Assembly: GCF_013200955.2 (NCBI RefSeq)
Contig: NZ_CP053697.2
Span: 1,364,001 to 1,428,000 of the forward strand
Direction of reading: 5' to 3'
Origin: Pseudomonas campi
GTDB lineage: Bacteria; Pseudomonadota; Gammaproteobacteria; Pseudomonadales; Pseudomonadaceae
DNA: 64,000 nt
In this document: piece by piece, positions 1-64,000 of the stretch
How positions within the stretch are numbered: position 1 is the stretch's first letter
How the letters are laid out: each line of letters starts with the position of its first letter
The notes under the pieces: generated by a model
The model's database searches: none
What the model was told of the DNA's origin: nothing
Seen by the model: only the letters and a program-made list of their open reading frames with translations
Position numbers and translations under genes: made by a program

Positions 1-190
1 CGAAAAGACCACGCAGGGCGTGACGCAGTCCTGGCAGGACGAACATCCCATGGTGGCGGTAAGTTTTGCCGAGCTGCAAAAGCTGCTGGAACCCTATTTT
101 GCAGTGCAGGTGTTTGAGCATGACTACGCGCGGATCGCGTCTTGGGATGGCCAATCCGGCAACGCTATTTTCGTGTGTGTAAAGCTTTAA
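1..190 (+). CDS. C-terminal fragment of an unidentified protein, possibly a SAM methyltransferase
   Basis: An open frame enters from the left edge and ends at TAA 188-190, giving about 62 residues. The tail reads PYFAVQVFEHDYARIASWD and ends FVCVKL. A hydrophobic beta-strand ending in a basic residue is the usual close of class I SAM-dependent methyltransferases, but no SAM-binding motif lies inside the window, so the family is an inference. Codon use is typical of the genome. The next gene is on the opposite strand and converges on this one, leaving only 33 bp between the stops. Confidence 0.55.
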   Translation, partial: EKTTQGVTQSWQDEHPMVAVSFAELQKLLEPYFAVQVFEHDYARIASWDGQSGNAIFVCVKL

Positions 191-223
191 CCGTAGAGCT
201 CGTGGCTCAGTGCGTTGTGTGCA

Positions 224-574
224 TCACAGGTCAAAGATGTAGCCCAGTGCGGCGGCGGTCATGGCCAAGGCTGAGGCGATGATGGCCGGTTTCGATGTGA
301 GTAGTTTTAAAATCCCCTGAGTATGTTTGTTGCGTATTTCCCGTAGTTCACTGGCGGCCTCGGGCGCTATGTCGTTCAGAAAATAGCGGCTGCTGTATAT
401 GAGGTACCGACCCTGCTTGAGTTCGCTGGGCTGAAGGCAGCTGATAGAGAATATCTCCTCGCCTTCCGGGCCGAATCCGCTGGGAAAAACATAAGAATCC
501 AGGCCATGCCTTCGCAGCGCTGAATTCAGGTAGGCGGCGAGGTTTTTGTCTTTGAAGTCGAGCAGTGTGTACAT
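224..574 (-). CDS. Small hypothetical protein with C-terminal membrane helix
   Basis: A 116-residue protein of unknown function. The N-terminal 90 residues are soluble, mixed alpha/beta in character (opening MYTLLDFKDKNLAAYLNSAL), and a single hydrophobic stretch at about residues 95-114 would anchor the C-terminus in the membrane, with only two residues beyond it. The start ATG at 574 has no strong Shine-Dalgarno sequence. GC content here is a little lower than in the rest of the window, as it is for the adjacent peptidase gene, so both may be accessory. No family is recognised with confidence. Confidence 0.6.
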   Translation of the reverse strand: MYTLLDFKDKNLAAYLNSALRRHGLDSYVFPSGFGPEGEEIFSISCLQPSELKQGRYLIYSSRYFLNDIAPEAASELREIRNKHTQGILKLLTSKPAIIASALAMTAAALGYIFDL

Positions 575-650
575 GGTTTCATACAGGCTGATTCAGTGAG
601 CGGATACGGCATACGCTGCCGACTAAATGCTAGGTGCAATTGCTACGCTG

Positions 651-1562
651 TTAGAAGCTGTCTGCGACCCCGGCCAGTTTCATACCTCTTTGTGGGATAA
701 AGGGCGTTCCGTTCTGATCTACAAATCTAAAGGGTATTGAGGCGGTCGTTAAGCCGGCATTTTTGCGTACTACAAAATGCAAGTGCGGGCCCGTTGAATA
801 CCCCGACGAGCCGGAGCGCGCCAGTATGTCGCCCACTTTAACTTTGTCGCCGGGCTGGACTTTGGCGCTGCCCAGCAACAGGTGGGCATATACGGCGTAG
901 GTGCCATCGTCATGCAGGATTTGTATATAGTTGGCCTTGTCGAGGAAGTACCCCGTCTTGCCGCTCATGTGGTAGTCATCTTTGGTCCAGATGACCGTCC
1001 CTTCTCTGGCAGCGCTGATATAGGTGCCAACAGGCATGGCGATGTCGACCGCGTAAAGGTTGGCTGCATCGGTATGGGAAAACGCACCCTTGAAAGACTG
1101 GGTTATTTTATGCGTCGTCCGCGATGATACGGGTGACTTATATAAGTAATTGACTTCTTGGGTCGCGGGATCACCCAGTTGCCAACCATAACGAAAGGGC
1201 GGAATGTCGGCGCGACTTTTATGGATTATTTCTTGTTTGGTACTGGGCGCGATATAGGTGTGGGTGCCAGACTCAAAAGCTGAAGAGAGTACTCGGAATT
1301 CAACGGGCGCATGAAAGGGGTTGTCGGCTATCAGGTAATGCCAGCCATCTTGCTGCTGTGTGTATATTCTCGGCTTGGGCAGCGATTTTTTAGTTTCTTT
1401 ATAGTCTAGGCTTTCTACTTCTGCTGTCTCTGCAGGGCGTTTATCGCTAAAGACCCACTTGCCATTACTATCCTTGTATTTATACATTTCCTGGCTGAAA
1501 GAAGTGCAGGATAATAATGCCGCCAGCAAGAAGCTGGTAAGTTGTAATGCGCTTATGTTCAC
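651..1562 (-). CDS. Secreted M23 family metallopeptidase with N-terminal DUF4124 domain
   Basis: A 303-residue exported protein. Residues 1-23 form a signal peptide ending near SFSQ. Residues 24-60 match the DUF4124 pattern (MYKYKDSNGKWVFSDKRP). The C-terminal half is an M23/LytM-type zinc peptidase: a metal-binding His and Asp (in SHTDAANLYAVDIAMPVG) and the closing HLH motif (GPHLHFVV) are present, so it is probably active on peptidoglycan cross-links in the periplasm. The start is GTG at 1562, chosen because AGGGA sits 8 bases upstream and the signal peptide begins at once. It stands alone, divergent from nothing nearby. Confidence 0.85.
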   Translation of the reverse strand: MNISALQLTSFLLAALLSCTSFSQEMYKYKDSNGKWVFSDKRPAETAEVESLDYKETKKSLPKPRIYTQQQDGWHYLIADNPFHAPVEFRVLSSAFESGTHTYIAPSTKQEIIHKSRADIPPFRYGWQLGDPATQEVNYLYKSPVSSRTTHKITQSFKGAFSHTDAANLYAVDIAMPVGTYISAAREGTVIWTKDDYHMSGKTGYFLDKANYIQILHDDGTYAVYAHLLLGSAKVQPGDKVKVGDILARSGSSGYSTGPHLHFVVRKNAGLTTASIPFRFVDQNGTPFIPQRGMKLAGVADSF

Positions 1563-1794
1563 CGCGAATTTCCCTGGTTGTTGTCAGGCGACATAACGGC
1601 CGTTTTTAAACGTGACGGCTATGTGGCGCAATCTTCCTTGTGGTCTGTAAAGGCCTTGCCTGCTTCGATAGCGTTCGCTGAGTCATGCGATCGGGACGGC
1701 AAGTCCAGGCCACCGACTGGCTCGGTGGCTGGGTTTGGACGCTACCGTTTTGTCTTGGCCCTGTCCATGTCGCGGCGCCCGCTGCGGCGCGTGG

Positions 1795-2715
1795 TCAGTT
1801 GCGCGCGGCGCTGACGCCTTCCAGGGTGGAGAAGGAGGTGTCCTTGGCGGTGAGCAGGAAGTCGCGCATAAAGGGGGCGTCGAGCATGTCGGCACGGATG
1901 CCGGCGTAGAGGGTGGCGAACAGGCCCTTGTCGCCCAGGCGCTTGGCCGTGACATAGTCCCGCGAGCTGTATTCGTGCAGCGCCCAGTTGGGCAGGCCGC
2001 ACACGCCGCGGCCGCTGGCCACCAGCTGCATCATCATCACCGTGAGTTCCGAGGTGCGCACCTGCGCCGGTTCGACGTCGGCCGGTTCGAGGAAGCGGGT
2101 GAAGATGTCCAGGCGGTCGCGCTCCACCGGATAGGTGATGAGGATTTCCTTGGCCAGGTCTTCGGGAACTATGTAGGGCTTGCCGGCCAGCGGGTGCTGG
2201 TTGCCCACGGCGAGCATGGCCTCGTAGGTGAACAGCGGCACGTAAGTGATGCCAGCCAGTTCCACCGGGTCGGACGTCACCACCAGGTCAAGGTCGCCTC
2301 GGGCCAGGGCCGGTAGCGGGGCGAAGGAGAAACCGGAGGCCAGGTCCAGCTCGACCTCCGGCCAGGCGTCGCGGAACTGGTCGATGGTCGGCATCAGCCA
2401 CTGGAAGCAGCTGTGGCATTCGATGGCCATGTGCAGACGCCCGGCGGTGCCACCGGCCAGGCGCGTGAGGTCGCGTTCGGCGGCGCGCATCTGCGGCAGC
2501 AGGCTGTCGGCCAGTTGCAGCAGGCGCAGGCCGGCGCTGGTGAAGCGCACCGGCTTGGTCTTGCGGATGAACAGCGACAGTCCGAGCTGGCTCTCCAGCT
2601 CCTTGAACTGGTGCGACAGCGCCGACTGGGTCAGGTGCAGGCGCTCGGCGGCTTCCACCAGGCTGTCGGCCTCGCGCAGGGCGTGCAGGGTTTTCAGGTG
2701 GCGGATTTCCAGCAT
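1795..2715 (-). CDS. metR: LysR-type regulator MetR
   Basis: A 306-residue LysR-family activator, the length of E. coli MetR. The N-terminal winged helix-turn-helix is clear (LEIRHLKTLHALREADSLVE, then LTQSALSHQFKELE), followed by an effector-binding domain that in MetR senses homocysteine. It is transcribed away from metE, the classic arrangement in which MetR binds the shared intergenic region and activates metE. The ATG at 2715 is chosen over an upstream start at 2838 because the LysR domain begins directly after it and the upstream extension is encoded by a repeat element. Confidence 0.92.
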   Translation of the reverse strand: MLEIRHLKTLHALREADSLVEAAERLHLTQSALSHQFKELESQLGLSLFIRKTKPVRFTSAGLRLLQLADSLLPQMRAAERDLTRLAGGTAGRLHMAIECHSCFQWLMPTIDQFRDAWPEVELDLASGFSFAPLPALARGDLDLVVTSDPVELAGITYVPLFTYEAMLAVGNQHPLAGKPYIVPEDLAKEILITYPVERDRLDIFTRFLEPADVEPAQVRTSELTVMMMQLVASGRGVCGLPNWALHEYSSRDYVTAKRLGDKGLFATLYAGIRADMLDAPFMRDFLLTAKDTSFSTLEGVSAARN

Positions 2716-2727
2716 GGCGGCCTCGCG

Positions 2728-2813
2728 ATGTAGGGTGGATGACGCTCTGTGCATCCACCACTTGGGCTGTGCGGGTTGCTGGTGGATAAGCGGAGCGTTA
2801 TCCACCCTACGAT
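2728..2813. repeat. Inverted pair of GGGTGGAT...ATCCACCC dispersed repeats
   Basis: Two arms of about 30 bp lie head to head between metR and metE. The left arm starts TAGGGTGGATGACGCTCTG and the right arm, read on the minus strand, starts TAGGGTGGATAACGCTCCG. Each arm is itself an imperfect palindrome, as in REP doublets of Pseudomonas. Related single copies occur at 49731-49756 and 51613-51643. Confidence 0.75.
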
Positions 2814-2849
2814 GATGGTGAGTAAAACTGTTGATCATCGCGAATATGT

Positions 2850-2862
2850 TGAGTTTGTCTCA
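2850..2862. promoter_or_regulatory. Probable MetR-binding palindrome upstream of metE
   Basis: TGAG-N5-CTCA (TGAGTTTGTCTCA) is a perfect interrupted palindrome close to the MetR consensus TGAA-N5-TTCA. It lies 52 bp before the metE start in the divergent metR-metE region, which is where MetR is known to act. The family rule is established; binding here is inferred. Confidence 0.55.
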
Positions 2863-2914
2863 TGTGCGGTCGGGTGTCGAGAATGGTGCCACTGACGAAC
2901 AAGGAGATAGACCC

Positions 2915-5236
2915 ATGGCACTGGCCCATAACCTCGGCTTCCCCCGCATTGGCCGCGACCGCGAACTGAAGAAAGCCCTCGAGGCCCACTGGCAGGGCGA
3001 ACTGGACGAAGCCGGCCTGCGCGCCGTCGGCCGCCAGCTGCGCGCCGCCCACTGGCAGCTACAGAAAGACGCCGGCATCGAGCTGCTGCCGGTCGGCGAC
3101 TTCGCCTGGTATGACCAGGTGCTCAGCCATTCGCTGGCCTTCGGCGTGATCCCCGCGCGCTTTCGTCCGCACGGCGGCAAACCGACCCTGGATACCCTGT
3201 TCGCCATGGCGCGGGGCGCTTCCGCGAACCCGCGCAGCCCGAACGCCTGCTGCGGCGGTGCCCATGCCCAGCCCGCGTCTGCCCAAGAGCTGACCAAGTG
3301 GTTCGATACCAACTACCACTACCTGGTCCCCGAATTCAGTGCCGACCAGCAGTTCGAGCTGAGCTGGGAGCAGCTGTTCGAGGAAGTCGAGGAGGGCAAG
3401 GCCCTGGGCCACAACCTCAAGCCGGTGCTGATCGGCCCACTGACCTACCTGTGGCTGGGCAAGGCCAAGGGCAGCGAGTTCAACAAACTCGACCTGCTCG
3501 AGCGACTGCTGCCGGTCTATGGCGAAATCCTCCAGCGTCTGGCGGCCCAGGGCGTGGAGTGGGTGCAGATCGACGAGCCGATCCTCGCCCTCGACCTGCC
3601 GCAGGACTGGAAGAATGCCTTCGAGCGTGCCTACAACATCCTCCAGCGCGAGCCGGGCAAGAAGCTGATCGCCACCTATTTCGCCGGCCTGGAAGACAAC
3701 CTCGGCCTGGCCGCCGGGCTGCCGGTGGATGGCCTGCATATCGACCTGGTGCGCGCGCCGGAACAGTTCCCTGCGATCCTCGACCGCCTGCCGGCCTACA
3801 AGGTGCTGTCGCTCGGTGTGGTCAACGGGCGCAATGTCTGGCGCACGGATCTGCAGCAGGCCTTGGAGGTGTTGCAGCAGGCCCATGAGCGCCTGGGCAG
3901 CCGCCTGTGGCTGGCGCCGAGCTGTTCGCTGCTGCACAGCCCGGTCGACCTGGGGCGCGAGGACCAGCTGGATGCAGAGCTGAAGAGCTGGCTGGCGTTT
4001 GCCGTGCAGAAGTGCGCGGAAGTCGCGCTGCTGGCCGCCGCGCTGAATGACCCGCAGGATGCCCGGGTGCAGACGGCTCTGGCGCAGAGCCGTGCGGTGC
4101 AGGCCAGCCGCGCGCAATCGCCGCGTATTCACAAACCGGCGGTGCAGGCACGGTTGGCCGCTATCACTCCGGCCGACAGCCAGCGTCGGTCGCCGTTCGC
4201 CGTGCGCATCGAGCAGCAGCGTGCGCGTCTGCAACTGCCGGCGTTTCCCACCACCACCATTGGTTCCTTTCCGCAGACCTCGGCGATCCGTCTGGCGCGC
4301 CAGGCGTTCAAGGCCGGCAAGCTATCGGCGGTCGAGTACACCGAGGCCATGCACAGCGAGATCCGCCATGCCGTCACCGTGCAGGAGCAGCTCGGCCTGG
4401 ACGTGCTGGTGCATGGCGAGGCCGAGCGCAACGATATGGTCGAGTACTTCGCCGAGCAGCTGGATGGCTACGCCTTCACCCGCTTCGGCTGGGTGCAGAG
4501 CTACGGTTCGCGCTGCGTCAAGCCGGCGATCATCTATGGCGACCTGAGCCGCCCACAGCCGATGACGGTGGCGTGGAGTAGCTATGCGCAAAGCCTCACC
4601 GACAAAGTGATGAAGGGCATGCTTACCGGCCCGGTGACCATGCTGATGTGGTCCTTCCCGCGCGACGATATCTCCCGCGAACAGCAGGCACGGCAGTTGG
4701 CGCTGGCGATTCGTGACGAGGTGGTGGACCTGGAAGCCGCCGAGATCAAGGTCATCCAGATCGACGAAGCCGCCTTCCGCGAAGGGCTGCCGCTGCGCCA
4801 GGCACAATGGCAGGGGTACTTGAACTGGGCGACCGAGTCCTTCCGCCTGTGTGCCAGTGGCGTGCGCGACGAAACGCAGATCCACACGCACATGTGCTAC
4901 AGCGAGTTCAACGACGTGATCGAGTCCATCGCGGCGATGGATGCCGACGTGATCACCATCGAGACGTCGCGCTCGGACATGGAGTTATTGCAGGCGTTCG
5001 AAGTTTTCGCCTACCCCAACGAGATCGGTCCGGGGGTGTACGACATCCATTCGCCACGGGTGCCGGATAGCGCCGAGATGCTGCGCCTGCTGCGCAAGGC
5101 CGCACAGCGTGTGCCGGTCGAGCGGCTGTGGGTCAACCCGGACTGCGGCCTGAAGACCCGCGCCTGGCCGGAGACCGAAGCGGCGCTGGTGAACATGGTG
5201 GCGGCGGCGCGGCAGTTGCGGGCGGAGCTGGCTTGA
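2915..5236 (+). CDS. metE: Cobalamin-independent methionine synthase MetE
   Basis: A 773-residue enzyme that transfers a methyl group from 5-methyltetrahydropteroyl-triglutamate to homocysteine in the cytosol. Both TIM-barrel halves are present: the N-terminal folate-side half ([18 protein letters not shown]) and the C-terminal zinc half. The zinc ligands are visible in THMCYSEF (His and Cys), TIETSRSD (Glu) and NPDCGLKTR (Cys). The ATG at 2915 has AAGGAG nine bases upstream. It is about 20 residues longer than the E. coli protein, partly through a Cys-rich loop near residues 100-125 that sits where other MetE proteins have a short Ala-rich linker. Divergent from metR. Confidence 0.97.
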
Positions 5237-5270
5237 TCTTGGGTTGCTCGGCAAGGGCGTTTCTGCGCAA

Positions 5271-5506
5271 CCCTCTCCCCCGGCCCCTCTCCCATAAATG
5301 GGAGAGGGGAGCTGTGCTGCGACTTGGTGCAAGTCGGTTGGGTTCTGCGTTGCGAGAGGTGGGATCCCCGGATTACATTCAGGCTATGGACTCTGGTTCT
5401 TGGTAGCCCGGATGTAATCCGGGAGCGGCCTATCAGGTCTCAGCGGATTTTATCCGGGTCACGGACTGCTCCCTCTCCCATTTATGGGAGAGGGTTGGGG
5501 AGAGGG
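5271..5506. repeat. Cluster of two dispersed repeat families downstream of metE
   Basis: The gap between metE and pcpS holds an inverted pair of the CCCTCTCCC...GGGAGAGGG family (5271-5310 and 5471-5506, each with a hairpin CCCAT/ATGGG centre) flanking an inverted pair of the GTAGCCCGGATGTAATCCGGG family (degenerate arm 5366-5387 and intact arm 5403-5423). No gene is seen. The hairpins could act as terminators or mRNA stabilisers between these convergent genes. Confidence 0.85.
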
Positions 5507-5519
5507 TGCTTTTGACGGG

Positions 5520-6224
5520 CTACGCAGCTACCCCAAGCAAACTCAGCAAATAGCCATCGAACTCGGCGAACTGGCCATCCAGCTCGCTGCCAGTCGGCCA
5601 GTCGCTGTTCAGGTTGATCAGCAGGCGCAGTCGTGCGCGGCCATCCTCGCTCCAGTGCAACAGCTCGGCGTCGTGGAAGTAGAAGCGCTGGCGCACCAGC
5701 GGATAGAGCGCCTTGAACAGGCTCTCCTTGAGGGAAAAGGTCAGGGTCACCAGGCGGGCGAAGGCCTCGGGCTGCAGTCCGCTGGCGCGCTCCAGCTCGG
5801 CCGGGGTGAGGATCTCGCCGGCCAGCTTGGCGGCGCGGGTGGCGCTGAGCTGTTGCTCCACATCCAGGCCAAGGCCTTGCCAGTCGCGGGCGTGGGCCAC
5901 CAGTGCAGCGGCCTGGCCGGCGCCGTGGGTGATGGAGCCGACCACGCCGAGCGGCCACTGCGGCGCGCCATCCTCACCGCGCTCCGGCACGCTGGGTTTG
6001 CCGTGCAGCTGGCGTAGTGCCTCGCGGGCACACAGGCGCCCGGCCAGGTATTCGCCCTGGCGCTTGGCCACCCCGTTGACCGCGGCAATGCCGCAGCGCT
6101 GAAAATCCTCGGCGTGCAGTTGCGCGGGGTCGAACTGCGCGCGCACCAGTTGCGCCCCCGGCAATTCGAGGGGGGCGGGCCAGGCGGAGGGCAGCAGGCT
6201 GCAGAAAGGTGGCAAGTGATTCAT
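5520..6224 (-). CDS. pcpS: 4'-phosphopantetheinyl transferase (PcpS/EntD type)
   Basis: A 234-residue PPTase that moves phosphopantetheine from CoA to acyl, peptidyl and aryl carrier proteins. Motifs of the EntD/PcpS class are clear: GVVGSITHGAG, LGLDVEQQL (Mg-binding Asp and Glu) and FSLKESLFKALYP. Pseudomonads usually carry one broad PPTase that serves both fatty acid and siderophore synthesis, and the neighbour dienelactone hydrolase is the same as at the P. aeruginosa pcpS locus. The ATG at 6224 is chosen because it gives the family length; the longer frame to 6371 overlaps the structured RNA region on the other strand. Confidence 0.92.
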   Translation of the reverse strand: MNHLPPFCSLLPSAWPAPLELPGAQLVRAQFDPAQLHAEDFQRCGIAAVNGVAKRQGEYLAGRLCAREALRQLHGKPSVPERGEDGAPQWPLGVVGSITHGAGQAAALVAHARDWQGLGLDVEQQLSATRAAKLAGEILTPAELERASGLQPEAFARLVTLTFSLKESLFKALYPLVRQRFYFHDAELLHWSEDGRARLRLLINLNSDWPTGSELDGQFAEFDGYLLSLLGVAA

Positions 6225-6290
6225 GCCGGCATTCTGCCGTGCAGCGCAGGGACGGGCCAGCCGTTTACATTTCTTTGCACAGGCGTAACG

Positions 6291-6319
6291 AAGCGCTACA
6301 GAGCAAGCGCTTGTTTTTT
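6291..6319 (+). terminator. Terminator-like hairpin on the plus strand
   Basis: AAGCGCT (6291-6297) pairs with AGCGCTT (6306-6312) and is followed by GTTTTTT. It reads as an intrinsic terminator for plus-strand transcripts although both flanking genes are on the minus strand. It lies just before the candidate small RNA and might end an antisense transcript or be part of its control region. Confidence 0.4.
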
Positions 6320-6442
6320 GCCAATATGGGACATGCGTTCCAAGTGAGCGCTGGTGAGGTTGTAGCCACATCCGGCAATTTGCCGCTGTGGATTTACTCT
6401 ACTGAGTGAGTGCGGGAGCCCGGCAGGGCTCCCGTTTTTTTT
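6320..6442 (+). ncRNA. Candidate structured small RNA between pcpS and the dienelactone hydrolase gene
   Basis: About 120 nt on the plus strand ending in a strong intrinsic terminator. Inside it is a second stable hairpin at about 6366-6391 (CCACA..CGGCAA pairing with TTGCCG..TGTGG). No open frame of useful length is present, and both neighbours are on the opposite strand, so the terminator has no protein gene to serve. The 5' end and promoter are not clear; CTACAG near 6296 resembles a sigmaS-type -10, which would start it about 15 nt earlier. The RNA is not one I recognise (no RsmY/Z-type GGA repeats). Confidence 0.5.
6413..6442 (+). terminator. Intrinsic terminator, plus strand
   Basis: A 9-bp stem CGGGAGCCC/GGGCTCCCG with a GGCA loop is followed by eight T residues on the plus strand. 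On the minus strand there is no T-run after the stem, so it does not serve the minus-strand hydrolase gene ending at 6448. Confidence 0.8.
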
Positions 6443-6447
6443 GCCAG

Positions 6448-7233
6448 CTATTTGGCAAATACGTCTTGGAACAGCGCCTGCATATCGGCCCAGGAGCGCT
6501 CGTCGGCTGCTTTCTGGTAGCCGAGGTCGAGGCCGTGGCCTTTGTGCGCATCGGCATCCGGGTTGCTGAAACCGTGCTTGGCGCCGGGCAGTTCGACGAA
6601 GCGGTAGTCGGCGCCGGCCTTGTCCATTTCCGTCTTGAAGTCACTGATCTGCTGCGGCGTGATGAAGCTGTCGGCGGCGCCATGTTCGACCAGCACCTTG
6701 GCCTTGACGCTGCCTGGCATGGCCGGGGTGGCGGTGGCCAGCGCGCCGTGGAAACTGACCACCGCGGCCAGCGGCACGCCCTGGCGAGCCATGTCCAGCA
6801 CCACCTTGCCGCCGAAGCAGTAGCCGATCGCGGCCAGGCGTGCCGGGTCGGTCTGCGGCTGGGCCTTGAGCAGTTCCAGGCCCGCGTTGAAGCGTTCCTT
6901 GGCCGCCTCGCTGCTGGCCATGGCGGCGCTCATGAAGGCCTTGGCATCGTCCGGGTGCTGGGTGTTCTTGCCACCGCCATACATGTCGATGGCCAGGGCG
7001 CTGTAGCCGAGGGCGGCGAGGTCGCGGGCGCGGCGCTTGGCGTAGTCGTTGAGGCCCCACCACTCATGCACCACGACCACACCGGGGCGTGCGCCGGCAA
7101 TGGCGTCGTCCCAGGCCAGGTAGCCGATCAGCTGGGTGCCATCGGGGCCGGTATAGGGCATCTCGCGGGTCTGGATGGCAGCCTGGGTGAAGGCGCTGCA
7201 GAACAGTAAAAGACTCAGCAGAAGAGGGCGCAT
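6448..7233 (-). CDS. Exported dienelactone hydrolase family protein
   Basis: A 261-residue alpha/beta hydrolase with a signal peptide of about 18 residues (RPLLLSLLLFCSAFTQA), so a periplasmic enzyme. The family's nucleophile motif GYCFGG places Cys139 at the nucleophile elbow, with VVVVHEWWGLN forming the oxyanion region and a His in AKHGFSN completing the triad with an Asp. The natural substrate is unknown; the related cytosolic enzymes open dienelactones in chlorocatechol breakdown, but no such genes are nearby. The ATG at 7233 has GGAG upstream. Confidence 0.85.
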   Translation of the reverse strand: MRPLLLSLLLFCSAFTQAAIQTREMPYTGPDGTQLIGYLAWDDAIAGARPGVVVVHEWWGLNDYAKRRARDLAALGYSALAIDMYGGGKNTQHPDDAKAFMSAAMASSEAAKERFNAGLELLKAQPQTDPARLAAIGYCFGGKVVLDMARQGVPLAAVVSFHGALATATPAMPGSVKAKVLVEHGAADSFITPQQISDFKTEMDKAGADYRFVELPGAKHGFSNPDADAHKGHGLDLGYQKAADERSWADMQALFQDVFAK

Positions 7234-7376
7234 GGCAGAAGTCTCCAGAGGTGGGCGAAGCGCTCAGTCTGGCCCAGCTTGCCGTGTCCGGAAAGCTGAC
7301 CAGGCGAATCCGTGCGCCGGGTCGGCTCTGCCGCAGACCTTGTTCAGGACGATCCGGCGGGGGATCGCTCGCATCC

Positions 7377-8009
7377 TCAAGCCTTGGGCGGGGTGATGCC
7401 CATCGATACATAGATGCTGGTGAAGCGGTCCATGCCCATTTCCGCTGGCTTGACCCATTCCACCGGCACATACAGCAGGCCGCCGCCGACCGGTACGGGC
7501 GCGGTCGGCACCAGGATGGCGTGGTAGGCGCGGCCGTTGATCTCGATGGGCTGCGGGTTGGGCAGCAGGGCCAGCACCGCCGTGCCGTCGCCGCCGAAGA
7601 AGCACCAGACCGGACGCATGGCCGCCAGGTCGGCGCCTTCCTGCTGGTCGAGCAGGCCGACGAAGCGATCGGCCAGGCCATACAGGTTGCCGAGCAGCGG
7701 GATGCGCCGCAGGGTGCGGTCGAACAGGCGGCGCAACGGGCCCTTGAGGCCGAGCTGCACGGCCAGGCCGAGCGGATAGAGCGCCACCAGTAGCGCCAGG
7801 GTGCCCAGCAACCAGGCCAGCAATGGACTGCTGACGAAGGGCTGGCCCAGCCCGGCGAACAGTTTGCCGACAAAGCTGGTGGGGCCGATCAGTTGGTTGA
7901 GCAGGCTCACCAGCCAGCCCAGCAGGGCCAGGCTCAGGGCCAGTGGCAACAGCGCCAGCAGGCCGGCCAGCCAGGTGGTGAGAAGCGAATTGAAGCTGCG
8001 TTTGAACAT
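7377..8009 (-). CDS. DUF502 family membrane protein
   Basis: A 210-residue inner membrane protein of the DUF502 family. Two hydrophobic segments lie in the first 90 residues (LTTWLAGLLALLPLALSLAL and LAWLLGTLALLVALYPLGL), followed by a soluble beta-rich domain with the family pattern PNPQPIEINGR and GGGLLYVPVEWV. The function is unknown; plant homologues are linked to membrane trafficking. The ATG at 8009 starts MFKRSFNSLL, which matches the usual family opening; an in-frame upstream ATG adds only a linker. Confidence 0.85.
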   Translation of the reverse strand: MFKRSFNSLLTTWLAGLLALLPLALSLALLGWLVSLLNQLIGPTSFVGKLFAGLGQPFVSSPLLAWLLGTLALLVALYPLGLAVQLGLKGPLRRLFDRTLRRIPLLGNLYGLADRFVGLLDQQEGADLAAMRPVWCFFGGDGTAVLALLPNPQPIEINGRAYHAILVPTAPVPVGGGLLYVPVEWVKPAEMGMDRFTSIYVSMGITPPKA

Positions 8010-8113
8010 GGGAGCGTCCGCTGGGCTGGCCTCGAATGGCGGCGCCAAGGCTAGTGCAAAGCCCGGGCGCTGCCTACCCGCTGCTGCCGGCAGTCAGGCA
8101 GATGGCACAGACC

Positions 8114-8365
8114 CTAGCGCTTGCCCATCGAGCGGCGAGTCCCGGGTGGGGCGGCGCCGATCTTCTTTTCGTGCGCGGACTTGTTGCCCTTCTGGTGCCA
8201 GGGCTGGTTATCGCCCTTGCCCGGCGCGAAGGTGGCCGGCGCGAAGGGGAAGCTGAAGGCCGGAATCACCGGCTTGCCGGTTGGTTCGGCTGGGCTGTCG
8301 GCGTCGAGCGTTGCTTCGCTCTGAGTGACAGCGGTGGCTTGGTCAGGCGAGGGTTTGGAAGTCAT
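8114..8365 (-). CDS. Small conserved hypothetical protein, basic C-terminus
   Basis: An 83-residue hydrophilic protein with no signal peptide or membrane helix. The acidic, Pro/Ala-rich N-terminal half is followed by a basic tail carrying the pattern NQPWHQKGNKSAHEKK and ending RRSMGKR. That tail is familiar from small uncharacterised Pseudomonas proteins, suggesting a nucleic-acid or ribosome contact, but this is inference. Coding-like codon use supports it over the two overlapping plus-strand frames. Confidence 0.7.
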   Translation of the reverse strand: MTSKPSPDQATAVTQSEATLDADSPAEPTGKPVIPAFSFPFAPATFAPGKGDNQPWHQKGNKSAHEKKIGAAPPGTRRSMGKR

Positions 8366-8464
8366 GACGGTTCACGGCGAGCCAGAGGGGGAGGGGGCGG
8401 GAGTATACCTGGCCGGCAGGTCCCAGTCGGCTAAAGCCGATGTCAGGCCGGTTGCGATGTTGGC

Positions 8465-8635
8465 TCAGGACTCCAGCTGCAGCGACTCTGCTGGACAGCG
8501 GGCCTCTTCGTCGGCCAGCTGGCGTCGCAGCCATTGCTCGGCCAGGGTGTACCAGCTGTTGCCGCTGGGCGCCCGTGCAACGCTTGCCGACCTTAGCCAA
8601 TTTTTTGCAGCCCACACAAACAACTGGCTGGCGCG
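8465..8635 (-). CDS. Possible small ORF or gene remnant (56 codons, no ATG)
   Basis: The stretch between the DUF502-side genes and the next binding protein contains a minus-strand frame with strong coding-type third positions over its last 38 codons (APSGNSWYTLAEQWLRRQLA...). The frame is open from an in-frame TGA at 8636-8638 to TGA 8465-8467 but has no ATG; GTG (8617) or TTG (8623) would be the only starts and neither has a Shine-Dalgarno sequence. A frame opening with ATG at 8639 (MTRQPVVCVGCKK) runs into the same region one base out of phase, so a frameshifted gene is also possible. Confidence 0.3.
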   Translation of the reverse strand, partial: RASQLFVWAAKNWLRSASVARAPSGNSWYTLAEQWLRRQLADEEARCPAESLQLES

Positions 8636-8707
8636 TCATGCCGGATTGGCTGGTATGTGACCGACAGCAGGCCTATACCTAGAACTCGAGATCCATGGAG
8701 TCAGGCG

Positions 8708-9445
8708 ATGAGGGCTGCAGTAGTTTGCTGGGCAGGGATGCTGCTTCTGCTGATTGGCAGCAATGTAGCTGTAGCGGGCGAGCTGCGCATCCTCACGACC
8801 GAGGTGCCGCCACTGGCATTTACGCGTGACGGCCAAGTGACCGGTTTCTGTGTCGAGGTGGTCAAGGCGATCCAGTTGCGCCTCGGGGACACCACGCCGA
8901 TCGAGGTGTTGCCCTGGTCGCGCGCCTACCAGATCGGCCTGGCCGAGCCCAACATCGTGCTGGTCTGCCCCAAACGCACGGTCGAGCGCGAGAGCCTGTT
9001 CAAGTGGGTGGGGCCGTTGCTGGAGTCGCGGACCAGTTTCTATGCGCGTGCCGGCTCGGGCATCCGGATTGCCAGCCTGGCCGAAGCCAAGCAGTTCTCC
9101 GGCATCCTGCTGCCGCGTGCCTTCTACACCCACACCTTCCTGCAGGGCGAAGGCTTCAGCAATCTGGTGCTGTCCGAAACCTCGCTGACGGCCATGCTCA
9201 TGCTGCTGGCCGGTCGGCAACCGCTGCTGGCGATGGATGAGCTGCAAGTGCCTGATCTGCTGGTGCGTGCCAAGGTCGAGGCCGATGCGGTGGAGCAGGT
9301 TTATCGCGTGGCTCCAGCGATCAGCTACCTGAGCTTTTCCCGGGCCTTGCCGGATGAACTGGTCCAGCGCTGGCAGGCCGAGCTGCTGCGGCTCAAGGCA
9401 GATGGCAGCATGGCGCAGCTGCGCCGGACCTGGCTGGAACACTGA
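8708..9445 (+). CDS. Periplasmic solute-binding protein, family 3 type
   Basis: A 245-residue exported protein. Residues 1-23 form a signal peptide (WAGMLLLLIGSNVAVAG). The mature part has the family 3 solute-binding pattern (ELRILTTEVPPLAF...GFCVEVVKAI and a PWSRAY segment), common in Pseudomonas proteins that bind amino acids or small signals. No permease or ATPase gene is beside it, so it may be an orphan sensor or share a transporter. The ATG at 8708 is chosen because the signal peptide starts there and GGAG lies 8 bases upstream. It resembles the protein at 14253-14969 in size and type. Confidence 0.8.
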   Translation: MRAAVVCWAGMLLLLIGSNVAVAGELRILTTEVPPLAFTRDGQVTGFCVEVVKAIQLRLGDTTPIEVLPWSRAYQIGLAEPNIVLVCPKRTVERESLFKWVGPLLESRTSFYARAGSGIRIASLAEAKQFSGILLPRAFYTHTFLQGEGFSNLVLSETSLTAMLMLLAGRQPLLAMDELQVPDLLVRAKVEADAVEQVYRVAPAISYLSFSRALPDELVQRWQAELLRLKADGSMAQLRRTWLEH

Positions 9446-9548
9446 GCGGCGCCTGGTCTCGGTAGTAGGCCGAGCGGTCGCTACTTGAGTCGTAGCGCCG
9501 AAAGCGCCAATACTGGGGTGCATCCCAGATCGCCCAAGGAGGGCTTCC

Positions 9549-9980
9549 ATGCGCTTGATCTCTGCAATTCTGCCGTTGCTGTTGCTGGCCGGTTGTTCGT
9601 CCTTTCGTGCCGATCCGGAGCATGTGAAACAGGTGCCGGCCGACCGCCTGCTGGCTTTCCAGGAGGTGCGTGAAGGGGCTGGGCAGATCGTGGTCAATCG
9701 TGACCTGGGCATGATGGGCGGCGGCTGCTATGTGGCCATCGAAGTGGATCGCCAGGTGGCGGCGCGTATCGGCGTCGGCGAAGTGGCCTCCTTCCAGGTG
9801 CCGGCGGGGACGCGAGTGGTAGGCATCACTCTGGATAAACAGGACGATACCCTGTGCAGCATGGGCCGCCTGTTGCGCGAGCTGGCGGTGCCAGTGACGG
9901 CTGGCGAGACCTACGCCTTCCGCATCGTCAGTGAGAATCAGGGTGGTTTCGATATTCGCCCGGATATGCCAAAACCCTGA
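9549..9980 (+). CDS. Putative outer membrane lipoprotein
   Basis: A 143-residue protein with a lipoprotein signal peptide (lipobox LLAGC, Cys16). The mature part is beta-rich with a conserved-looking GMMGGGCYVAIEVD segment and a second Cys near residue 98 (DTLCSMGR), suggesting a disulfide. Such small lipoproteins of the DUF2846-like type are common in Pseudomonas and their role is unknown. The residue after the lipidated Cys is Ser, compatible with sorting to the outer membrane. GGAGG lies 7 bases before the ATG. Confidence 0.75.
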   Translation: MRLISAILPLLLLAGCSSFRADPEHVKQVPADRLLAFQEVREGAGQIVVNRDLGMMGGGCYVAIEVDRQVAARIGVGEVASFQVPAGTRVVGITLDKQDDTLCSMGRLLRELAVPVTAGETYAFRIVSENQGGFDIRPDMPKP

Positions 9981-10056
9981 TATCCGGCGAATATCGATTG
10001 GACGCCGGCGTGCCTGCTGAGCAAGCATGCCGGCTTTTGCCGGGAAGCCTGTAGCC

Positions 10057-10944
10057 ATGCGTCGCCTGCCATCTCTCACCGCGCTGCGTACCTTCGAGTG
10101 TGCCGCGCGGCATGCGCACTTCGGCCGTGCGGCTGCCGAACTGTGCGTCACCGACAGCGCGGTCAGCCACCAGATCCGCCAGCTCGAAGAGCAACTCGGC
10201 ACGCCGCTGTTTCAGCGCGACGGCCGCCAGGTGCGCCCCACGCCGCAAGCCAAGCGCCTGTTGCGCAGCCTGCAGCAGGCCTTCGAGCTGATCGGCGAGG
10301 CCTGTGATGAATTGCGCGACCCCGGCTCCCAGGCGCAACTGCGTATCGCGGTGACTGCCGAGCTGGCGCAGAAGTGGCTGATTGGCCGCCTGGCCGATTT
10401 CAGCGAGCGCTATCCGCAGATCACCCTGCACCTCTACGAGCAGCCGCTGGAAGCGACCCAGCCCTTTGATCCGATCGACCTGGCGATCACCTACGGCACC
10501 GGCCCGGCGGATGGCAGTGCCTACTTCGTGCGGCCCTTGCCGACCCTGCTGTTCTTTCCGGTGTGCAGCCCCGGCCTGTTCAACCAGCTGCCGCTCAAGC
10601 ACCCACGCGACCTGGCGCGCCACTGCCTGTTGCACGACGATCAGGACGGCAAGACCTGGACCGCCTGGCTGACCACCCATGCTGGCGATATCCAGCCGCA
10701 GCGTCATCTGTATCTCGGCCATGCCGGGCTGACCATGGAGGCAGCGGCGCGGGGGCAGGGCGTAGCCATCGGCGACAACCTGACCAGTGCCGAGGACCTG
10801 GCCAGCGGCCGCCTGGTGCGCCCGTTCGCTGCCAGCGTGGCTTCACTCGGGCAATACGCACTGGTCTGCGAACGCCTGCGTCTGGACAAACCGGCGGTGG
10901 CGCAGTTCGTCGAGTGGTTCACCGATCAGTTGGTCGATCTGTGA
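10057..10944 (+). CDS. LysR family regulator, GcvA-like
   Basis: A 295-residue LysR-type regulator. The N-terminus has the GcvA-subfamily signature (RRLPSLTALRTFECAARH and TDSAVSHQIRQLEEQLG), followed by a substrate-binding-type effector domain. It lies 97 bp upstream of the agmatine deiminase gene in the same direction, so control of the agmatine/polyamine pair is plausible but inferred. The ATG at 10057 is chosen because it begins the conserved helix; the upstream ATG at 10027 adds ten residues without a better ribosome site. Confidence 0.88.
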   Translation: MRRLPSLTALRTFECAARHAHFGRAAAELCVTDSAVSHQIRQLEEQLGTPLFQRDGRQVRPTPQAKRLLRSLQQAFELIGEACDELRDPGSQAQLRIAVTAELAQKWLIGRLADFSERYPQITLHLYEQPLEATQPFDPIDLAITYGTGPADGSAYFVRPLPTLLFFPVCSPGLFNQLPLKHPRDLARHCLLHDDQDGKTWTAWLTTHAGDIQPQRHLYLGHAGLTMEAAARGQGVAIGDNLTSAEDLASGRLVRPFAASVASLGQYALVCERLRLDKPAVAQFVEWFTDQLVDL

Positions 10945-11041
10945 ATTGAATTCAGCTATCCCGCGATAATGGTCATTGGTCGCGGGCGCTCTGCCACGGG
11001 TACTGTCGAGCTATCCAACAGCCACCGACGAGTACCTAGCA

Positions 11042-12151
11042 ATGGCCCGTTCCCTGACCTCCCTCCCGAAAACCGACGGCTTCCGCCTGCCCGGCGAATT
11101 CGAACCCAAGGCCCGTTGCTGGCTCGGCTGGCCGGAGCGCACCGACGTATGGCGCAACGGCGCCAAGCCGGCGCAGAAAGTCTGGGTCGATATCGTCAGC
11201 GCTATCGCGACCAGTGAACCGGTCACCGTATGCGCCTCGGCCAGCCAGTACGCCAACGCCCGCCGTCAGCTGCCGGCCCATGTGCGGGTGGTGGAAATGA
11301 CCTGCAACGACACCTGGTTCCGCGACAGCGGCCCGGCCTTCCTGGTCAATGACGACAGCGGCGAGGTGCGCGGCGTGGACTTCGAGTTCAACGCCTACGG
11401 CGGCCTCGACGGCGGCCTCTACTACCCGTGGGACAAGGATGACCAGATCGCGCAGAAGATCCTCGAGATCGAAGGCTACGACCGCTACCGCGCGCCCTTT
11501 ATCGCCGAGATGGGCGGCATCCAGACCGATGGCCAGCGCACCCTGCTGACCACCGAGCAGTGCCTGCTCAATCGCAACCGCAACGCCCACCTGGGCAAGG
11601 ACGAGATGACCCGCCGACTCAGCGACTACCTGGGTGCCGAGCAGGTGATCTGGCTGCCGCGCGGCTGCAAGTTCGACGAAACCGACGGCCATATCGACGA
11701 CCTGGCCTGCTTCGTGCGCCCCGGCGTGGTGGTGCAGCAGTGGACCGACGACCGCAACGACCCGCAGTGGGAAATCTACCAGGAGGCCTACGACATCCTG
11801 CGCAGCACCCGCGATGCCCAGGGCCGCGAGCTGGAAGTGCACAAGCTGCCGCAACCGCGTGTGCTGGAATGGACGGCGGAAGAGGCCGAGGGACTCGATC
11901 AGGACGACGCCACCCATACGCGCCAGGCCGGCACGCAGATCTGCGCCTCCTACATCAACTACTACGCCGGCAACTCGGCCATCGTCGTGCCGCTGTTCAA
12001 TGACCCCTGCGATCGCGTGGCCCAGGCCACCCTGGCCGAGCTGTTCCCCAAGCACCGCATCCTTGGCATCGAGAACTCGCGGGAGATTCTTCTTGGGGGC
12101 GGCAACGTTGCCTGCATCACCATGCCGCAATACGCCGCGCCCAAGCGCTGA
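11042..12151 (+). CDS. aguA: Agmatine deiminase
   Basis: A 369-residue cytosolic enzyme converting agmatine to N-carbamoylputrescine and ammonia in the arginine decarboxylase route. Guanidino-group-modifying family motifs are clear: FRDSGPAFLV, the ETDGHIDD catalytic segment and the nucleophile Cys358 in GGGNVACITMPQ. In P. aeruginosa aguA is followed by aguB (N-carbamoylputrescine amidase); here the next gene is a polyamine-binding protein and aguB is absent. The ATG at 11042 gives the family length. The stop TGA overlaps the Shine-Dalgarno region of the next gene, so the two are co-translated. Confidence 0.95.
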   Translation: MARSLTSLPKTDGFRLPGEFEPKARCWLGWPERTDVWRNGAKPAQKVWVDIVSAIATSEPVTVCASASQYANARRQLPAHVRVVEMTCNDTWFRDSGPAFLVNDDSGEVRGVDFEFNAYGGLDGGLYYPWDKDDQIAQKILEIEGYDRYRAPFIAEMGGIQTDGQRTLLTTEQCLLNRNRNAHLGKDEMTRRLSDYLGAEQVIWLPRGCKFDETDGHIDDLACFVRPGVVVQQWTDDRNDPQWEIYQEAYDILRSTRDAQGRELEVHKLPQPRVLEWTAEEAEGLDQDDATHTRQAGTQICASYINYYAGNSAIVVPLFNDPCDRVAQATLAELFPKHRILGIENSREILLGGGNVACITMPQYAAPKR

Positions 12152-12161
12152 GGAGGCTCCG

Positions 12162-13253
12162 ATGAAACTGCACGCAACCCTGCTGGCCCTGGGTCTGGCC
12201 GCCTGCGCGAATGCGCAGGCGGCCGAGGCCGCGAAACAGGTCAACCTGTATATCTGGAGCGAATACCTGGCGCCGGACACCCTGTCTGCCTTCGAAAAGA
12301 AAACCGGGATCAAGGTGATCGCCGATCACTTCGACTCGCTGGAGACGGTGGAGACCAAGCTGCTCACCGGGCGCAGTGGCTACGACCTGGTGTTGACTGC
12401 CGGCCAGCACTTGCAGCGGGCGATCAGCAGTGGCGCGTTGCAGCCGCTGGACAAGGCCGCGTTGCCGCACTTCGCCGGGCTCGATGCGGAGTTCACCGGG
12501 CACATGGCCGCCTTCGATCCAGGCAATCGCTACGCGGGGTTGTATGTGTGGGGCACCACCGGTGTCGGCTACCAGAAGGAGGCCATCGCCAAGCGCATGG
12601 CCGACGCGCCGACCGATAGCTGGGCGATGCTGCTCGACCCGCAGGTGGTGGCGAAGTTTGCCGACTGTGGAGTGAGCTTCCTCAACGATCCCAACGAGGT
12701 GTTCGCCGCGACCTTTCGCTACTTGGGCCTGGACATCAACCGACAGAGCCTCGACGACCTCAAGCTGGCCGAGGCGCACCTGGCCAAGGTGCGGCCGTCG
12801 ATCCGCTACTTCGACAACGACCGCAATATCGCCGACCTGGCCAACGGCGATACCTGTCTGGCGATGTCGTGGAACGGCAACGTGTCGATCGCCGCCGGCC
12901 AGGCGCAGCAGGCGGGCAAGCCGTACAGCCTGCACTACAGCATTCCGCGCGAAGGCACGCTGATCTGGTTCGATGCGATGGTCATTCCGGCGGATGCGCC
13001 GCACCCGCAGGAAGCGCTGGCGCTGATGGATCACCTGATGACGCCCGAGGTGATCGGCGCCATCAGCAACACCATCTACTACGCCAACGCGGTGCCGGCG
13101 GCGAATGCCACGGTCGATCCGGCGATCCTCGCCGACCCCGGTACTTATCCGCCGCAGGAACTGCGCGCCAAGCTGTACACCAAGAACGACAACAGTCCGG
13201 CCTTCAACCGGGCGCTGACGCGGGCGTTCAGCAAGTTGAAGTCGGGGTTGTGA
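12162..13253 (+). CDS. Polyamine ABC transporter substrate-binding protein (PotF/SpuD type)
   Basis: A 363-residue periplasmic binding protein. A signal peptide of about 20 residues (LLALGLAACANAQA) precedes the PotD/PotF fold opening (KQVNLYIWSEYLAPDTLSAF) with the conserved SGYDLV and an extended LAMSWNGNV segment. Proteins of this type bind putrescine or spermidine. Its gene begins 10 bp after aguA, with GAGGAG as the ribosome site, so uptake of agmatine or putrescine may be linked with agmatine breakdown. No potGHI-type membrane genes follow, so it would have to use a transporter encoded elsewhere. Confidence 0.88.
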   Translation: MKLHATLLALGLAACANAQAAEAAKQVNLYIWSEYLAPDTLSAFEKKTGIKVIADHFDSLETVETKLLTGRSGYDLVLTAGQHLQRAISSGALQPLDKAALPHFAGLDAEFTGHMAAFDPGNRYAGLYVWGTTGVGYQKEAIAKRMADAPTDSWAMLLDPQVVAKFADCGVSFLNDPNEVFAATFRYLGLDINRQSLDDLKLAEAHLAKVRPSIRYFDNDRNIADLANGDTCLAMSWNGNVSIAAGQAQQAGKPYSLHYSIPREGTLIWFDAMVIPADAPHPQEALALMDHLMTPEVIGAISNTIYYANAVPAANATVDPAILADPGTYPPQELRAKLYTKNDNSPAFNRALTRAFSKLKSGL

Positions 13254-13260
13254 GGAGGGG

Positions 13261-13282
13261 CCAGAGCCAGGGCTGGCTCTGG
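13261..13282. terminator. Perfect hairpin between convergent genes
   Basis: CCAGAGCCAG and CTGGCTCTGG form a 10-bp perfect stem with a two-base centre (a tighter loop after fraying). There is no T-run on either strand. It sits 8 bp after the binding-protein stop and 10 bp before the end of the convergent broken gene, so a transcript-end role is likely. Confidence 0.5.
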
Positions 13283-13291
13283 CGAAGTGAA

Positions 13292-14146
13292 TCAGGCGCC
13301 GCCGAGCAGGATGATCATCACCAGGCCGGCCAGATAGAGCAGCCAGAGCATGCCGCCGAGGATCAGGAAGGCGATGTTGCTGCCGGACATGCTGCTGTTG
13401 CTGGTACCTTCCGGGTCGCCGCTGGCCAGGTTGGCCTGGCGCTGGATACTGATCATCGGCAGCAACGAGGCGAGCTGCAGGAGCAGCACCAGGACATCGA
13501 TGATGACCGGCACCTCGTTGCGCGAGGTGACGCTGCCGAGCACGGCGCCGAGCACCACCAGCACCACGAACAAGGTCGCTGCGCCGCTGGGCTTGCCGAG
13601 TGGCTGGCCCTGGGCCTGCAGGCGCTCGCCAATCCGGCGCGCCAGGCTGTGCATGAAGAAGATGATAAAGATCGAGCGCCACACCGGCATGATCCGCTTC
13701 GGCATGCTGTGGCGCTGGCTGTCCCACTGCTTGTAGCCCCAGTAGAGGACGTACAGGCCAGGGTCTGTTGCCGTTTCGTTCGCGAACCGCGTTGCTGCGC
13801 AAAATCGCGCCAGGCTAGGCGTGGGACGCAGGCAATGGTTATTCCCTTGGCAAGTCACGCAACGACGCATGGCGCGATTTGGCGCGCAACCCGTAGGGAC
13901 GGGCCCGTTTTTGCGCGGGACGTCGTTACTCAACGGCTCATTTGGACGACCAAACCTCGCGTCTCGCGCCTAGCCCCGCGCAAAAACAGGCTCCGTCGCG
14001 GCCGTGAACGAAACGGCAACAGACCCTAGGGTAGCGATGTACAGAATGGCCATCTTGCGGATCGAGGTGACGAAGAAGGCAGTACTGCCGGCCGTTGTGG
14101 CGGAGTCAATGAGGGCGGCTTCGGGGGCTTTGTAGACGTTGTCCAT
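13292..14146 (-). pseudogene. Membrane protein gene split by a 268-bp inverted-repeat element
   Basis: The 5' part starts with ATG at 14146 (MDNVYKAPEAAL...) and runs to YIATL, where the inserted element begins. The 3' part resumes on the other side (LYVLYWGYKQWD...) and continues through three or four hydrophobic segments to the stop at 13292. Together they give a roughly 195-residue membrane protein of a DUF4234-like appearance, function unknown. Reading through from the 5' part ends at TAG inside the element, giving a truncated peptide of about 57 residues. The 3' part stays open for 213 codons into the element, so an internal start could still express it, but the original protein cannot be made. 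Confidence 0.8.
13760..14027. mobile_element. MITE-like element, 268 bp, perfect terminal inverted repeats
   Basis: The ends are inverted copies of AGGGTCTGTTGCCGTTTCGT plus two more bases (22 of 22, then one mismatch). The interior has nested inverted repeats, for example AATCGCGCCA with TGGCGCGATT and GTTTTTGCGCGGG with CCCGCGCAAAAAC, so the whole unit could fold back on itself. It has no transposase gene. Only one copy is seen in this window. No clean target duplication is visible at the junctions. It interrupts the membrane protein gene at 13292-14146. Confidence 0.75.
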
Positions 14147-14252
14147 GGCGTGTCCTTACGAGAATGGGAGGCGGCAGTCTAGTCGATCAGCCTGGCGGTG
14201 GAATTGTTCTGCTGCACAGACTTCATTCGACTCCGGATACAGCAGGACGGTC

Positions 14253-14969
14253 TCAGCGGTACTTGGCCAGGATGGCGGTGAACTCACCGTCGTTGCTCAT
14301 CTGCACCAGGGCGCGCAGCAGGGGCATGGTTGGCACATCCGGTGCGTCACGGACGATACAGGCGACCAGGTCGCTGGCGACTTCACGGACTGCCGGCAGC
14401 TTGCGGTTGGCCGGCTGCTGGCGGTTGAACCAGTTCAGGGACAGTTCATTGCTGACAGTGAAGCGATAACGTTCGGCGACCAGCTTGGTCAGGGCCAGTT
14501 CCTGGGTGCGTGAGTCTTCGCGCACCAATTGACCCGTATTGAACTGGCTTTGCAGTTGCGGATAGATGAAGCCCAGCACGGTGCCGATGGTTTCACCCGG
14601 CAGCGGGGCCAGCTTGTCGCTAGGGCGGCTAACCAGCAGGTCGCGCTGAACCATGAAAGGCACGCTCCAGATGTACTGGTGGTGGGGCTCCTGCAGCCAG
14701 GCCGGGTTGACGTAGCAGCGCACGTCGATCTCGCCGCGCACCAGCATCTGCTGCACGCGCAGGCGTGGCATGACCAGCAGCTCGGCGCGCCGCCCGACCT
14801 TCTGCGCCAGGCGCATCTGCAGGTCGTAAAGGATGCCGCCGGTGGCCTTGCCGTTGTCGATCTGCATCATCGGCATGGCCCAGCTCTCGATCACGGAGAA
14901 GCGCAAGGGCCGCTCCTCGGCGCCGAGGGTTGCGCTCAACAGCAGCAGGGCAAGTGGCAACAAGCGCAT
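14253..14969 (-). CDS. Periplasmic solute-binding protein, family 3 type
   Basis: A 238-residue exported protein with a signal peptide of 16-18 residues (RLLPLALLLLSATLGA). The mature domain has features of family 3 binding proteins (RPLRFSVIESW..., GILYDLQMRLAQKVG, RGEIDVRCYV). No transporter membrane genes are adjacent. Together with the protein at 8708-9445 it belongs to a group of short, orphan periplasmic binders frequent in Pseudomonas; their ligands are unknown. The ATG at 14969 is chosen because the signal peptide starts there. Confidence 0.78.
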   Translation of the reverse strand: MRLLPLALLLLSATLGAEERPLRFSVIESWAMPMMQIDNGKATGGILYDLQMRLAQKVGRRAELLVMPRLRVQQMLVRGEIDVRCYVNPAWLQEPHHQYIWSVPFMVQRDLLVSRPSDKLAPLPGETIGTVLGFIYPQLQSQFNTGQLVREDSRTQELALTKLVAERYRFTVSNELSLNWFNRQQPANRKLPAVREVASDLVACIVRDAPDVPTMPLLRALVQMSNDGEFTAILAKYR

Positions 14970-15060
14970 GGCAATACCGGGTTGGCGAGGGACTGCCAGG
15001 TGACTGGCGCAGTGCATAGCTTAAGCACAAGCGTGGGCAAAGATTCTTCCGCTGGCGTTT

Positions 15061-15672
15061 TCAGCGGGTCAGTGGCAGGGCCGTGCCCATTGCCGCGAAC
15101 ATGCCGCCGCAGCAGCGATTGAAGGTCTTGCCGCTGCGCTCCAGCCAGGGCCGAATGCGCTGGGCGAGGCGGGCCAGGATGTATTCCACCAGGCCCTCGA
15201 CTAGGGCGAAGGTCAGTGCCATCACGGCAAATTGCAGCCAGAGGTTGCCAGCCGGATCGAGGAACTGCGGCAGGAAGGCGCCGTAGAACAGAATCACCTT
15301 GGGGTTGGAGATGGCCGACAGCAGGCCCTGGCGCAGCAGCGTCGGGCCGGGCTTCAGTGCGGTCGGGGCGACTGCCGTGAGGTGCAGGGCCGGGGCCCGC
15401 CAGAGCTGCAGACCGAGCCAGATCAGATAGGCGCCGCCGAGCCACTTGAGCACCACCAGGGCATTGGCCGAGGCCTGCAGCAGGGCGGCGAGACCGAACA
15501 TCGACAGGGCCATCAGCAGGACGAAGCCCAGTACGCCGCCGGCGATGGTCCACAGCGTGCGCTGGTGGCCGTAGAGCGCGCCGTGGGTGAGGGCGAGCAG
15601 GCCGTTGGGGCCGGGCGTCAGGGCCAAGCCGGTAATCGCGATCAGGTAGATCAGCCAGGTGTGCAGGTGCAT
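15061..15672 (-). CDS. LysE/RhtB family amino acid exporter
   Basis: A 203-residue inner membrane protein with about six hydrophobic helices. The family signature GLALTPGPNGLLALTHGALYG lies at residues 14-34 and a second conserved segment, SAISNPKVILFYGAFLPQF, in the middle. RhtB-type proteins export homoserine, threonine or other amino acids driven by the proton gradient; the substrate here is unknown. The ATG at 15672 gives the usual 200-210 residue length. The gene is followed by the binding-protein gene in the same direction, about 90 bp away. Confidence 0.9.
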   Translation of the reverse strand: MHLHTWLIYLIAITGLALTPGPNGLLALTHGALYGHQRTLWTIAGGVLGFVLLMALSMFGLAALLQASANALVVLKWLGGAYLIWLGLQLWRAPALHLTAVAPTALKPGPTLLRQGLLSAISNPKVILFYGAFLPQFLDPAGNLWLQFAVMALTFALVEGLVEYILARLAQRIRPWLERSGKTFNRCCGGMFAAMGTALPLTR

Positions 15673-15769
15673 GTCCGTCTCTCGGTGGCAGCTGGCCCAA
15701 GGTTGCCGCGTTGGCCGCCATTGCGCCAGCGGCATCTCGGCAGGCTGGCGTTTGGCTGCGGCGGGCTGT

Positions 15770-17347
<1,578 letters not shown>

Positions 17348-17780
17348 TTCAGCATCCTCGATGGTGGAAGGGCGGTATGTGCGTGGGCTATGGCGGCAGA
17401 GGGGCGTACTGCAGTGGCCTCCTCGCGGTGTGGCCCGACCATCTCCCGGTGGCGCAGGCTCAACCCAGTTTGGATCAGATTTTGTGCGACGTCCTGCTGG
17501 GACGATTCCGACCCGCAACCTCAGATACGCTGCGCGCCGGCTCGGCAGAGGCCGATCGGTGGTGGGCGATAGGTGATGTCGATCACACGTCGGCAAAGTC
17601 GAGGCGCCGATCAAAGGATTGCCAACCGCACGCCAGAGCTTGTCGGTGGGCGTGGCGCGCTCGGCCGTGCGCGGCGGCGCTCTGGGTATTCATGTCGGCT
17701 TAACAATCGCTGCTTAACTTCTAGCGCGCCCCGCTTCGGGGATGCGCCATAACAACAACGAACCATAAGGAAATGTAGCG
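17348..17780. other. Divergent intergenic region, no gene seen
   Basis: This 433-bp gap separates the kinase gene from the secreted HAD protein gene. Open frames in it lack coding-type codon use and ribosome sites. A GC-rich hairpin (CGCGCCCCGCTTCGGGG...GCG) lies near 17727-17752, just before the HAD gene's ribosome site, and could affect its expression. Promoters for both genes must lie here but no convincing -35/-10 pair stands out. Confidence 0.5.
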
Positions 17781-18746
17781 ATGCGTGTTCTCGCAGCTCT
17801 CACCCTGCTGGCCCTGAGTGCCCAGGCCAGCGCCCAATGCCCGGACTTCCAAAGCCCCGCCAACCCGCCGAGTTTCACCAAACCGGCGAAGAAGAGTTTC
17901 CGCCACTTTGGCAGCACGGTGCTGGCCGGCCTGTACAAGCCCTGGCACATGGTCCACGACCAGATGGTGCGCAGCGGCCAGGCGGCCACCGTCACCGCCA
18001 AGTTCGACTACGACGCGGTATTGCACAAGGATCTGGAAGGCGAGTACGTGCATGCCTACCTGTACGGCACCGGCATGGGCGGCTGGAGCTACCTCGGCCG
18101 CCATACCACCGATAGCGACGGCAAGATCAACGTGGCCGTCGGCACCCGGCCGGTGGGCGAGTACCGCCTGCGTTTCGTGGTCGAAGGCGACCTCAGCCAG
18201 GTCGACGGTTACCTCAGCGTGGTCGACCCCAACCGCCCGGCCGTGCTGTTCGATATCGATGGCACGCTGACTATCAACGACTTCGAGGCCTATGCCGACT
18301 ACGTCGGGGTCAAGACCGCACAGGCCTACTACTACGCGCCGCAGACGGTGAAGGCCTACCGCGACAAGGGCTACCAGCTGGTGTTCCTCACCGCGCGGCC
18401 GTACTGGGTGACCAAGGATGCCCGCCAGTGGTTCGACTACCAGGGCATCCCGCAGTGGCACTACCGCTCCAATCCCTACGGCGACGGCCCGATTCCGCCG
18501 GACACCCAGGCGCACAAGACCAATTATGTGAAGTACCTGCGCGAGCAGGTCGGCCTGAACATCGTGCGCGCCTACGGCAACGCCACCACTGATATTGCCG
18601 CCTATGCCGACGGCGGCATTCCCAAGGCGCAGACCTGGATCATCGGCGAGCATGCCGGCAGCAGCGGCACCCAGGCGGTCGACGGCGACTACAGCTACCA
18701 CTTCAGTACTGTGGTAGCGGCTACCCCGAACGCCAACTGCAATTGA
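17781..18746 (+). CDS. Secreted HAD/LNS2-domain phosphatase-like protein
   Basis: A 321-residue exported protein with a signal peptide of 18 residues (RVLAALTLLALSAQASA). An N-terminal beta-sandwich-like domain is followed by an LNS2-type HAD domain from about residue 150: AVLFDIDGTLTIND carries the DxDGT nucleophile motif, VFLTARP the second motif and NATTDIAAYADG the acidic motif. LNS2 domains occur in lipins and PITP-type proteins, which act on phosphatidic acid, so lipid phosphatase activity in the periplasm is a reasonable guess. In P. aeruginosa a similar protein lies beside the PA3284-PA3286 cluster, as here. Confidence 0.8.
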   Translation: MRVLAALTLLALSAQASAQCPDFQSPANPPSFTKPAKKSFRHFGSTVLAGLYKPWHMVHDQMVRSGQAATVTAKFDYDAVLHKDLEGEYVHAYLYGTGMGGWSYLGRHTTDSDGKINVAVGTRPVGEYRLRFVVEGDLSQVDGYLSVVDPNRPAVLFDIDGTLTINDFEAYADYVGVKTAQAYYYAPQTVKAYRDKGYQLVFLTARPYWVTKDARQWFDYQGIPQWHYRSNPYGDGPIPPDTQAHKTNYVKYLREQVGLNIVRAYGNATTDIAAYADGGIPKAQTWIIGEHAGSSGTQAVDGDYSYHFSTVVAATPNANCN

Positions 18747-18752
18747 TAAGCC

Positions 18753-18785
18753 GCTCACCCGCTCGTGCAAGGCGAGCGGGTGAGC
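18753..18785 (+). terminator. Strong hairpin after the HAD/LNS2 gene
   Basis: GCTCACCCGCTCG pairs perfectly with CGAGCGGGTGAGC (13 bp, 7-base loop) 7 bp after the stop codon. It lacks a T-run, so termination may be weak or the stem may protect the mRNA end. The remaining 330 bp to the next gene contain no gene. Confidence 0.5.
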
Positions 18786-19119
18786 CGCATGGGGCCAGTG
18801 CGGGCATGCCCGTGCGGTGCCCGGCTTCCATCGTGGCGGCGAGCTACCTGTCATTTGGCCGCATGATTGGCGAAACTACCTGCTTCTTCTCTGTGTCTCA
18901 CTCGCTCTGGCAAGCATCTCCCGTTACAGCGGGGTAGCCCACCGGCAGTCTGCCGAGGCAGCGGCGCGAGCCCGGCTGTGGCAAACTTGATGCTTTAAAG
19001 CGGGGCGTGCCACTGCCTGGCGCTGACGCCTCGCTTGACCAAGAATTTCTGCCTGCGGCTGGCCGCAGGCTTATCGCACAACTGGTCGCGCCGACGACCC
19101 AGAATAAGAGGAACGCCCC

Positions 19120-20241
19120 GTGCACAAAGCAGTAATCAGTGGCACTGGCCTGTATACCCCGGCTAACAGCATCTCCAACGAGGAGCTGGTGGTTTCCTTC
19201 AACGCCTATGTACAGCAGTTCAACGCCGACAATGCGGCCGCCATCGAGCGCGGCGAAGTCGCGGCGCTGACCGAGTCCAACGCGGCCTTCATCGAGAAGG
19301 CGTCGGGCATCAAGAGCCGCTATGTGATCGACAAGGCCGGCATCCTCGACCCGCAGCGCATGACCCCGCGCATTGCCGAACGCAGCAACGAGGAGTGGGG
19401 CATTCTCTGCGAGATGGCCGTGGGCGCCACCAAGGAAGCCCTGCAGCGCGCTGGCAAGACCGTCGCCGATATCGATGGGGTGATCGTTGCGTGCTCGAAC
19501 CTGCAGCGTGCCTACCCGGCCGTGGCCATCGAAGTACAGGCCGCCCTCGGCATCAACGGCTGGGGCTACGACATGAACGTGGCCTGCTCCTCGGCCACCT
19601 TCGGCATCCAGGCCGCCACCACCGCGATCCAGACTGGCCAGGCCCGTGCGGTGCTGATGGTCAACCCGGAGATCTGTACCGGTCACCTGAATTTTCGCGA
19701 CCGCGACAGCCACTTCATCTTCGGCGATGGCGCCACTGCGGTGATCATCGAGCGCGCCGATCTGGCCACCTCGCAATACCAGTGGGACATCGTCGGCACC
19801 AAGCTGCTGACCCAGTTCTCCAACAATATCCGCAACAACTTCGGCTTCCTCAATCGCGCGGCGGAAGAGGGCATCGGCGCGCCGGACAAGCTGTTCGTCC
19901 AGGAAGGCCGCAAGGTGTTCAAGGAAGTCTGCCCGATGGTCGCCGAGCTGATCGCCGCCCACCTGAACGAGAACCAGATAAACATCACCGACGTGAAGCG
20001 CTTCTGGCTGCACCAGGCCAACCTCAACATGAACCTGCTGATCGCCCGCAAGCTGCTCGGTCGCGATGCCCAGGAAGGCGAGGCGCCGGTGATTCTGGAT
20101 ACCTACGCCAACACCAGTTCGGCCGGTTCGGTGATCGCCTTCCACAAGTACCAAGACGACCTGCCGCGTGGGGCGCTGGGCGTGCTCAGCTCCTTCGGTG
20201 CGGGTTATTCGATTGGCAGCGTGATCCTGCGCAAGCATTGA
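19120..20241 (+). CDS. Beta-ketoacyl-ACP synthase III-like protein (PA3286 type)
   Basis: A 373-residue thiolase-fold condensing enzyme. The FabH triad is visible: Cys in NVACSSATFGIQ, His in WLHQANLNMN and Asn in YANTSSAGS. It is longer than housekeeping FabH (about 320), mainly through an insertion near residues 30-70. The P. aeruginosa homologue PA3286 is known to divert octanoyl-CoA from beta-oxidation into fatty acid synthesis. The start is GTG at 19120 with AAGAGG upstream. The stop is 18 bp before the ECF sigma gene, so the three genes form one unit. Confidence 0.9.
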   Translation: MHKAVISGTGLYTPANSISNEELVVSFNAYVQQFNADNAAAIERGEVAALTESNAAFIEKASGIKSRYVIDKAGILDPQRMTPRIAERSNEEWGILCEMAVGATKEALQRAGKTVADIDGVIVACSNLQRAYPAVAIEVQAALGINGWGYDMNVACSSATFGIQAATTAIQTGQARAVLMVNPEICTGHLNFRDRDSHFIFGDGATAVIIERADLATSQYQWDIVGTKLLTQFSNNIRNNFGFLNRAAEEGIGAPDKLFVQEGRKVFKEVCPMVAELIAAHLNENQINITDVKRFWLHQANLNMNLLIARKLLGRDAQEGEAPVILDTYANTSSAGSVIAFHKYQDDLPRGALGVLSSFGAGYSIGSVILRKH

Positions 20242-20259
20242 TAGAGGCTCACGGCGAGC

Positions 20260-20868
20260 ATGTCAGGGAACGACGTCGAGCTGCTCACCCGCCTGCTGGC
20301 CGGTGAGCAACAGGCTTTCCGCGAGCTGGTCGCCACCTACCAGGGCGCCATGCGCGCAGTGGCCTATGCGATCGTCGGCAGTCGCAATGCCGACGAAGTG
20401 GTGCAGGATGCCTGGCTGGCCGTGGTGCGCAACCTGGAGGGTTTCCAGCAGCGCTCCAGCCTGAAGACCTGGCTGCTGACCATCACCGCCAACACCGCCA
20501 AGACCCGTCTCAAACATAATCGCCGCGAAGTGCTGCTGGATGACCTGCCCGGCCCCCACGGCAGCGTCGGTGGCGAGCGTTTCGCCGCGGATGGCCACTG
20601 GCAGACGCCGCCCAATGCCTGGCACGAGGACTCGCCCGAAGCCCTGCTGAGCGAGGAAGAGTTGCGTCAGTGCCTGGAAAAGACCCTGGCCAGCCTCTCC
20701 GAGATGCAGGCCAGCGTATTGTTGCTGCGCGAGCGTCAGGGCCTGGAATTGGAAGAGATTTGTAATCTTTTGGAGCTTTCTCTCTCCAATGTGCGGGTGC
20801 TGTTGCACCGCGCACGGCTCAAGGTGTTCGCCACCCTGGAGCATTTCGAGGAGACCGGTCAATGCTGA
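20260..20868 (+). CDS. ECF-type RNA polymerase sigma factor
   Basis: A 202-residue sigma70-family factor with only regions 2 and 4. Region 2 includes AFRELVATYQGAMRAVAY and the region 2.2 to 2.4 core DEVVQDAWLAVVRNLEGF...SSLKTWLLTI; region 4 holds LLLRERQGLELEEICNLLEL and SNVRVLLHRAR. The linker between them is longer than usual (about residues 85-130). It overlaps the start of its putative anti-sigma gene by 7 bp. It probably directs transcription of its own operon or envelope/lipid genes; its promoters are not identifiable here. Confidence 0.9.
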   Translation: MSGNDVELLTRLLAGEQQAFRELVATYQGAMRAVAYAIVGSRNADEVVQDAWLAVVRNLEGFQQRSSLKTWLLTITANTAKTRLKHNRREVLLDDLPGPHGSVGGERFAADGHWQTPPNAWHEDSPEALLSEEELRQCLEKTLASLSEMQASVLLLRERQGLELEEICNLLELSLSNVRVLLHRARLKVFATLEHFEETGQC

Positions 20869-21101
20869 GCTGTAAGGAACTGGTAGCTCACTCCAGTGAT
20901 TATCTCGATGGCCAGTTGAGCCTGCGCGAGCGCCTGGGTGTGCGTGCGCACCTGGCCATGTGTCGCCATTGTCGGCGCTTCATCCGCCAGATGAAGGTGA
21001 CCCAGGGTGTGTTGCGCAAGCTGCCGGATGCGGCCATTCCCGAACTGGATGTGCTGGCTGAACGCCTGGCGGAGCAGCGCAACCAGTCGCGCCAGGACTA
21101 A
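20862..21101 (+). CDS. Zinc-binding anti-sigma factor
   Basis: A 79-residue protein with the ZAS signature H-x3-C-x2-C (HLAMCRHC) preceded by an N-terminal Cys (MLSCKELVAHSSDYLDG), the pattern of zf-HC2 anti-sigma factors. It has no membrane helix, so it would be a soluble regulator like RsrA or ChrR rather than a membrane one; such proteins often release their sigma factor upon thiol oxidation or metal loss. Its ATG lies inside the sigma gene's last codons, so the two are translationally coupled in near-equal amounts. Confidence 0.85.
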   Translation: MLSCKELVAHSSDYLDGQLSLRERLGVRAHLAMCRHCRRFIRQMKVTQGVLRKLPDAAIPELDVLAERLAEQRNQSRQD

Positions 21102-21135
21102 TACGCTAGACGCGCGTGGTCGGTTGGATGCGCGC

Positions 21136-21447
21136 AGAACCTGTTTACGATCTTCTGAATTAGAGCCAGGCAAGGCGCAACGACCAGCGGGAGTAACAGC
21201 CTCAGGCTGGCCCGAAGGGTGAGCGCTAGCGAATCAAACGGTCGAGAGACGAGCGCAGCGAAGTAACAGCCATCGGCTGGCCCATAGGGCGAGCGAAGCG
21301 AGTCAAGCGCAGTTTACGAGCTGTAAATGAGCATGACTCGTTTAACTCGCCCTCCGGGTCGCGCTGAAGCGCGTTAGCCGCAAGCGGCTTTCCGAGACCG
21401 CTTTTAACGCCGCATGGCCGACAGTCAGGAGATCGTAAATAGGTTCT
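21136..21447. repeat. Long hairpin-forming dispersed element, copy 1 (expanded)
   Basis: It begins AGAACCTGTTTACGATCTTC and ends, read on the other strand, AGAACCTATTTACGATCTCC, so the ends are inverted repeats of about 24 bp. The centre carries AGTTTACGAGCTGTAAATGAGC, the same core as copy 2 (33341-33482). This copy is 170 bp longer because the left arm holds two direct repeats and the right arm a matching GC-rich stretch. The right edge coincides with the stop codon of the minus-strand META-domain gene (21447-21449). No gene is encoded. Confidence 0.85.
21192..21306 (+). repeat. Two imperfect direct repeats inside element copy 1
   Basis: Units 21192-21237 and 21262-21306 share the order AGTAACAGCC, then GGCTGGCCC, AGGG, GAGCG and a final TCAA, at about 80% identity. 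They account for most of the extra length of copy 1 compared with copy 2. Confidence 0.7.
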
Positions 21448-21845
21448 CAGCCTTCATCCGGCCACAGGCGGATCGGTTTGCCTGTGGCAGGCCACAGGCG
21501 CAGTTGGCCAATGCCCGAGACATCCCAACGCTGCACCTGACCCAGGGCTTCGAGGAAGCGCTGTTCCTGCTCCATCAGCGCCGGGGCACACATCTTGCGG
21601 GTGCTGCCGGCGGTTTCGAAGCTCAGCTTGTCGCCCTCACGGGTGTAGGCGGCGAACCAGTGGTTGCAGCCGGCGGTGCCGTAGGCGCGGCCATCTTCGC
21701 CGAGGGTCACGGTCAGGTGGCTGCGGTCGATCAGCGGACGCTCGCCAATCCACTCGACCCGATAGGTCTTGTCGCTTTCCAGTTGCACCGGGTCGGCGGC
21801 GCAACCGGCCAGGCTGGCGGCGAGCAGGGCGAGGGCTGGTTTCAT
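21447..21845 (-). CDS. META-domain (HslJ-like) lipoprotein
   Basis: A 132-residue lipoprotein: lipobox ASLAGC with Cys15 after a short hydrophobic segment. The mature part matches the META/HslJ domain (TYRVEWIGERPLIDRS, GRAYGTAGCNHWFAAYTREGD, KMCAPALMEQEQRFLEAL), a fold linked to heat and novobiocin resistance in HslJ. The pair of Cys residues in GTAGCNHW and RKMCAP probably forms a disulfide. Its ATG overlaps the stop of the upstream gene (21842-22279). The stop codon lies exactly at the edge of the repeat element 21136-21447. Confidence 0.85.
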   Translation of the reverse strand: MKPALALLAASLAGCAADPVQLESDKTYRVEWIGERPLIDRSHLTVTLGEDGRAYGTAGCNHWFAAYTREGDKLSFETAGSTRKMCAPALMEQEQRFLEALGQVQRWDVSGIGQLRLWPATGKPIRLWPDEG

Positions 21846-22279
21846 GCGCTTTTCTCCATGCAGCGGGGGCAAAGATGCTGTCCGTTACGGCCGTGCCAGC
21901 CGAGTTCCTGGAGGCGGGCATCGGCGGCGGCCGGGCGGGCTTTCTCGCCGAGCGCGGCGTCTACCGCGAATTCGAAGTCCATCTGGGTGGCGCAGCTGTC
22001 GCAGGTCACCTGCCAGTTGAGGATAGCCAGTTCGCGGAACACCGGGCCGGTGGCTACGGCGACCCACTGGCCTGGCGGATTGATCAGACGGCGGACCTTT
22101 TCCACTTCCAGGCGCAGGGTCAGTTCGCGGCTGCCCTTGAGGGTCACCAGCAGGGTGTCGCCATTCTGGATGGCGCCGCCATTGCCGGTGACCTGATAGC
22201 GGCCGGGCACCAGGGCGCGGCATTCGGTCAGGGTGTGCTGTGGGCTGAGCAGGGTGTAGCGAAAGTCGTGTAGAGCCAT
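21842..22279 (-). CDS. Conserved hypothetical protein with two CxxC pairs
   Basis: A 145-residue cytosolic protein of unknown function. Residues about 30-80 are beta-rich (TGNGGAIQNGDTLLVTLKG and the ELTLRLEVEKVRRLINPPGQW segment, ending in a residue run typical of a barrel fold). Two Cys pairs, CDSC near residue 92 and CPRC near the C-terminus, look like a zinc ribbon split by a helix. The 4-bp overlap with the META lipoprotein gene indicates translational coupling. It starts 28 bp after ldhA on the same strand's upstream side, so ldhA may be co-transcribed. Confidence 0.75.
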   Translation of the reverse strand: MALHDFRYTLLSPQHTLTECRALVPGRYQVTGNGGAIQNGDTLLVTLKGSRELTLRLEVEKVRRLINPPGQWVAVATGPVFRELAILNWQVTCDSCATQMDFEFAVDAALGEKARPAAADARLQELGWHGRNGQHLCPRCMEKSA

Positions 22280-22307
22280 GAGTCCTCCAAAATCGCAGCG
22301 CATGCTA

Positions 22308-23303
22308 TCACGCGCTCTGTGTCACCCGATTGACCGGCTGGCCCGCGCTCCAGGCGGCGATGTTGTCCAGGGTGGTGCGGGCAATTGCCGCCAGCGCCTC
22401 GCGGGTGAGGAAGGCCTGGTGGGCGGTGACGATGACGTTGGGGAAGGTCAGCAGGCGTGCCAGCACGTCGTCCTGCAGGGGCAGGTCGGAGCGATCCTCG
22501 AAGAACAGCTCGGCTTCTTCTTCGTAGACGTCGATACCGAGGTAGCCGAGTTGGCCGCTTTTCAGCGCGCCGATCAGCGCCGGGGTGTCGACCAGGGCGC
22601 CGCGGCCGGTATTGATCAGCATGGCGCCGCGTTTCATCTGCGCCAGGCGCGGGCCATCGATCAGGTGGCGGCTGGCGTCGTTCAGCGGGCAGTGCAGGCT
22701 GATGATGTCGCTGCTGGCGATCAGTTCGTCGAGGCCAACCTGCTGGGCGCCGAGTTCGCTCAGGTTGCCGATGGGGTAGGGATCGTAGAGCTGCACCGTG
22801 CAGCCGAAGCCGCCCATGATGCGGGCAAAGGCCAGGCCGATCTTGCCGGCACCGATCACGCCGACGCACTTGCCGTGCAGGTCGAAGCCGGTCAGACCGT
22901 GCAGGCTGAAGTCGCCTTCGCGGGTGCGGTTGAACGCGCGATGGATGCGCCGGTTGAGGGCCATGATTAGCGCGACCGCATGCTCGGCCACGGCAAAGGG
23001 CGAGTAGGCCGGCACGCGCACCACGCTCAGGCCGAGCTGCTGCGCGGCGTCGAGGTCGACATGGTTGTAGCCGGCCGAGCGCAGGGCGATCAGGCGTGTG
23101 CCGCCGGCGGCCAGGCGCTCTAGCACGGCGGCGGACAGATCGTCGTTGATAAAGGCGCAGACCACCGGGTAGCCGGCGGCCAGCGCTGCGGTCTGCAGGT
23201 TGAGGTGGGCTTCCTGGAACTGCAGGTGCCAGTCGGCGGGCGCGCTGGCGGCGAGGAAACTGTCGCGGTCGTAGGCTTTGCTGCTGAACAGGATGATGCG
23301 CAT
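22308..23303 (-). CDS. ldhA: D-lactate dehydrogenase
   Basis: A 331-residue NAD-dependent fermentative D-LDH that reduces pyruvate to D-lactate. The Rossmann motif GVIGAGKIGLAF, the substrate-binding Arg in ALRSAGYNHVDL, the NTGRGALVDT strand and the catalytic His in TAHQAFLTREAL are all present, and length equals E. coli LdhA (329). In P. aeruginosa ldhA also lies directly beside gacS. The ATG at 23303 follows GGAAACCGCC with a modest ribosome site. Confidence 0.93.
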   Translation of the reverse strand: MRIILFSSKAYDRDSFLAASAPADWHLQFQEAHLNLQTAALAAGYPVVCAFINDDLSAAVLERLAAGGTRLIALRSAGYNHVDLDAAQQLGLSVVRVPAYSPFAVAEHAVALIMALNRRIHRAFNRTREGDFSLHGLTGFDLHGKCVGVIGAGKIGLAFARIMGGFGCTVQLYDPYPIGNLSELGAQQVGLDELIASSDIISLHCPLNDASRHLIDGPRLAQMKRGAMLINTGRGALVDTPALIGALKSGQLGYLGIDVYEEEAELFFEDRSDLPLQDDVLARLLTFPNVIVTAHQAFLTREALAAIARTTLDNIAAWSAGQPVNRVTQSA

Positions 23304-23409
23304 GGCGGTTTCCTGAGGCGGGATGCAGGTTGCCAGCCTGCATCGGTGAGTGGGGCGAGGGCCCGGTAAGCGCGAACGGATGCGCTCGTTCAGCGCCGGT
23401 GGCGCCGCT

Positions 23410-26163
<2,754 letters not shown>

Positions 26164-26339
26164 GGGGTTCTCCAGCAGGTAAGTGTTCGTCGAGTTTAGC
26201 GGCTGACCGGGGTGGCTGACAGCCGTTTGCGTCTCTATATAAGCCTCGGTAACAAGCTGCGAAGTTCCTGCGATATGGCGCGCGGCGGTTTGCCGTTATC
26301 ATGGGCGCCTCTATCTGTACCCGGATCATTCAGTTCGCC

Positions 26340-27233
26340 ATGACCCTGCAGTTTCCCACCATCGCCGATTGCATCGGCAACACCCCGCTGGTTCGCCTGC
26401 AACGCCTGCCCGGCAACACCTCCAACACCTTGCTGGTGAAGCTGGAAGGTAACAATCCGGCCGGCTCGGTGAAGGATCGCCCGGCGCTGTCGATGATCAG
26501 CCGTGCCGAGCAGCGTGGCGATATCCAGCCCGGCGACGTGCTGATCGAGGCCACCAGCGGCAACACCGGCATCGCCCTGGCCATGGCCGCGGCGATCAAG
26601 GGTTACCAGATGGTGTTGATCATGCCGGACAACTCTACCGCCGAGCGCAAGGCGGCGATGACTGCTTACGGTGCCGAGCTGATCCTGGTCGACAGCATGG
26701 AAGGCGCCCGCGACCTGGCCCTGCAGATGCAGGCCGATGGCCGTGGCAAGGTGCTCGACCAGTTCGCCAACGGCGACAACCCGGTGGCTCACTACACCGG
26801 CACCGGCCCGGAGATCTGGCAGCAGACCCAGGGCAGCATCACCCACTTCATCAGTTCCATGGGCACCACCGGCACCATCATGGGCGTGTCGCGTTACCTC
26901 AAGGAACAGAACCCGGCGGTGCAGATCGTCGGCCTGCAGCCCCAGGAAGGTTCGGCCATCCCCGGCATCCGTCGCTGGCCCGAGGAATACCTGCCGAAGA
27001 TCTTCGACGCCACGCGGGTGGATCGGGTGATCGACATGAGCCAGCTGGAAGCCGAGCAGGTGATGCGGCGCCTGGCCCGCGAGGAAGGCATCTTCTGCGG
27101 CGTGTCTTCCGGCGGTTCGGTGGCGGCCATGCTGCGCCTGTCGCAGGAAGTGGAGAACGCGGTGATGGTGGCGATCATTTGCGACCGCGGCGACCGCTAC
27201 CTGTCCACCGGCGTCTACGACGACCCGCAATAA
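26340..27233 (+). CDS. cysM: Cysteine synthase B
   Basis: A 297-residue PLP enzyme making cysteine from O-acetylserine and sulfide or thiosulfate. The PLP Lys is in [12 protein letters not shown] (Lys45), the phosphate-binding loop is [11 protein letters not shown], and [12 protein letters not shown] closes the active site. The Arg-rich RRWPEEYLP segment is typical of CysM rather than CysK. The ATG at 26340 gives the family length and start ([18 protein letters not shown]). Confidence 0.95.
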
Positions 27234-27294
27234 TTTTCACGGCTGCAGCCAGGCTGCGGCCCACGTTCAGCGTATCGATCAGCAGGTAATCCAG

Positions 27295-28647
27295 ATGGCC
27301 AAGCGCAGCGGTGGCTTGCGTTTCCAACCCAGCGGCGGCGAGCGCAAGGCGCAAGTGCCAGTGGGCAAGAAGCAGAAGCTCAGCATCGAGCGGCTGGCCA
27401 ACGATGGCCGCGGCATTGCCTTCGTCGACGGCCGCAGCTGGTTTGTCGCCGGCGCGCTGCCGGGCGAGGAGGTCGAAGCGCGCGTGCTGGCGGCCCGCAG
27501 CCAGGTGGTCGAGGCCCGCGCCGAACGCATCCTGCAGGCAGTGGAACTGCGTCGTCAGCCGCCTTGCGCGCATGCTGGCACTTGCGGCGGCTGCACTCTG
27601 CAGCACCTGCCGCACGCCGAGCAGCTTGCCCTGAAACAGCGCAGCCTGAGTGAGCAGCTGCAGCGAGTGGGCGGAATTGAGCCCGAACAGTGGGCCGCAC
27701 CGTTGGTCGGCCCCGAGTTCGCCTACCGCCGCCGCGCGCGCATCGCCGTGCGCTGGGACGTCAAGAACAAGCAGTTGGAGGTGGGTTTCCGCGCCGCCGC
27801 CAGCCAGGACATCGTCGCCATCGCCGACTGCCCGGTACTGGTACAGCCCTTGCAGCCTTTGCTGCGCGCGTTACCGCTGTTACTGCGCAGCCTGGACAAA
27901 CCCCAGGCGCTCGGCCACGTCGAACTGTTCCACGGCACCCAGGCGGCCCTGCTGCTGCGCCACACGGCGCCGCTGGGCGAGGCCGACCTGGCGCGCCTGC
28001 GCAGCTTCTGCGCCGAGCACCAGGCGCAGCTGTGGCTGCACGGTGCCGGCGAGCCGGAGGCCGATCAGCCCGGGCTGAGCCTGGGTTACCGTCTGGAACC
28101 GTGGAACCTGGAGCTGCAGTACCGCCTGGGCGATTTCGTCCAGGTCAACGGGCCGGTCAATCAGGCGATGGTCGAACAGGCACTAGACTGGTTGGCAGCG
28201 CAGACTGGCGAGCGGGTGCTGGATCTGTTCTGCGGCCTGGGCAACTTTGCCCTGCCGCTGGCGCAGCAGGTTGCCGAAGTGGTGGCGGTGGAAGGGGTGC
28301 AGACGATGGTTGAGCGGGCGCGTGACAATGCCCGCGCCAATGGCCTGAGTAACCTGCACTTTTTTCGCGCCGACCTGTCGAAACCGCTGGCCGAGGGCGG
28401 TTGGGCCCGGCAGCAGTTTGATGCGGTATTGCTCGATCCGCCGCGTGATGGCGCGTTCGAGGTGGTCAAGCAGATTGCTGTGCTGGGTGCCCGGCGTCTG
28501 GTCTATGTATCGTGCAATCCGGCGACCCTGGCCCGCGATGCGGCCGAGCTGGTGCGTCAGGGTTATCGGCTGAAACGGGCCGGCATTCTCGACATGTTTC
28601 CGCAGACGGCGCATGTCGAGGCCATGGCGTTATTCGAGGCGGGCTAG
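27295..28647 (+). CDS. rlmD: 23S rRNA (uracil-1939-C5)-methyltransferase
   Basis: A 450-residue RNA methyltransferase that makes m5U1939 in 23S rRNA. An N-terminal TRAM domain ([19 protein letters not shown]) is followed by an iron-sulfur cluster motif ([10 protein letters not shown], with a further Cys in IADCPVL). The SAM site [14 protein letters not shown], the DPPRDGA motif and the catalytic Cys in [13 protein letters not shown] are present. It is followed by relA, as in P. aeruginosa. Confidence 0.95.
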
Positions 28648-28727
28648 GATGCTCGCGTAGTCTGACCAGTCCCGAGAGGCTGGCGATATTTCTGCGAGTC
28701 GAACGCTCGCCGTAGGGAAGGTAAGAG

Positions 28728-30974
28728 ATGGTACAGGTCAGGGCTCATCAGCCGATCAACGATGACGGCAGCATCAACCTGGAAGCGTGGCTGGACCACA
28801 CCCTGAAAGCCGATCCGGCGCTGGACCGCGCTGCGCTGCAAGTCGCTTGCGAGTTCGCCCGCGATGCCGAGCAACAGGCCAACGCCGCGCAGAACCTGTG
28901 GGCCGAGGGCAACTCCAGCTTCCGCACCGGTCTGGAGATCGCCGAGATCCTCGCCGACCTCAAACTCGACCAGGATTCGCTGGTGGCTGCGGTGATCTAC
29001 CGCGCCGTGCGCGAAGGCAAGATCACCCTCAAGACGGTGCAGGAAAAGTTCGGCGCGGTAGTAGCCAAGCTGGTCGAGGGCGTGCTGCGCATGGCGGCGA
29101 TCAGCGCCTCGCTGAATCCGCGCGACTCCCTGGTGCTTGGCTCCCAGGCGCAGGTGGAAAACCTGCGCAAGATGCTGGTGGCCATGGTCGATGACGTGCG
29201 CGTGGCACTGATCAAGCTGGCCGAGCGCACCTGCGCGATCCGTGCGGTCAAGCATGCCGACGACGAGAAGCGCCATCGCGTGGCCCGCGAGGTGTTCGAC
29301 ATCTATGCGCCGCTGGCTCACCGCTTAGGCATTGGCCATATCAAGTGGGAGCTGGAGGACCTGTCCTTCCGCTACCTGGAGCCCGAGCAGTACAAGCAGA
29401 TCGCCAAGCTGCTGCACGAGCGCCGCCTCGATCGCGAGCAGTACATCAACGATGTGATGAAGCAGCTGCGCGAGGAACTGACCGCCGCCGGGATCAAGCC
29501 GGACATCAGCGGGCGGGCCAAACACATCTATTCGATCTGGCGCAAAATGCAGCGCAAGGGCCTGCAGTTCAGCCAGATCTACGACGTGCGCGCGGTGCGC
29601 GTGCTGGTGCCGGAGATGCGCGACTGCTACACCGCGCTGGGCATCGTGCACAGCCTGTGGCGGCACATCCCCAAGGAGTTCGACGACTACATCGCCAACC
29701 CCAAGGAGAACGGCTACCGCTCGCTGCATACGGCGGTGATCGGCCCGGACGGCAAGGTGCTGGAAGTGCAAATCCGCACCTCGGCCATGCACGAGGAAGC
29801 CGAGCTGGGCGTGTGCGCGCACTGGAAGTACAAGGGCACCGACGTCAAAGGCAACTCGGACCACTACGAAGAGAAGATCTCCTGGCTGCGCCAGGTGCTC
29901 GAGTGGCACGAGGAACTCGGCGACATCGGCGGCCTGGCCGAACAGCTGCGCGTGGATATCGAGCCGGACCGGGTCTACGTGTTCACCCCGGACGGTCACG
30001 CCATCGACCTGCCCAAGGGCGCCACGCCGCTGGACTTCGCCTACCGCGTACACACCGAGATCGGTCACAACTGCCGTGGCGCCAAGATCAACGGGCGCAT
30101 CGTGCCGCTCAGCTACAGCCTGCAGACCGGCGAGCAGGTGGAGATCATCACCGGCAAGAACGGCTCGCCGAGCCGCGACTGGTTGAACTCCAACCTCGGC
30201 TACATCACCACCTCGCGGGCGCGGGCGAAGATCGTCCACTGGTTCAAGCTGCAGGACCGCGACCAGAACGTCGCCGCCGGCAAGGTCATGCTCGAACGCG
30301 AATTGGCGCGCCTGGCGTTGCCGCACGTGGACTTCGACAAGCTGGCCGACAAGTGCAACATGAAGACCGCCGAGGACATGCAGGCTGCCCTCGGTGCCGG
30401 TGACCTGCGCCTGGCCCACGCGGTCAACATGGCGCAGCAACTGGTCGAGCCGGAGCGTGGCAACGAACAGCTGGAGCTGATCCCGCGGCGGGTCAGCAGC
30501 GGTTACAAGCCGGGCAAGCGCGGCGATATCCAGATCCAGGGTGTCGGCAACCTGCTGACGCAGATGGCCGGCTGTTGCCAGCCGCTGCCGGGCGACCCGA
30601 TCGTCGGCTACATCACCGTGGGCCGTGGGGTGTCCATCCACCGCCAGGACTGCGCCTCGGTGCTGCAACTGTCCGGGCGCGAGCCGGAGCGGATCATCCA
30701 GGTCAGCTGGGGCCCGGTGCCGGTGCAGACCTACCCGGTGGATATCGTGATCAAGGCCTACGACCGCTCCGGCCTGCTGCGCGACGTCTCCCAGCTGCTG
30801 CTCAACGAACGCCTCAACGTGCTGGCGGTGAACACCCGCTCGAACAAGGAAGACAACACCGCGTCGATGTCGATCACCGTGGAGATTCCCGGGCTGGATG
30901 CGCTGGCGCGCCTGCTGGGGCGTATCTCGCAGCTGCCCAATATTATCGAGGCCCGCCGCAGCCGCAGCAGTTGA
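28728..30974 (+). CDS. relA: GTP pyrophosphokinase RelA ((p)ppGpp synthetase I)
   Basis: A 748-residue ribosome-associated stringent response enzyme that makes pppGpp from GTP and ATP on amino acid starvation. An inactive HD-type hydrolase region (residues about 30-200, lacking the intact His-Asp pair) precedes the synthetase domain with KENGYRSLHTAV and EFDDYIANP, the acidic EFDD motif typical of RelA rather than SpoT. Then come TGS (RVYVFTPDGHAIDLPKGATP), a zinc-finger region (AGCCQPLPGDPIVGYIT) and ACT (YDRSGLLRDVSQLL). The ATG at 28728 has GGTAAGAG upstream. Confidence 0.96.
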   Translation: MVQVRAHQPINDDGSINLEAWLDHTLKADPALDRAALQVACEFARDAEQQANAAQNLWAEGNSSFRTGLEIAEILADLKLDQDSLVAAVIYRAVREGKITLKTVQEKFGAVVAKLVEGVLRMAAISASLNPRDSLVLGSQAQVENLRKMLVAMVDDVRVALIKLAERTCAIRAVKHADDEKRHRVAREVFDIYAPLAHRLGIGHIKWELEDLSFRYLEPEQYKQIAKLLHERRLDREQYINDVMKQLREELTAAGIKPDISGRAKHIYSIWRKMQRKGLQFSQIYDVRAVRVLVPEMRDCYTALGIVHSLWRHIPKEFDDYIANPKENGYRSLHTAVIGPDGKVLEVQIRTSAMHEEAELGVCAHWKYKGTDVKGNSDHYEEKISWLRQVLEWHEELGDIGGLAEQLRVDIEPDRVYVFTPDGHAIDLPKGATPLDFAYRVHTEIGHNCRGAKINGRIVPLSYSLQTGEQVEIITGKNGSPSRDWLNSNLGYITTSRARAKIVHWFKLQDRDQNVAAGKVMLERELARLALPHVDFDKLADKCNMKTAEDMQAALGAGDLRLAHAVNMAQQLVEPERGNEQLELIPRRVSSGYKPGKRGDIQIQGVGNLLTQMAGCCQPLPGDPIVGYITVGRGVSIHRQDCASVLQLSGREPERIIQVSWGPVPVQTYPVDIVIKAYDRSGLLRDVSQLLLNERLNVLAVNTRSNKEDNTASMSITVEIPGLDALARLLGRISQLPNIIEARRSRSS

Positions 30975-31000
30975 GCTGCTGCGCTCGGTCTGGCGTTGTT

Positions 31001-31060
31001 GAAGTGGCACCGGAAAATGCTCATTGGCTACAGCCAACTCCGCTTTTCCGACGCCACTTC
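31001..31060. repeat. Short hairpin element sharing the core of the 21136 and 33341 elements
   Basis: GAAGTGGC (31001-31008) pairs with GCCACTTC (31053-31060). Inside, read on the minus strand, is AAGCGGAGTTGGCTGTAGCC followed by AATGAGCATT, the same order as the AGCGGAGTTTAC...GTAAATGAGCATT core of the longer elements. It lies 27 bp after the relA stop and may serve as the transcript end. Confidence 0.7.
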
Positions 31061-31113
31061 GCCTAGCCAGCCCTTCGCTCGCGACGCTCAACCCGAATGA
31101 ATAATTCCAGTCC

Positions 31114-31173
31114 GTAGCCCGGATGCAATCCGGGGTGGCCGGCGCCAAGGCCCCCGGATTACATCCGGGCTAC
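31114..31173. repeat. Inverted pair of GTAGCCCGGATGCAATCCGGG repeats
   Basis: The left arm GTAGCCCGGATGCAATCCGG faces the right arm CCCGGATTACATCCGGGCTAC across about 18 bp. Both arms and the spacing match copies at 32871-32929, 53004-53064 and 55625-55684. It lies between relA and mazG. Confidence 0.85.
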
Positions 31174-31236
31174 GGTTGATTTGGGCGGGGTAATCCGCGC
31201 GGCGCAATCCATCCACCGACTGTGCGAAACAGGCTT

Positions 31237-32076
31237 ATGAAAGACACCTATTCCCTCGACGACCTGCTGCACCTGATGGCCCGCCTGCGCGACCCGCAAC
31301 ATGGTTGCCCGTGGGACCTCAAGCAGAGCTACGCGACCATCGTCCCCTACACCATCGAGGAAGCCTACGAGGTAGCCGACGCCATCGAGCGCAGCGACTT
31401 CGAGCACCTGCCAGGTGAGCTCGGTGACCTGCTGTTCCAGGTGGTCTACTACAGCCAGCTGGCCCGCGAGGAGGGGCGATTCGAGTTCGCCCAGGTGGTC
31501 GACGGCATTACCCGCAAGTTGATCCGCCGCCACCCGCATGTGTTCGTCGATGGCGACCTGTATGGCGCGCCGGATGCGGCCAGGCTCGAGGAAGCGGCGG
31601 TCAAACAGCGTTGGGAAGAGTTAAAAGCCGAGGAGCGTGCAGAAAAGGCCGCCGTTCCCGAGCAGCTGTCCCTGCTGGACGATGTGCCCAGCGCGCTGCC
31701 GGCCCTGAGCCGCGCGGTCAAGCTGCAGAAGCGCGCAGCCCAGGTCGGGTTCGACTGGCCGGAAGCCCTGCCGGTGGTGGACAAGGTGCGCGAAGAACTG
31801 GACGAAGTGCTGGAGGCCATGAGCGAGAACGACCCGCAGGCCATCGCCGAGGAAATTGGCGACCTGCTGTTCGTGGTCACCAACCTGGCGCGCCATCTCA
31901 AGGTCGACCCGGAAACGGCCCTGCGCAGTGCCAACGGCAAGTTCGAGCGGCGCTTCCGCTTTATCGAACAAACCTTGCGCGCAGCCGGCCAGCCCATTGA
32001 GAATTGCAGCCTGGAACAACTGGATGCCCTGTGGGGCGAAGCCAAGAAGCAGGAAAAACTGCTGCCTGGCTGTTAA
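31237..32076 (+). CDS. mazG: Nucleoside triphosphate pyrophosphohydrolase MazG
   Basis: A 279-residue enzyme that hydrolyses nucleoside triphosphates, including ppGpp-related pools, to monophosphate and pyrophosphate. Two tandem MazG domains are seen: the first with CPWDLKQSYATI and the metal-binding TIEEAYEVADAIE, the second from about residue 165 with VREELDEVLEAM and EEIGDLLFVVTNLA. Its position directly after relA is the usual Pseudomonas and enterobacterial context. The ATG at 31237 is preferred over GTG 31222 because it begins the conserved domain. Confidence 0.95.
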   Translation: MKDTYSLDDLLHLMARLRDPQHGCPWDLKQSYATIVPYTIEEAYEVADAIERSDFEHLPGELGDLLFQVVYYSQLAREEGRFEFAQVVDGITRKLIRRHPHVFVDGDLYGAPDAARLEEAAVKQRWEELKAEERAEKAAVPEQLSLLDDVPSALPALSRAVKLQKRAAQVGFDWPEALPVVDKVREELDEVLEAMSENDPQAIAEEIGDLLFVVTNLARHLKVDPETALRSANGKFERRFRFIEQTLRAAGQPIENCSLEQLDALWGEAKKQEKLLPGC

Positions 32077-32096
32077 CTGTCGAGATTGAAGGCCTT

Positions 32097-32636
32097 ATGA
32101 GTATTTCCCTCCGCGATCAGCTGTTGAAAGCCGGTCTGGTCAATGAAAAGCAGGTCAAGCAGGCCGGCAAGCAGAAGCAGAAGCAGCAGCGCCTGGAGAA
32201 GAAGAACCAGGTCGAAGTCGACGACTCGCAGAAGCAGGCCGCCCTGCAGGCCATGGCCGAGAAGGTCGCGCGCGACCAGGAGCTGAACCGCCAGCAGCAG
32301 GAGAAGGCCGCGCAGAAGGCCCTCGCCGCGCAGATCAAGCAACTGATCGAAACCTCGCGCCTGCCGAAGATGACCAGCGAGGACTACTACAACTTCGTCG
32401 ACGACAAGAAGGTCAAGCGCATCGCGGTCAACGCCATGCTGCGCGACAAGCTTAGCCGTGGCTCGCTGGCCATCGTCCGGCATGCCGGCGGCTACGAGAT
32501 CATCCCGCGCGAAGCCGCGCTGAAGATCCAGGAGCGCGACCCGCAACGGGTGCTGCTGCTCAACACCCAGACCGAGGCGCCGGATGCCGACGACCCGTAC
32601 GCCGCCTACCAGGTGCCGGACGACCTGATGTGGTGA
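32097..32636 (+). CDS. DUF2058 family protein (YaiL-like)
   Basis: A 179-residue cytosolic, highly charged protein of the DUF2058/YaiL family, described as nucleoprotein or polysome-associated. A long Gln/Lys-rich coiled-coil region (residues about 15-85) is followed by the conserved globular part (LPKMTSEDYYNFVDDKKVKR, LSRGSLAIVRHAGGYEIIPR). It begins 20 bp after mazG and is probably co-transcribed. The ATG at 32097 opens MSISLRDQLLKAGLV, the typical family start. Confidence 0.9.
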   Translation: MSISLRDQLLKAGLVNEKQVKQAGKQKQKQQRLEKKNQVEVDDSQKQAALQAMAEKVARDQELNRQQQEKAAQKALAAQIKQLIETSRLPKMTSEDYYNFVDDKKVKRIAVNAMLRDKLSRGSLAIVRHAGGYEIIPREAALKIQERDPQRVLLLNTQTEAPDADDPYAAYQVPDDLMW

Positions 32637-32694
32637 CGCTGGGTGAGTGGAAAAAGCTGGGCATTGCCCTAATACCGTTCACTTAAGTGCTTTG

Positions 32695-32929
32695 CTCCCC
32701 TCTCCCGTTCACGGGAGAGGGGCCGGGGGAGAGGGTAGGGCAGGCCACTGCGCCCCTCTCCCTAACCCTCTTCCACAAGTGGGAGAGGGGGCTGTCCGAG
32801 GTGCCAGCAACTCATCATCCCGTTGCATGGCTGCTGCATGTGCGGCAAGGAAAAATGCCGCTTTCCAGTCGTAGCCCGGATGCAATCCGGGAAATAGGCA
32901 GCTCCACTCCCGGATTGCATCCGGGCTAC
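32695..32929. repeat. Repeat cluster: two CCCTCTCCC-type units and a GTAGCCCGG pair
   Basis: The 331-bp gap between the DUF2058 gene and rof holds no gene. It contains CCCTCTCCC...GGGAGAGGG hairpins at 32695-32737 and 32753-32791 and an inverted GTAGCCCGGATGCAATCCGGG pair at 32871-32929. This is the same pairing of families as downstream of metE and upstream of the carboxylase gene. Confidence 0.85.
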
Positions 32930-32967
32930 AACCGGGTTTCGCGTAGGGCGTTTACCGGGTTGAGTGG

Positions 32968-33243
32968 TTAGCAGCGCGCATTACCCAATAGCACCCGGCC
33001 GAAACTGGCACCCGTATCCAACGGTGTGATGGCCAGCAGGCGATCCATGCGCAAGCGCTGTTCACCCGTAGCGCTGCGCACGACGAAGAACTCCTCCTTG
33101 CTCGCATTAATCTCCGTGGTCACTGCCTCGGCCTGCAGCTCGCTGCCATCGGTCAGCTCGATGCGCAGGTGGTAGTGGTGCAGGCAGGCGATCTCCAGGT
33201 AGTCGTAAAGATCGCAGGCGATGGGCTGGTAGCTGTCGTTCAT
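32968..33243 (-). CDS. rof: Rho-binding antiterminator Rof
   Basis: A 91-residue protein of the Rof/YaeO family, which binds the Rho hexamer and blocks its RNA site, reducing Rho-dependent termination. The family opening (NDSYQPIACDLYDYLEIACL) is nearly that of E. coli Rof, followed by the Sm-like beta-barrel with HHYHLRIELTDGSELQAEA and RLRMDRLLAITP. It is a single-gene unit isolated by repeats on one side and a terminator on the other. Confidence 0.9.
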   Translation of the reverse strand: MNDSYQPIACDLYDYLEIACLHHYHLRIELTDGSELQAEAVTTEINASKEEFFVVRSATGEQRLRMDRLLAITPLDTGASFGRVLLGNARC

Positions 33244-33294
33244 GGCGTTATCCCCTGATGGCTCACTGACCAGCCTAGGGTATTTTCACCAGGC

Positions 33295-33320
33295 AGAAAA
33301 AAGCCGGGCATTGCCCGGCT
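33295..33320 (-). terminator. Intrinsic terminator of the purM-purN-DUF3108 operon
   Basis: On the minus strand AGCCGGGC/GCCCGGCT forms an 8-bp stem with a three-base loop, followed by a run of T residues. It lies beyond the repeat element 33341-33482, which therefore separates the last gene's stop codon from its terminator. Confidence 0.8.
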
Positions 33321-33340
33321 CGTTCACGGCAGGAGTGCGA

Positions 33341-33482
33341 AGAGCCTGTTTACGATCCTCTGAATTAGAGCCAGACAAGGCAAAAATGGCCGAGGAAGCG
33401 GAGTTTACGAGCTGTAAATGAGCATTCCGAGGCCATTTTTAACGCGGTATGGCCGACAGTCAGGAGATCGTGGACGGGTTCT
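33341..33482. repeat. Long hairpin-forming dispersed element, copy 2
   Basis: 142 bp with inverted ends: AGAGCCTGTTTACGATCCTC on the left and, on the other strand, AGAACCCGTCCACGATCTCC on the right. The arms GGCCGAGGAAGCG... and ...CCGAGGCC and the AAAAATGGCC/GGCCATTTTT pair make a long stem around the core AGTTTACGAGCTGTAAATGAGC. Its right edge provides the first base of the neighbouring gene's stop codon on the minus strand, exactly as in copy 1. Confidence 0.85.
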
Positions 33483-34198
33483 TACTTCTTGATGCCTTCG
33501 ACGGCGCGCCCACCCACGGTGCCGTCCTTGAGCATGATCTGGTATTCCTTGCCGTCCTTTTCCACCTGGTGCAGACGCACCAGCAGGTAGTCCCAGTCCT
33601 TGGCGAACCACAGCACGGTCTTGCGGCTGCTCTGGGTCGGGTCGCGCACGCGCTCGACCTTGATCGCGTCGATCAGCCCGGCCTGGGTGCGCACGCGCTC
33701 CTCGCCCAGCACGCGGAAGTCGTAAACCTCGATCTCGTCGCCGTCGACCACCTGGTAGCTCATGCTCTGCTTGCCGGCGGCGACGTCTTCCTGCAGCACC
33801 AACTGGTAGGTCGACTTGTCCTGCATGCCACGGTTGAGGGCGAAGCGCACCGGCTCGCCACGATCGCTGCCGAGTACCTGCTTCTCGGTCCAGTCGAAGT
33901 CGTGCTCGATCTGCTTGGCCTTGCCCAGGCCGCTGCGCTCGAAGCGGTAGGTCAGCGGCAGGAAGGTGCCGCTCTCGACGCGAAAGGTGCTGACTTCGCT
34001 GAGGCTGGCGACCAGCATGGCCGCTTCGAACGTCAGCTCCCAGCGCCCGTTGTCCAGGGCCTTCAGGCTGCGCCCGGCAGTGCCGCTGATCGGCACCTGT
34101 TTCCAGTCGGCGGTGTAGCTGGCGGAAAACGGTTTCAGTTCGAGGGCCTGCACCGGCAGGGCCAGTACGGCGAGCAGCAACAACAGGACGCGGGGCAT
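33482..34198 (-). CDS. DUF3108 family periplasmic protein
   Basis: A 238-residue exported protein of the DUF3108 family. The signal peptide is residues 1-18 (PRVLLLLLAVLALPVQALE). The mature part is beta-rich (KPFSASYTADWKQVPISGTA, RWELTFEAAMLVASLSE), ending with a conserved-looking WDYLLVRLHQVEKDGKEY. The function is unknown; the gene follows purN in Pseudomonas. It starts 10 bp after purN, so is in the purine operon. Its stop TAA shares its last base with a repeat element. Confidence 0.85.
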   Translation of the reverse strand: MPRVLLLLLAVLALPVQALELKPFSASYTADWKQVPISGTAGRSLKALDNGRWELTFEAAMLVASLSEVSTFRVESGTFLPLTYRFERSGLGKAKQIEHDFDWTEKQVLGSDRGEPVRFALNRGMQDKSTYQLVLQEDVAAGKQSMSYQVVDGDEIEVYDFRVLGEERVRTQAGLIDAIKVERVRDPTQSSRKTVLWFAKDWDYLLVRLHQVEKDGKEYQIMLKDGTVGGRAVEGIKK

Positions 34199-34208
34199 GG
34201 AGTCTCCT

Positions 34209-34856
34209 TTAGTTGCGAATGATATGACCGCTGGCCGGTAGGGCCTGGCCATCGAGCAGGGCGCCAGCATCGGCATGGCGCAGGCGACCACTGGCAAACC
34301 AGCTGACCGCCAGGGGATAGATGCGGTGTTCTTCGGCGTGCACGCGTTGCGCCAGGCTCTCTGGCGTGTCGTCAGCCTGTACCGGAACTACCGCTTGTAC
34401 GACCAGTGGGCCGCCATCGAGTTCCTCGGTCACGAAGTGCACGCTGCAGCCATGCTCGCGGTCACCGGCTTCCAGCGCGCGCTGGTGGGTGTGCAGGCCC
34501 TTGTACTTGGGCAGCAGCGAGGGGTGGATATTCAGCAGGCGACCTTCGTAGTGACGGACGAAGCCGCCACTGAGGATGCGCATGAAACCGGCCAGCACCA
34601 CCAGCTGCGGATCGAAGCCGTCGATGGCCTCGACCAGCGCGGCGTCGAAGGCTTCGCGGCCGTCGAACTGCTTGTGGTCGAGGACCAGGGTGTCGATGCC
34701 GGCCAGCTTGGCGCGTTCCAGGCCATAGGCATCGGCGCGGTTGGAAATCACCGCGCGGATGCGTGCCGGGCTGTCACCGGTGGCGATGCTGTCGATCAGG
34801 GCCTGCAGGTTGCTGCCAGACCCAGAAATCAGCACCACGACATTGCAGTCGGCCAT
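34209..34856 (-). CDS. purN: Phosphoribosylglycinamide formyltransferase PurN
   Basis: A 215-residue enzyme of step 3 of purine synthesis, transferring a formyl group from 10-formyl-THF to GAR. Motifs: ISGSGSNLQALID for the phosphate loop, VISNRADAYGLERA, the catalytic HPSLLPKYKGLHTH and the Asp in LDGGPLVVQ. The ATG at 34856 overlaps the purM stop by one base (ATGA), so the pair is translationally coupled. Confidence 0.95.
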   Translation of the reverse strand: MADCNVVVLISGSGSNLQALIDSIATGDSPARIRAVISNRADAYGLERAKLAGIDTLVLDHKQFDGREAFDAALVEAIDGFDPQLVVLAGFMRILSGGFVRHYEGRLLNIHPSLLPKYKGLHTHQRALEAGDREHGCSVHFVTEELDGGPLVVQAVVPVQADDTPESLAQRVHAEEHRIYPLAVSWFASGRLRHADAGALLDGQALPASGHIIRN

Positions 34857-35914
34857 CAGTGGGCTTTCAGGTTGTTCAACACGACCTGGGCAGCGCCTTC
34901 GGCGGCAACGCCGATCTGGCCGATCACCCACGGGGCTTCGCCGGAAGCGCGCAGGCTGGCCAGGGTCGCTTCGACCTGGTCCTGGGCGACGCAGATGACC
35001 ATGCCGACGCCGCAGTTGAGTACGCGGTGCATCTCGTGCTCGTCGACGTTGCCTTGCTCCTGCAGCCAGTCGAACACCGCCGGGCGGCTCCAGCTGGCCA
35101 CGTCGACCACTGCCTGGGCGCCTTGCGGCAGCACGCGCGGGATGTTGTCGAGCAGGCCGCCACCGGTGATGTGGGCCATGGCTTTGACCGCGCCGGTTTC
35201 CTTGATCAGCTTGAGCAGCGGTTTGACGTAGATGCGCGTGGGCGCCATCAGCAGGTCGGTCAGCGGCTTGCCAGCCACCTCGGTGGTGGCGATATCGACG
35301 CCAGCCACTTCGATGATCTTGCGGATCAGCGAGTAACCATTGGAGTGCGGGCCAGAGGAGGGCAGGGCGATCAGGGCGTCACCGGTGGCGACTTTCGAAC
35401 CGTCGATGATCTCGGCTTTTTCCACCACGCCGACGCAGAAGCCGGCCAGGTCGTAGTCTTCGCCTTCGTACATGCCAGGCATCTCGGCGGTTTCACCACC
35501 GACCAGGGAGCAGCCGGCCAGTTCGCAACCGGCGCCGATGCCGGTGACCACGGTGGCGGCCACGTCGACGTTGAGCTTGCCGGTGGCGTAGTAATCGAGG
35601 AAGAACAGCGGCTCGGCGCCGCACACCACCAGGTCGTTGACGCACATGGCGACCAGGTCCTGGCCGATGCTGTCGTGCTTGTTCAGGTTCAGTGCCAGGC
35701 GCAGCTTGGTGCCGACGCCGTCGGTGCCGCTGACCAGTACCGGCTGCTTGTAGCCGGCGGGGATTTCACACAGGGCGCCGAAACCACCCAGGCCACCCAT
35801 GACTTCCGGGCGCGCGGTGCGCTTGGCGACGCCTTTGATGCGTTCGACCAGGGCTTCACCGGCGTCGATGTCTACACCGGCGTCCTTGTAGCTGATGGAG
35901 GGTTGCTTGCTCAT
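34856..35914 (-). CDS. purM: Phosphoribosylformylglycinamidine cyclo-ligase PurM
   Basis: A 352-residue ATP-dependent AIR synthetase, step 5 of purine synthesis. The family opening [20 protein letters not shown], the glycine-rich [13 protein letters not shown] loop, [20 protein letters not shown] and [15 protein letters not shown] are all present. The gene is first in the minus-strand purM-purN-DUF3108 unit; its promoter lies in the 207-bp gap shared divergently with the DUF2066 gene. Confidence 0.96.
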
Positions 35915-36121
35915 GGGTTCAGGCCTTTAAAGGGGGAAATTCGAGTGGCGACCGGCCCTGGGTGGTGCCCACAGGCATGCCGGTCTGCGAAGGCGCGCGA
36001 TTTTATCAGGCTTGCCCGCCAGCGGCCACCGGCCCCGACGGTTGCCGGGTGGCCGGCGGCTGTTTAAGGTATAGCCCTTCACGTGCGCCTGTCGCACAAC
36101 CCCCAGCCTTCGAGACTCACC

Positions 36122-37147
36122 ATGCGCCTGTTCGTTCGTCTGTTTGCCCTGTGCTGCGCGCTGCTCAGCCTGCCGTCCTTCGCCGAGCCGGTCAGCGGCC
36201 TCTATCAGGTACGCGAGCCGGTCACCAGCCAGCAGCCGGAAGAACGCACGGTGGCCCTGGGCAAAGCTCTGGAAACCCTGGTGCTGCGCCTGACTGGCGA
36301 TGCCAAGGCGCTGCAGTCGCCGGCCCTGGACGGGGTGCGCAAGGACCCGCAGCAGCTGGTCAGTCGCTATGTCTACGAAGGCGAAACCCTGGTGGTCGAC
36401 TTCGATCCGCTGACCACCGACAACAAGTTGCGCCAGGCTGGGCTGGCCCTGTGGGGGGCTAATCGTCCTTCCATTTTGACTTGGTGGATAGTCACTTCGC
36501 GAGAGGAAGCTAGCCTGGTTGGCGATGGTCAGAGCTCAGCCGCCCCCTTGCGCCAGGCCGCACAGAATCGCGGTTTGCCACTGCGTCTGCCGTTGGCCGA
36601 CCTGCAGGAGCAGCTAGTTGCTACATCGGAGAATCTGAGTGCCAATCAACCCGATGCTCTGCGCGAGGCATCGAAGCGTTATGACGCCGATGCTCTGCTG
36701 ACCGTGCTTGCTCGTGAAGAGTACGCTGGAATGGCAGCTGAGTGGCGTCTGTGGCTTGGGGATACCCGTGAGCAGGGGACTGTTAAAGGCGGAAGTCCGC
36801 AAGAGCTGGCCGATGCCGTTCTGCTGGCCGTCAGCGAGCGTCTGGCACCGCGTTTCGTGGTCAAGCCGGGTGCGTCAGGCGCCATGCTGGTCGAGGTGCA
36901 GGGCGCCGACCTGGCCCGCTATGCCGAGCTGGCGCGCCTGCTCGAACCCTTCGCCGCGCGCCTGAACAAGGTCAAGGGCGATCAACTGACCTGGCAGGTC
37001 AACGCCAGCGCCGAACAGCTGCGCGCCCAACTGGGCCTGGCCGGCTTGCAGGAAGTCCCGGCAGATGCAGCGCCGTTGGATGCCAGCGCCGCAGCCGGGG
37101 CTGCACCAGCCCCGACTCCTGCAAACCTGCTGCGTTTTCGCTGGTAG
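36122..37147 (+). CDS. DUF2066 domain-containing exported protein
   Basis: A 341-residue protein with a signal peptide of about 21 residues (RLFVRLFALCCALLSLPSFA). The DUF2066 domain covers most of the mature part (GLYQVREPVTSQQPEERTVA, LGKALETLVLRLTGD, WWIVTSREEASLVGDG). A proline/alanine-rich tail precedes the C-terminus. Its role is unknown; it sits between purM and hda in pseudomonads. The segment at about 36455-36800 has clearly more A/T at third positions than the flanks, suggesting replacement of the middle of the gene by recombination. Confidence 0.85.
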   Translation: MRLFVRLFALCCALLSLPSFAEPVSGLYQVREPVTSQQPEERTVALGKALETLVLRLTGDAKALQSPALDGVRKDPQQLVSRYVYEGETLVVDFDPLTTDNKLRQAGLALWGANRPSILTWWIVTSREEASLVGDGQSSAAPLRQAAQNRGLPLRLPLADLQEQLVATSENLSANQPDALREASKRYDADALLTVLAREEYAGMAAEWRLWLGDTREQGTVKGGSPQELADAVLLAVSERLAPRFVVKPGASGAMLVEVQGADLARYAELARLLEPFAARLNKVKGDQLTWQVNASAEQLRAQLGLAGLQEVPADAAPLDASAAAGAAPAPTPANLLRFRW

Positions 37148-37196
37148 TCCGTCGCCAGCTCCCAGTTAACTGCTAGATCAAGGCGGAGAGCCTGAT

Positions 37197-38291
37197 ATGA
37201 CCGATTCACGCCGCTGGATGTGGCTGGCTGGGCTGGTGTTGTTCTGCTGGCTGCTGTATCTGCTGACGCCGATTCTGTCGCCGTTTCTGGTGGCGATGCT
37301 GCTGGCTTACTTGAGCGACCCGCTGGTTGATCGCCTGGAGCGGCGCAAATTGTCGCGGACCTGGGCCGTGGTGCTGGTGTTCGGTCTGTTCAGCCTGCTG
37401 TTGCTGATTCTCTTGCTGGTGCTGATCCCCATGCTCGGGCGCCAGCTGATGCGCCTGTACGAGCTGGTGCCGCAGTTGCTCGACTGGCTGCAGCACCAGG
37501 CGCTGCCCTGGACGCAGGCGCAGTTCGGCCTGGCCGAGGACTTCTGGCGGTTTGAGCAGATCAAGGCCGCGCTCAGCGAGCACCTGGGCAAGACCAGCGA
37601 TATCGTCGGCCTGGTTCTGGCCCAGGCCACGGCATCCAGCCTGGCGTTGCTCGGCTGGATCGGCAATCTGCTGTTGATCCCGGTGGTGGCCTTCTACCTG
37701 CTGCGCGACTGGGATGTGATGCTGGCCAAGCTGCGTGGCCTGTTGCCAAGGGGCCGCGAGAGTTTCGTGGTGCAGCTGGTCGGCGAGTGCCATGAAGTGC
37801 TGGGTGCCTTTATCCGTGGCCAACTGCTGGTGATGCTGGCGCTGGCTGGCATCTACTCAGGCGGTCTGATGCTGGTCGGCTTGGAGCTGGGCCTGCTGAT
37901 CGGTGTGCTGGCCGGGTTGGCCAGCATCGTGCCGTACATGGGCTTTATCGTCGGCTTCGGTGCGGCGCTGGTAGCGGCACTGTTCCAGTTCGGCGGCTTC
38001 GAGCTGTACCCGCTGATCGGCATCGCCGTGGTGTTCGGCATCGGCCAGCTGCTCGAAGGCATGCTGCTGACACCCTGGCTGGTCGGTGATCGAATTGGCC
38101 TGCATCCGGTGGCGGTAATCTTCGCCATCCTTGCCGGCGGCCAACTGTTCGGCTTCACCGGCGTGCTGCTGGCCTTGCCGGTGGCGGCGATCATCATGGT
38201 TTTGCTGCGCCATGCTCATGATTTCTATAAACTTTCCGCCCTCTATGGTGAGCCCGGAGCAGGTTCTGACGAACCGCCCAACCCTGCATGA
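37197..38291 (+). CDS. AI-2E family (PerM-like) permease
   Basis: A 364-residue inner membrane protein with about eight hydrophobic helices in the pattern of the AI-2E/PerM family: two N-terminal helices (WMWLAGLVLFCWLLYLLTP), a long soluble stretch, then a C-terminal set with the conserved VPYMGFIVGF and GDRIGLHPVAVIFAILAGG. Members carry out varied export; in many gammaproteobacteria one precedes hda. The ATG at 37197 has GGCGGAGAG upstream. The stop overlaps the hda start by 4 bp. Confidence 0.9.
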   Translation: MTDSRRWMWLAGLVLFCWLLYLLTPILSPFLVAMLLAYLSDPLVDRLERRKLSRTWAVVLVFGLFSLLLLILLLVLIPMLGRQLMRLYELVPQLLDWLQHQALPWTQAQFGLAEDFWRFEQIKAALSEHLGKTSDIVGLVLAQATASSLALLGWIGNLLLIPVVAFYLLRDWDVMLAKLRGLLPRGRESFVVQLVGECHEVLGAFIRGQLLVMLALAGIYSGGLMLVGLELGLLIGVLAGLASIVPYMGFIVGFGAALVAALFQFGGFELYPLIGIAVVFGIGQLLEGMLLTPWLVGDRIGLHPVAVIFAILAGGQLFGFTGVLLALPVAAIIMVLLRHAHDFYKLSALYGEPGAGSDEPPNPA

Positions 38292-38992
38292 TCCCGATTC
38301 AGCTGCCCCTGGGGGTGCGTCTGCGTGATGACGCCACCTTCGCCAACTATTATCCCGGCGCCAACGCTGCGGCCCTCGGCTATGCCGAGCGCCTGTGCGA
38401 GGCCGATGCGGGCTGGACCGAAAGCCTGATCTACCTCTGGGGTAGCGAGGGCGTGGGGCGCAGCCATCTGCTGCAGGCGGCCTGCCTGCGGTTCGAGCAG
38501 CGTGGCGAGTCGGTGGTCTATCTGCCGCTGGCCGAAGTGGCCGACTATGGCCCGGAGCTGCTCGACAACCTGGAGCAGTGCGAGCTGGTTTGCCTGGATG
38601 ATCTGGAAGCGGTGGCGGGCCGGCCGGAGTGGGAAGAAGCGCTGTTCCACCTGTTCAATCGCCTGCGCGACAGTGGACGGCGTCTGCTGATTGCTGCCGC
38701 CGCCGCGCCACGCGAGTTGCCGATCGGTCTGGCCGACCTGCAGTCGCGCCTGACCCTGGCGCTGGTGTTCCAGCTGCATGCGCTGTCCGACGAGGACAAG
38801 CTGCGTGCCCTGCAGCTGCGTGCCTCGCGCCGCGGCCTGCACCTGACCGATGAAGTCGGGCGCTTCATCCTCAACCGTGGCGAGCGCAGCATGAGTGCGC
38901 TGTTCGAATTGCTCGAACGCCTCGACCAGGCCTCGCTGCAGGCCCAGCGCAAGCTGACCATTCCCTTCCTGAAAGAAGTCCTCGGCTGGTAG
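38288..38992 (+). CDS. hda: DnaA regulatory inactivator Hda
   Basis: A 234-residue AAA+ protein that, with the DNA-loaded beta clamp, stimulates DnaA-ATP hydrolysis and stops re-initiation. The N-terminal clamp-binding motif QLPLGV lies at residues 4-9, the nucleotide loop is WGSEGVGRSHLLQA, the Walker B-like segment LVCLDDLEAV, and the C-terminal lid includes RSMSALFELLERLD. The ATGA overlap with the permease gene indicates coupling. Confidence 0.93.
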   Translation: MIPIQLPLGVRLRDDATFANYYPGANAAALGYAERLCEADAGWTESLIYLWGSEGVGRSHLLQAACLRFEQRGESVVYLPLAEVADYGPELLDNLEQCELVCLDDLEAVAGRPEWEEALFHLFNRLRDSGRRLLIAAAAAPRELPIGLADLQSRLTLALVFQLHALSDEDKLRALQLRASRRGLHLTDEVGRFILNRGERSMSALFELLERLDQASLQAQRKLTIPFLKEVLGW

Positions 38993-38998
38993 CTGCTG

Positions 38999-39681
38999 CT
39001 ACGCGGGTGAGGTATCCAGCTCTGCGGCAAATTCCTTGATCGCTTGCGCGCAGGCTTCTGCGCGGCTTTGCAGGATGAAGTGCGGCCCTTCCAGCGCTAT
39101 CTGGCGCAAATCACTGCAGTGTCGGCTGAGACTGGCTGCGGCGTTGCGCGATACCAGACGATCCTGCTGCGGCCACAGGTGCAGGGCGGGCACAGCCAGT
39201 GGCTGGTTGGGCTCCTGCAAGTGCGCCAGGTTGTGCAAGCGGGCCCGCAGCAGGGGGTCGGGCAACTGGTGGATTTCCTCGCGCAGTAGGGCGAGCAGCG
39301 CCGGGCTGGCGTTTCTACCGACACAGAACAACTGCAGCAGCTGATCGTGGCTGAGTAGGCGCTTGGGCAGCGGCAGGTAGCGGCTGAGGGCTAGCAGCGG
39401 GTGCGGGCGGCGGAGAAACGCGGCGGCGAAGATCACCCCGCGCAGTCCGGGCGGCTGGCGCAGGGCTAACTGGTAGGCCAGGTGCCCGGAGAAGGATTCC
39501 CCGAGCAAAACGAAGGGGCTGTCACCCAGCTGTGGCAGCAGGGCGGTGACGAGGCTGTCGCTGTCCTGCGGGCCCTGGCATGGCAGCTGCAGAGGCACAA
39601 CCTGCACGTCATCCAGCCAAGGCAGCAGCGGGACGAACAGGCGGTTGCTGCCATTCAGGCCTGGCAGCAACAGCAGGCGCA

Positions 39682-39682
<1 letters not shown>
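38999..39682 (-). CDS. Alpha/beta hydrolase
   Basis: A 227-residue cytosolic alpha/beta hydrolase with no signal peptide. The nucleophile elbow is GESFSG (Ser) after a LLPGLNGSN oxyanion loop, a C-terminal His lies in EGPHFILQSRAEA, and an Asp in LWPQQDRLV completes the triad. The substrate is unknown. Its ATG overlaps the stop of the DUF2069 gene (ATGA), placing it last in the arsC-wrbA-DUF2069-hydrolase unit. It converges with hda, 6 bp apart. Confidence 0.8.
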
Positions 39683-41040
<1,358 letters not shown>

Positions 41041-41125
41041 GGATGGGTCGCATCAGGCCTGAGGTGGGCGCTATTCTACCTGCCTCGGCGCGGATCAGCG
41101 CAGTTCGGCATGCTAAGGAGAGGGA

Positions 41126-42349
41126 ATGCGTCAGCGCTTAGAGGATGTCACGGAGTTCTGGCGTTTCCTGGTTCAGCGCTTCTTTGCCGACCGCGCCACC
41201 CAGAGCGCCGCCGCGCTGACCTACACCACCCTGTTCGCGGTGGTGCCGATGATGACCGTGACTTTCGCCATGCTTTCGGCGATTCCGGCTTTCCAGGACA
41301 TGGGCGAAGAGATCCAGAGCTTTATCTTCCGCAACTTCGTGCCATCTTCCGGGGCCACGGTGCAGGAGTACCTGCGCGAGTTCACCGTCCAGGCGCGCAA
41401 ACTGACGTGGATCGGTGTGGTGCTGCTGGCGGTCACCGCGTTCATGATGCTGGTGACCATCGAAAAGGCCTTCAACACCATCTGGCGGGTGCGTCAGCCG
41501 CGCCGTGGTGTGTCCAGTTTCCTGCTGTATTGGGCGATCCTCAGCCTGGGTCCGCTGCTGCTCGGCGCCGGCTTTGCGATCAGCACCTATGTCACTTCGC
41601 TGTCGCTGCTGTCCGGGCCGGATGCTTTGATCGGCGCCAAGACCCTGCTCGGCTTTGCCCCGCTGCTGTCCAGTGTTGCCGCCTTCACCCTGATCTATGC
41701 GACCGTGCCGAATGCCCGCGTACCGCTGCGCAATGCGCTGCTCGGCGGCCTGTTCACCGCCGTGCTGTTCGAGGTGGCCAAGGCGCTGTTCGGCCTGTTC
41801 GTCAGCCTGTTTCCCGGTTATCAGTTGATCTACGGCGCCTTCGCCACGGTGCCGCTGTTTCTGCTGTGGATCTATGTGTCCTGGCTGATCGTGCTGTTCG
41901 GCGCCGAGCTGGTGTGCAACCTGTCGTCCTCGCGCCACTGGCGCCGCCGCGCCCTGCCACGGCTGCTGGTGCTGTTGGGCATCCTGCGGGTGTTCCACGA
42001 ACGTCAGCTGCAGGGTGTGCCGGTGCGGCACGCCGATGTGCAGCGCGAAGGCTGGCTGCTGCCGGAGGATGAGTGGGAGGAGGTCATCGACTTCCTTGAG
42101 CGCGAACACCTGGTCTGCCGGGTCAGCGGTGGCAGCGGCTGGGTGCTCAGTCGTGACCTGGAGCATTACACCCTGCACCAGCTGCTCAATCGCAGCCCCT
42201 GGCCCTTGCCTCGGCCGGGTCAGTTGCCGGATAAGCTGGCCGATGAAGTCTGGTACCCCGGCCTGCGCCGGGCTCTGGAACTGCTCAATGAGGAACAGGC
42301 CGCACTGTTCGGCGGCAGCCTGGCGCAGTGGCTACGGGGGTCGGACTGA
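41126..42349 (+). CDS. YihY/BrkB family inner membrane protein
   Basis: A 407-residue protein. Six helices fill residues about 30-270 with the family pattern [20 protein letters not shown] and [16 protein letters not shown], once misassigned as ribonuclease BN. A soluble C-terminal region of about 130 residues ([20 protein letters not shown]) resembles a winged-helix fold and occurs in many pseudomonad members. The ATG at 41126 follows AAGGAGAGGG. An intrinsic terminator lies about 105 bp after the stop. Confidence 0.9.
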
Positions 42350-42387
42350 GTGACCGTTGGTCGGCTCGGATAATCGGCCGGCGCGCT

Positions 42388-42438
42388 TCACGAAGTTTTC
42401 ACCTTTCCCGACATAATCTGAGGGCGTTGAATCTCCAT
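42388..42438 (-). CDS. Possible 16-residue peptide ORF
   Basis: On the minus strand AAAGGAG (42448-42454) is 9 bases before an ATG that opens a 16-codon frame (MEIQRPQIMSGKVKTS, stop 42388-42390). The ribosome site is excellent, but the frame is too short to judge by codon use. If real it could be a leader peptide or toxin-like peptide transcribed toward yihY. It lies between the yihY stop and its terminator, on the other strand. Confidence 0.25.
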   Translation of the reverse strand: MEIQRPQIMSGKVKTS

Positions 42439-42455
42439 GACGTAATGCTCCTTTG

Positions 42456-42486
42456 GCCCCGCCCTCGTGCGGGGCTTTCTTTTTTT
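42456..42486 (+). terminator. Intrinsic terminator of yihY
   Basis: GCCCCGC/GCGGGGC forms a 7-bp GC stem with a six-base loop, followed by TTTCTTTTTTT. The rest of the 300-bp gap before the next gene has no recognisable gene. Confidence 0.85.
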
Positions 42487-42649
42487 GGCTGCGGCGTTTG
42501 CGGTGTTGGGCTGGAAGAGAGCGTCTGTGCTCAGCAGTGATCGTTCTTTCGGTAGTTGTTCTGGCGCACAAAAGAAACGGTAATGGCATGTGCCTATCGG
42601 CGGTAGCAGGAAGCCCGCGTGTTGTGCACGCGGGAAGGGCGCAGTGTCC

Positions 42650-43384
42650 TTAGTAAGGCATTGGAACGAAGGCACCAGCGGGTTGGAGGAGATTTTCTAG
42701 GCTGGTCAGGCGCTCGATATCTTCTGCTCCAATGTAGATCTGTCCACAGTTGCCGAGATGAAGGAGGCCGTCCAGCTTGGGGAACAAAATGTTGATGTGG
42801 GAGCTAAAACCGAGAAGGAGATTGTTGAATGATTCCTCATCGGTGGCGACCGGGTCGCGATACCCAAAATCTTTGTACGTGTAGTAGACGTGATTATTCA
42901 GCAACGCGAGCAGAGCTTCACAAGACGACACCTCGAAGCCGAAGGTTTGGTCGGCGTAGTCCTGTTTGAAGATGTAAGCTGGCAGGTGGGGCGACAGAAT
43001 TTGTGCGATGTGTTCATTTTGTTGCTCGGCAAGTTTGGCAGAGTCAGCAACCAGAACACCCCCGTGCTTGAAGGTTGGTGCTGACTCAGGATCAACCGCA
43101 GCTACCCTCCGATACAAGTCAGCGTAGGGCCCAAGGTTGTAATCACGGTCAAAACGCTTGCTCTGATAGGCCTGAACTTGCGCATGTTCATTGTCGTAAG
43201 GAAGGTCAGGGTCGATCTTGGGGAGTTGCTCAGTGATTATCGCTATAGCTTCCGGTAAGAGTTTGGTGAACCCAGGGATATTAAGTGATCGGTGCAGATG
43301 AGGGATGCCATCGTCATCTCCATCATTCTCATCACTCATATGTTCCTTCACCAAGTCGATAAGTCCCGAGAGAAATCCTTTCAT
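42650..43384 (-). CDS. Hypothetical acidic protein in a low-GC patch
   Basis: A 244-residue soluble acidic protein (early DENDGDDDG run) with no signal or membrane segment. Codon use is clearly more A/T-rich than in neighbours, a sign of recent acquisition. No family is recognised; the size, acidity and a C-terminal half rich in aromatic and aliphatic residues (INILFPKLDGLLHLGNCGQIYIG) resemble immunity proteins, and the tRNA-proximal position with an upstream gene remnant on the same strand fits an orphan immunity gene. This is inference only. Confidence 0.6.
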   Translation of the reverse strand: MKGFLSGLIDLVKEHMSDENDGDDDGIPHLHRSLNIPGFTKLLPEAIAIITEQLPKIDPDLPYDNEHAQVQAYQSKRFDRDYNLGPYADLYRRVAAVDPESAPTFKHGGVLVADSAKLAEQQNEHIAQILSPHLPAYIFKQDYADQTFGFEVSSCEALLALLNNHVYYTYKDFGYRDPVATDEESFNNLLLGFSSHINILFPKLDGLLHLGNCGQIYIGAEDIERLTSLENLLQPAGAFVPMPY

Positions 43385-43467
43385 GTGTGTCCCTGTCTTT
43401 ATAAGTTCTGGTTGGCGCCCGATTGATCGGCGTACTGATCATAACCAAAACGCTTGATTTTCCAATA

Positions 43468-43596
43468 TCAGGTAAGGTGGCGCAGTAGCTTGTCGCGGAT
43501 CATTTCAAGGTCGATATCGCTGAAGCCGAGCAACTCTGGGTGATCGAGCAGGCTGTACTGGTGGGCGCGGGCGATGCGTGCAGCGTGCCCGGAACG
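43468..43596 (-). pseudogene. C-terminal gene remnant, 42 codons
   Basis: A minus-strand frame with genome-typical codon use (ARIARAHQYSLLDHPELLG..., ending RDKLLRHLT and TGA 43468-43470). It is closed upstream by TAG immediately before codon 1 and has no start codon near its 5' end, so it looks like the tail of a lost gene. It lies 83 bp upstream of the hypothetical gene 42650-43384, in the same direction, and 110 bp downstream of the tRNA. The parent family is not recognised. Confidence 0.5.
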
Positions 43597-43628
43597 CTAT
43601 ATGGATATAGGGTGATGCATGCGTGCAC

Positions 43629-43655
43629 AAAAAAACCGGCTCTAAAGGCCGGTTT
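43629..43655 (-). terminator. Intrinsic terminator downstream of tRNA-Gly
   Basis: On the minus strand AAACCGGC/GCCGGTTT (8-bp stem, seven-base loop) is followed by a T-run. It lies 55 bp beyond the tRNA 3' end and would end its transcript. Confidence 0.85.
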
Positions 43656-43709
43656 CTATAGGTTCCCTATTCATGTTGCGGTAACTCGAAACATGCTGGG
43701 ATAAGTATC

Positions 43710-43783
43710 TGGAGCGGGTGAAGGGAATCGAACCCTCGTTATCAGCTTGGGAAGCTGGAGTAATGCCATTATACGACACCCGC
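43710..43783 (-). tRNA. tRNA-Gly (anticodon CCC)
   Basis: 74 bases including the encoded CCA. The minus strand starts GCGGGTGTCGTATAATGG and ends GGTTCGATTCCCTTCACCCG plus CTCCA. The acceptor stem GCGGGTG/CACCCGC pairs fully, the T arm is GAGGGTTCGATTCCCTT, and the anticodon loop TTCCCAA gives anticodon CCC, decoding GGG. It is close to E. coli glyU. tRNA genes are common integration targets, and low-GC sequence lies just downstream. Confidence 0.95.
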
Positions 43784-43908
43784 TTTTGCGGGTGACTTTG
43801 TACCAGAATCGCCTGCGCAGGTGAAGCCACGGCGCGAGAAATACTCGTGTCGTGCCTGCCCCGGTGGCCGGAAGCAGAGGCGGGGCGGGCCTTGCTTCCA
43901 GCTCCGGT

Positions 43909-44790
43909 TCAGCCGGCGAGGGCGGCGCTTTCCTGCATGACCAGGCTGCGCTGGCGGTTGCTGAGCGGCTGTTGCAGGTAGCCCAGCAGCGTGTCGCGGG
44001 TCTGCAGCCAGGCGGCCTTGTGTTCCATGTCGAGAAAGTGACCGGCCTGGTCGATGCTGCGGAACTCGCTGTGGGGCACGTACTGGGCGAACAGACGTGC
44101 ATCCTCGACCGTGGTGTATTCGTCCCACTCGCCGTTGACGAACAACATGGGGATCTCGATTTCCGCGGCGAAGCTGATGCAGGAGCGGCCTTCCATGTTC
44201 AGCACGTTTTCCACGTGGAAGCACATCTGCTGGTACTCGTAGATTTCCAGGCTGGTCACGTGGCGATGGTTGTAGCGCTTGTACAGCGAGGGCAGGTGCT
44301 TGCCGATGGTGCCGTTGAGCAGCAGCCCGGCATTTTCGCGGTCGCAGGCCTTCATCACTTCCACGCCACGTTCCAAGTAGCCGAGCATGGCCTGGTTGGT
44401 GATCGGCGAGAACGAGTTGATCACCGCCCGCACGATGCGCCGCGGCCGCCGCGCCAGGACCTGCAGGGTGGCGATGCCGCCCCAGGAGAAGGACAGCACG
44501 TGGTCGCAGGCGAAGTGTTCGACCAGTTCGAGGAGGATGTCGGCTTCCTCTTCGCGGGTCATCAGGCGTGTGTGGTCGTTGTGTTCGCGTGACTGCCCGG
44601 CGTAGGGCAGATCGAACAGCACCACATTGAAATGCGGGTAGAGATAGCGAACGGTTTGGGCGAAGGACGCCGTTGTCGACAGTGAACCGTTGACCAGAAT
44701 GATGGTGTGCTCGGCGCTGTCAGCGCGGTAGAACTCCGTGTAAACCCGGTATTGCCCCTGGATATCCAGCACAGCGCTTTCTGGTTTCAT
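43909..44790 (-). CDS. phaG: (R)-3-hydroxydecanoyl-ACP thioesterase/transacylase PhaG
   Basis: A 293-residue alpha/beta hydrolase of the PhaG/RhlA family, which takes 3-hydroxyacyl groups from fatty acid synthesis for medium-chain polyhydroxyalkanoates made from sugars. The N-terminus (KPESAVLDIQGQYRVYTEF) nearly repeats known PhaG. The nucleophile Ser is in SFSWGGIATL, and the conserved NGEWDEYTTVEDARLF and GHFLDMEHKAAW supply Asp and His. PhaG is favoured over RhlA by the opening sequence and the absence of rhlB. The ATG at 44790 gives the PhaG length (295 in P. putida). Confidence 0.88.
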   Translation of the reverse strand: MKPESAVLDIQGQYRVYTEFYRADSAEHTIILVNGSLSTTASFAQTVRYLYPHFNVVLFDLPYAGQSREHNDHTRLMTREEEADILLELVEHFACDHVLSFSWGGIATLQVLARRPRRIVRAVINSFSPITNQAMLGYLERGVEVMKACDRENAGLLLNGTIGKHLPSLYKRYNHRHVTSLEIYEYQQMCFHVENVLNMEGRSCISFAAEIEIPMLFVNGEWDEYTTVEDARLFAQYVPHSEFRSIDQAGHFLDMEHKAAWLQTRDTLLGYLQQPLSNRQRSLVMQESAALAG

Positions 44791-45166
44791 GATGCATGCC
44801 CCTGACGTGCAATTACGGACGCGCAGCGATAAACCGCGAGCTGCGCGAGCTTCAGGACAGGTAGGCATACGCCTGGAAAGTGGGGGCCCTTGTCGACGGC
44901 TACAGTCTGTCGACAGGTGTTGTTATTGACGGGCGTTTTTCGGTTCGGGAATCGACCGGGTGGAGTGCGAACACTCCGCAGCGGTGCGATCAGGGGGCAG
45001 TCCCGTTACAGGTGCCGTGGCACCCTCAACCAAAAAAGTGTTCTTAGACTCTGTGTGCGACTTACTGGTCACTTCCGGACCTTGGATTTGATTCAAGCAG
45101 GCTTGTGTGACCGAGGCAAGTCACTCGAATGGCTGATTTCTTATCTTCTGCCGGACGGTTGTCGAT
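44791..45166. promoter_or_regulatory. phaG upstream region with two perfect palindromes
   Basis: This 376-bp gap holds no gene. GGAGTG-CGAA-CACTCC (44962-44977) and GGTGCC-GT-GGCACC (45011-45024) are perfect inverted repeats, 170-235 bp before the phaG start. They could be regulator sites for phaG or hairpins at the end of the rsuA transcript; neither has a T-run. No clear -35/-10 pair or AlgU-type promoter was found. Confidence 0.45.
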
Positions 45167-45859
45167 TCACACCTGCGCGATTTCCTCGGCACTCAAAGCG
45201 CGGTATTCACCGGGAGCCAGGTCCGGGTCAAGCAGCAGCGGGCCCATGCGTTCGCGGTGCAGGCCGATGACCTTGTTCTGGAAGTGGCCGAACATGCGCT
45301 TGACCTGGTGGTAGCGGCCTTCATGCAAGGTCAGCAGGGCGCAGTGGCTGTCGAGAATCTGCAGTTCGGCGGGCAGGGTGGTGAGGTTCTCGTAGGCGAA
45401 GTACAGGCCCTGGGCGAACACCTCGATGTACTCGGGCGTGATCGGCTGTTCGGTCTGCACCCGGTAGACCTTGCCCAGGCGGCTGCGGGGCTCGGTGAGG
45501 CGGCGCGACCACAGGCCGTCGTTGGTGATCAGCAGCAGGCCGCTGGTGCCCAGGTCGAGGCGCCCGCCAATATGCAGCTCGTGCTTGTCCGGCTCATCGA
45601 GCAGGTCGAGCACGGTACGGTGCTGCGGATGCTCGGTGGCGCTGACCACGCCGACCGGCTTGTGCAGCATGAAGTAGCGCGCCGGCTTGCCGGCCTGCAG
45701 CAGTTGCTCATCCAGTTCGATGCGACTGAACTCGCGCACCTCGCAGCGGCCATCGCCGATCGTTTGCCCATTGACCCGAATGCGCCCGCCGGCCAACAGC
45801 AGGCGCGCGTCGGCGCGGCTGAACTGCGGCAGGTTGCTGAGGAAGCGGTCGAGGCGCAC
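45167..45859 (-). CDS. rsuA: 16S rRNA pseudouridine-516 synthase
   Basis: A 230-residue enzyme. An S4 RNA-binding domain (RLDRFLSNLPQFSRADARLL) is followed by the RsuA catalytic domain with the Asp motif GGRLDLGTSGLLLITNDG and the EGRYHQVKRMFGHFQNKV segment. It isomerises U516 of 16S rRNA. The 3-bp gap to the upstream CWC-protein gene suggests one operon with that gene and the cyclase. Confidence 0.94.
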   Translation of the reverse strand: MRLDRFLSNLPQFSRADARLLLAGGRIRVNGQTIGDGRCEVREFSRIELDEQLLQAGKPARYFMLHKPVGVVSATEHPQHRTVLDLLDEPDKHELHIGGRLDLGTSGLLLITNDGLWSRRLTEPRSRLGKVYRVQTEQPITPEYIEVFAQGLYFAYENLTTLPAELQILDSHCALLTLHEGRYHQVKRMFGHFQNKVIGLHRERMGPLLLDPDLAPGEYRALSAEEIAQV

Positions 45860-45862
45860 GGC

Positions 45863-46072
45863 TCAGTCCGCTTGCTTGGGCTCGGCGGGCAGGCCCTGAG
45901 CGCAGCGTGGGCAGAGGCAGGCCTGGTTACGCTGCGCGGCCGGCAGGCTGTCGAGCACGGTTGGATCAACGGCGGTGTGGAAGCACCAGCAGTCCTCCAC
46001 GGCCTCGGACTGGCCGGCCTGGGCGCAGCGGTTGAGCTGGCCGCAGCGTGGGCAGCGGCTGGTGTCGGTCAT
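45863..46072 (-). CDS. Cysteine-rich CWC family protein
   Basis: A 69-residue protein with seven Cys residues in the CWC pattern: RCPRCGQLNRC, CWCFH and a closing LCPRC. This arrangement probably binds zinc. Its role is unknown. It overlaps the diguanylate cyclase stop by 4 bp and precedes rsuA by 3 bp, so all three are co-translated. Confidence 0.85.
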   Translation of the reverse strand: MTDTSRCPRCGQLNRCAQAGQSEAVEDCWCFHTAVDPTVLDSLPAAQRNQACLCPRCAQGLPAEPKQAD

Positions 46073-47553
46073 GCCTGCGGCTCGAAGGTTTCTTCGCAGA
46101 CGCGATTACGCCCGGACTGCTTGGCCCGGTACAGCGCGCGGTCGGCACGGGCGATCAGGCGGTCGAGGGTGTCTTCGTCATGCAGTTCGGTGATGCCGAT
46201 ACTGGTGCTGACCCTCAGGTTGACGCCGTTGAAGGGGAAGCTGCTGGCGTCGCTCTGCTCGCGAATTTTCTCGGCCAGCAGGCGCGCCGTGCTGCTGCCG
46301 GTGTCCTTGAGCAGCAGGATGAATTCCTCGCCGCCCCAGCGGCAGATGATGTCGGACTGGCGCAAGTTGCTTTGCAGGTTGTGCGCGAAGCCACGCAGCA
46401 CCTCGTCGCCAGCCAGGTGGCCGTGGGTGTCGTTGAGCTGCTTGAACAGGTCGAGGTCGATCAGCAGGGCGCTCAGCGGGCTCTGGTTGCGCTTGGCCTC
46501 CTGCAGCGCCTGGCCGGCCAGCAGGTTGAAGCCGCGGCGGTTGGGCAGGCCGGTGAGCACATCGGTGGTGGCCAGGGTGGTGATGAAACGCTGGTAGCGG
46601 CGCATGGCCAGGTACACCAGTAACAGCACCAGGCCGCTGATCAGCGCGCAGATCAGCAGGTTCAGGTAGAGGGTATGGCGGATGCCGGCGAGGGCGCCTT
46701 CCTCGTGCTTGTCGACGAACAGGTACCAGTCCAGTTCGGGGATGAAGCGCACATTGAGGAAGTGGCCGCGGCCATGTTCCTGGTACTTGAAGTTGCCACT
46801 CTTCGGTTGCGGCAGTTTGGCCCTCAGTGCTTCCAGGCCGGCCACGCTGCTGAGCAACTGACCGGCTTTGGCGCCCAGCGGTCCGCCTTCGGCGCCAGTG
46901 AGCATCAGGCGACCGTCGCTGTCGACGAAGTACACGCTGCGCTCGTAACGCTGCTGGTAGTCGTCGATCAGCTTGACCACTGCATCGACGGTGAGGCCGA
47001 CGCCGGTAACGCCGATGAAGTTGCCGCTGTAGTCGAACACCTTGTAGTTGATGAAGATGGTCAACTGGTCGCGGTTGGCCATGTCCGGGTCGACATTGAT
47101 CTCGTAGGCATCCTGCATGTCACGCACGCGAAAGTACCAGACATCGCGCGGCTCATCTTCGCGCACCTGCTTGAGCACGCCTTTGGCCTGGTAGTAGGTG
47201 TGGGTCTTCTCGGAGATGAAGAAGCTGGTGTAGGCACCGTAATGTTCCTGCACTTCCAGCAGGTAGCGGGTTATCGGCGTGGGGTCCTGTTCGCCGGCCA
47301 GCACCCAGTCGCGCAGGAAGGTATCGCGCGACATCATCGAGGAGATCAGGATCGGCCGTACCAGATCCTTCTGGATCTCCGAATAGATGTTGTCGGAGGT
47401 CAGTGGCAGCTCGGTGTTGACGATGTTGTGGCGGATGCTGTCGCGCGAGGTGTAGTAGCCAATCACTGAGGTGGCGGCGAAGCCACTGAGCAGCAGGGCG
47501 AGCAGCAGTAGAAGCAGGATGCTCTGGGCTTTGCGGGAGTGGCTGAGTGGCAT
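46069..47553 (-). CDS. Membrane diguanylate cyclase with CACHE sensor domain
   Basis: A 494-residue inner membrane enzyme making c-di-GMP from two GTP. A first helix (ILLLLLLALLLSGFAATSVI) and a second near residue 300 bracket a periplasmic double-CACHE domain (VDAVVKLIDDYQQRY, VYFVDSDGRLML), which senses small ligands. The GGDEF domain has TDVLTGLPNRRGF and active site GGEEF, with an RxxD product-inhibition site (RQSD) five residues before it, so feedback control is retained. The ATG at 47553 gives a normal N-terminal anchor. Confidence 0.92.
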   Translation of the reverse strand: MPLSHSRKAQSILLLLLLALLLSGFAATSVIGYYTSRDSIRHNIVNTELPLTSDNIYSEIQKDLVRPILISSMMSRDTFLRDWVLAGEQDPTPITRYLLEVQEHYGAYTSFFISEKTHTYYQAKGVLKQVREDEPRDVWYFRVRDMQDAYEINVDPDMANRDQLTIFINYKVFDYSGNFIGVTGVGLTVDAVVKLIDDYQQRYERSVYFVDSDGRLMLTGAEGGPLGAKAGQLLSSVAGLEALRAKLPQPKSGNFKYQEHGRGHFLNVRFIPELDWYLFVDKHEEGALAGIRHTLYLNLLICALISGLVLLLVYLAMRRYQRFITTLATTDVLTGLPNRRGFNLLAGQALQEAKRNQSPLSALLIDLDLFKQLNDTHGHLAGDEVLRGFAHNLQSNLRQSDIICRWGGEEFILLLKDTGSSTARLLAEKIREQSDASSFPFNGVNLRVSTSIGITELHDEDTLDRLIARADRALYRAKQSGRNRVCEETFEPQA

Positions 47554-47638
47554 GTCGGAAACCTGGGGAAGTACGCCATGCTAGCCTGCCGGGCGGGTTG
47601 GCGTCACCGTCCGGCAGTGCAGGGCTGGGGTTCTGAGC

Positions 47639-48463
47639 CTAGTCGGGCAGCCCGGTAATTGTCGCGATCCAGGGCTCCAGGCGTTGACCGAAATTGACCT
47701 GGGCCTGGAAGGCTGGACGCTCATCGCTCGAATAGGCGGCGGGCAGATGTTTGGCCAGCGTGCTGCGCCAGGTATATGGCACGTTGAGACTGCTGCTGTG
47801 CAGCTGGTTGATCTGCCCGGTCAGGCGCCGCACGTTGCCGCTGCAATCGCACCAGACGCTGACTGTACCGGGCACCAGGGCGTAGCGGCGGCGATCGGCG
47901 TAGCGCTGGCGCAGGCTGGCGGCATCCAGGCCGACATCGACGGCGAACAGGCGGCTGTCCCGCTGGCGTTGGTTGGCCAGATACTCGCGTGCCGATTTTT
48001 CCTCGGCCTGCAGCTCTTCATCGTGCGGCAGTTTGGCCAGCCGTGCACTGGCCTGTTCCAGCTCTGCGGCCGCACGCTGCAGCTCGGCCTGGTAGGCCGG
48101 CCCATCGAGCTCCAGCACCACCAGCACCTGGCGTTTGTCGGAGCGCTGGTAATAGCCCGGATACTGCTCGTCGAGCGGCGCAAAGCCCAGGGCCAGCAAT
48201 TGTTCCTGTTGCAGGGGCTGGCGTTGGTAGCGGTTATTGGCATCGTCTGAGCGTGGGCTACGCCAGTCCATGCGCAGGGCCAGGCCGCTGTTTTCCCGGC
48301 GCGGGCCCTCGTGGTCGCGCAGCAGTTCGCGCTCGGAGAGCAGCAGGCTGCTGTCTGGCTGGCCCTGGCGGTTGTACCAGACACCGCCCAGGGCCACGGC
48401 ATTGGTCAGCAGGATCAGGGCGAGGCTGGCCAGCAGGGCGTGGCGGCTGGTGAACGTGATCAT
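47639..48463 (-). CDS. DUF4824-type membrane-anchored protein
   Basis: A 274-residue protein with one N-terminal membrane helix (ALLASLALILLTNAVALGGVW) and a large periplasmic part. It has the repeated pattern of bipartite proteins encoded beside DUF2157 genes (RELLRDHEGPRRENSGLALR; SAREYLANQRQRDSRLF). No enzymatic motif is seen. The 4-bp overlap with the DUF2157 gene shows that the two act together, probably as an envelope complex of unknown role. Confidence 0.75.
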   Translation of the reverse strand: MITFTSRHALLASLALILLTNAVALGGVWYNRQGQPDSSLLLSERELLRDHEGPRRENSGLALRMDWRSPRSDDANNRYQRQPLQQEQLLALGFAPLDEQYPGYYQRSDKRQVLVVLELDGPAYQAELQRAAAELEQASARLAKLPHDEELQAEEKSAREYLANQRQRDSRLFAVDVGLDAASLRQRYADRRRYALVPGTVSVWCDCSGNVRRLTGQINQLHSSSLNVPYTWRSTLAKHLPAAYSSDERPAFQAQVNFGQRLEPWIATITGLPD

Positions 48464-49524
48464 GCGTCTGCCCCCTTGTGGCTGCGGCGCATGCGCCCGA
48501 GTACCAGCAGGCTGAGCACGGCAACCAGGCCGAGCAGGAGGAAGAACAGGTACTTGGGCAGTACGTCCCACCACCAGTCGACCATCTTGATGCCGAGAAA
48601 GACGATGAAGAACAGCTGGCCGGTCAGCGCCACCTCCACCCAGTCGCGCCGCGTGCCCAGCCAGATGGCCAGGGCCGCGGCGGCAAAGCCGAGCAGCTGG
48701 TAGCCGTTTTCGATGCTGTCGGCGGAAAACGGCAGGTAGCTGCCATGCCCCCAGTTGGCCAGCACCAGCATGGGCACGAACAGGGCCAGCAGGCCCATGA
48801 CTCGATAGGTGGCGGCGAAACCGCTGAAGCGCACCTGGCTGACGAACAGCGGTAGGAGGAACGCCAGTAGCCCACCGGGCAGTAAATTTTCCGGATGCTC
48901 GCCCGCGTCCAGCCAGTAGAAGCCGCTCCAGGCGCACAGCCGAGTGGCGCTGTAGGCCAGCAGGCAGGCCAGGCCGGCGATCAGCAGCAGACGGGCGTTG
49001 CAGCTGTAAGCCAGCAGCAGGGCGAGGGCGGCCCAGGGCAGCAGGGCCTTGTCCGAAGGAGTGATATTGAAGATCTGCCCGAGCAGGCTGATGTTGAGCA
49101 CGAAGCAGGCGAAGGCGAGCAGGGCGGCCAGTTTGCTGAAATAGCCGGATGGGTCGCGCTGGCGGATGACGAAGGTCAGCAGCAGGCTGCCGAGGGAGAA
49201 ACCGATCAGGATGGCGACCTGCGCCGCTTCGCTGAACAGGCCCCAGAACTGGTAGAAGAAGAACAACAGGCTGGCCACCAGGGCCAGGGCGCCGAGCAAC
49301 GAGACGATGCGCATGCTCAGCGACAGGCGCTTGCTCTGCTGGGTGTGGTCGATGTCGAAGCGGCTGCGGTACTGCGCCAGCAAGTCCTGATGATGCAGTT
49401 GCAGGTGTTGCAGCTGCTCGTTGCCGAGCGCCAGCGCCTGTTCCTCGTGCAGGCGCTGCACCTCGCGGTAGAACGCCTGGATATCGTCGGCGCGGTGCTG
49501 CGCCTGGTCGCGGGTCAGCGGCAT
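48460..49524 (-). CDS. DUF2157-like multi-helix membrane protein
   Basis: A 354-residue protein with a soluble N-terminal region of about 75 residues and roughly ten hydrophobic helices (for example IVSLLGALALVASLLFFFY and LALLLAYSCNARLLLIAGL). The alternating helix pattern matches DUF2157/DUF4401 proteins. The ATG at 49524 has GGAAGAG upstream; the longer frame to 49755 runs through repeats. Function unknown. It is the first gene of a two-gene unit with the DUF4824-type gene. Confidence 0.78.
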   Translation of the reverse strand: MPLTRDQAQHRADDIQAFYREVQRLHEEQALALGNEQLQHLQLHHQDLLAQYRSRFDIDHTQQSKRLSLSMRIVSLLGALALVASLLFFFYQFWGLFSEAAQVAILIGFSLGSLLLTFVIRQRDPSGYFSKLAALLAFACFVLNISLLGQIFNITPSDKALLPWAALALLLAYSCNARLLLIAGLACLLAYSATRLCAWSGFYWLDAGEHPENLLPGGLLAFLLPLFVSQVRFSGFAATYRVMGLLALFVPMLVLANWGHGSYLPFSADSIENGYQLLGFAAAALAIWLGTRRDWVEVALTGQLFFIVFLGIKMVDWWWDVLPKYLFFLLLGLVAVLSLLVLGRMRRSHKGADA

Positions 49525-49657
49525 GACTCTTCCCTGTGTACTGTGCGCCTGCGTGATGCAGGCGTGCGCTGGATGCCGGCACTCTAAACCCGAAACAGGT
49601 GAGTCGCCAATTGTGCCGCGCTTGTCCTCGCTGCGCGTGGCGGAGCGCACGAAACCT

Positions 49658-49756
49658 GTAGGAGCCAGCTTGCTGGCGATGCTCTTGCGGTGCCGTTGAT
49701 CGCCAGCAAGCGGGCTCCTACGGATTGTCGGGTGGATAACGCTCTGCTTATCCACC
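49658..49756. repeat. REP pair (GTAGGAGCC type) and one GGTGGAT repeat
   Basis: GTAGGAGCCAGCTTGCTGGC (from 49658) faces ATCGCCAGCAAGCGGGCTCC (to 49721), the classic Pseudomonas REP inverted pair. It is followed by a palindromic GGTGGATAACGCTCTGCTTA unit to 49756, the same family as in the metR-metE gap. No gene is present here. Confidence 0.88.
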
Positions 49757-49776
49757 GCTGTCTCCTTTATCAGGCC

Positions 49777-51582
49777 TCAGCCCTTGCTCTGCATGTAGGC
49801 CTTCCAGCCGCCGAAGTGGGTGATGTCCACGGCGCCGGCCAGGCCATAGGGCTCGCAGATAAACCCGGTTTCCCAGCTGCCATCGGCCAGCTGCACCTTG
49901 CCCAGGCCCAGCGGCGCAGGGATGCCGGTGAGGAACGAACCCAGCTCGGCGCTCGGCAGTTCCCAGACTTCCACGGCGATGGCCACACCGCCTTCGGCAA
50001 CCCGGACCATGCCCGGACGGAACGGCGGGCCGCCGGCCAGGGCGTACAGCTGGTAGTCCGGTGAACTCTGCGTGGCCTGCAGCAGACGGCCGCCGCGTTG
50101 CTTGAGTTGCCAGTTCAGTGGCAGGCCGTCGAGGTGCGCGCCGCACACCACCACGCGGGCGCGGTCGTTGCGGGCGACGCTGGCCGGGGCCGGCGTATCC
50201 AGCGTGCGTTCACCGGATAGCGGCAGGCCGTGCTGGCGCTGCAGGCCGTCGGCCAGGCTGAGCAGGTACTGGTCGGTGAAGGCGCGACCGAACAGGGTCA
50301 CGCCCCAGGGCAGGCCGTTGGCCATGAAGCCGGCCGGCACCGCGACGGCGGCGTAGTCGAGCATGTTCATGAAGTTGGTGTAGTAGCCCAGGTCCGAGTT
50401 GCGCTTGACCGGCTCGGCGTGCAGCTCGTCCAGGGTTACCGGGCGTGGGTAGGCCGGGGTGAGGATGCAGTCGACCTCGGCGAGGATGCGGTCGCAGATC
50501 GCCTTGAGCGCCTGCAGGCGGTATTGCGCGCGGAAGGTGTCGACGCCGCTGACGCTCGGCGCTTTTTCCAGCACGGCCTTGATCACCGGCAGCACGGCGT
50601 CCGGCTGCTGCTCGATGAGTGCGCCGGCGACGCTGTAGCGCTCGGCGACCCAGGGGCCTTCGTAGAGCAGGCGCGCGGCTTCGAGGAAGGGCGCGAAGTC
50701 GATTTCCACCGCTTCGCCGCCAAGGGTTTTCAGTTGTTCGATGGTGCTGGCGAACAGCGCCGGGCTTTCCGCGCAGCCGAGGAATTCCAGCTGTACCGGT
50801 ACACCGAAGCGGAAGCCCGGGCGTGGTTTGCCGAAGGCGCTGGCGTCGTTCCACAGCGGGTTGGCGCGGCTGTATTCATCGCGCGCATCGAGCTTGGCAG
50901 TCAGCGCCAGCAACTGGCTGGCCTCGGCAGCGCTGGCGGTGAAGTAGGTCACGCAGTCCAGCGTGCGGCAGGCGGGCACCACGCCGGCGGTGGAGAGCAG
51001 GCCCTTGGTCGCCTTGAGGCCGACCAGGTTGTTCAGCGCCGCCGGCACGCGGCCGCTGCCTGCGGTGTCGGTGCCGAGGGCGAAGCTGGCCACGCCGAGG
51101 GCCACGGCCAGGGCCGAGCCGGAGCTGGAGCCGCCGGACGGGTAGGCCGGGTGCACGCTGTTGCGGCATTCGCCATAGGGGGAACGGGTGCCGTTAAGGC
51201 CGGTGGCGAACTGGTCGAGGTTGGTCTTGCCCATGGGCACGGCGCCGAGGGCGATCAGCTGGGCGACGATGGTTGCGCTCTGCTCTGGCACATAGGCGAA
51301 GGCCGGGCAGGCGGCGGTCGTTGGGATTCCGGCCAGGTCGATATTGTCCTTGATGGCGAAGGGCACGCCGAACAGCGGCAGCTCGGCCGGTGACTTGTCG
51401 TCCAGCGCCGCGAGGTAGGGTTCCAGTTCTGCCAGGCTGAGCAGGTGGATGAACAAGTTGAACTCGGGGTTCAGTGCGGCGGCCCGCTCGTGCAGGGTGG
51501 TGATCAGCTGGCGCGGGGTCAGGCTGCCATCGCTGTAGGCGGCTTTCAGGGCGCCGAGGCGCAGGTCGAATTCGTGTTTCAT
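49777..51582 (-). CDS. atzF: Allophanate hydrolase
   Basis: A 601-residue amidase-signature enzyme that cleaves allophanate to ammonia and CO2. The Ser-Ser-Lys triad is visible: Lys in FAIKDNIDLAGIP, cis-Ser in SGGSSSGSALA and the nucleophile Ser in TDTAGSGRVPA. The amidase domain covers residues 1-460 and the smaller C-terminal domain (RARVVVCGAHLDGLPLNWQL, ending GGWKAYMQSKG) the rest. It is the last gene of the minus-strand guanidine operon, 170 bp after the carboxylase gene with repeats between. ATG at 51582 follows GAGGAAG. Confidence 0.94.
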   Translation of the reverse strand: MKHEFDLRLGALKAAYSDGSLTPRQLITTLHERAAALNPEFNLFIHLLSLAELEPYLAALDDKSPAELPLFGVPFAIKDNIDLAGIPTTAACPAFAYVPEQSATIVAQLIALGAVPMGKTNLDQFATGLNGTRSPYGECRNSVHPAYPSGGSSSGSALAVALGVASFALGTDTAGSGRVPAALNNLVGLKATKGLLSTAGVVPACRTLDCVTYFTASAAEASQLLALTAKLDARDEYSRANPLWNDASAFGKPRPGFRFGVPVQLEFLGCAESPALFASTIEQLKTLGGEAVEIDFAPFLEAARLLYEGPWVAERYSVAGALIEQQPDAVLPVIKAVLEKAPSVSGVDTFRAQYRLQALKAICDRILAEVDCILTPAYPRPVTLDELHAEPVKRNSDLGYYTNFMNMLDYAAVAVPAGFMANGLPWGVTLFGRAFTDQYLLSLADGLQRQHGLPLSGERTLDTPAPASVARNDRARVVVCGAHLDGLPLNWQLKQRGGRLLQATQSSPDYQLYALAGGPPFRPGMVRVAEGGVAIAVEVWELPSAELGSFLTGIPAPLGLGKVQLADGSWETGFICEPYGLAGAVDITHFGGWKAYMQSKG

Positions 51583-51612
51583 CGGGCTTCCTCGTTTCTT
51601 GCGATTCCGCTT

Positions 51613-51747
51613 GGTGGGTCGATGAAGCGTGACCCACCCTACGATCTGTTCCCTCGCCCCTTTGGGGAGAGGGTTAGGGAGAGGGGGCTCTTGCGTTGCC
51701 AATGACCCTCTCCCCCGGCTCCTCTCCCGCAAGCGGGAGAGGGGGGT
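51613..51747. repeat. Repeats between the carboxylase and allophanate hydrolase genes
   Basis: A GGTGGGTC...GACCCACCC unit (51613-51643) and two CCCTCTCCC-type units (51651-51687 and 51706-51747, both able to form hairpins) fill this gap. They lie inside the operon and could dampen expression of the last gene. Confidence 0.82.
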
Positions 51748-51753
51748 AGAAGC

Positions 51754-54700
51754 TCAGACTTCCTCGAGTACCACCACCCGCTGCCCGGCGCGCACCGGCG
51801 ATCCAGGCTGTACGCGTACTTCGCGCACCACGCCGTCACGCGGGGCGAGCAGGGGGATTTCCATCTTCATCGACTCGAGGATCACCAGCACATCGCCGGC
51901 TTTCACCGCGCTGCCTGCCTCGACCTGCACCTGCCAGAGGTTGCCGGCAATGTGGCTGTCGATGCTGTGCTGGCCGGCGCCGAGCGGGGCGTCGTCACCC
52001 AGTTCGGGGGCCACTTCCTCGCTCTCGTAGTGGGCCTGGCCGGAGGCGATCCAGCGCTGGCGTTCGGCGTCGAAGGCGGCGCGTTGCTGGCTGCGGAAGG
52101 CGTCGATGCCCTCGGCTTCCTCGGTGAGGAAGTCCTGGTAGTCGGCCAGGGCCAGTTCGCTGTCTTCGATGCGCAGTTCATAGCGGCCGAGCGGGAAGTC
52201 GCGGCGGATCTGCAGCAGCTCCTCGGCGCCTACCGGGTAGAAGCGGATCTGGTCGAAGAAACGCAGCAGCCAGGGCTTGCCGTGGAAGGCGGCGACTTCG
52301 CGGTAACGGTTCCACATCTGCAGGGTGCGGCCGACGAACTGGTAGCCGCCGGGGCCTTCCATGCCATACACGCACATATAGGCGCCGCCGATGCCCACCG
52401 AGTTCTCGGCGGTCCAGGTGCGCGCCGGGTTGTACTTGGTGGTGACCAGGCGGTGGCGCGGGTCCAGCGGCGTGGCCACCGGCGCGCCGAGGTAGACGTC
52501 GCCCAGGCCCATCACCAGATAGCTGGCGTCGAACACCGTGCGGTACACCTCGTCGAGGTTGGGCAGGTCGTTGATGCGGCGGATGAACTCCAGGTTGCTC
52601 GGGCACCAGGGCGCGTCCTTGCGCACCGTGGTCATGTACTTGTCGATGGCCAGCTGGCAGGCCGGGTCATCCCAGGACAGCGGCAGGTGGACGATGCGCG
52701 ACGGCACCTTGAGGTCCTGGGCGTTGCACACCGCATCCCACTCGCCGGCGACGGTGTCGAGCAGTTGCTGTAGCGGCAGGGTTTCCGGTTGGTAGTGCAC
52801 CTGCAGCGAGCGGATACCCGGGGTCAGGTCGATCACGCCGTTGAGCTGTTTGGCTTCCAGCGCCTGCATCAGCGCGTGGCCGCGGAAGCGCAGCACCAGG
52901 TCCAGCTCCGGCGCGCCGATTTCCAGCAGCAGGTGGGTGTCGCCGGAGAGGCGGGCGACCAGGCGTTTGTCGGCTGCGCCGATGTCGAGCACGATCGGGC
53001 TCTGTAGCCCGGATGCAATCCGGGAAACGGTTGCCGCATCGCTCCCGGATTGCATCCGGGCTACGAGGTCGTGGCTTTCTGCGTTACGCGCCTTGGCCAG
53101 CTCCCGCGCCGTGGCGATATCCACCGGCAGAAAACGCACCTTGTCCCCGGCCTTGAGTTGCCCCAGCTGCCACAGGTCCGCTTCGATAATGGTCACCGGG
53201 CAAACGAAGCCGCCCAGGCTCGGGCCGTCCGGGCCGAGGATCACCGGCATATCGCCGGTGAAGTCCACCGCGCCGATGGCGTAGGGGTTGTCGTGGATAT
53301 TCGATGGGTGCAGGCCGGCTTCGCCGCCGCTGTCGCGCACCCACTCGGGTTTCGGGCCGATCAGGCGCACGCCGGTGCGGCTGGAGTTGAAGTGCACTTC
53401 CCAGTCGGTGGCGAGGAAGGTGTCGATATAGGCCGGGGTGAAGTATTCCGGCGCGCCGTGCGGGCCGTAGATCACGCGGATTTCACGCACGGCTGGCAGG
53501 GCGGTGCACAGTGCGGCGGGCAGTTGCGCGCCGGCTTCCAGATTGGTCAGAGCAGGGATATGCAGCACATCGCCGGCACGCAGGGCGCGGCCGCCGTGGC
53601 CGCCGAACTGGCCGAGGGTAAAGGTGCTTTTCGAGCCCAGATAATCCGGTACCTGCAGGCCGCCGCGCAGGGTGAGATAAGAGCGCGCACCGCTGCCGGC
53701 GATGGTGCCGAGGCTCAGGGTGCTACCGGCCTTGATCAGCAACGCGGTGTTTATCGGCTGAACCACGCCGTTCAGGGTGACTGGAATCGCCGCACCGGTC
53801 ACCGCCACCACTGCATCGGTGTTGAAGCGCAGCAGCGGGCCGCTCATGGTGATTTCCAGGCCGGCGGCGCCTTCCTCGTTGCCCAGCAGGCGGTTGCCCA
53901 GGCGCAGCGCGCGGTCGTCCATCGGCCCCGACGGCGGCACGCCGACGGCCCAGTAGCCGAGGCGGCCGGGGAAATCCTGCACGGTGGTCTGGGTGCCGGC
54001 GCTGAGCACCTCGAAAGTGTGTGCCTGGTAGAGCAAACCTTCCAGGCAGCGCGTCCAGGGCGAGCCGCTGGCGAAGGGTGCGTCGACCAGGATCTGCCGC
54101 AGGTAGTCGCGGTTGGATTCCACGCCGTACAGCACCGAGTCGGCCAGGGCTTGGCTCAGCGCGGCGCTGGCTTCCTCGCGGGTCGGCTGCCAGGTGATCA
54201 CCTTTGCGATCATTGGGTCGAAGTAGGGCGGAATCTCGCAGCCGGCTTCCACCCAGGTGTCGATGCGCAGGCTCTTGCCATCGGCCTTGGGGAAGTCCAC
54301 GGCGGTGAGCAGGCCGGGGCTCGGCTGGAAGTCGCGGCCCGGATCTTCGGCGTACAGGCGCGCCTGGATGGCGTGGCCGCTGGGTTTCAGGCCTTTGGCC
54401 AGTTCGCTCAGCGGCGCCAGGTCGCCGGCCGCCAGTTCGATCATCCAGCGCACCAGGTCAACGCCCCACACCTGTTCGGTGACGCCGTGCTCGACCTGCA
54501 GGCGGGTGTTCACTTCGAGGAAGTAGAAGCGCTCGGCCGCGCTGTCGTAGACGAATTCCACGGTGCCGGCGCTGCGGTAGCTGACCGCCTTGGCCAGCTT
54601 GATCGCCGCCGCGCACAGCTCATCGGCCATGCCGGCCGGCAGATTGGGTGCCGGGGTTTCTTCCAGCACTTTCTGGTTGCGCCGCTGCACCGAGCAGTCG

Positions 54701-55377
54701 CGCACGCCGAGGGCGAGGACTTCGCCCTGGCCGTCGCCGAACACTTGCACTTCCAGGTGACGGGCACGTTGGATGTACTTCTCGATAAACACGCCGCTGT
54801 CGCTGAAGTTGTTCTGCCCCAGGCGTTTGACCGCCTCGAAGGCATCGCTCAGCTCGGCTGCGCTGTTGCATACGCGCATGCCGATGCCGCCACCGCCGGC
54901 GGTGCTTTTCAGCATCACCGGGTAGCCGACCTGCTCGCCGGCGACCAGCGCGGCGTCGAGGTTTTCCAGCAGCTCGGTGCCTTCGAGCATCGGCACGCCG
55001 TGCTGTTTGGCCAGCGCGCGGGCGGTGTGCTTGAGGCCGAAGACGCGCAGTTGCTCGGGTGTCGGACCGACAAAGGCGATACCGGCGGCCTCGCAGGCTT
55101 CGGCGAAGGCGGCGTTCTCGGAGAGGAAGCCGTAGCCGGGATGGATGGCCTTGGCGCCGGTCTGTTTGGCGACGGCGAGGATCTTGTCCACCACCAGGTA
55201 GGTGCCGGCGGCCGGGCCTTCGCCGAGGCTGAAAGCTTCATCGGCCTGCTGGATATGCAGGCTGGCGGCGTCGGCCTCGGAGTACACGGCCACGCCTTTG
55301 ACGTCGAGTTGACGCAGGGTGCGCAGGATGCGGCAGGCAATGGCGCCGCGGTTGGCGATCAGGAGTTTGTCGAACAT
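51754..55377 (-). CDS. Urea/guanidine carboxylase, biotin-dependent
   Basis: A 1207-residue multidomain carboxylase. Residues 1-450 are the biotin carboxylase (FDKLLIANRGAIACRILRTL; ATP loop KSTAGGGGIGMRV). About 480-1080 contain the two allophanate-hydrolase-subunit/KipAI-like halves forming the carboxyltransferase. The C-terminus holds the biotin domain with ESMKME. In operons under guanidine-I riboswitches and beside DUF1989 genes this family carboxylates guanidine better than urea; that specificity is inferred. Odd: a 61-bp dispersed repeat (53004-53064) lies in frame, adding about 20 residues (VARMQSGSDAATVSRIASGL) to the linker between the carboxyltransferase halves. ATG 55377 starts the conserved domain. 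Confidence 0.93.
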   Translation of the reverse strand: MFDKLLIANRGAIACRILRTLRQLDVKGVAVYSEADAASLHIQQADEAFSLGEGPAAGTYLVVDKILAVAKQTGAKAIHPGYGFLSENAAFAEACEAAGIAFVGPTPEQLRVFGLKHTARALAKQHGVPMLEGTELLENLDAALVAGEQVGYPVMLKSTAGGGGIGMRVCNSAAELSDAFEAVKRLGQNNFSDSGVFIEKYIQRARHLEVQVFGDGQGEVLALGVRDCSVQRRNQKVLEETPAPNLPAGMADELCAAAIKLAKAVSYRSAGTVEFVYDSAAERFYFLEVNTRLQVEHGVTEQVWGVDLVRWMIELAAGDLAPLSELAKGLKPSGHAIQARLYAEDPGRDFQPSPGLLTAVDFPKADGKSLRIDTWVEAGCEIPPYFDPMIAKVITWQPTREEASAALSQALADSVLYGVESNRDYLRQILVDAPFASGSPWTRCLEGLLYQAHTFEVLSAGTQTTVQDFPGRLGYWAVGVPPSGPMDDRALRLGNRLLGNEEGAAGLEITMSGPLLRFNTDAVVAVTGAAIPVTLNGVVQPINTALLIKAGSTLSLGTIAGSGARSYLTLRGGLQVPDYLGSKSTFTLGQFGGHGGRALRAGDVLHIPALTNLEAGAQLPAALCTALPAVREIRVIYGPHGAPEYFTPAYIDTFLATDWEVHFNSSRTGVRLIGPKPEWVRDSGGEAGLHPSNIHDNPYAIGAVDFTGDMPVILGPDGPSLGGFVCPVTIIEADLWQLGQLKAGDKVRFLPVDIATARELAKARNAESHDLVARMQSGSDAATVSRIASGLQSPIVLDIGAADKRLVARLSGDTHLLLEIGAPELDLVLRFRGHALMQALEAKQLNGVIDLTPGIRSLQVHYQPETLPLQQLLDTVAGEWDAVCNAQDLKVPSRIVHLPLSWDDPACQLAIDKYMTTVRKDAPWCPSNLEFIRRINDLPNLDEVYRTVFDASYLVMGLGDVYLGAPVATPLDPRHRLVTTKYNPARTWTAENSVGIGGAYMCVYGMEGPGGYQFVGRTLQMWNRYREVAAFHGKPWLLRFFDQIRFYPVGAEELLQIRRDFPLGRYELRIEDSELALADYQDFLTEEAEGIDAFRSQQRAAFDAERQRWIASGQAHYESEEVAPELGDDAPLGAGQHSIDSHIAGNLWQVQVEAGSAVKAGDVLVILESMKMEIPLLAPRDGVVREVRVQPGSPVRAGQRVVVLEEV
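53004..53064. repeat. GTAGCCCGG inverted pair inside the carboxylase coding sequence
   Basis: GTAGCCCGGATGCAATCCGG (53004 on) and CCCGGATTGCATCCGGGCTA (53044 on) are near-perfect inverted arms, the same as intergenic copies at 32871-32929 and 55625-55684. Here the unit is translated on the minus strand with no stop codon and no frame shift. Confidence 0.92.
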
Positions 55378-55464
55378 CTGCTTGCCCTCGGAAGGGTTGG
55401 CGGGCCGTCCCGTCTTGGTCGTCTGCACCACGGTCGTCCGTGGCTGAAATTCTTTTGCCGGCTT

Positions 55465-55684
55465 CCCGGATTGCATCCGGGCTACGGGCTGGGGAGAGGG
55501 TTCAACTCGGCGCTCGGCCATTCCCCTCTCCCCCGGCCCCTCTCCCGTGAACGGGAGAGGGGAGAGGGGAGGGAACCCAGGCACTGCCCCGCGCGGCTTT
55601 GGCACAGCCAGAACAGCCAGCGGCGTAGCCCGGATGCAATCCGGGGATTGGCGGCACTGGACTCCCGGATTGCATCCGGGCTAC
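55465..55684. repeat. Repeat cluster upstream of the carboxylase gene
   Basis: The 322-bp gap between the carboxylase and the DUF1989 gene holds no gene. It contains a single CCCGGATTGCATCCGGGCTA arm (from 55465), CCCTCTCCC-type units (55491-55500 and 55523-55568) and a complete GTAGCCCGG inverted pair (55625-55684). Confidence 0.88.
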
Positions 55685-55699
55685 GGGAGCAGAACCGCT

Positions 55700-56335
55700 T
55701 CAGTCCCACACCAGCACCTCGGCCGGGGTCGGGTTCCAGCCGTTGCAGGGGTTGTTCAGTTGCGGGCAGTTGGAGATCAGCACGATGACGTCCATGTGCG
55801 CCTTCAATTCCACGTACTTGCCCGGTGCGGAGATGCCGTCCGCGAAGGTCAGGCCGCCCTCTGGCGTCACCGGCACGTTCATGAAGAAGTTGATGTTGGC
55901 GCCGATGTCGCGTTTTTCCAGGCGGCCGTCGTGCAGGCTGGCGCGCAGGAAGTTGTCGCGGCAGCTGTGCATGTAGCGCTTGTCCAGCGCGTATCTGACC
56001 GTGTTGCTCTCCTGCGCGCAGGCGCCGCCGAGGGTGTCGTGGCGCCCGCAAGTGTCGGCGCTGATGGTCAGCAGCGGGTTGCCCAGGTTGGAGTAGAGGA
56101 CGGTGCCGGTCGTCAGGTACACGCTGTTCTGTTTGCGCAGGGTGCGTTGCGGATCGTAGCGCTCGCGCGGGTTCTTGGCGCTGAAGAACAGCGTGTCGAC
56201 CGCCTGGTTGCCTTCCAGGTCGAGCAGGCGCACGGTCTGCCCGGCTTTGACTTCGCAAAGGAACGGCTCGCCGGCGGGGATCTCGTGGCGGTAGACGGCG
56301 GCTTCGGGGTGCTTGTCGCTATGGGTAAGAGTCAT
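55700..56335 (-). CDS. Urea carboxylase-associated DUF1989 protein 2 (carboxyguanidine deiminase subunit)
   Basis: A 211-residue cytosolic protein of the DUF1989 family. Conserved Cys motifs that probably bind zinc are present: [13 protein letters not shown] and the C-terminal [18 protein letters not shown]. In guanidine operons two DUF1989 proteins form the deiminase CgdAB, turning carboxyguanidine into allophanate and ammonia. This is the longer-tailed of the two and is encoded 11 bp after its partner. Which one corresponds to CgdA or CgdB is not assigned here. Confidence 0.88.
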
Positions 56336-56346
56336 GCTGGCAGCCC

Positions 56347-57075
56347 TTAGATATACAGACGTTCGGTGTTGTGGAAGCCGCGGCCGTTTTCCGGGCGCGA
56401 GGTGCGGCAGAGCACGCTGATGCCGTCGCTCTCGACCTTGCTCCAGCTCAGCTGCACCGGCTTGGGCGCGTACTGCGGGTTGGGGTCCAGCGGGTGCTGC
56501 AGGGCGGTGAGCACCACCAGGCAGTCCATCGGCGCGTACAGCTCGATGTAGTCGCCGGCCTTGGAATTGCCGGGCTCGAAGTGGAAGCGGCCGTCGCCAT
56601 CGACGCTGACCTTGCTGAACAGGTTGAGCGCCATCAGCAGGTCCTGCAGGTTCAGGTTCCACTTGCCCATTTCCACCAGCAGGTTGTCCACGCCGTTGCG
56701 GAAGAAGCCATTGCGCAGTTCCTGGTAACGACCGGCGCCGTACTTCTCCGTCACCTCCGCGGCGTTCAGCACGCCGCCAAAGCTGTCATGCCAGCCGCAG
56801 GTGTCGGCGGTGATGGCGGCCAGTACGCGGCCCATGTCCGAGTACAGGCAGTGGCCGGCGGTGAGCTTGGCGGTGTGCTGGCACTTGAGGGTGTCCGGCA
56901 GGTTGAGGCGCTCGCTTTTCTCGGCGGCGCTGAGCAGCAGCAGGCTGACGTTGGCGTCGCCTTCGATATCGGTGATGCGCAGCAGCTGGCCGCGCTTGAG
57001 GACGAAGGAGGTGTGGCCGCCGCCAGGTACGAGTTCTTCGTACAGGCTGGGGCGCAGGGTCAGGGATGCGGTCAT
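56347..57075 (-). CDS. Urea carboxylase-associated DUF1989 protein 1 (carboxyguanidine deiminase subunit)
   Basis: A 242-residue DUF1989 protein, paralogous to its neighbour. It retains [13 protein letters not shown] and the [20 protein letters not shown] core but lacks the C-terminal Cys-rich tail (here [15 protein letters not shown]), so the two subunits are not equivalent. It probably pairs with the next protein as the two-subunit carboxyguanidine deiminase. It begins 9 bp after the ATPase gene with GGAGCA upstream. Confidence 0.88.
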
Positions 57076-57084
57076 GGTTGCTCC

Positions 57085-57879
57085 TTACAGGGCCGGTTGC
57101 GGGGTGCCGGTGATGTGCGCCGGCAGCGCCTCGACGGCGGCGCGGGTGGCGCGGCGGTCGCTGTTCAGGGGGATGTCGTAGGTGATGCGTGCGCCGAAGG
57201 CATTCGGCGCGTGCGGGTCGATACGGGTCTTGTCGAACACCAGCAGGCGGGTGCCGAGGCTGAAGCCTTCGGAGAGGTCATGGGTGACCATAAATACGGT
57301 CAGCTTGGTCTCGTTCCACAGCTCCAGCAGCAGGGCGTGCATGTCCTTGCGGATGCCCGGGTCGAGGGCGCCGAACGGCTCGTCGAGCAGCAGCACGCGC
57401 GGCTTCATGATCAGCGCCTGGGCGATGGCCAGGCGTTGCTGCATGCCGCCGGAGAGCTGGCTGGGGTATTTGTCCAGGGCTTGGCCGAGGCCGACTTTCC
57501 GGAGAATTACCTCGGCCTGGGCGCGGGCGTCGCGTTTGGCGGCGCCGAACAGCCGGCCGAGCAGCGGCGAGCGGGGCAGCTCCAGGCCGATGGCGACGTT
57601 GTCCAGCACGGAGAGGTGCGGGAACACCGAGTAGCGCTGGAACACCACGCCGCGGCTGCTATCCGGTTCGCCGGCCAGCGGTTGGCCCGCCAGCAGAATC
57701 TCACCGCGGCTGGCACGCTCCTGGCCTAGCAGCAGGCGCAGGAAGGTCGACTTGCCACAGCCGGAAGCGCCGACCAGGGTGCAGAACTCGCCCTCGTTGA
57801 TCGACAGGTTCAGGCGCTCCAGAACAACTTGGTCGGCGTATTCCTGCCAGACGTTCTTCACCTCGATAAAGGCGCTCAT
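57085..57879 (-). CDS. ABC transporter ATP-binding protein of the guanidine operon
   Basis: A 264-residue ATPase of the nitrate/taurine/sulfonate-type importers. Walker A is GASGCGKST, the signature LSGGMQQRLAIAQAL and Walker B VLLLDEPFGALD. The specificity is inferred from context: the importer encoded between a guanidine riboswitch and guanidine-degrading enzymes. Its ATG overlaps the permease stop by 4 bp. Confidence 0.92.
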   Translation of the reverse strand: MSAFIEVKNVWQEYADQVVLERLNLSINEGEFCTLVGASGCGKSTFLRLLLGQERASRGEILLAGQPLAGEPDSSRGVVFQRYSVFPHLSVLDNVAIGLELPRSPLLGRLFGAAKRDARAQAEVILRKVGLGQALDKYPSQLSGGMQQRLAIAQALIMKPRVLLLDEPFGALDPGIRKDMHALLLELWNETKLTVFMVTHDLSEGFSLGTRLLVFDKTRIDPHAPNAFGARITYDIPLNSDRRATRAAVEALPAHITGTPQPAL

Positions 57880-58691
57880 GCTTTCGCTCCTTCATACCAG
57901 GGAAAAACAAGTCTGGTGGTCTGCCGCAGGCCCAGGTCCATCAACCAGGCGAGCAGGGTGATCCACACCACGTACGGCAGGATCACGTCCATCGCCATAT
58001 AGCGGCGCACGAGGAAGATGCGGTAGCCGAGGCCGTCGGTGGCGGCGATGGCTTCGGCGGCGATGAGGAACAGCCAGGCCGAGCCGAGTACCAGGCGCAG
58101 GGCGATCAGCAGGCGTGGCAGCAACTGCGGCAGCACCACGCGCAGGATCAGCGTCCAGGTGCTGGCGCCGAGGGTCTGCGCCTTGATCAGGATTTCCTGG
58201 GGGATTTCACGGGCACGCTGTTCTAGGTCGCGGGCCAGTACGGGGGTAATGCCGATGACGATCAGCATTACCTTGGATAATTCACCGAGGCCGAAAACGA
58301 TAAACAGGATCGGCAGGATTGCCAGTGGCGGCACCATCGACAGCACGGTCAGCAGTGGCGACAGCGGCGCGCGAAACAGCGGCAGAATGCCAGCGGCTAT
58401 CCCTAAGCACAGGCCGACCAGGGCGGCGATGCCGATGCCCATGCCGAGGCGGGCCAGGCTGGCGGCGTTGTCCTGCCAGAACAGGTACTTGCCGCTGCGC
58501 TTGTCCTCGGTAAAGGCCAGGCGGTCAATAGCGTCGGCCATCTGGCTGGCGCTGGGCAGCAGCTTGTCGTTGGGGTTGTCCGTCAGCCGCGCCGCCGAGC
58601 CCGTGAAGTAGGCGAACAGCAGCAGGGCGAAGGGCAACAGGATCAGCAGCAGGCGGCCGCCGCGGTCCGGGTGTCGGTTGATCAGGCGCAT
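57876..58691 (-). CDS. ABC transporter permease of the guanidine operon
   Basis: A 271-residue inner membrane protein with about six hydrophobic helices (for example LLLILLPFALLLFAYFTG and LSPLLTVLSMVPPLAILPIL) and the EAA-type cytoplasmic loop (KAQTLGASTWTLILRVVLPQ) that contacts the ATPase. The ATG at 58691 is chosen over an earlier one because the upstream part is a repeat. It overlaps the ATPase gene by 4 bp. Confidence 0.92.
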   Translation of the reverse strand: MRLINRHPDRGGRLLLILLPFALLLFAYFTGSAARLTDNPNDKLLPSASQMADAIDRLAFTEDKRSGKYLFWQDNAASLARLGMGIGIAALVGLCLGIAAGILPLFRAPLSPLLTVLSMVPPLAILPILFIVFGLGELSKVMLIVIGITPVLARDLEQRAREIPQEILIKAQTLGASTWTLILRVVLPQLLPRLLIALRLVLGSAWLFLIAAEAIAATDGLGYRIFLVRRYMAMDVILPYVVWITLLAWLMDLGLRQTTRLVFPWYEGAKA

Positions 58692-58714
58692 GGATGCATC
58701 TCTGAGAGCAGATT

Positions 58715-58756
58715 CCCTCTCCCCCGGCCCCTCTCCCATGAATGGGAGAGGGGAGG
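58715..58756. repeat. CCCTCTCCC-type repeat inside the guanidine operon
   Basis: CCCTCTCCCCCGGCCCCTCT followed by CCCATGAATGGGAGAGGGGA forms a hairpin between the second binding-protein gene and the permease gene, which are 72 bp apart. It may stabilise the binding-protein mRNA relative to downstream genes. Confidence 0.85.
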
Positions 58757-58763
58757 GAAAGCC

Positions 58764-59831
58764 TTACAACGTGCCGTCGGCCGCCATCTGCATGAACGAA
58801 GGATCGAAGCGCAGCTTGAGGTTGGACTTGTCGCCGGTGATCACGTCCTTGGCGAAGCCCATGCCGATGGCGTCGGCACTCTTGGCGCCTTCACCGAGCA
58901 GGCCGTGGCTGAAGGAGAACTCGGCCACCTTGGTCATGGTCGCCGGCAGTTTCGGGCTGTTGGCGAAGGCCACGGCATCCTTGGCGCTGTAGAACATCTT
59001 GGTCGCCGCCAGTTGCGCTTCGTAACCGGCCAGGTCGGTGCCGGAGGCTTTGGCCATGTGCTCGCGGGCGGCCTTGCCTGCGTCGCTGTCGGCACTCATG
59101 GTCGCCATGATTTCGTACCAGGCGCCGGTCAGCGCTTTGCCCAGGGCGGGGTTGTCCTTCAGGGTGTCGCTGTTGACCACCATCAGGTCGATGATTTCGC
59201 CAGGGATCTGGCTGGAGTCAAAGACCTTGGTCACGCTCGGTGCGGCTTCGATTTCGGCCAGCAGCGGGTTCCAGGTGGCGACTGCGGTGACGTCATCGGT
59301 GGCGAAGGCGGCGACCAGGTCGGCGTCCGAGGTGTTGACCACCTTGAGGTCTTTCTCGCTCAGGTTGGCCTTTTCCAGGCCGCGCGCCAGCAGGTAGTGG
59401 GAGACGGAGAGTTCGACCAGGTTGACGTCCTGGCCCTTGAGATCGCCCAGGGTCTTCTTCTCGCCCTTGAGCACGATGCCGTCGTTGCCGTTGGAGAAGT
59501 CGCCGATGATCAGCGCGGTGGAGTCGACGCCACCGGCGGCGGGAATGGTCAGGGCATCCATGTTGGTCATGGTGCAGCCGTCGAACTGGCCGGCGGTGTA
59601 CTGGTTGATCGACTCGACGTAGTCGTTGAGCTGCACCACATCGATGTTGATGTCGTACTTCTTCGCCCACTTGTCGACGATGCCTTCGGCCTGGCCGTAT
59701 TCCCACGGCATCCAGCCGGCATAGATGGTCCAGCAGACGCTGAAGTCGGTCTTCGGGGCGGCGAGGGCGGGGAAGCTCAGGGCGGCGGACAGGCCGGTAG
59801 CGATCAGCGAGGACAGCAGAGACTTGCGCAT
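58764..59831 (-). CDS. Guanidine operon substrate-binding protein, copy 2
   Basis: A 355-residue periplasmic binding protein of the urea carboxylase-linked type. After the signal peptide (LLSSLIATGLSAALSFPALA), the mature part reads VCWTIYAGWMPWEYGQ and CTMTNMDALTIPAAGGVDST, the family hallmark. It is the partner of the permease and ATPase and has its own guanidine-I riboswitch. It is a diverged tandem copy of the protein at 60273-61334. ATG 59831 follows GGAGG. Confidence 0.92.
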   Translation of the reverse strand: MRKSLLSSLIATGLSAALSFPALAAPKTDFSVCWTIYAGWMPWEYGQAEGIVDKWAKKYDINIDVVQLNDYVESINQYTAGQFDGCTMTNMDALTIPAAGGVDSTALIIGDFSNGNDGIVLKGEKKTLGDLKGQDVNLVELSVSHYLLARGLEKANLSEKDLKVVNTSDADLVAAFATDDVTAVATWNPLLAEIEAAPSVTKVFDSSQIPGEIIDLMVVNSDTLKDNPALGKALTGAWYEIMATMSADSDAGKAAREHMAKASGTDLAGYEAQLAATKMFYSAKDAVAFANSPKLPATMTKVAEFSFSHGLLGEGAKSADAIGMGFAKDVITGDKSNLKLRFDPSFMQMAADGTL

Positions 59832-59903
59832 GGGTAGACCTCCAGTTCTAGGGAATACGGGCAGGAGCAGCGCGGCACGTGCCTGGCTAGCCAGGTGGCG
59901 CGT

Positions 59904-60003
59904 TCTCCCGGGCTTTTATCCCGCCGTGTAACCCCGAACGAGGTCGCCAACTCTCGGACCAGTCACTTGCCGTTCTGTTAAGAGCGGCGAGCCGGAACCC
60001 TAG
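59904..60003 (-). promoter_or_regulatory. Guanidine-I (ykkC) riboswitch, copy 2
   Basis: Read on the minus strand it begins CTAGGGTTCCG, contains ACTGGTCCGAGAG and ends ACACGGCGGGATAAAAGCCC plus GGGAGA, the invariant order of the ykkC subtype 1 guanidine aptamer. It lies about 70 bp upstream of the copy 2 binding-protein start. A perfect CCTGGCTAGCCAGG palindrome (59882-59895) just beyond the aptamer could be part of the expression platform; no T-run follows, so control may be at translation. Confidence 0.95.
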
Positions 60004-60272
60004 TCAGCCATTGCAAATTGTCGTGCCGCGCCCCTTGCGGGGTGCTTCTGCATGTTTTAGCTAAAGCGAACATCGTGCCAGCTGGCGCAAAGCCCTTGGC
60101 TTGGCGCTTTGCGTGGAGAGCGTGGCAGCGGATGGGATCGCTTGTTGCGCCATCCTGGTGCGCAGTGTTCGTTGTTGGTGCCAGGGTTGTGCGTGAGCGT
60201 GTGTGCAGTCCCATGCCATGGCGCAACCGTAGTTGCGCCATTCGTGGATAAATCCGCTGCCACAACAGCCTG
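60004..60272. promoter_or_regulatory. Gap between the copy 1 gene and riboswitch 2, possible second promoter
   Basis: These 269 bp have no gene. On the minus strand GGCACGACAATTTGC near 60010-60026 looks like a sigma54 promoter but the GG and GC elements are 11 instead of 10 bases apart. A GCGCCCC/GGGGTGC hairpin lies around 60029-60044. The A/T-rich stretch GTTTTAGCTAAAGC is a short palindrome. An independent promoter for the second riboswitch is possible but not proven. Confidence 0.35.
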
Positions 60273-61334
60273 TCAAAGCTTGGCTTCGGCCGCTTGCTGC
60301 ATATAGCTGGGGTCGAAGCGCAGCTTGATCTGCGCCGGGTTGCCCAGTACGCGGTTGCCACTGAAGCTGATTCCGAGCAAATCCAGGCCATTACCCTGGT
60401 TGCCGAGCAGGTGATGGGCGTCGGCGAACTGGGCAACCCGCTCCATCATTAGAGGCATCTTCTCGCTGCTGGCGAAGGCGTGCGCCGAGCGGGGTGAGTA
60501 GAAGGAGCGGATGGTCTTCAGTTGCAGGTCGAAGTCTTCCAGGGTGGTGTCGGCGGCGTTTGCCATCTGCGTGCGGGCGGCCTTGCCTTCGGCGGTCGGC
60601 ATGCCCATCAGGCGCATGCCTTCGTACCAGGCGCCGGTCAGCGCCTTGCCCAGTTCCGGGTGCTCGGTCAGGGTGGCGCTGTTGATCACCAGCAGGTCGA
60701 GGATTTCGCCGGGGATATGGTGCGAGCTGAACACCTGGGTGGTGTCGCCGTCCTGGCGCAGGTCGGAGAGGATCGGGTTCCAGGTCACCACTGCATCCCC
60801 TTTACCGCTACGCCAGACCTGGGCCAGGTCCTTGTCCGAGACGTTCTCGATGATCACATCGCTTTCCTGCAGGTGCGCCCATTCCAGCGCGCGGCCGAGC
60901 AGGTAGTGGGATACCGAGTTTTCCACCAGCAGGATGGTCTTGCCCTTGAGGTCCTTGATGTCGCGATTGCCGCCACGCACCAGGATGCCGTCGGCGCCGG
61001 CGGAGAAGTCACCGACGATCAGAGCGGTGGAGTCGACCCCGGCCGCAGCCGGAATGGTCAATGCGTCCATATTGGTCATGGCGCAGGCGGCGTAGTCGCC
61101 TTTGGTGTATTGCTCGATGGAGGCGACGTAGTCCGGCACCTGCTCGACCTCGATCTGGATGCCGTACTGTTTTGCCCACTTGTCGATGATGCCCTGTTCG
61201 GCCATCTGCCCCCAGAGCATCCAGCCGGCGTAGATCGACCAGCAGACCTTGAACTTGGGGGTTTCCGCGCTGGCGCCGAGTGGTTGCAGGAGGAGCAGGG
61301 CGAGCAGACTGGGGAGCAGGACGCGTAGTGACAT
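60273..61334 (-). CDS. Guanidine operon substrate-binding protein, copy 1
   Basis: A 353-residue periplasmic binding protein paralogous to copy 2, with the same hallmarks (KVCWSIYAGWMLWGQMAE and CAMTNMDALTIPAAAGVDST) after a signal peptide (LPSLLALLLLQPLGASA). It is the promoter-proximal gene of the operon, with its own riboswitch. The stop is about 270 bp before riboswitch 2. It may bind the same ligand with different affinity or a related compound. ATG 61334 was chosen over 61367 because the signal peptide starts there and GAGG lies upstream. Confidence 0.92.
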   Translation of the reverse strand: MSLRVLLPSLLALLLLQPLGASAETPKFKVCWSIYAGWMLWGQMAEQGIIDKWAKQYGIQIEVEQVPDYVASIEQYTKGDYAACAMTNMDALTIPAAAGVDSTALIVGDFSAGADGILVRGGNRDIKDLKGKTILLVENSVSHYLLGRALEWAHLQESDVIIENVSDKDLAQVWRSGKGDAVVTWNPILSDLRQDGDTTQVFSSHHIPGEILDLLVINSATLTEHPELGKALTGAWYEGMRLMGMPTAEGKAARTQMANAADTTLEDFDLQLKTIRSFYSPRSAHAFASSEKMPLMMERVAQFADAHHLLGNQGNGLDLLGISFSGNRVLGNPAQIKLRFDPSYMQQAAEAKL

Positions 61335-61395
61335 GGAAGACCTCAGGCGGATTAACGAAAGGCGCACGGGACGGCGGCAATCATGTGCTGCGCGT

Positions 61396-61495
61396 TCTCC
61401 CGGGCTTTTGTCCCGCCGTGTAACCCCGATCGAGGTCGCCGACTCTCGGACCAGTCACTTGCCGCTCTGTGCAGAGGGGCGAGCCGGAACCCTAG
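61396..61495 (-). promoter_or_regulatory. Guanidine-I (ykkC) riboswitch, copy 1
   Basis: On the minus strand it begins CTAGGGTTCCG, contains ACTGGTCCGAGAG, and ends ACACGGCGGGACAAAAGCCC plus GGGAGA. It differs from copy 2 mainly in the variable P1/P2 stems and one linker base (ACAAAAG instead of ATAAAAG). It lies 61 bp upstream of the copy 1 binding-protein start. Confidence 0.95.
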
Positions 61496-61560
61496 TCAAC
61501 CATTGTGTTGCGGTATTGAGGCGACTCCATGTGCCGCGGCAATCCTGTGCAGCGGCTGCT

Positions 61561-61578
61561 TAGCGAATGGCGTGCCAA
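61561..61578 (-). promoter_or_regulatory. Probable sigma54 promoter of the guanidine operon
   Basis: On the minus strand TTGGCACGCCATTCGCTA matches the -24/-12 consensus TGGCACG-N4-TTGC with one mismatch (TCGC) and correct 10-base spacing between GG and GC. It lies about 65 bp upstream of riboswitch 1, so the riboswitch would be in the leader. Sigma54/NtrC control would tie guanidine use to nitrogen limitation. No NtrC site was identified with confidence. Confidence 0.6.
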
Positions 61579-61821
61579 CCTGTGAAATAGCCTTGCGGAT
61601 GTGAGCGGGGTCTCGTTATGACGCATCGAGTTGTGGCGGTAGGCACCGTAATAGAGCGGTTTGTGGATCATTTCAGTGCGCCAGGGCTGGACATGCGTGG
61701 ATACAACTTATCGAGCCGGAGGTCACTGCACTTCAGTGCTGGGGGCGTGGTCAAACACAGTGGGAGCAATCCCAGGTGCCGACATTCGTCGTCGCCGTCC
61801 CAGCGGTCGAAGGAGGCCGCC

Positions 61822-62328
61822 ATGTCCAGTCGATCAATCCTATGTGCAGTATTGGGCCTGACCTTGAGTGGTTGTGCCGTTTCGGATGATGGACGCTACT
61901 ACGGTGGTTATTCCGGCGGCAGTAGCTATCACGTGCAGCGTTATGAGGTGTATCCGGCGTACCCCACGTACCGGGTTTACCGCTATGAGGATGACCGCCG
62001 TTACAACTGGCACCACGATCGCTATCAGGAGCGCCGCCACCATCACTATGCGCCGGGTTACGACGGGCGCTACGGCTGGCAGGGGCATGATCGTCGCCAT
62101 GACCGCCGCGATGAACACCGTGGCCAGGAGCATGCGCGGCCGGTACCGAATGTCCATGGCTACAGGCCCTCGCGCCACGATGACAACCGCTACCAGCAGC
62201 GCGAGTACGGACGTAATCAGGTGCTCTCGCTTCCGCAGCCCGGCAAGCATTACCAGATCCAGCGTGAGGATCGACCGCGCCATCAGCAGCGTCATGACGA
62301 GAAAGAAAAGCGTCGAGAGCGCAATTAG
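61822..62328 (+). CDS. His/Tyr/Arg-rich lipoprotein
   Basis: A 168-residue lipoprotein: lipobox LTLSGC with Cys18. The mature chain is very unusual in composition, rich in Tyr, Arg and His (for example YQERRHHHYAPGYDGR and HDRRDEHRGQEH), and probably unstructured; metal or anionic surface binding is a guess. The ATG at 61822 has AAGGAGG six bases upstream. It is divergent from the guanidine operon and ends at a bidirectional terminator shared with cyaB. No family recognised. Confidence 0.75.
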   Translation: MSSRSILCAVLGLTLSGCAVSDDGRYYGGYSGGSSYHVQRYEVYPAYPTYRVYRYEDDRRYNWHHDRYQERRHHHYAPGYDGRYGWQGHDRRHDRRDEHRGQEHARPVPNVHGYRPSRHDDNRYQQREYGRNQVLSLPQPGKHYQIQREDRPRHQQRHDEKEKRRERN

Positions 62329-62350
62329 CGTGGTCAATGGATGCGCATGA

Positions 62351-62388
62351 AAAAGCCGGTCTGCCAAATGGCAGGCCGGCTTTCTTTT
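62351..62388. terminator. Bidirectional intrinsic terminator
   Basis: AGCCGGTCTGCC pairs with GGCAGGCCGGCT (12 bp, one G-T wobble) with flanking T-runs on both strands (TTTCTTTT on plus, TTTTT on minus). It ends both the lipoprotein gene and the convergent cyaB gene. Confidence 0.88.
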
Positions 62389-62412
62389 GGCCACCTTGCG
62401 CTGGTTTATTCG

Positions 62413-63789
62413 CTAGAGGATGACCTTGTCGCGCAGCTTTTCGGCGGCATGGTTGAGCGCCTGGATGACTTTTTCCTTGTCGTAGTTCTGGATGCCGTTG
62501 GTATCCAGGTACATGGAGAAGCCGGGTAGTTCGTGTTCGACATAGCTGGACTTGGCGCCCAGGTCGCGGCGGAAGTCCACCACCTCGTAGATTTGCACCG
62601 GGCGGCTGAAGCCCTTGACCGTGATCTGGCCCTTGTCGCGGCACATGATCACGTCCTTGATCAGCGAGTAGGTCTCGTGGGAGATCAGGATCTCGCCGGC
62701 TTCGGCCGAGCTTTCCAGGCGGCTGGCCAGGTTCACTTCGCGACCGATGATGGTGTAGTCCATGCGCGTGTCGGCGCCGAAGTTGCCCACCGTGCAGTAG
62801 CCGGTGTTGAGGCCCATGCGGATTTCCAGCGGCTTGGTGATGCCCTGGGCACGCCACTGCTGGCGCAGCACTTTCATGTGCTTGCGCATGGCGATGGCCA
62901 TGGACACGGCGTTGACGGCGTCCTGCTTGGCGCCCAGGGTCTTGGGGTCGCCGAAGAACACTAGGACGCTGTCGCCGACGAACTTGTCGATGGTGCCGCC
63001 GTACTTCAGGGCGATTTTCGACATTTCGTTGAGGTAGGTGTTGAGCAGGTCGGTGAGCTGCTCGGCTTCCAGCTCTTCGGACAGCTCGGTGAAGCCTTTG
63101 ATGTCGGAGAAGAACACGGTGAGTTTCTTGCGCTGGGTTTCCAGGCGCACGTGCTTCTTGCCGCTGAAGATCATTTCCCAGACCTGCGGCGACAGGTACT
63201 TGGCCAGGTTGCGTGCCAGGCGGGCGGCTTTTTCCTGCTCCTTCTTGATCTCGCTGCGCACCAGGGTCAGGCGCTGGCCCTGGGCATGCACGAAGAAGGC
63301 GGTGATGCAGATATACAGAGTGGTCAGCAGGATGCTGACCATGGCCACCAGGATCGGCGTGGCCGCATTGATTTGCGGGTGCAGCAGGGCTGTGCACAGG
63401 GCCATGCTGCCAGCGGCGATCAGCAGGACCAGGCCCATGTGGCGCAGACCGCCGGAGATCAGTGCACTGAAACTGAGAGTCAGCAGGATCATCAGCCCCG
63501 GCACCACCGAGAAACCCATCAGCACGGCCGCCGTACCCGCATGGACGGCGTCGATGAACAGCAAGCCGAGGTGCGTCTGTTGTGGGTAGTCCTGCTTGAA
63601 GCGGTTGCCCAGGTGATGAGCCAGATGCGGGTAGAGCAGGGCGTAGGGCACCATCCACAGGATGTCGTAGGCGAAGTGCTGGGCGTAGGTGCCGGCGGCG
63701 ATGCTGGCGGCGGAGGCGATGTAGGCCAGCACGCGTGAGTAGTATTCGCGCAGCAACGGGGCGGACTGAACCTGGGCAGGTGACTTCAT
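62413..63789 (-). CDS. cyaB: Class III adenylate cyclase CyaB
   Basis: A 458-residue membrane enzyme that makes cAMP for Vfr-type signalling. A MASE2 membrane domain of about six helices fills residues 20-190. The cyclase domain has metal-binding Asp in TVFFSDIKGFTELSE and DKFVGDSVLVFFGDP, the adenine-specifying Lys in TIDKFVGD, and the catalytic Asn/Arg region in TIIGREVNLASRLE. Length and layout equal P. aeruginosa CyaB. The ATG at 63789 gives MKSPAQVQSAPLL as N-terminus. Confidence 0.95.
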   Translation of the reverse strand: MKSPAQVQSAPLLREYYSRVLAYIASAASIAAGTYAQHFAYDILWMVPYALLYPHLAHHLGNRFKQDYPQQTHLGLLFIDAVHAGTAAVLMGFSVVPGLMILLTLSFSALISGGLRHMGLVLLIAAGSMALCTALLHPQINAATPILVAMVSILLTTLYICITAFFVHAQGQRLTLVRSEIKKEQEKAARLARNLAKYLSPQVWEMIFSGKKHVRLETQRKKLTVFFSDIKGFTELSEELEAEQLTDLLNTYLNEMSKIALKYGGTIDKFVGDSVLVFFGDPKTLGAKQDAVNAVSMAIAMRKHMKVLRQQWRAQGITKPLEIRMGLNTGYCTVGNFGADTRMDYTIIGREVNLASRLESSAEAGEILISHETYSLIKDVIMCRDKGQITVKGFSRPVQIYEVVDFRRDLGAKSSYVEHELPGFSMYLDTNGIQNYDKEKVIQALNHAAEKLRDKVIL

Positions 63790-63950
63790 GAAGTGAAACG
63801 ATCCCCGATATTTTTCTGACGCTTCTAGTCGAGCGTTCAGAGGGTTTGCAAAACCTGAGCCAGTGGTATGGCAGGTGGGGGATCATAACCAAGCGTATGC
63901 TCGACGGCCAAGTACGACCGCCGAATGGTGATTTTCGGTGCTCGCCTGGT

Positions 63951-64000
63951 TCAGCTGGCCGCAGGCCGCATGGCGGCTTTGTAGATGGATTGCCGTGGCT
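63951..64000 (-). CDS. C-terminal end of an unidentified gene
   Basis: A minus-strand frame enters at the right edge and ends with TGA at 63951-63953, encoding PRQSIYKAAMRPAAS. The composition and codon use look coding, but 15 residues are too few to name a family. It lies 160 bp upstream of cyaB; that gap would hold the cyaB promoter, with no clear motif. Confidence 0.35.
   Translation of the reverse strand, partial: PRQSIYKAAMRPAAS

Follow-up and report, generated by a model that had tools for sequence, protein, structure and literature searches.

The two hairpin elements of the window (the whole 64,000-nucleotide stretch of DNA analyzed here) belong to one family of IS5-type MITEs whose duplicated target is a stop trinucleotide, so that insertion falls exactly on stop codons. 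The explanation that we favor overall, at a probability of about 85%, is that these MITEs enter a CTNAG target whose TNA reads as a stop, that harmful insertions are lost and that the cost of an insertion depends on its orientation. Since what is duplicated is a stop codon, the harmless pile-up of a mobile element on stops has a simple explanation at the sequence level. The kind of element, an IS5-type MITE, is already known; new are the stop placement, the orientation bias and a hairpin core common to different transposon ends. A search of the literature, as distinct from ISfinder and paper supplements, returned no published description of the family, and a text search with the core and end motifs gave nothing relevant among the matches listed.

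Two copies of a modular MITE family

The window copies have ends and core in common; copy 1 is among the longest forms of the family and copy 2 is the basic form. Their features are as follows.

33342..33481, + strand: MITE copy 2, 140 bp from one TNA duplication to the other (142 bp with the outer A/T), GAGCCTGTTTACGATC ... GATCGTGGACGGGTTC; the site is empty in Pseudomonas guryensis
33342..33357, + strand: left terminal inverted repeat (TIR) of copy 2, matching the IS5-family TIR GAGCCTGTTCACGATC of the 841-bp IS
33466..33481, - strand: right TIR of copy 2
33482..33484, - strand: target site TTA of copy 2, the stop codon TAA of the minus-strand neighbor; abuts the right end; TAA stands at the same codon in the element-free P. 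guryensis
33339..33341, no strand: site of copy 2's second target duplication, a degenerate GAA (the left flank is CGAAG and the right flank CTTAC)
33369..33458, + strand: conserved core hairpin of copy 2, 90 nt, with a covarying stem, a near-invariant internal loop GCGGAG/TGAGCA and a TTTAC-NNNNN-GTAAA apical hairpin
33301..33321, - strand: intrinsic terminator of the operon itself; the element now stands between the stop and this terminator, which in P. guryensis comes directly behind the stop
33482..34198, - strand: neighbor gene at copy 2 (DUF3108, PF11306); copy 2 is inserted at its stop codon
21137..21446, + strand: MITE copy 1 in its long, modular form; the duplications are 310 bp apart
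21447..21449, - strand: target site TCA of copy 1, the stop codon TGA of the minus-strand neighbor; abuts the right end; the left counterpart CGCAG is degenerate; same TGA in P. guryensis
21311..21333, + strand: core of copy 1, AGTTTACGAGCTGTAAATGAGCA
21180..21309, + strand: hairpin modules added to the left arm of copy 1 (limits approximate), part of the size ladder
21334..21391, + strand: hairpin module added to the right arm of copy 1 (limits approximate), part of the size ladder
21447..21845, - strand: neighbor gene at copy 1, with a META domain (PF03724); copy 1 is inserted at its stop codon

A first-pass annotation had described two hairpin copies with related ends, and both are present, the units proper running from 21137 to 21446 and from 33342 to 33481. 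Minus-strand stops do lie at their right edges, as it had noted (TGA, as TCA at 21447-21449, and TAA, as TTA at 33482-33484), and copy 2 does lie between the stop and the terminator of the operon, which stands beyond the element at 33301-33321. The annotation further had each right edge supplying a base of the stop codon; the elements adjoin the stops, but the outer T is the first base of the duplicated TNA rather than an element edge, which is why the element seems to supply it.

The left end common to both window copies had no chance match in 100 shuffles of the window, and searching the 4.44-Mb one-contig Pseudomonas genome with it gave 46 matches at up to 3 mismatches, whereas a reversed control had no match. 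Further genomic places came from BLAST and from a search with the right end, and a scan of these loci established at least 68 full copies with both ends. The unit is GAACCTGTTTACGATC...GATCGTAAACAGGTTC with TNA duplicated, the ends being written (A)GAACCTGTTTACGATC. Its size (142-312 bp), non-coding interior and TIRs of ~16 bp are those of a MITE. The basic short form of 141-143 bp accounts for 37 of the 68 copies, and longer copies climb a ladder of 142/169/198/225/255/281/312 as modules of ~27 and ~57 nt are added to the left arm and one of ~56 nt to the right arm, all of these extra modules being hairpins. One copy of 53 bp (locus L050, ~2072-2124, genome ~3207071) keeps both end regions, has lost the core and has CTGAG on one side.

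Target site and resident partner IS

Once oriented, the flanks of the copies have the consensus C T N A / G at the left end and T N A G at the right end; no base outside CTNAG is strongly preferred. Insertion is at CTNAG with duplication of TNA, which always reads TAA or TGA on one strand. The duplication is present in many copies and degenerate on one side in many, both window copies included.

A search for DDE transposases brought out a resident IS of 841 bp, present in three copies in the same genome, that ends in the same TIRs and uses the same target, and is thus the autonomous partner expected of a MITE. It has two ORFs, DUF4096 and DDE_Tnp_1, and all three copies have TTA duplicated with CTTAG on both sides. 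The DDE_Tnp_1 transposase places it in the IS5 family: NF033580 (the NCBIfam IS5 family model) scores 154 bits against a cut-off of 110, and PF13340 and PF01609 are both above cut-off. Its TNA duplication would be compatible with a place in the IS1031 subgroup of the IS5 family, for which a 3-bp TNA duplication is a criterion. Two of the three IS copies are on the stop of a long ORF; at the third (L184) no stop of a real gene can be assigned, as there are only 22 open codons. The MITE and the IS share TIRs only, and the MITE interior is not of IS origin. From the matching ends we infer that the MITEs are probably moved in trans by the transposase of this IS.

Intergenic hairpins are abundant in Pseudomonas, which would suit REP/REPIN-type palindromes moved by RAYT transposases. 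Those are palindromes of 20-40 bp, without a duplication and with a RAYT partner. The long TIRs, the TNA duplication and the IS5-family partner set the present family outside REP/REPIN and make this origin highly improbable.

Placement on stop codons

To place gene ends, we trained a home-made codon-model gene finder on the locus DNA and used its calls in place of an annotation. The first-pass annotation had proposed tabulating distances to the nearest stop codon, with random distances counting against stop placement; across the genome the TNA lies exactly on the in-frame stop of a neighbor (distance 0) in 47 of 68 copies, and the 21 copies away from stops are nearly all in non-coding DNA. The same loci have 177 non-coding CTNAG sites, and 46 of them (26%) fall on stops (Fisher p ~1e-9 against 47/68). 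The enrichment recurs in P. guryensis (20 of 25 copies, p = 9e-6) and, in another Pseudomonas species, for end type CAGGCCGTTGAAAAACG with the target CTAR (11 of 16, p = 8e-5), whose variants CTAG and CTAA also include stops.

Because the duplicated TNA always reads as a stop on one strand, the gene is left intact and the element lands mostly on stops. A stop codon with C before it and G after it would be a ready-made CTNAG target; after duplication the stop would still stand where it was, immediately followed by the element, and the transposase of the resident 841-bp IS would mobilize the MITEs in trans. We infer that selection then acts as a filter, in that insertions in genes and promoters would be lost and survivors would concentrate on stops. 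Target choice and the loss of harmful insertions account for most of the stop pattern. They predict no difference between stops and sites 1-59 nt downstream; against this, exact stops exceed such sites among the insertions (47:9) relative to the available sites (46:29, p = 0.006). This excess, like the bias described below, is left unexplained by target choice and loss. The first-pass proposal of site-specific insertion at stops therefore holds in effect, through CTNAG/TNA and ten pre-existing stops, and fails in its strictness, as 21 of 68 copies lie elsewhere.

Empty sites in Pseudomonas guryensis

Sixteen stop-located copies (copy 2 and 15 others, copy 1 included) were compared with P. guryensis, as the first-pass annotation had suggested for related strains. 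At ten of the 16 sites the element is absent and the stop stands at the same codon, which gives the MITE its empty sites: copy 2, L009, L013, L021, L023, L025, L027, L030, L032 and L037, one of the nine sites other than copy 2 having a 26-nt difference behind the stop. The copy 2 locus of P. guryensis reads AAG-TAA-GCACTCC, with the operon terminator directly behind. Both species have a filled site at loci L024 and L034 and a partly filled one at L039; at L015 and L017 small deletions affect the junction. The presence of the stop at the same codon in the element-free genome means that at ten sites the stop is older than the insertion, and the insertions are recent enough to differ between sister species. 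These naturally occurring filled and empty alleles can be used for direct tests of mRNA ends and stability.

At the copy 1 locus (L311), the TGA of P. guryensis is the same but an unrelated repeat, CCCTCTCCC...CACAAGTGGGAG, follows it directly, so the site does not count as cleanly empty. Unrelated repeats may thus favor the same spot.

Orientation at stop codons

Of the 47 stop copies, 37 have their right end toward the gene and 10 their left end (p = 1e-4). P. guryensis has 18 right and 1 left among 19 single-ended cases at stops. Some insertions are shared by descent, which keeps these counts from being fully independent. Non-stop copies show no asymmetry of N (10 vs 11), and the CTAR end type has no orientation bias (6 left, 5 right).

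In all 37 short copies the + (left-to-right) strand folds more stably than the - strand (mean -73 vs -61 kcal/mol), and with the right end facing the gene, the mRNA of the upstream gene carries the less stably folding strand. The opposite orientation would place the conserved RNA-like hairpin in the 3' UTR, which is likely to be costlier and is the likely reason for the bias. Operon polarity was also considered as its cause and dropped, since among the 10 left-facing copies at stops, 8 have genes of the same direction on both sides.

The exact-stop excess over sites 1-59 nt downstream (p = 0.006), the strong bias at stops only (37:10, with none in non-stop copies) and the presence of two of the three IS copies on long-ORF stops could also be explained if the transposase, or DNA or transcription structure at gene ends, actively targeted stop or terminator regions and set the orientation beyond CTNAG. 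Such targeting sits poorly with the 21 of 68 copies elsewhere, nearly all of them in non-coding DNA, with the lack of conserved flank bases beyond CTNAG and with the CTAR end type, which is stop-enriched yet without orientation bias; we consider it quite unlikely. Selection for extending the 3' UTR, which the first-pass annotation had offered as its other explanation, goes beyond what the sequences show; the exact-stop excess together with the orientation bias leaves room for some orientation-dependent selection.

The core hairpin and its spread in Pseudomonas

The inner 90 nt of the element are recognizable across Pseudomonas, with element matches in 108 of 149 genomes, many to the core only. 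Among 53 core sequences, 94.8% of the stem positions compared are paired and at 17 of 26 pairs both partners have changed, values that shuffles and slid controls fall far short of; the GCGGAG/TGAGCA internal loop and the TTTAC/GTAAA hairpin are nearly invariant. Strand preference is weak (95.6% of stem positions are Watson-Crick, with G-U at 44 vs A-C at 26). The covariation can fit either RNA structure or DNA-level palindrome correction.

The hairpin might be kept by palindrome correction and the mechanics of transposition on DNA, with no RNA or host function. The high Watson-Crick share and the modest lead of G-U over A-C look as if the arms were homogenized as DNA; but conservation across Pseudomonas and across end types is highest in the internal loop and apical hairpin, and the + strand is always the more stable fold. 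We hold this reading to be rather doubtful.

A host function is the subject of the contrary proposal, that copies are kept as a mobile terminator or 3' UTR stabilizer that helps the upstream gene. The stem, with its A- and T-tracts, resembles a bidirectional terminator, its pairs covary around near-invariant internal loops, its orientation at stops is biased, and SPRITE and ERIC offer possible precedents by analogy. Against it, a simple intrinsic-terminator scan, whose loop limit of 3-8 nt excludes the element's hairpin, detects the host terminator and gives no match at the element, and the insertions are mostly absent from the sister species, so that most have not been long conserved. Such co-option appears unlikely.

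None of the 4227 Rfam models gave a credible match at the element, and phage records gave no match to it. Elsewhere in the window, three riboswitches score above their Rfam gathering scores within ~6 kb: two Guanidine-I (61395-61506; 59903-60014, minus strand) and one Guanidine-II/mini-ykkC (55401-55445, minus strand). Fourteen plasmid records match, mainly in the core; a P. tremae conjugative plasmid (NZ_CP066271.1, L216) carries a core-bearing element with CTAG at both ends, and a plasmid of Halomonas sp. PA16-9 (L217) carries the core at 87% identity outside Pseudomonas.

In one Pseudomonas genome (G078, L218-L257), MITEs with at least five end types carry the same core, several of them with extra hairpin modules. 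That genome also contains a 1333-bp IS5-group IS whose ends agree with one of the end types, and a 1672-bp IS1182 element whose ends approximately agree with another. We tentatively suggest, short of even odds, that one constrained hairpin module has been repeatedly captured by different transposase ends (two IS5 groups, IS1182 and further end types) and has spread through Pseudomonas as a mobile 3'-UTR RNA/DNA element with its orientation at stops under selection. If the core is functional, many Pseudomonas genomes (108 of the 149 sampled have matches) hold a transposon-borne 3'-UTR element.

Comparison with known systems

The target ambiguity of the present family recurs in eukaryotes: the NuwaII group of the PHIS (Harbinger-like) transposons duplicates TNA between C and G flanks, i.e., CTNAG, and PHIS transposases have been compared with those of bacterial IS5; the sections of that report on which we draw make no mention of stop codons (PMC4482050). 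In Streptococcus pneumoniae, BOX is a modular repeat and SPRITE a terminator-like repeat near gene 3' ends; both are unrelated in sequence to our family, SPRITE has 4-nt TIRs and no established duplication, and exact insertion on stop codons is not described for either in the portion of the source used here (PMC3049150). ERIC of the enterobacteria is, like our elements, a small TIR hairpin MITE, and its orientation-dependent action on upstream transcripts (PMC2229807) may by analogy serve as a model for the orientation bias; it differs in sequence, in its 127-bp length and in its TA termini.

Closer to home, the R0, R2 and R178 repeats of P. fluorescens are intergenic and MITE-like with a tail-to-tail bias, and R178, of 101 bp with an internal 11-bp inverted repeat and found in three strains (PMC2718517), could be the same core as that of our family. 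MITEPsy1 of P. syringae is an IS5-derived element of 100 bp with GGAAGGTCTGAAAAAGCC ends, a 4-bp duplication and 6 copies, for which transposition has been shown (PMC3189936). It shares with our family a non-coding interior, IS5-like TIRs, duplication of a stop-like target (CTAG or YTAA in MITEPsy1) and occurrence on plasmids and chromosomes (PMC3189936), whereas the present family is set apart by CTNAG with a TNA duplication, by its at least 68 copies and by its enrichment on stop codons.
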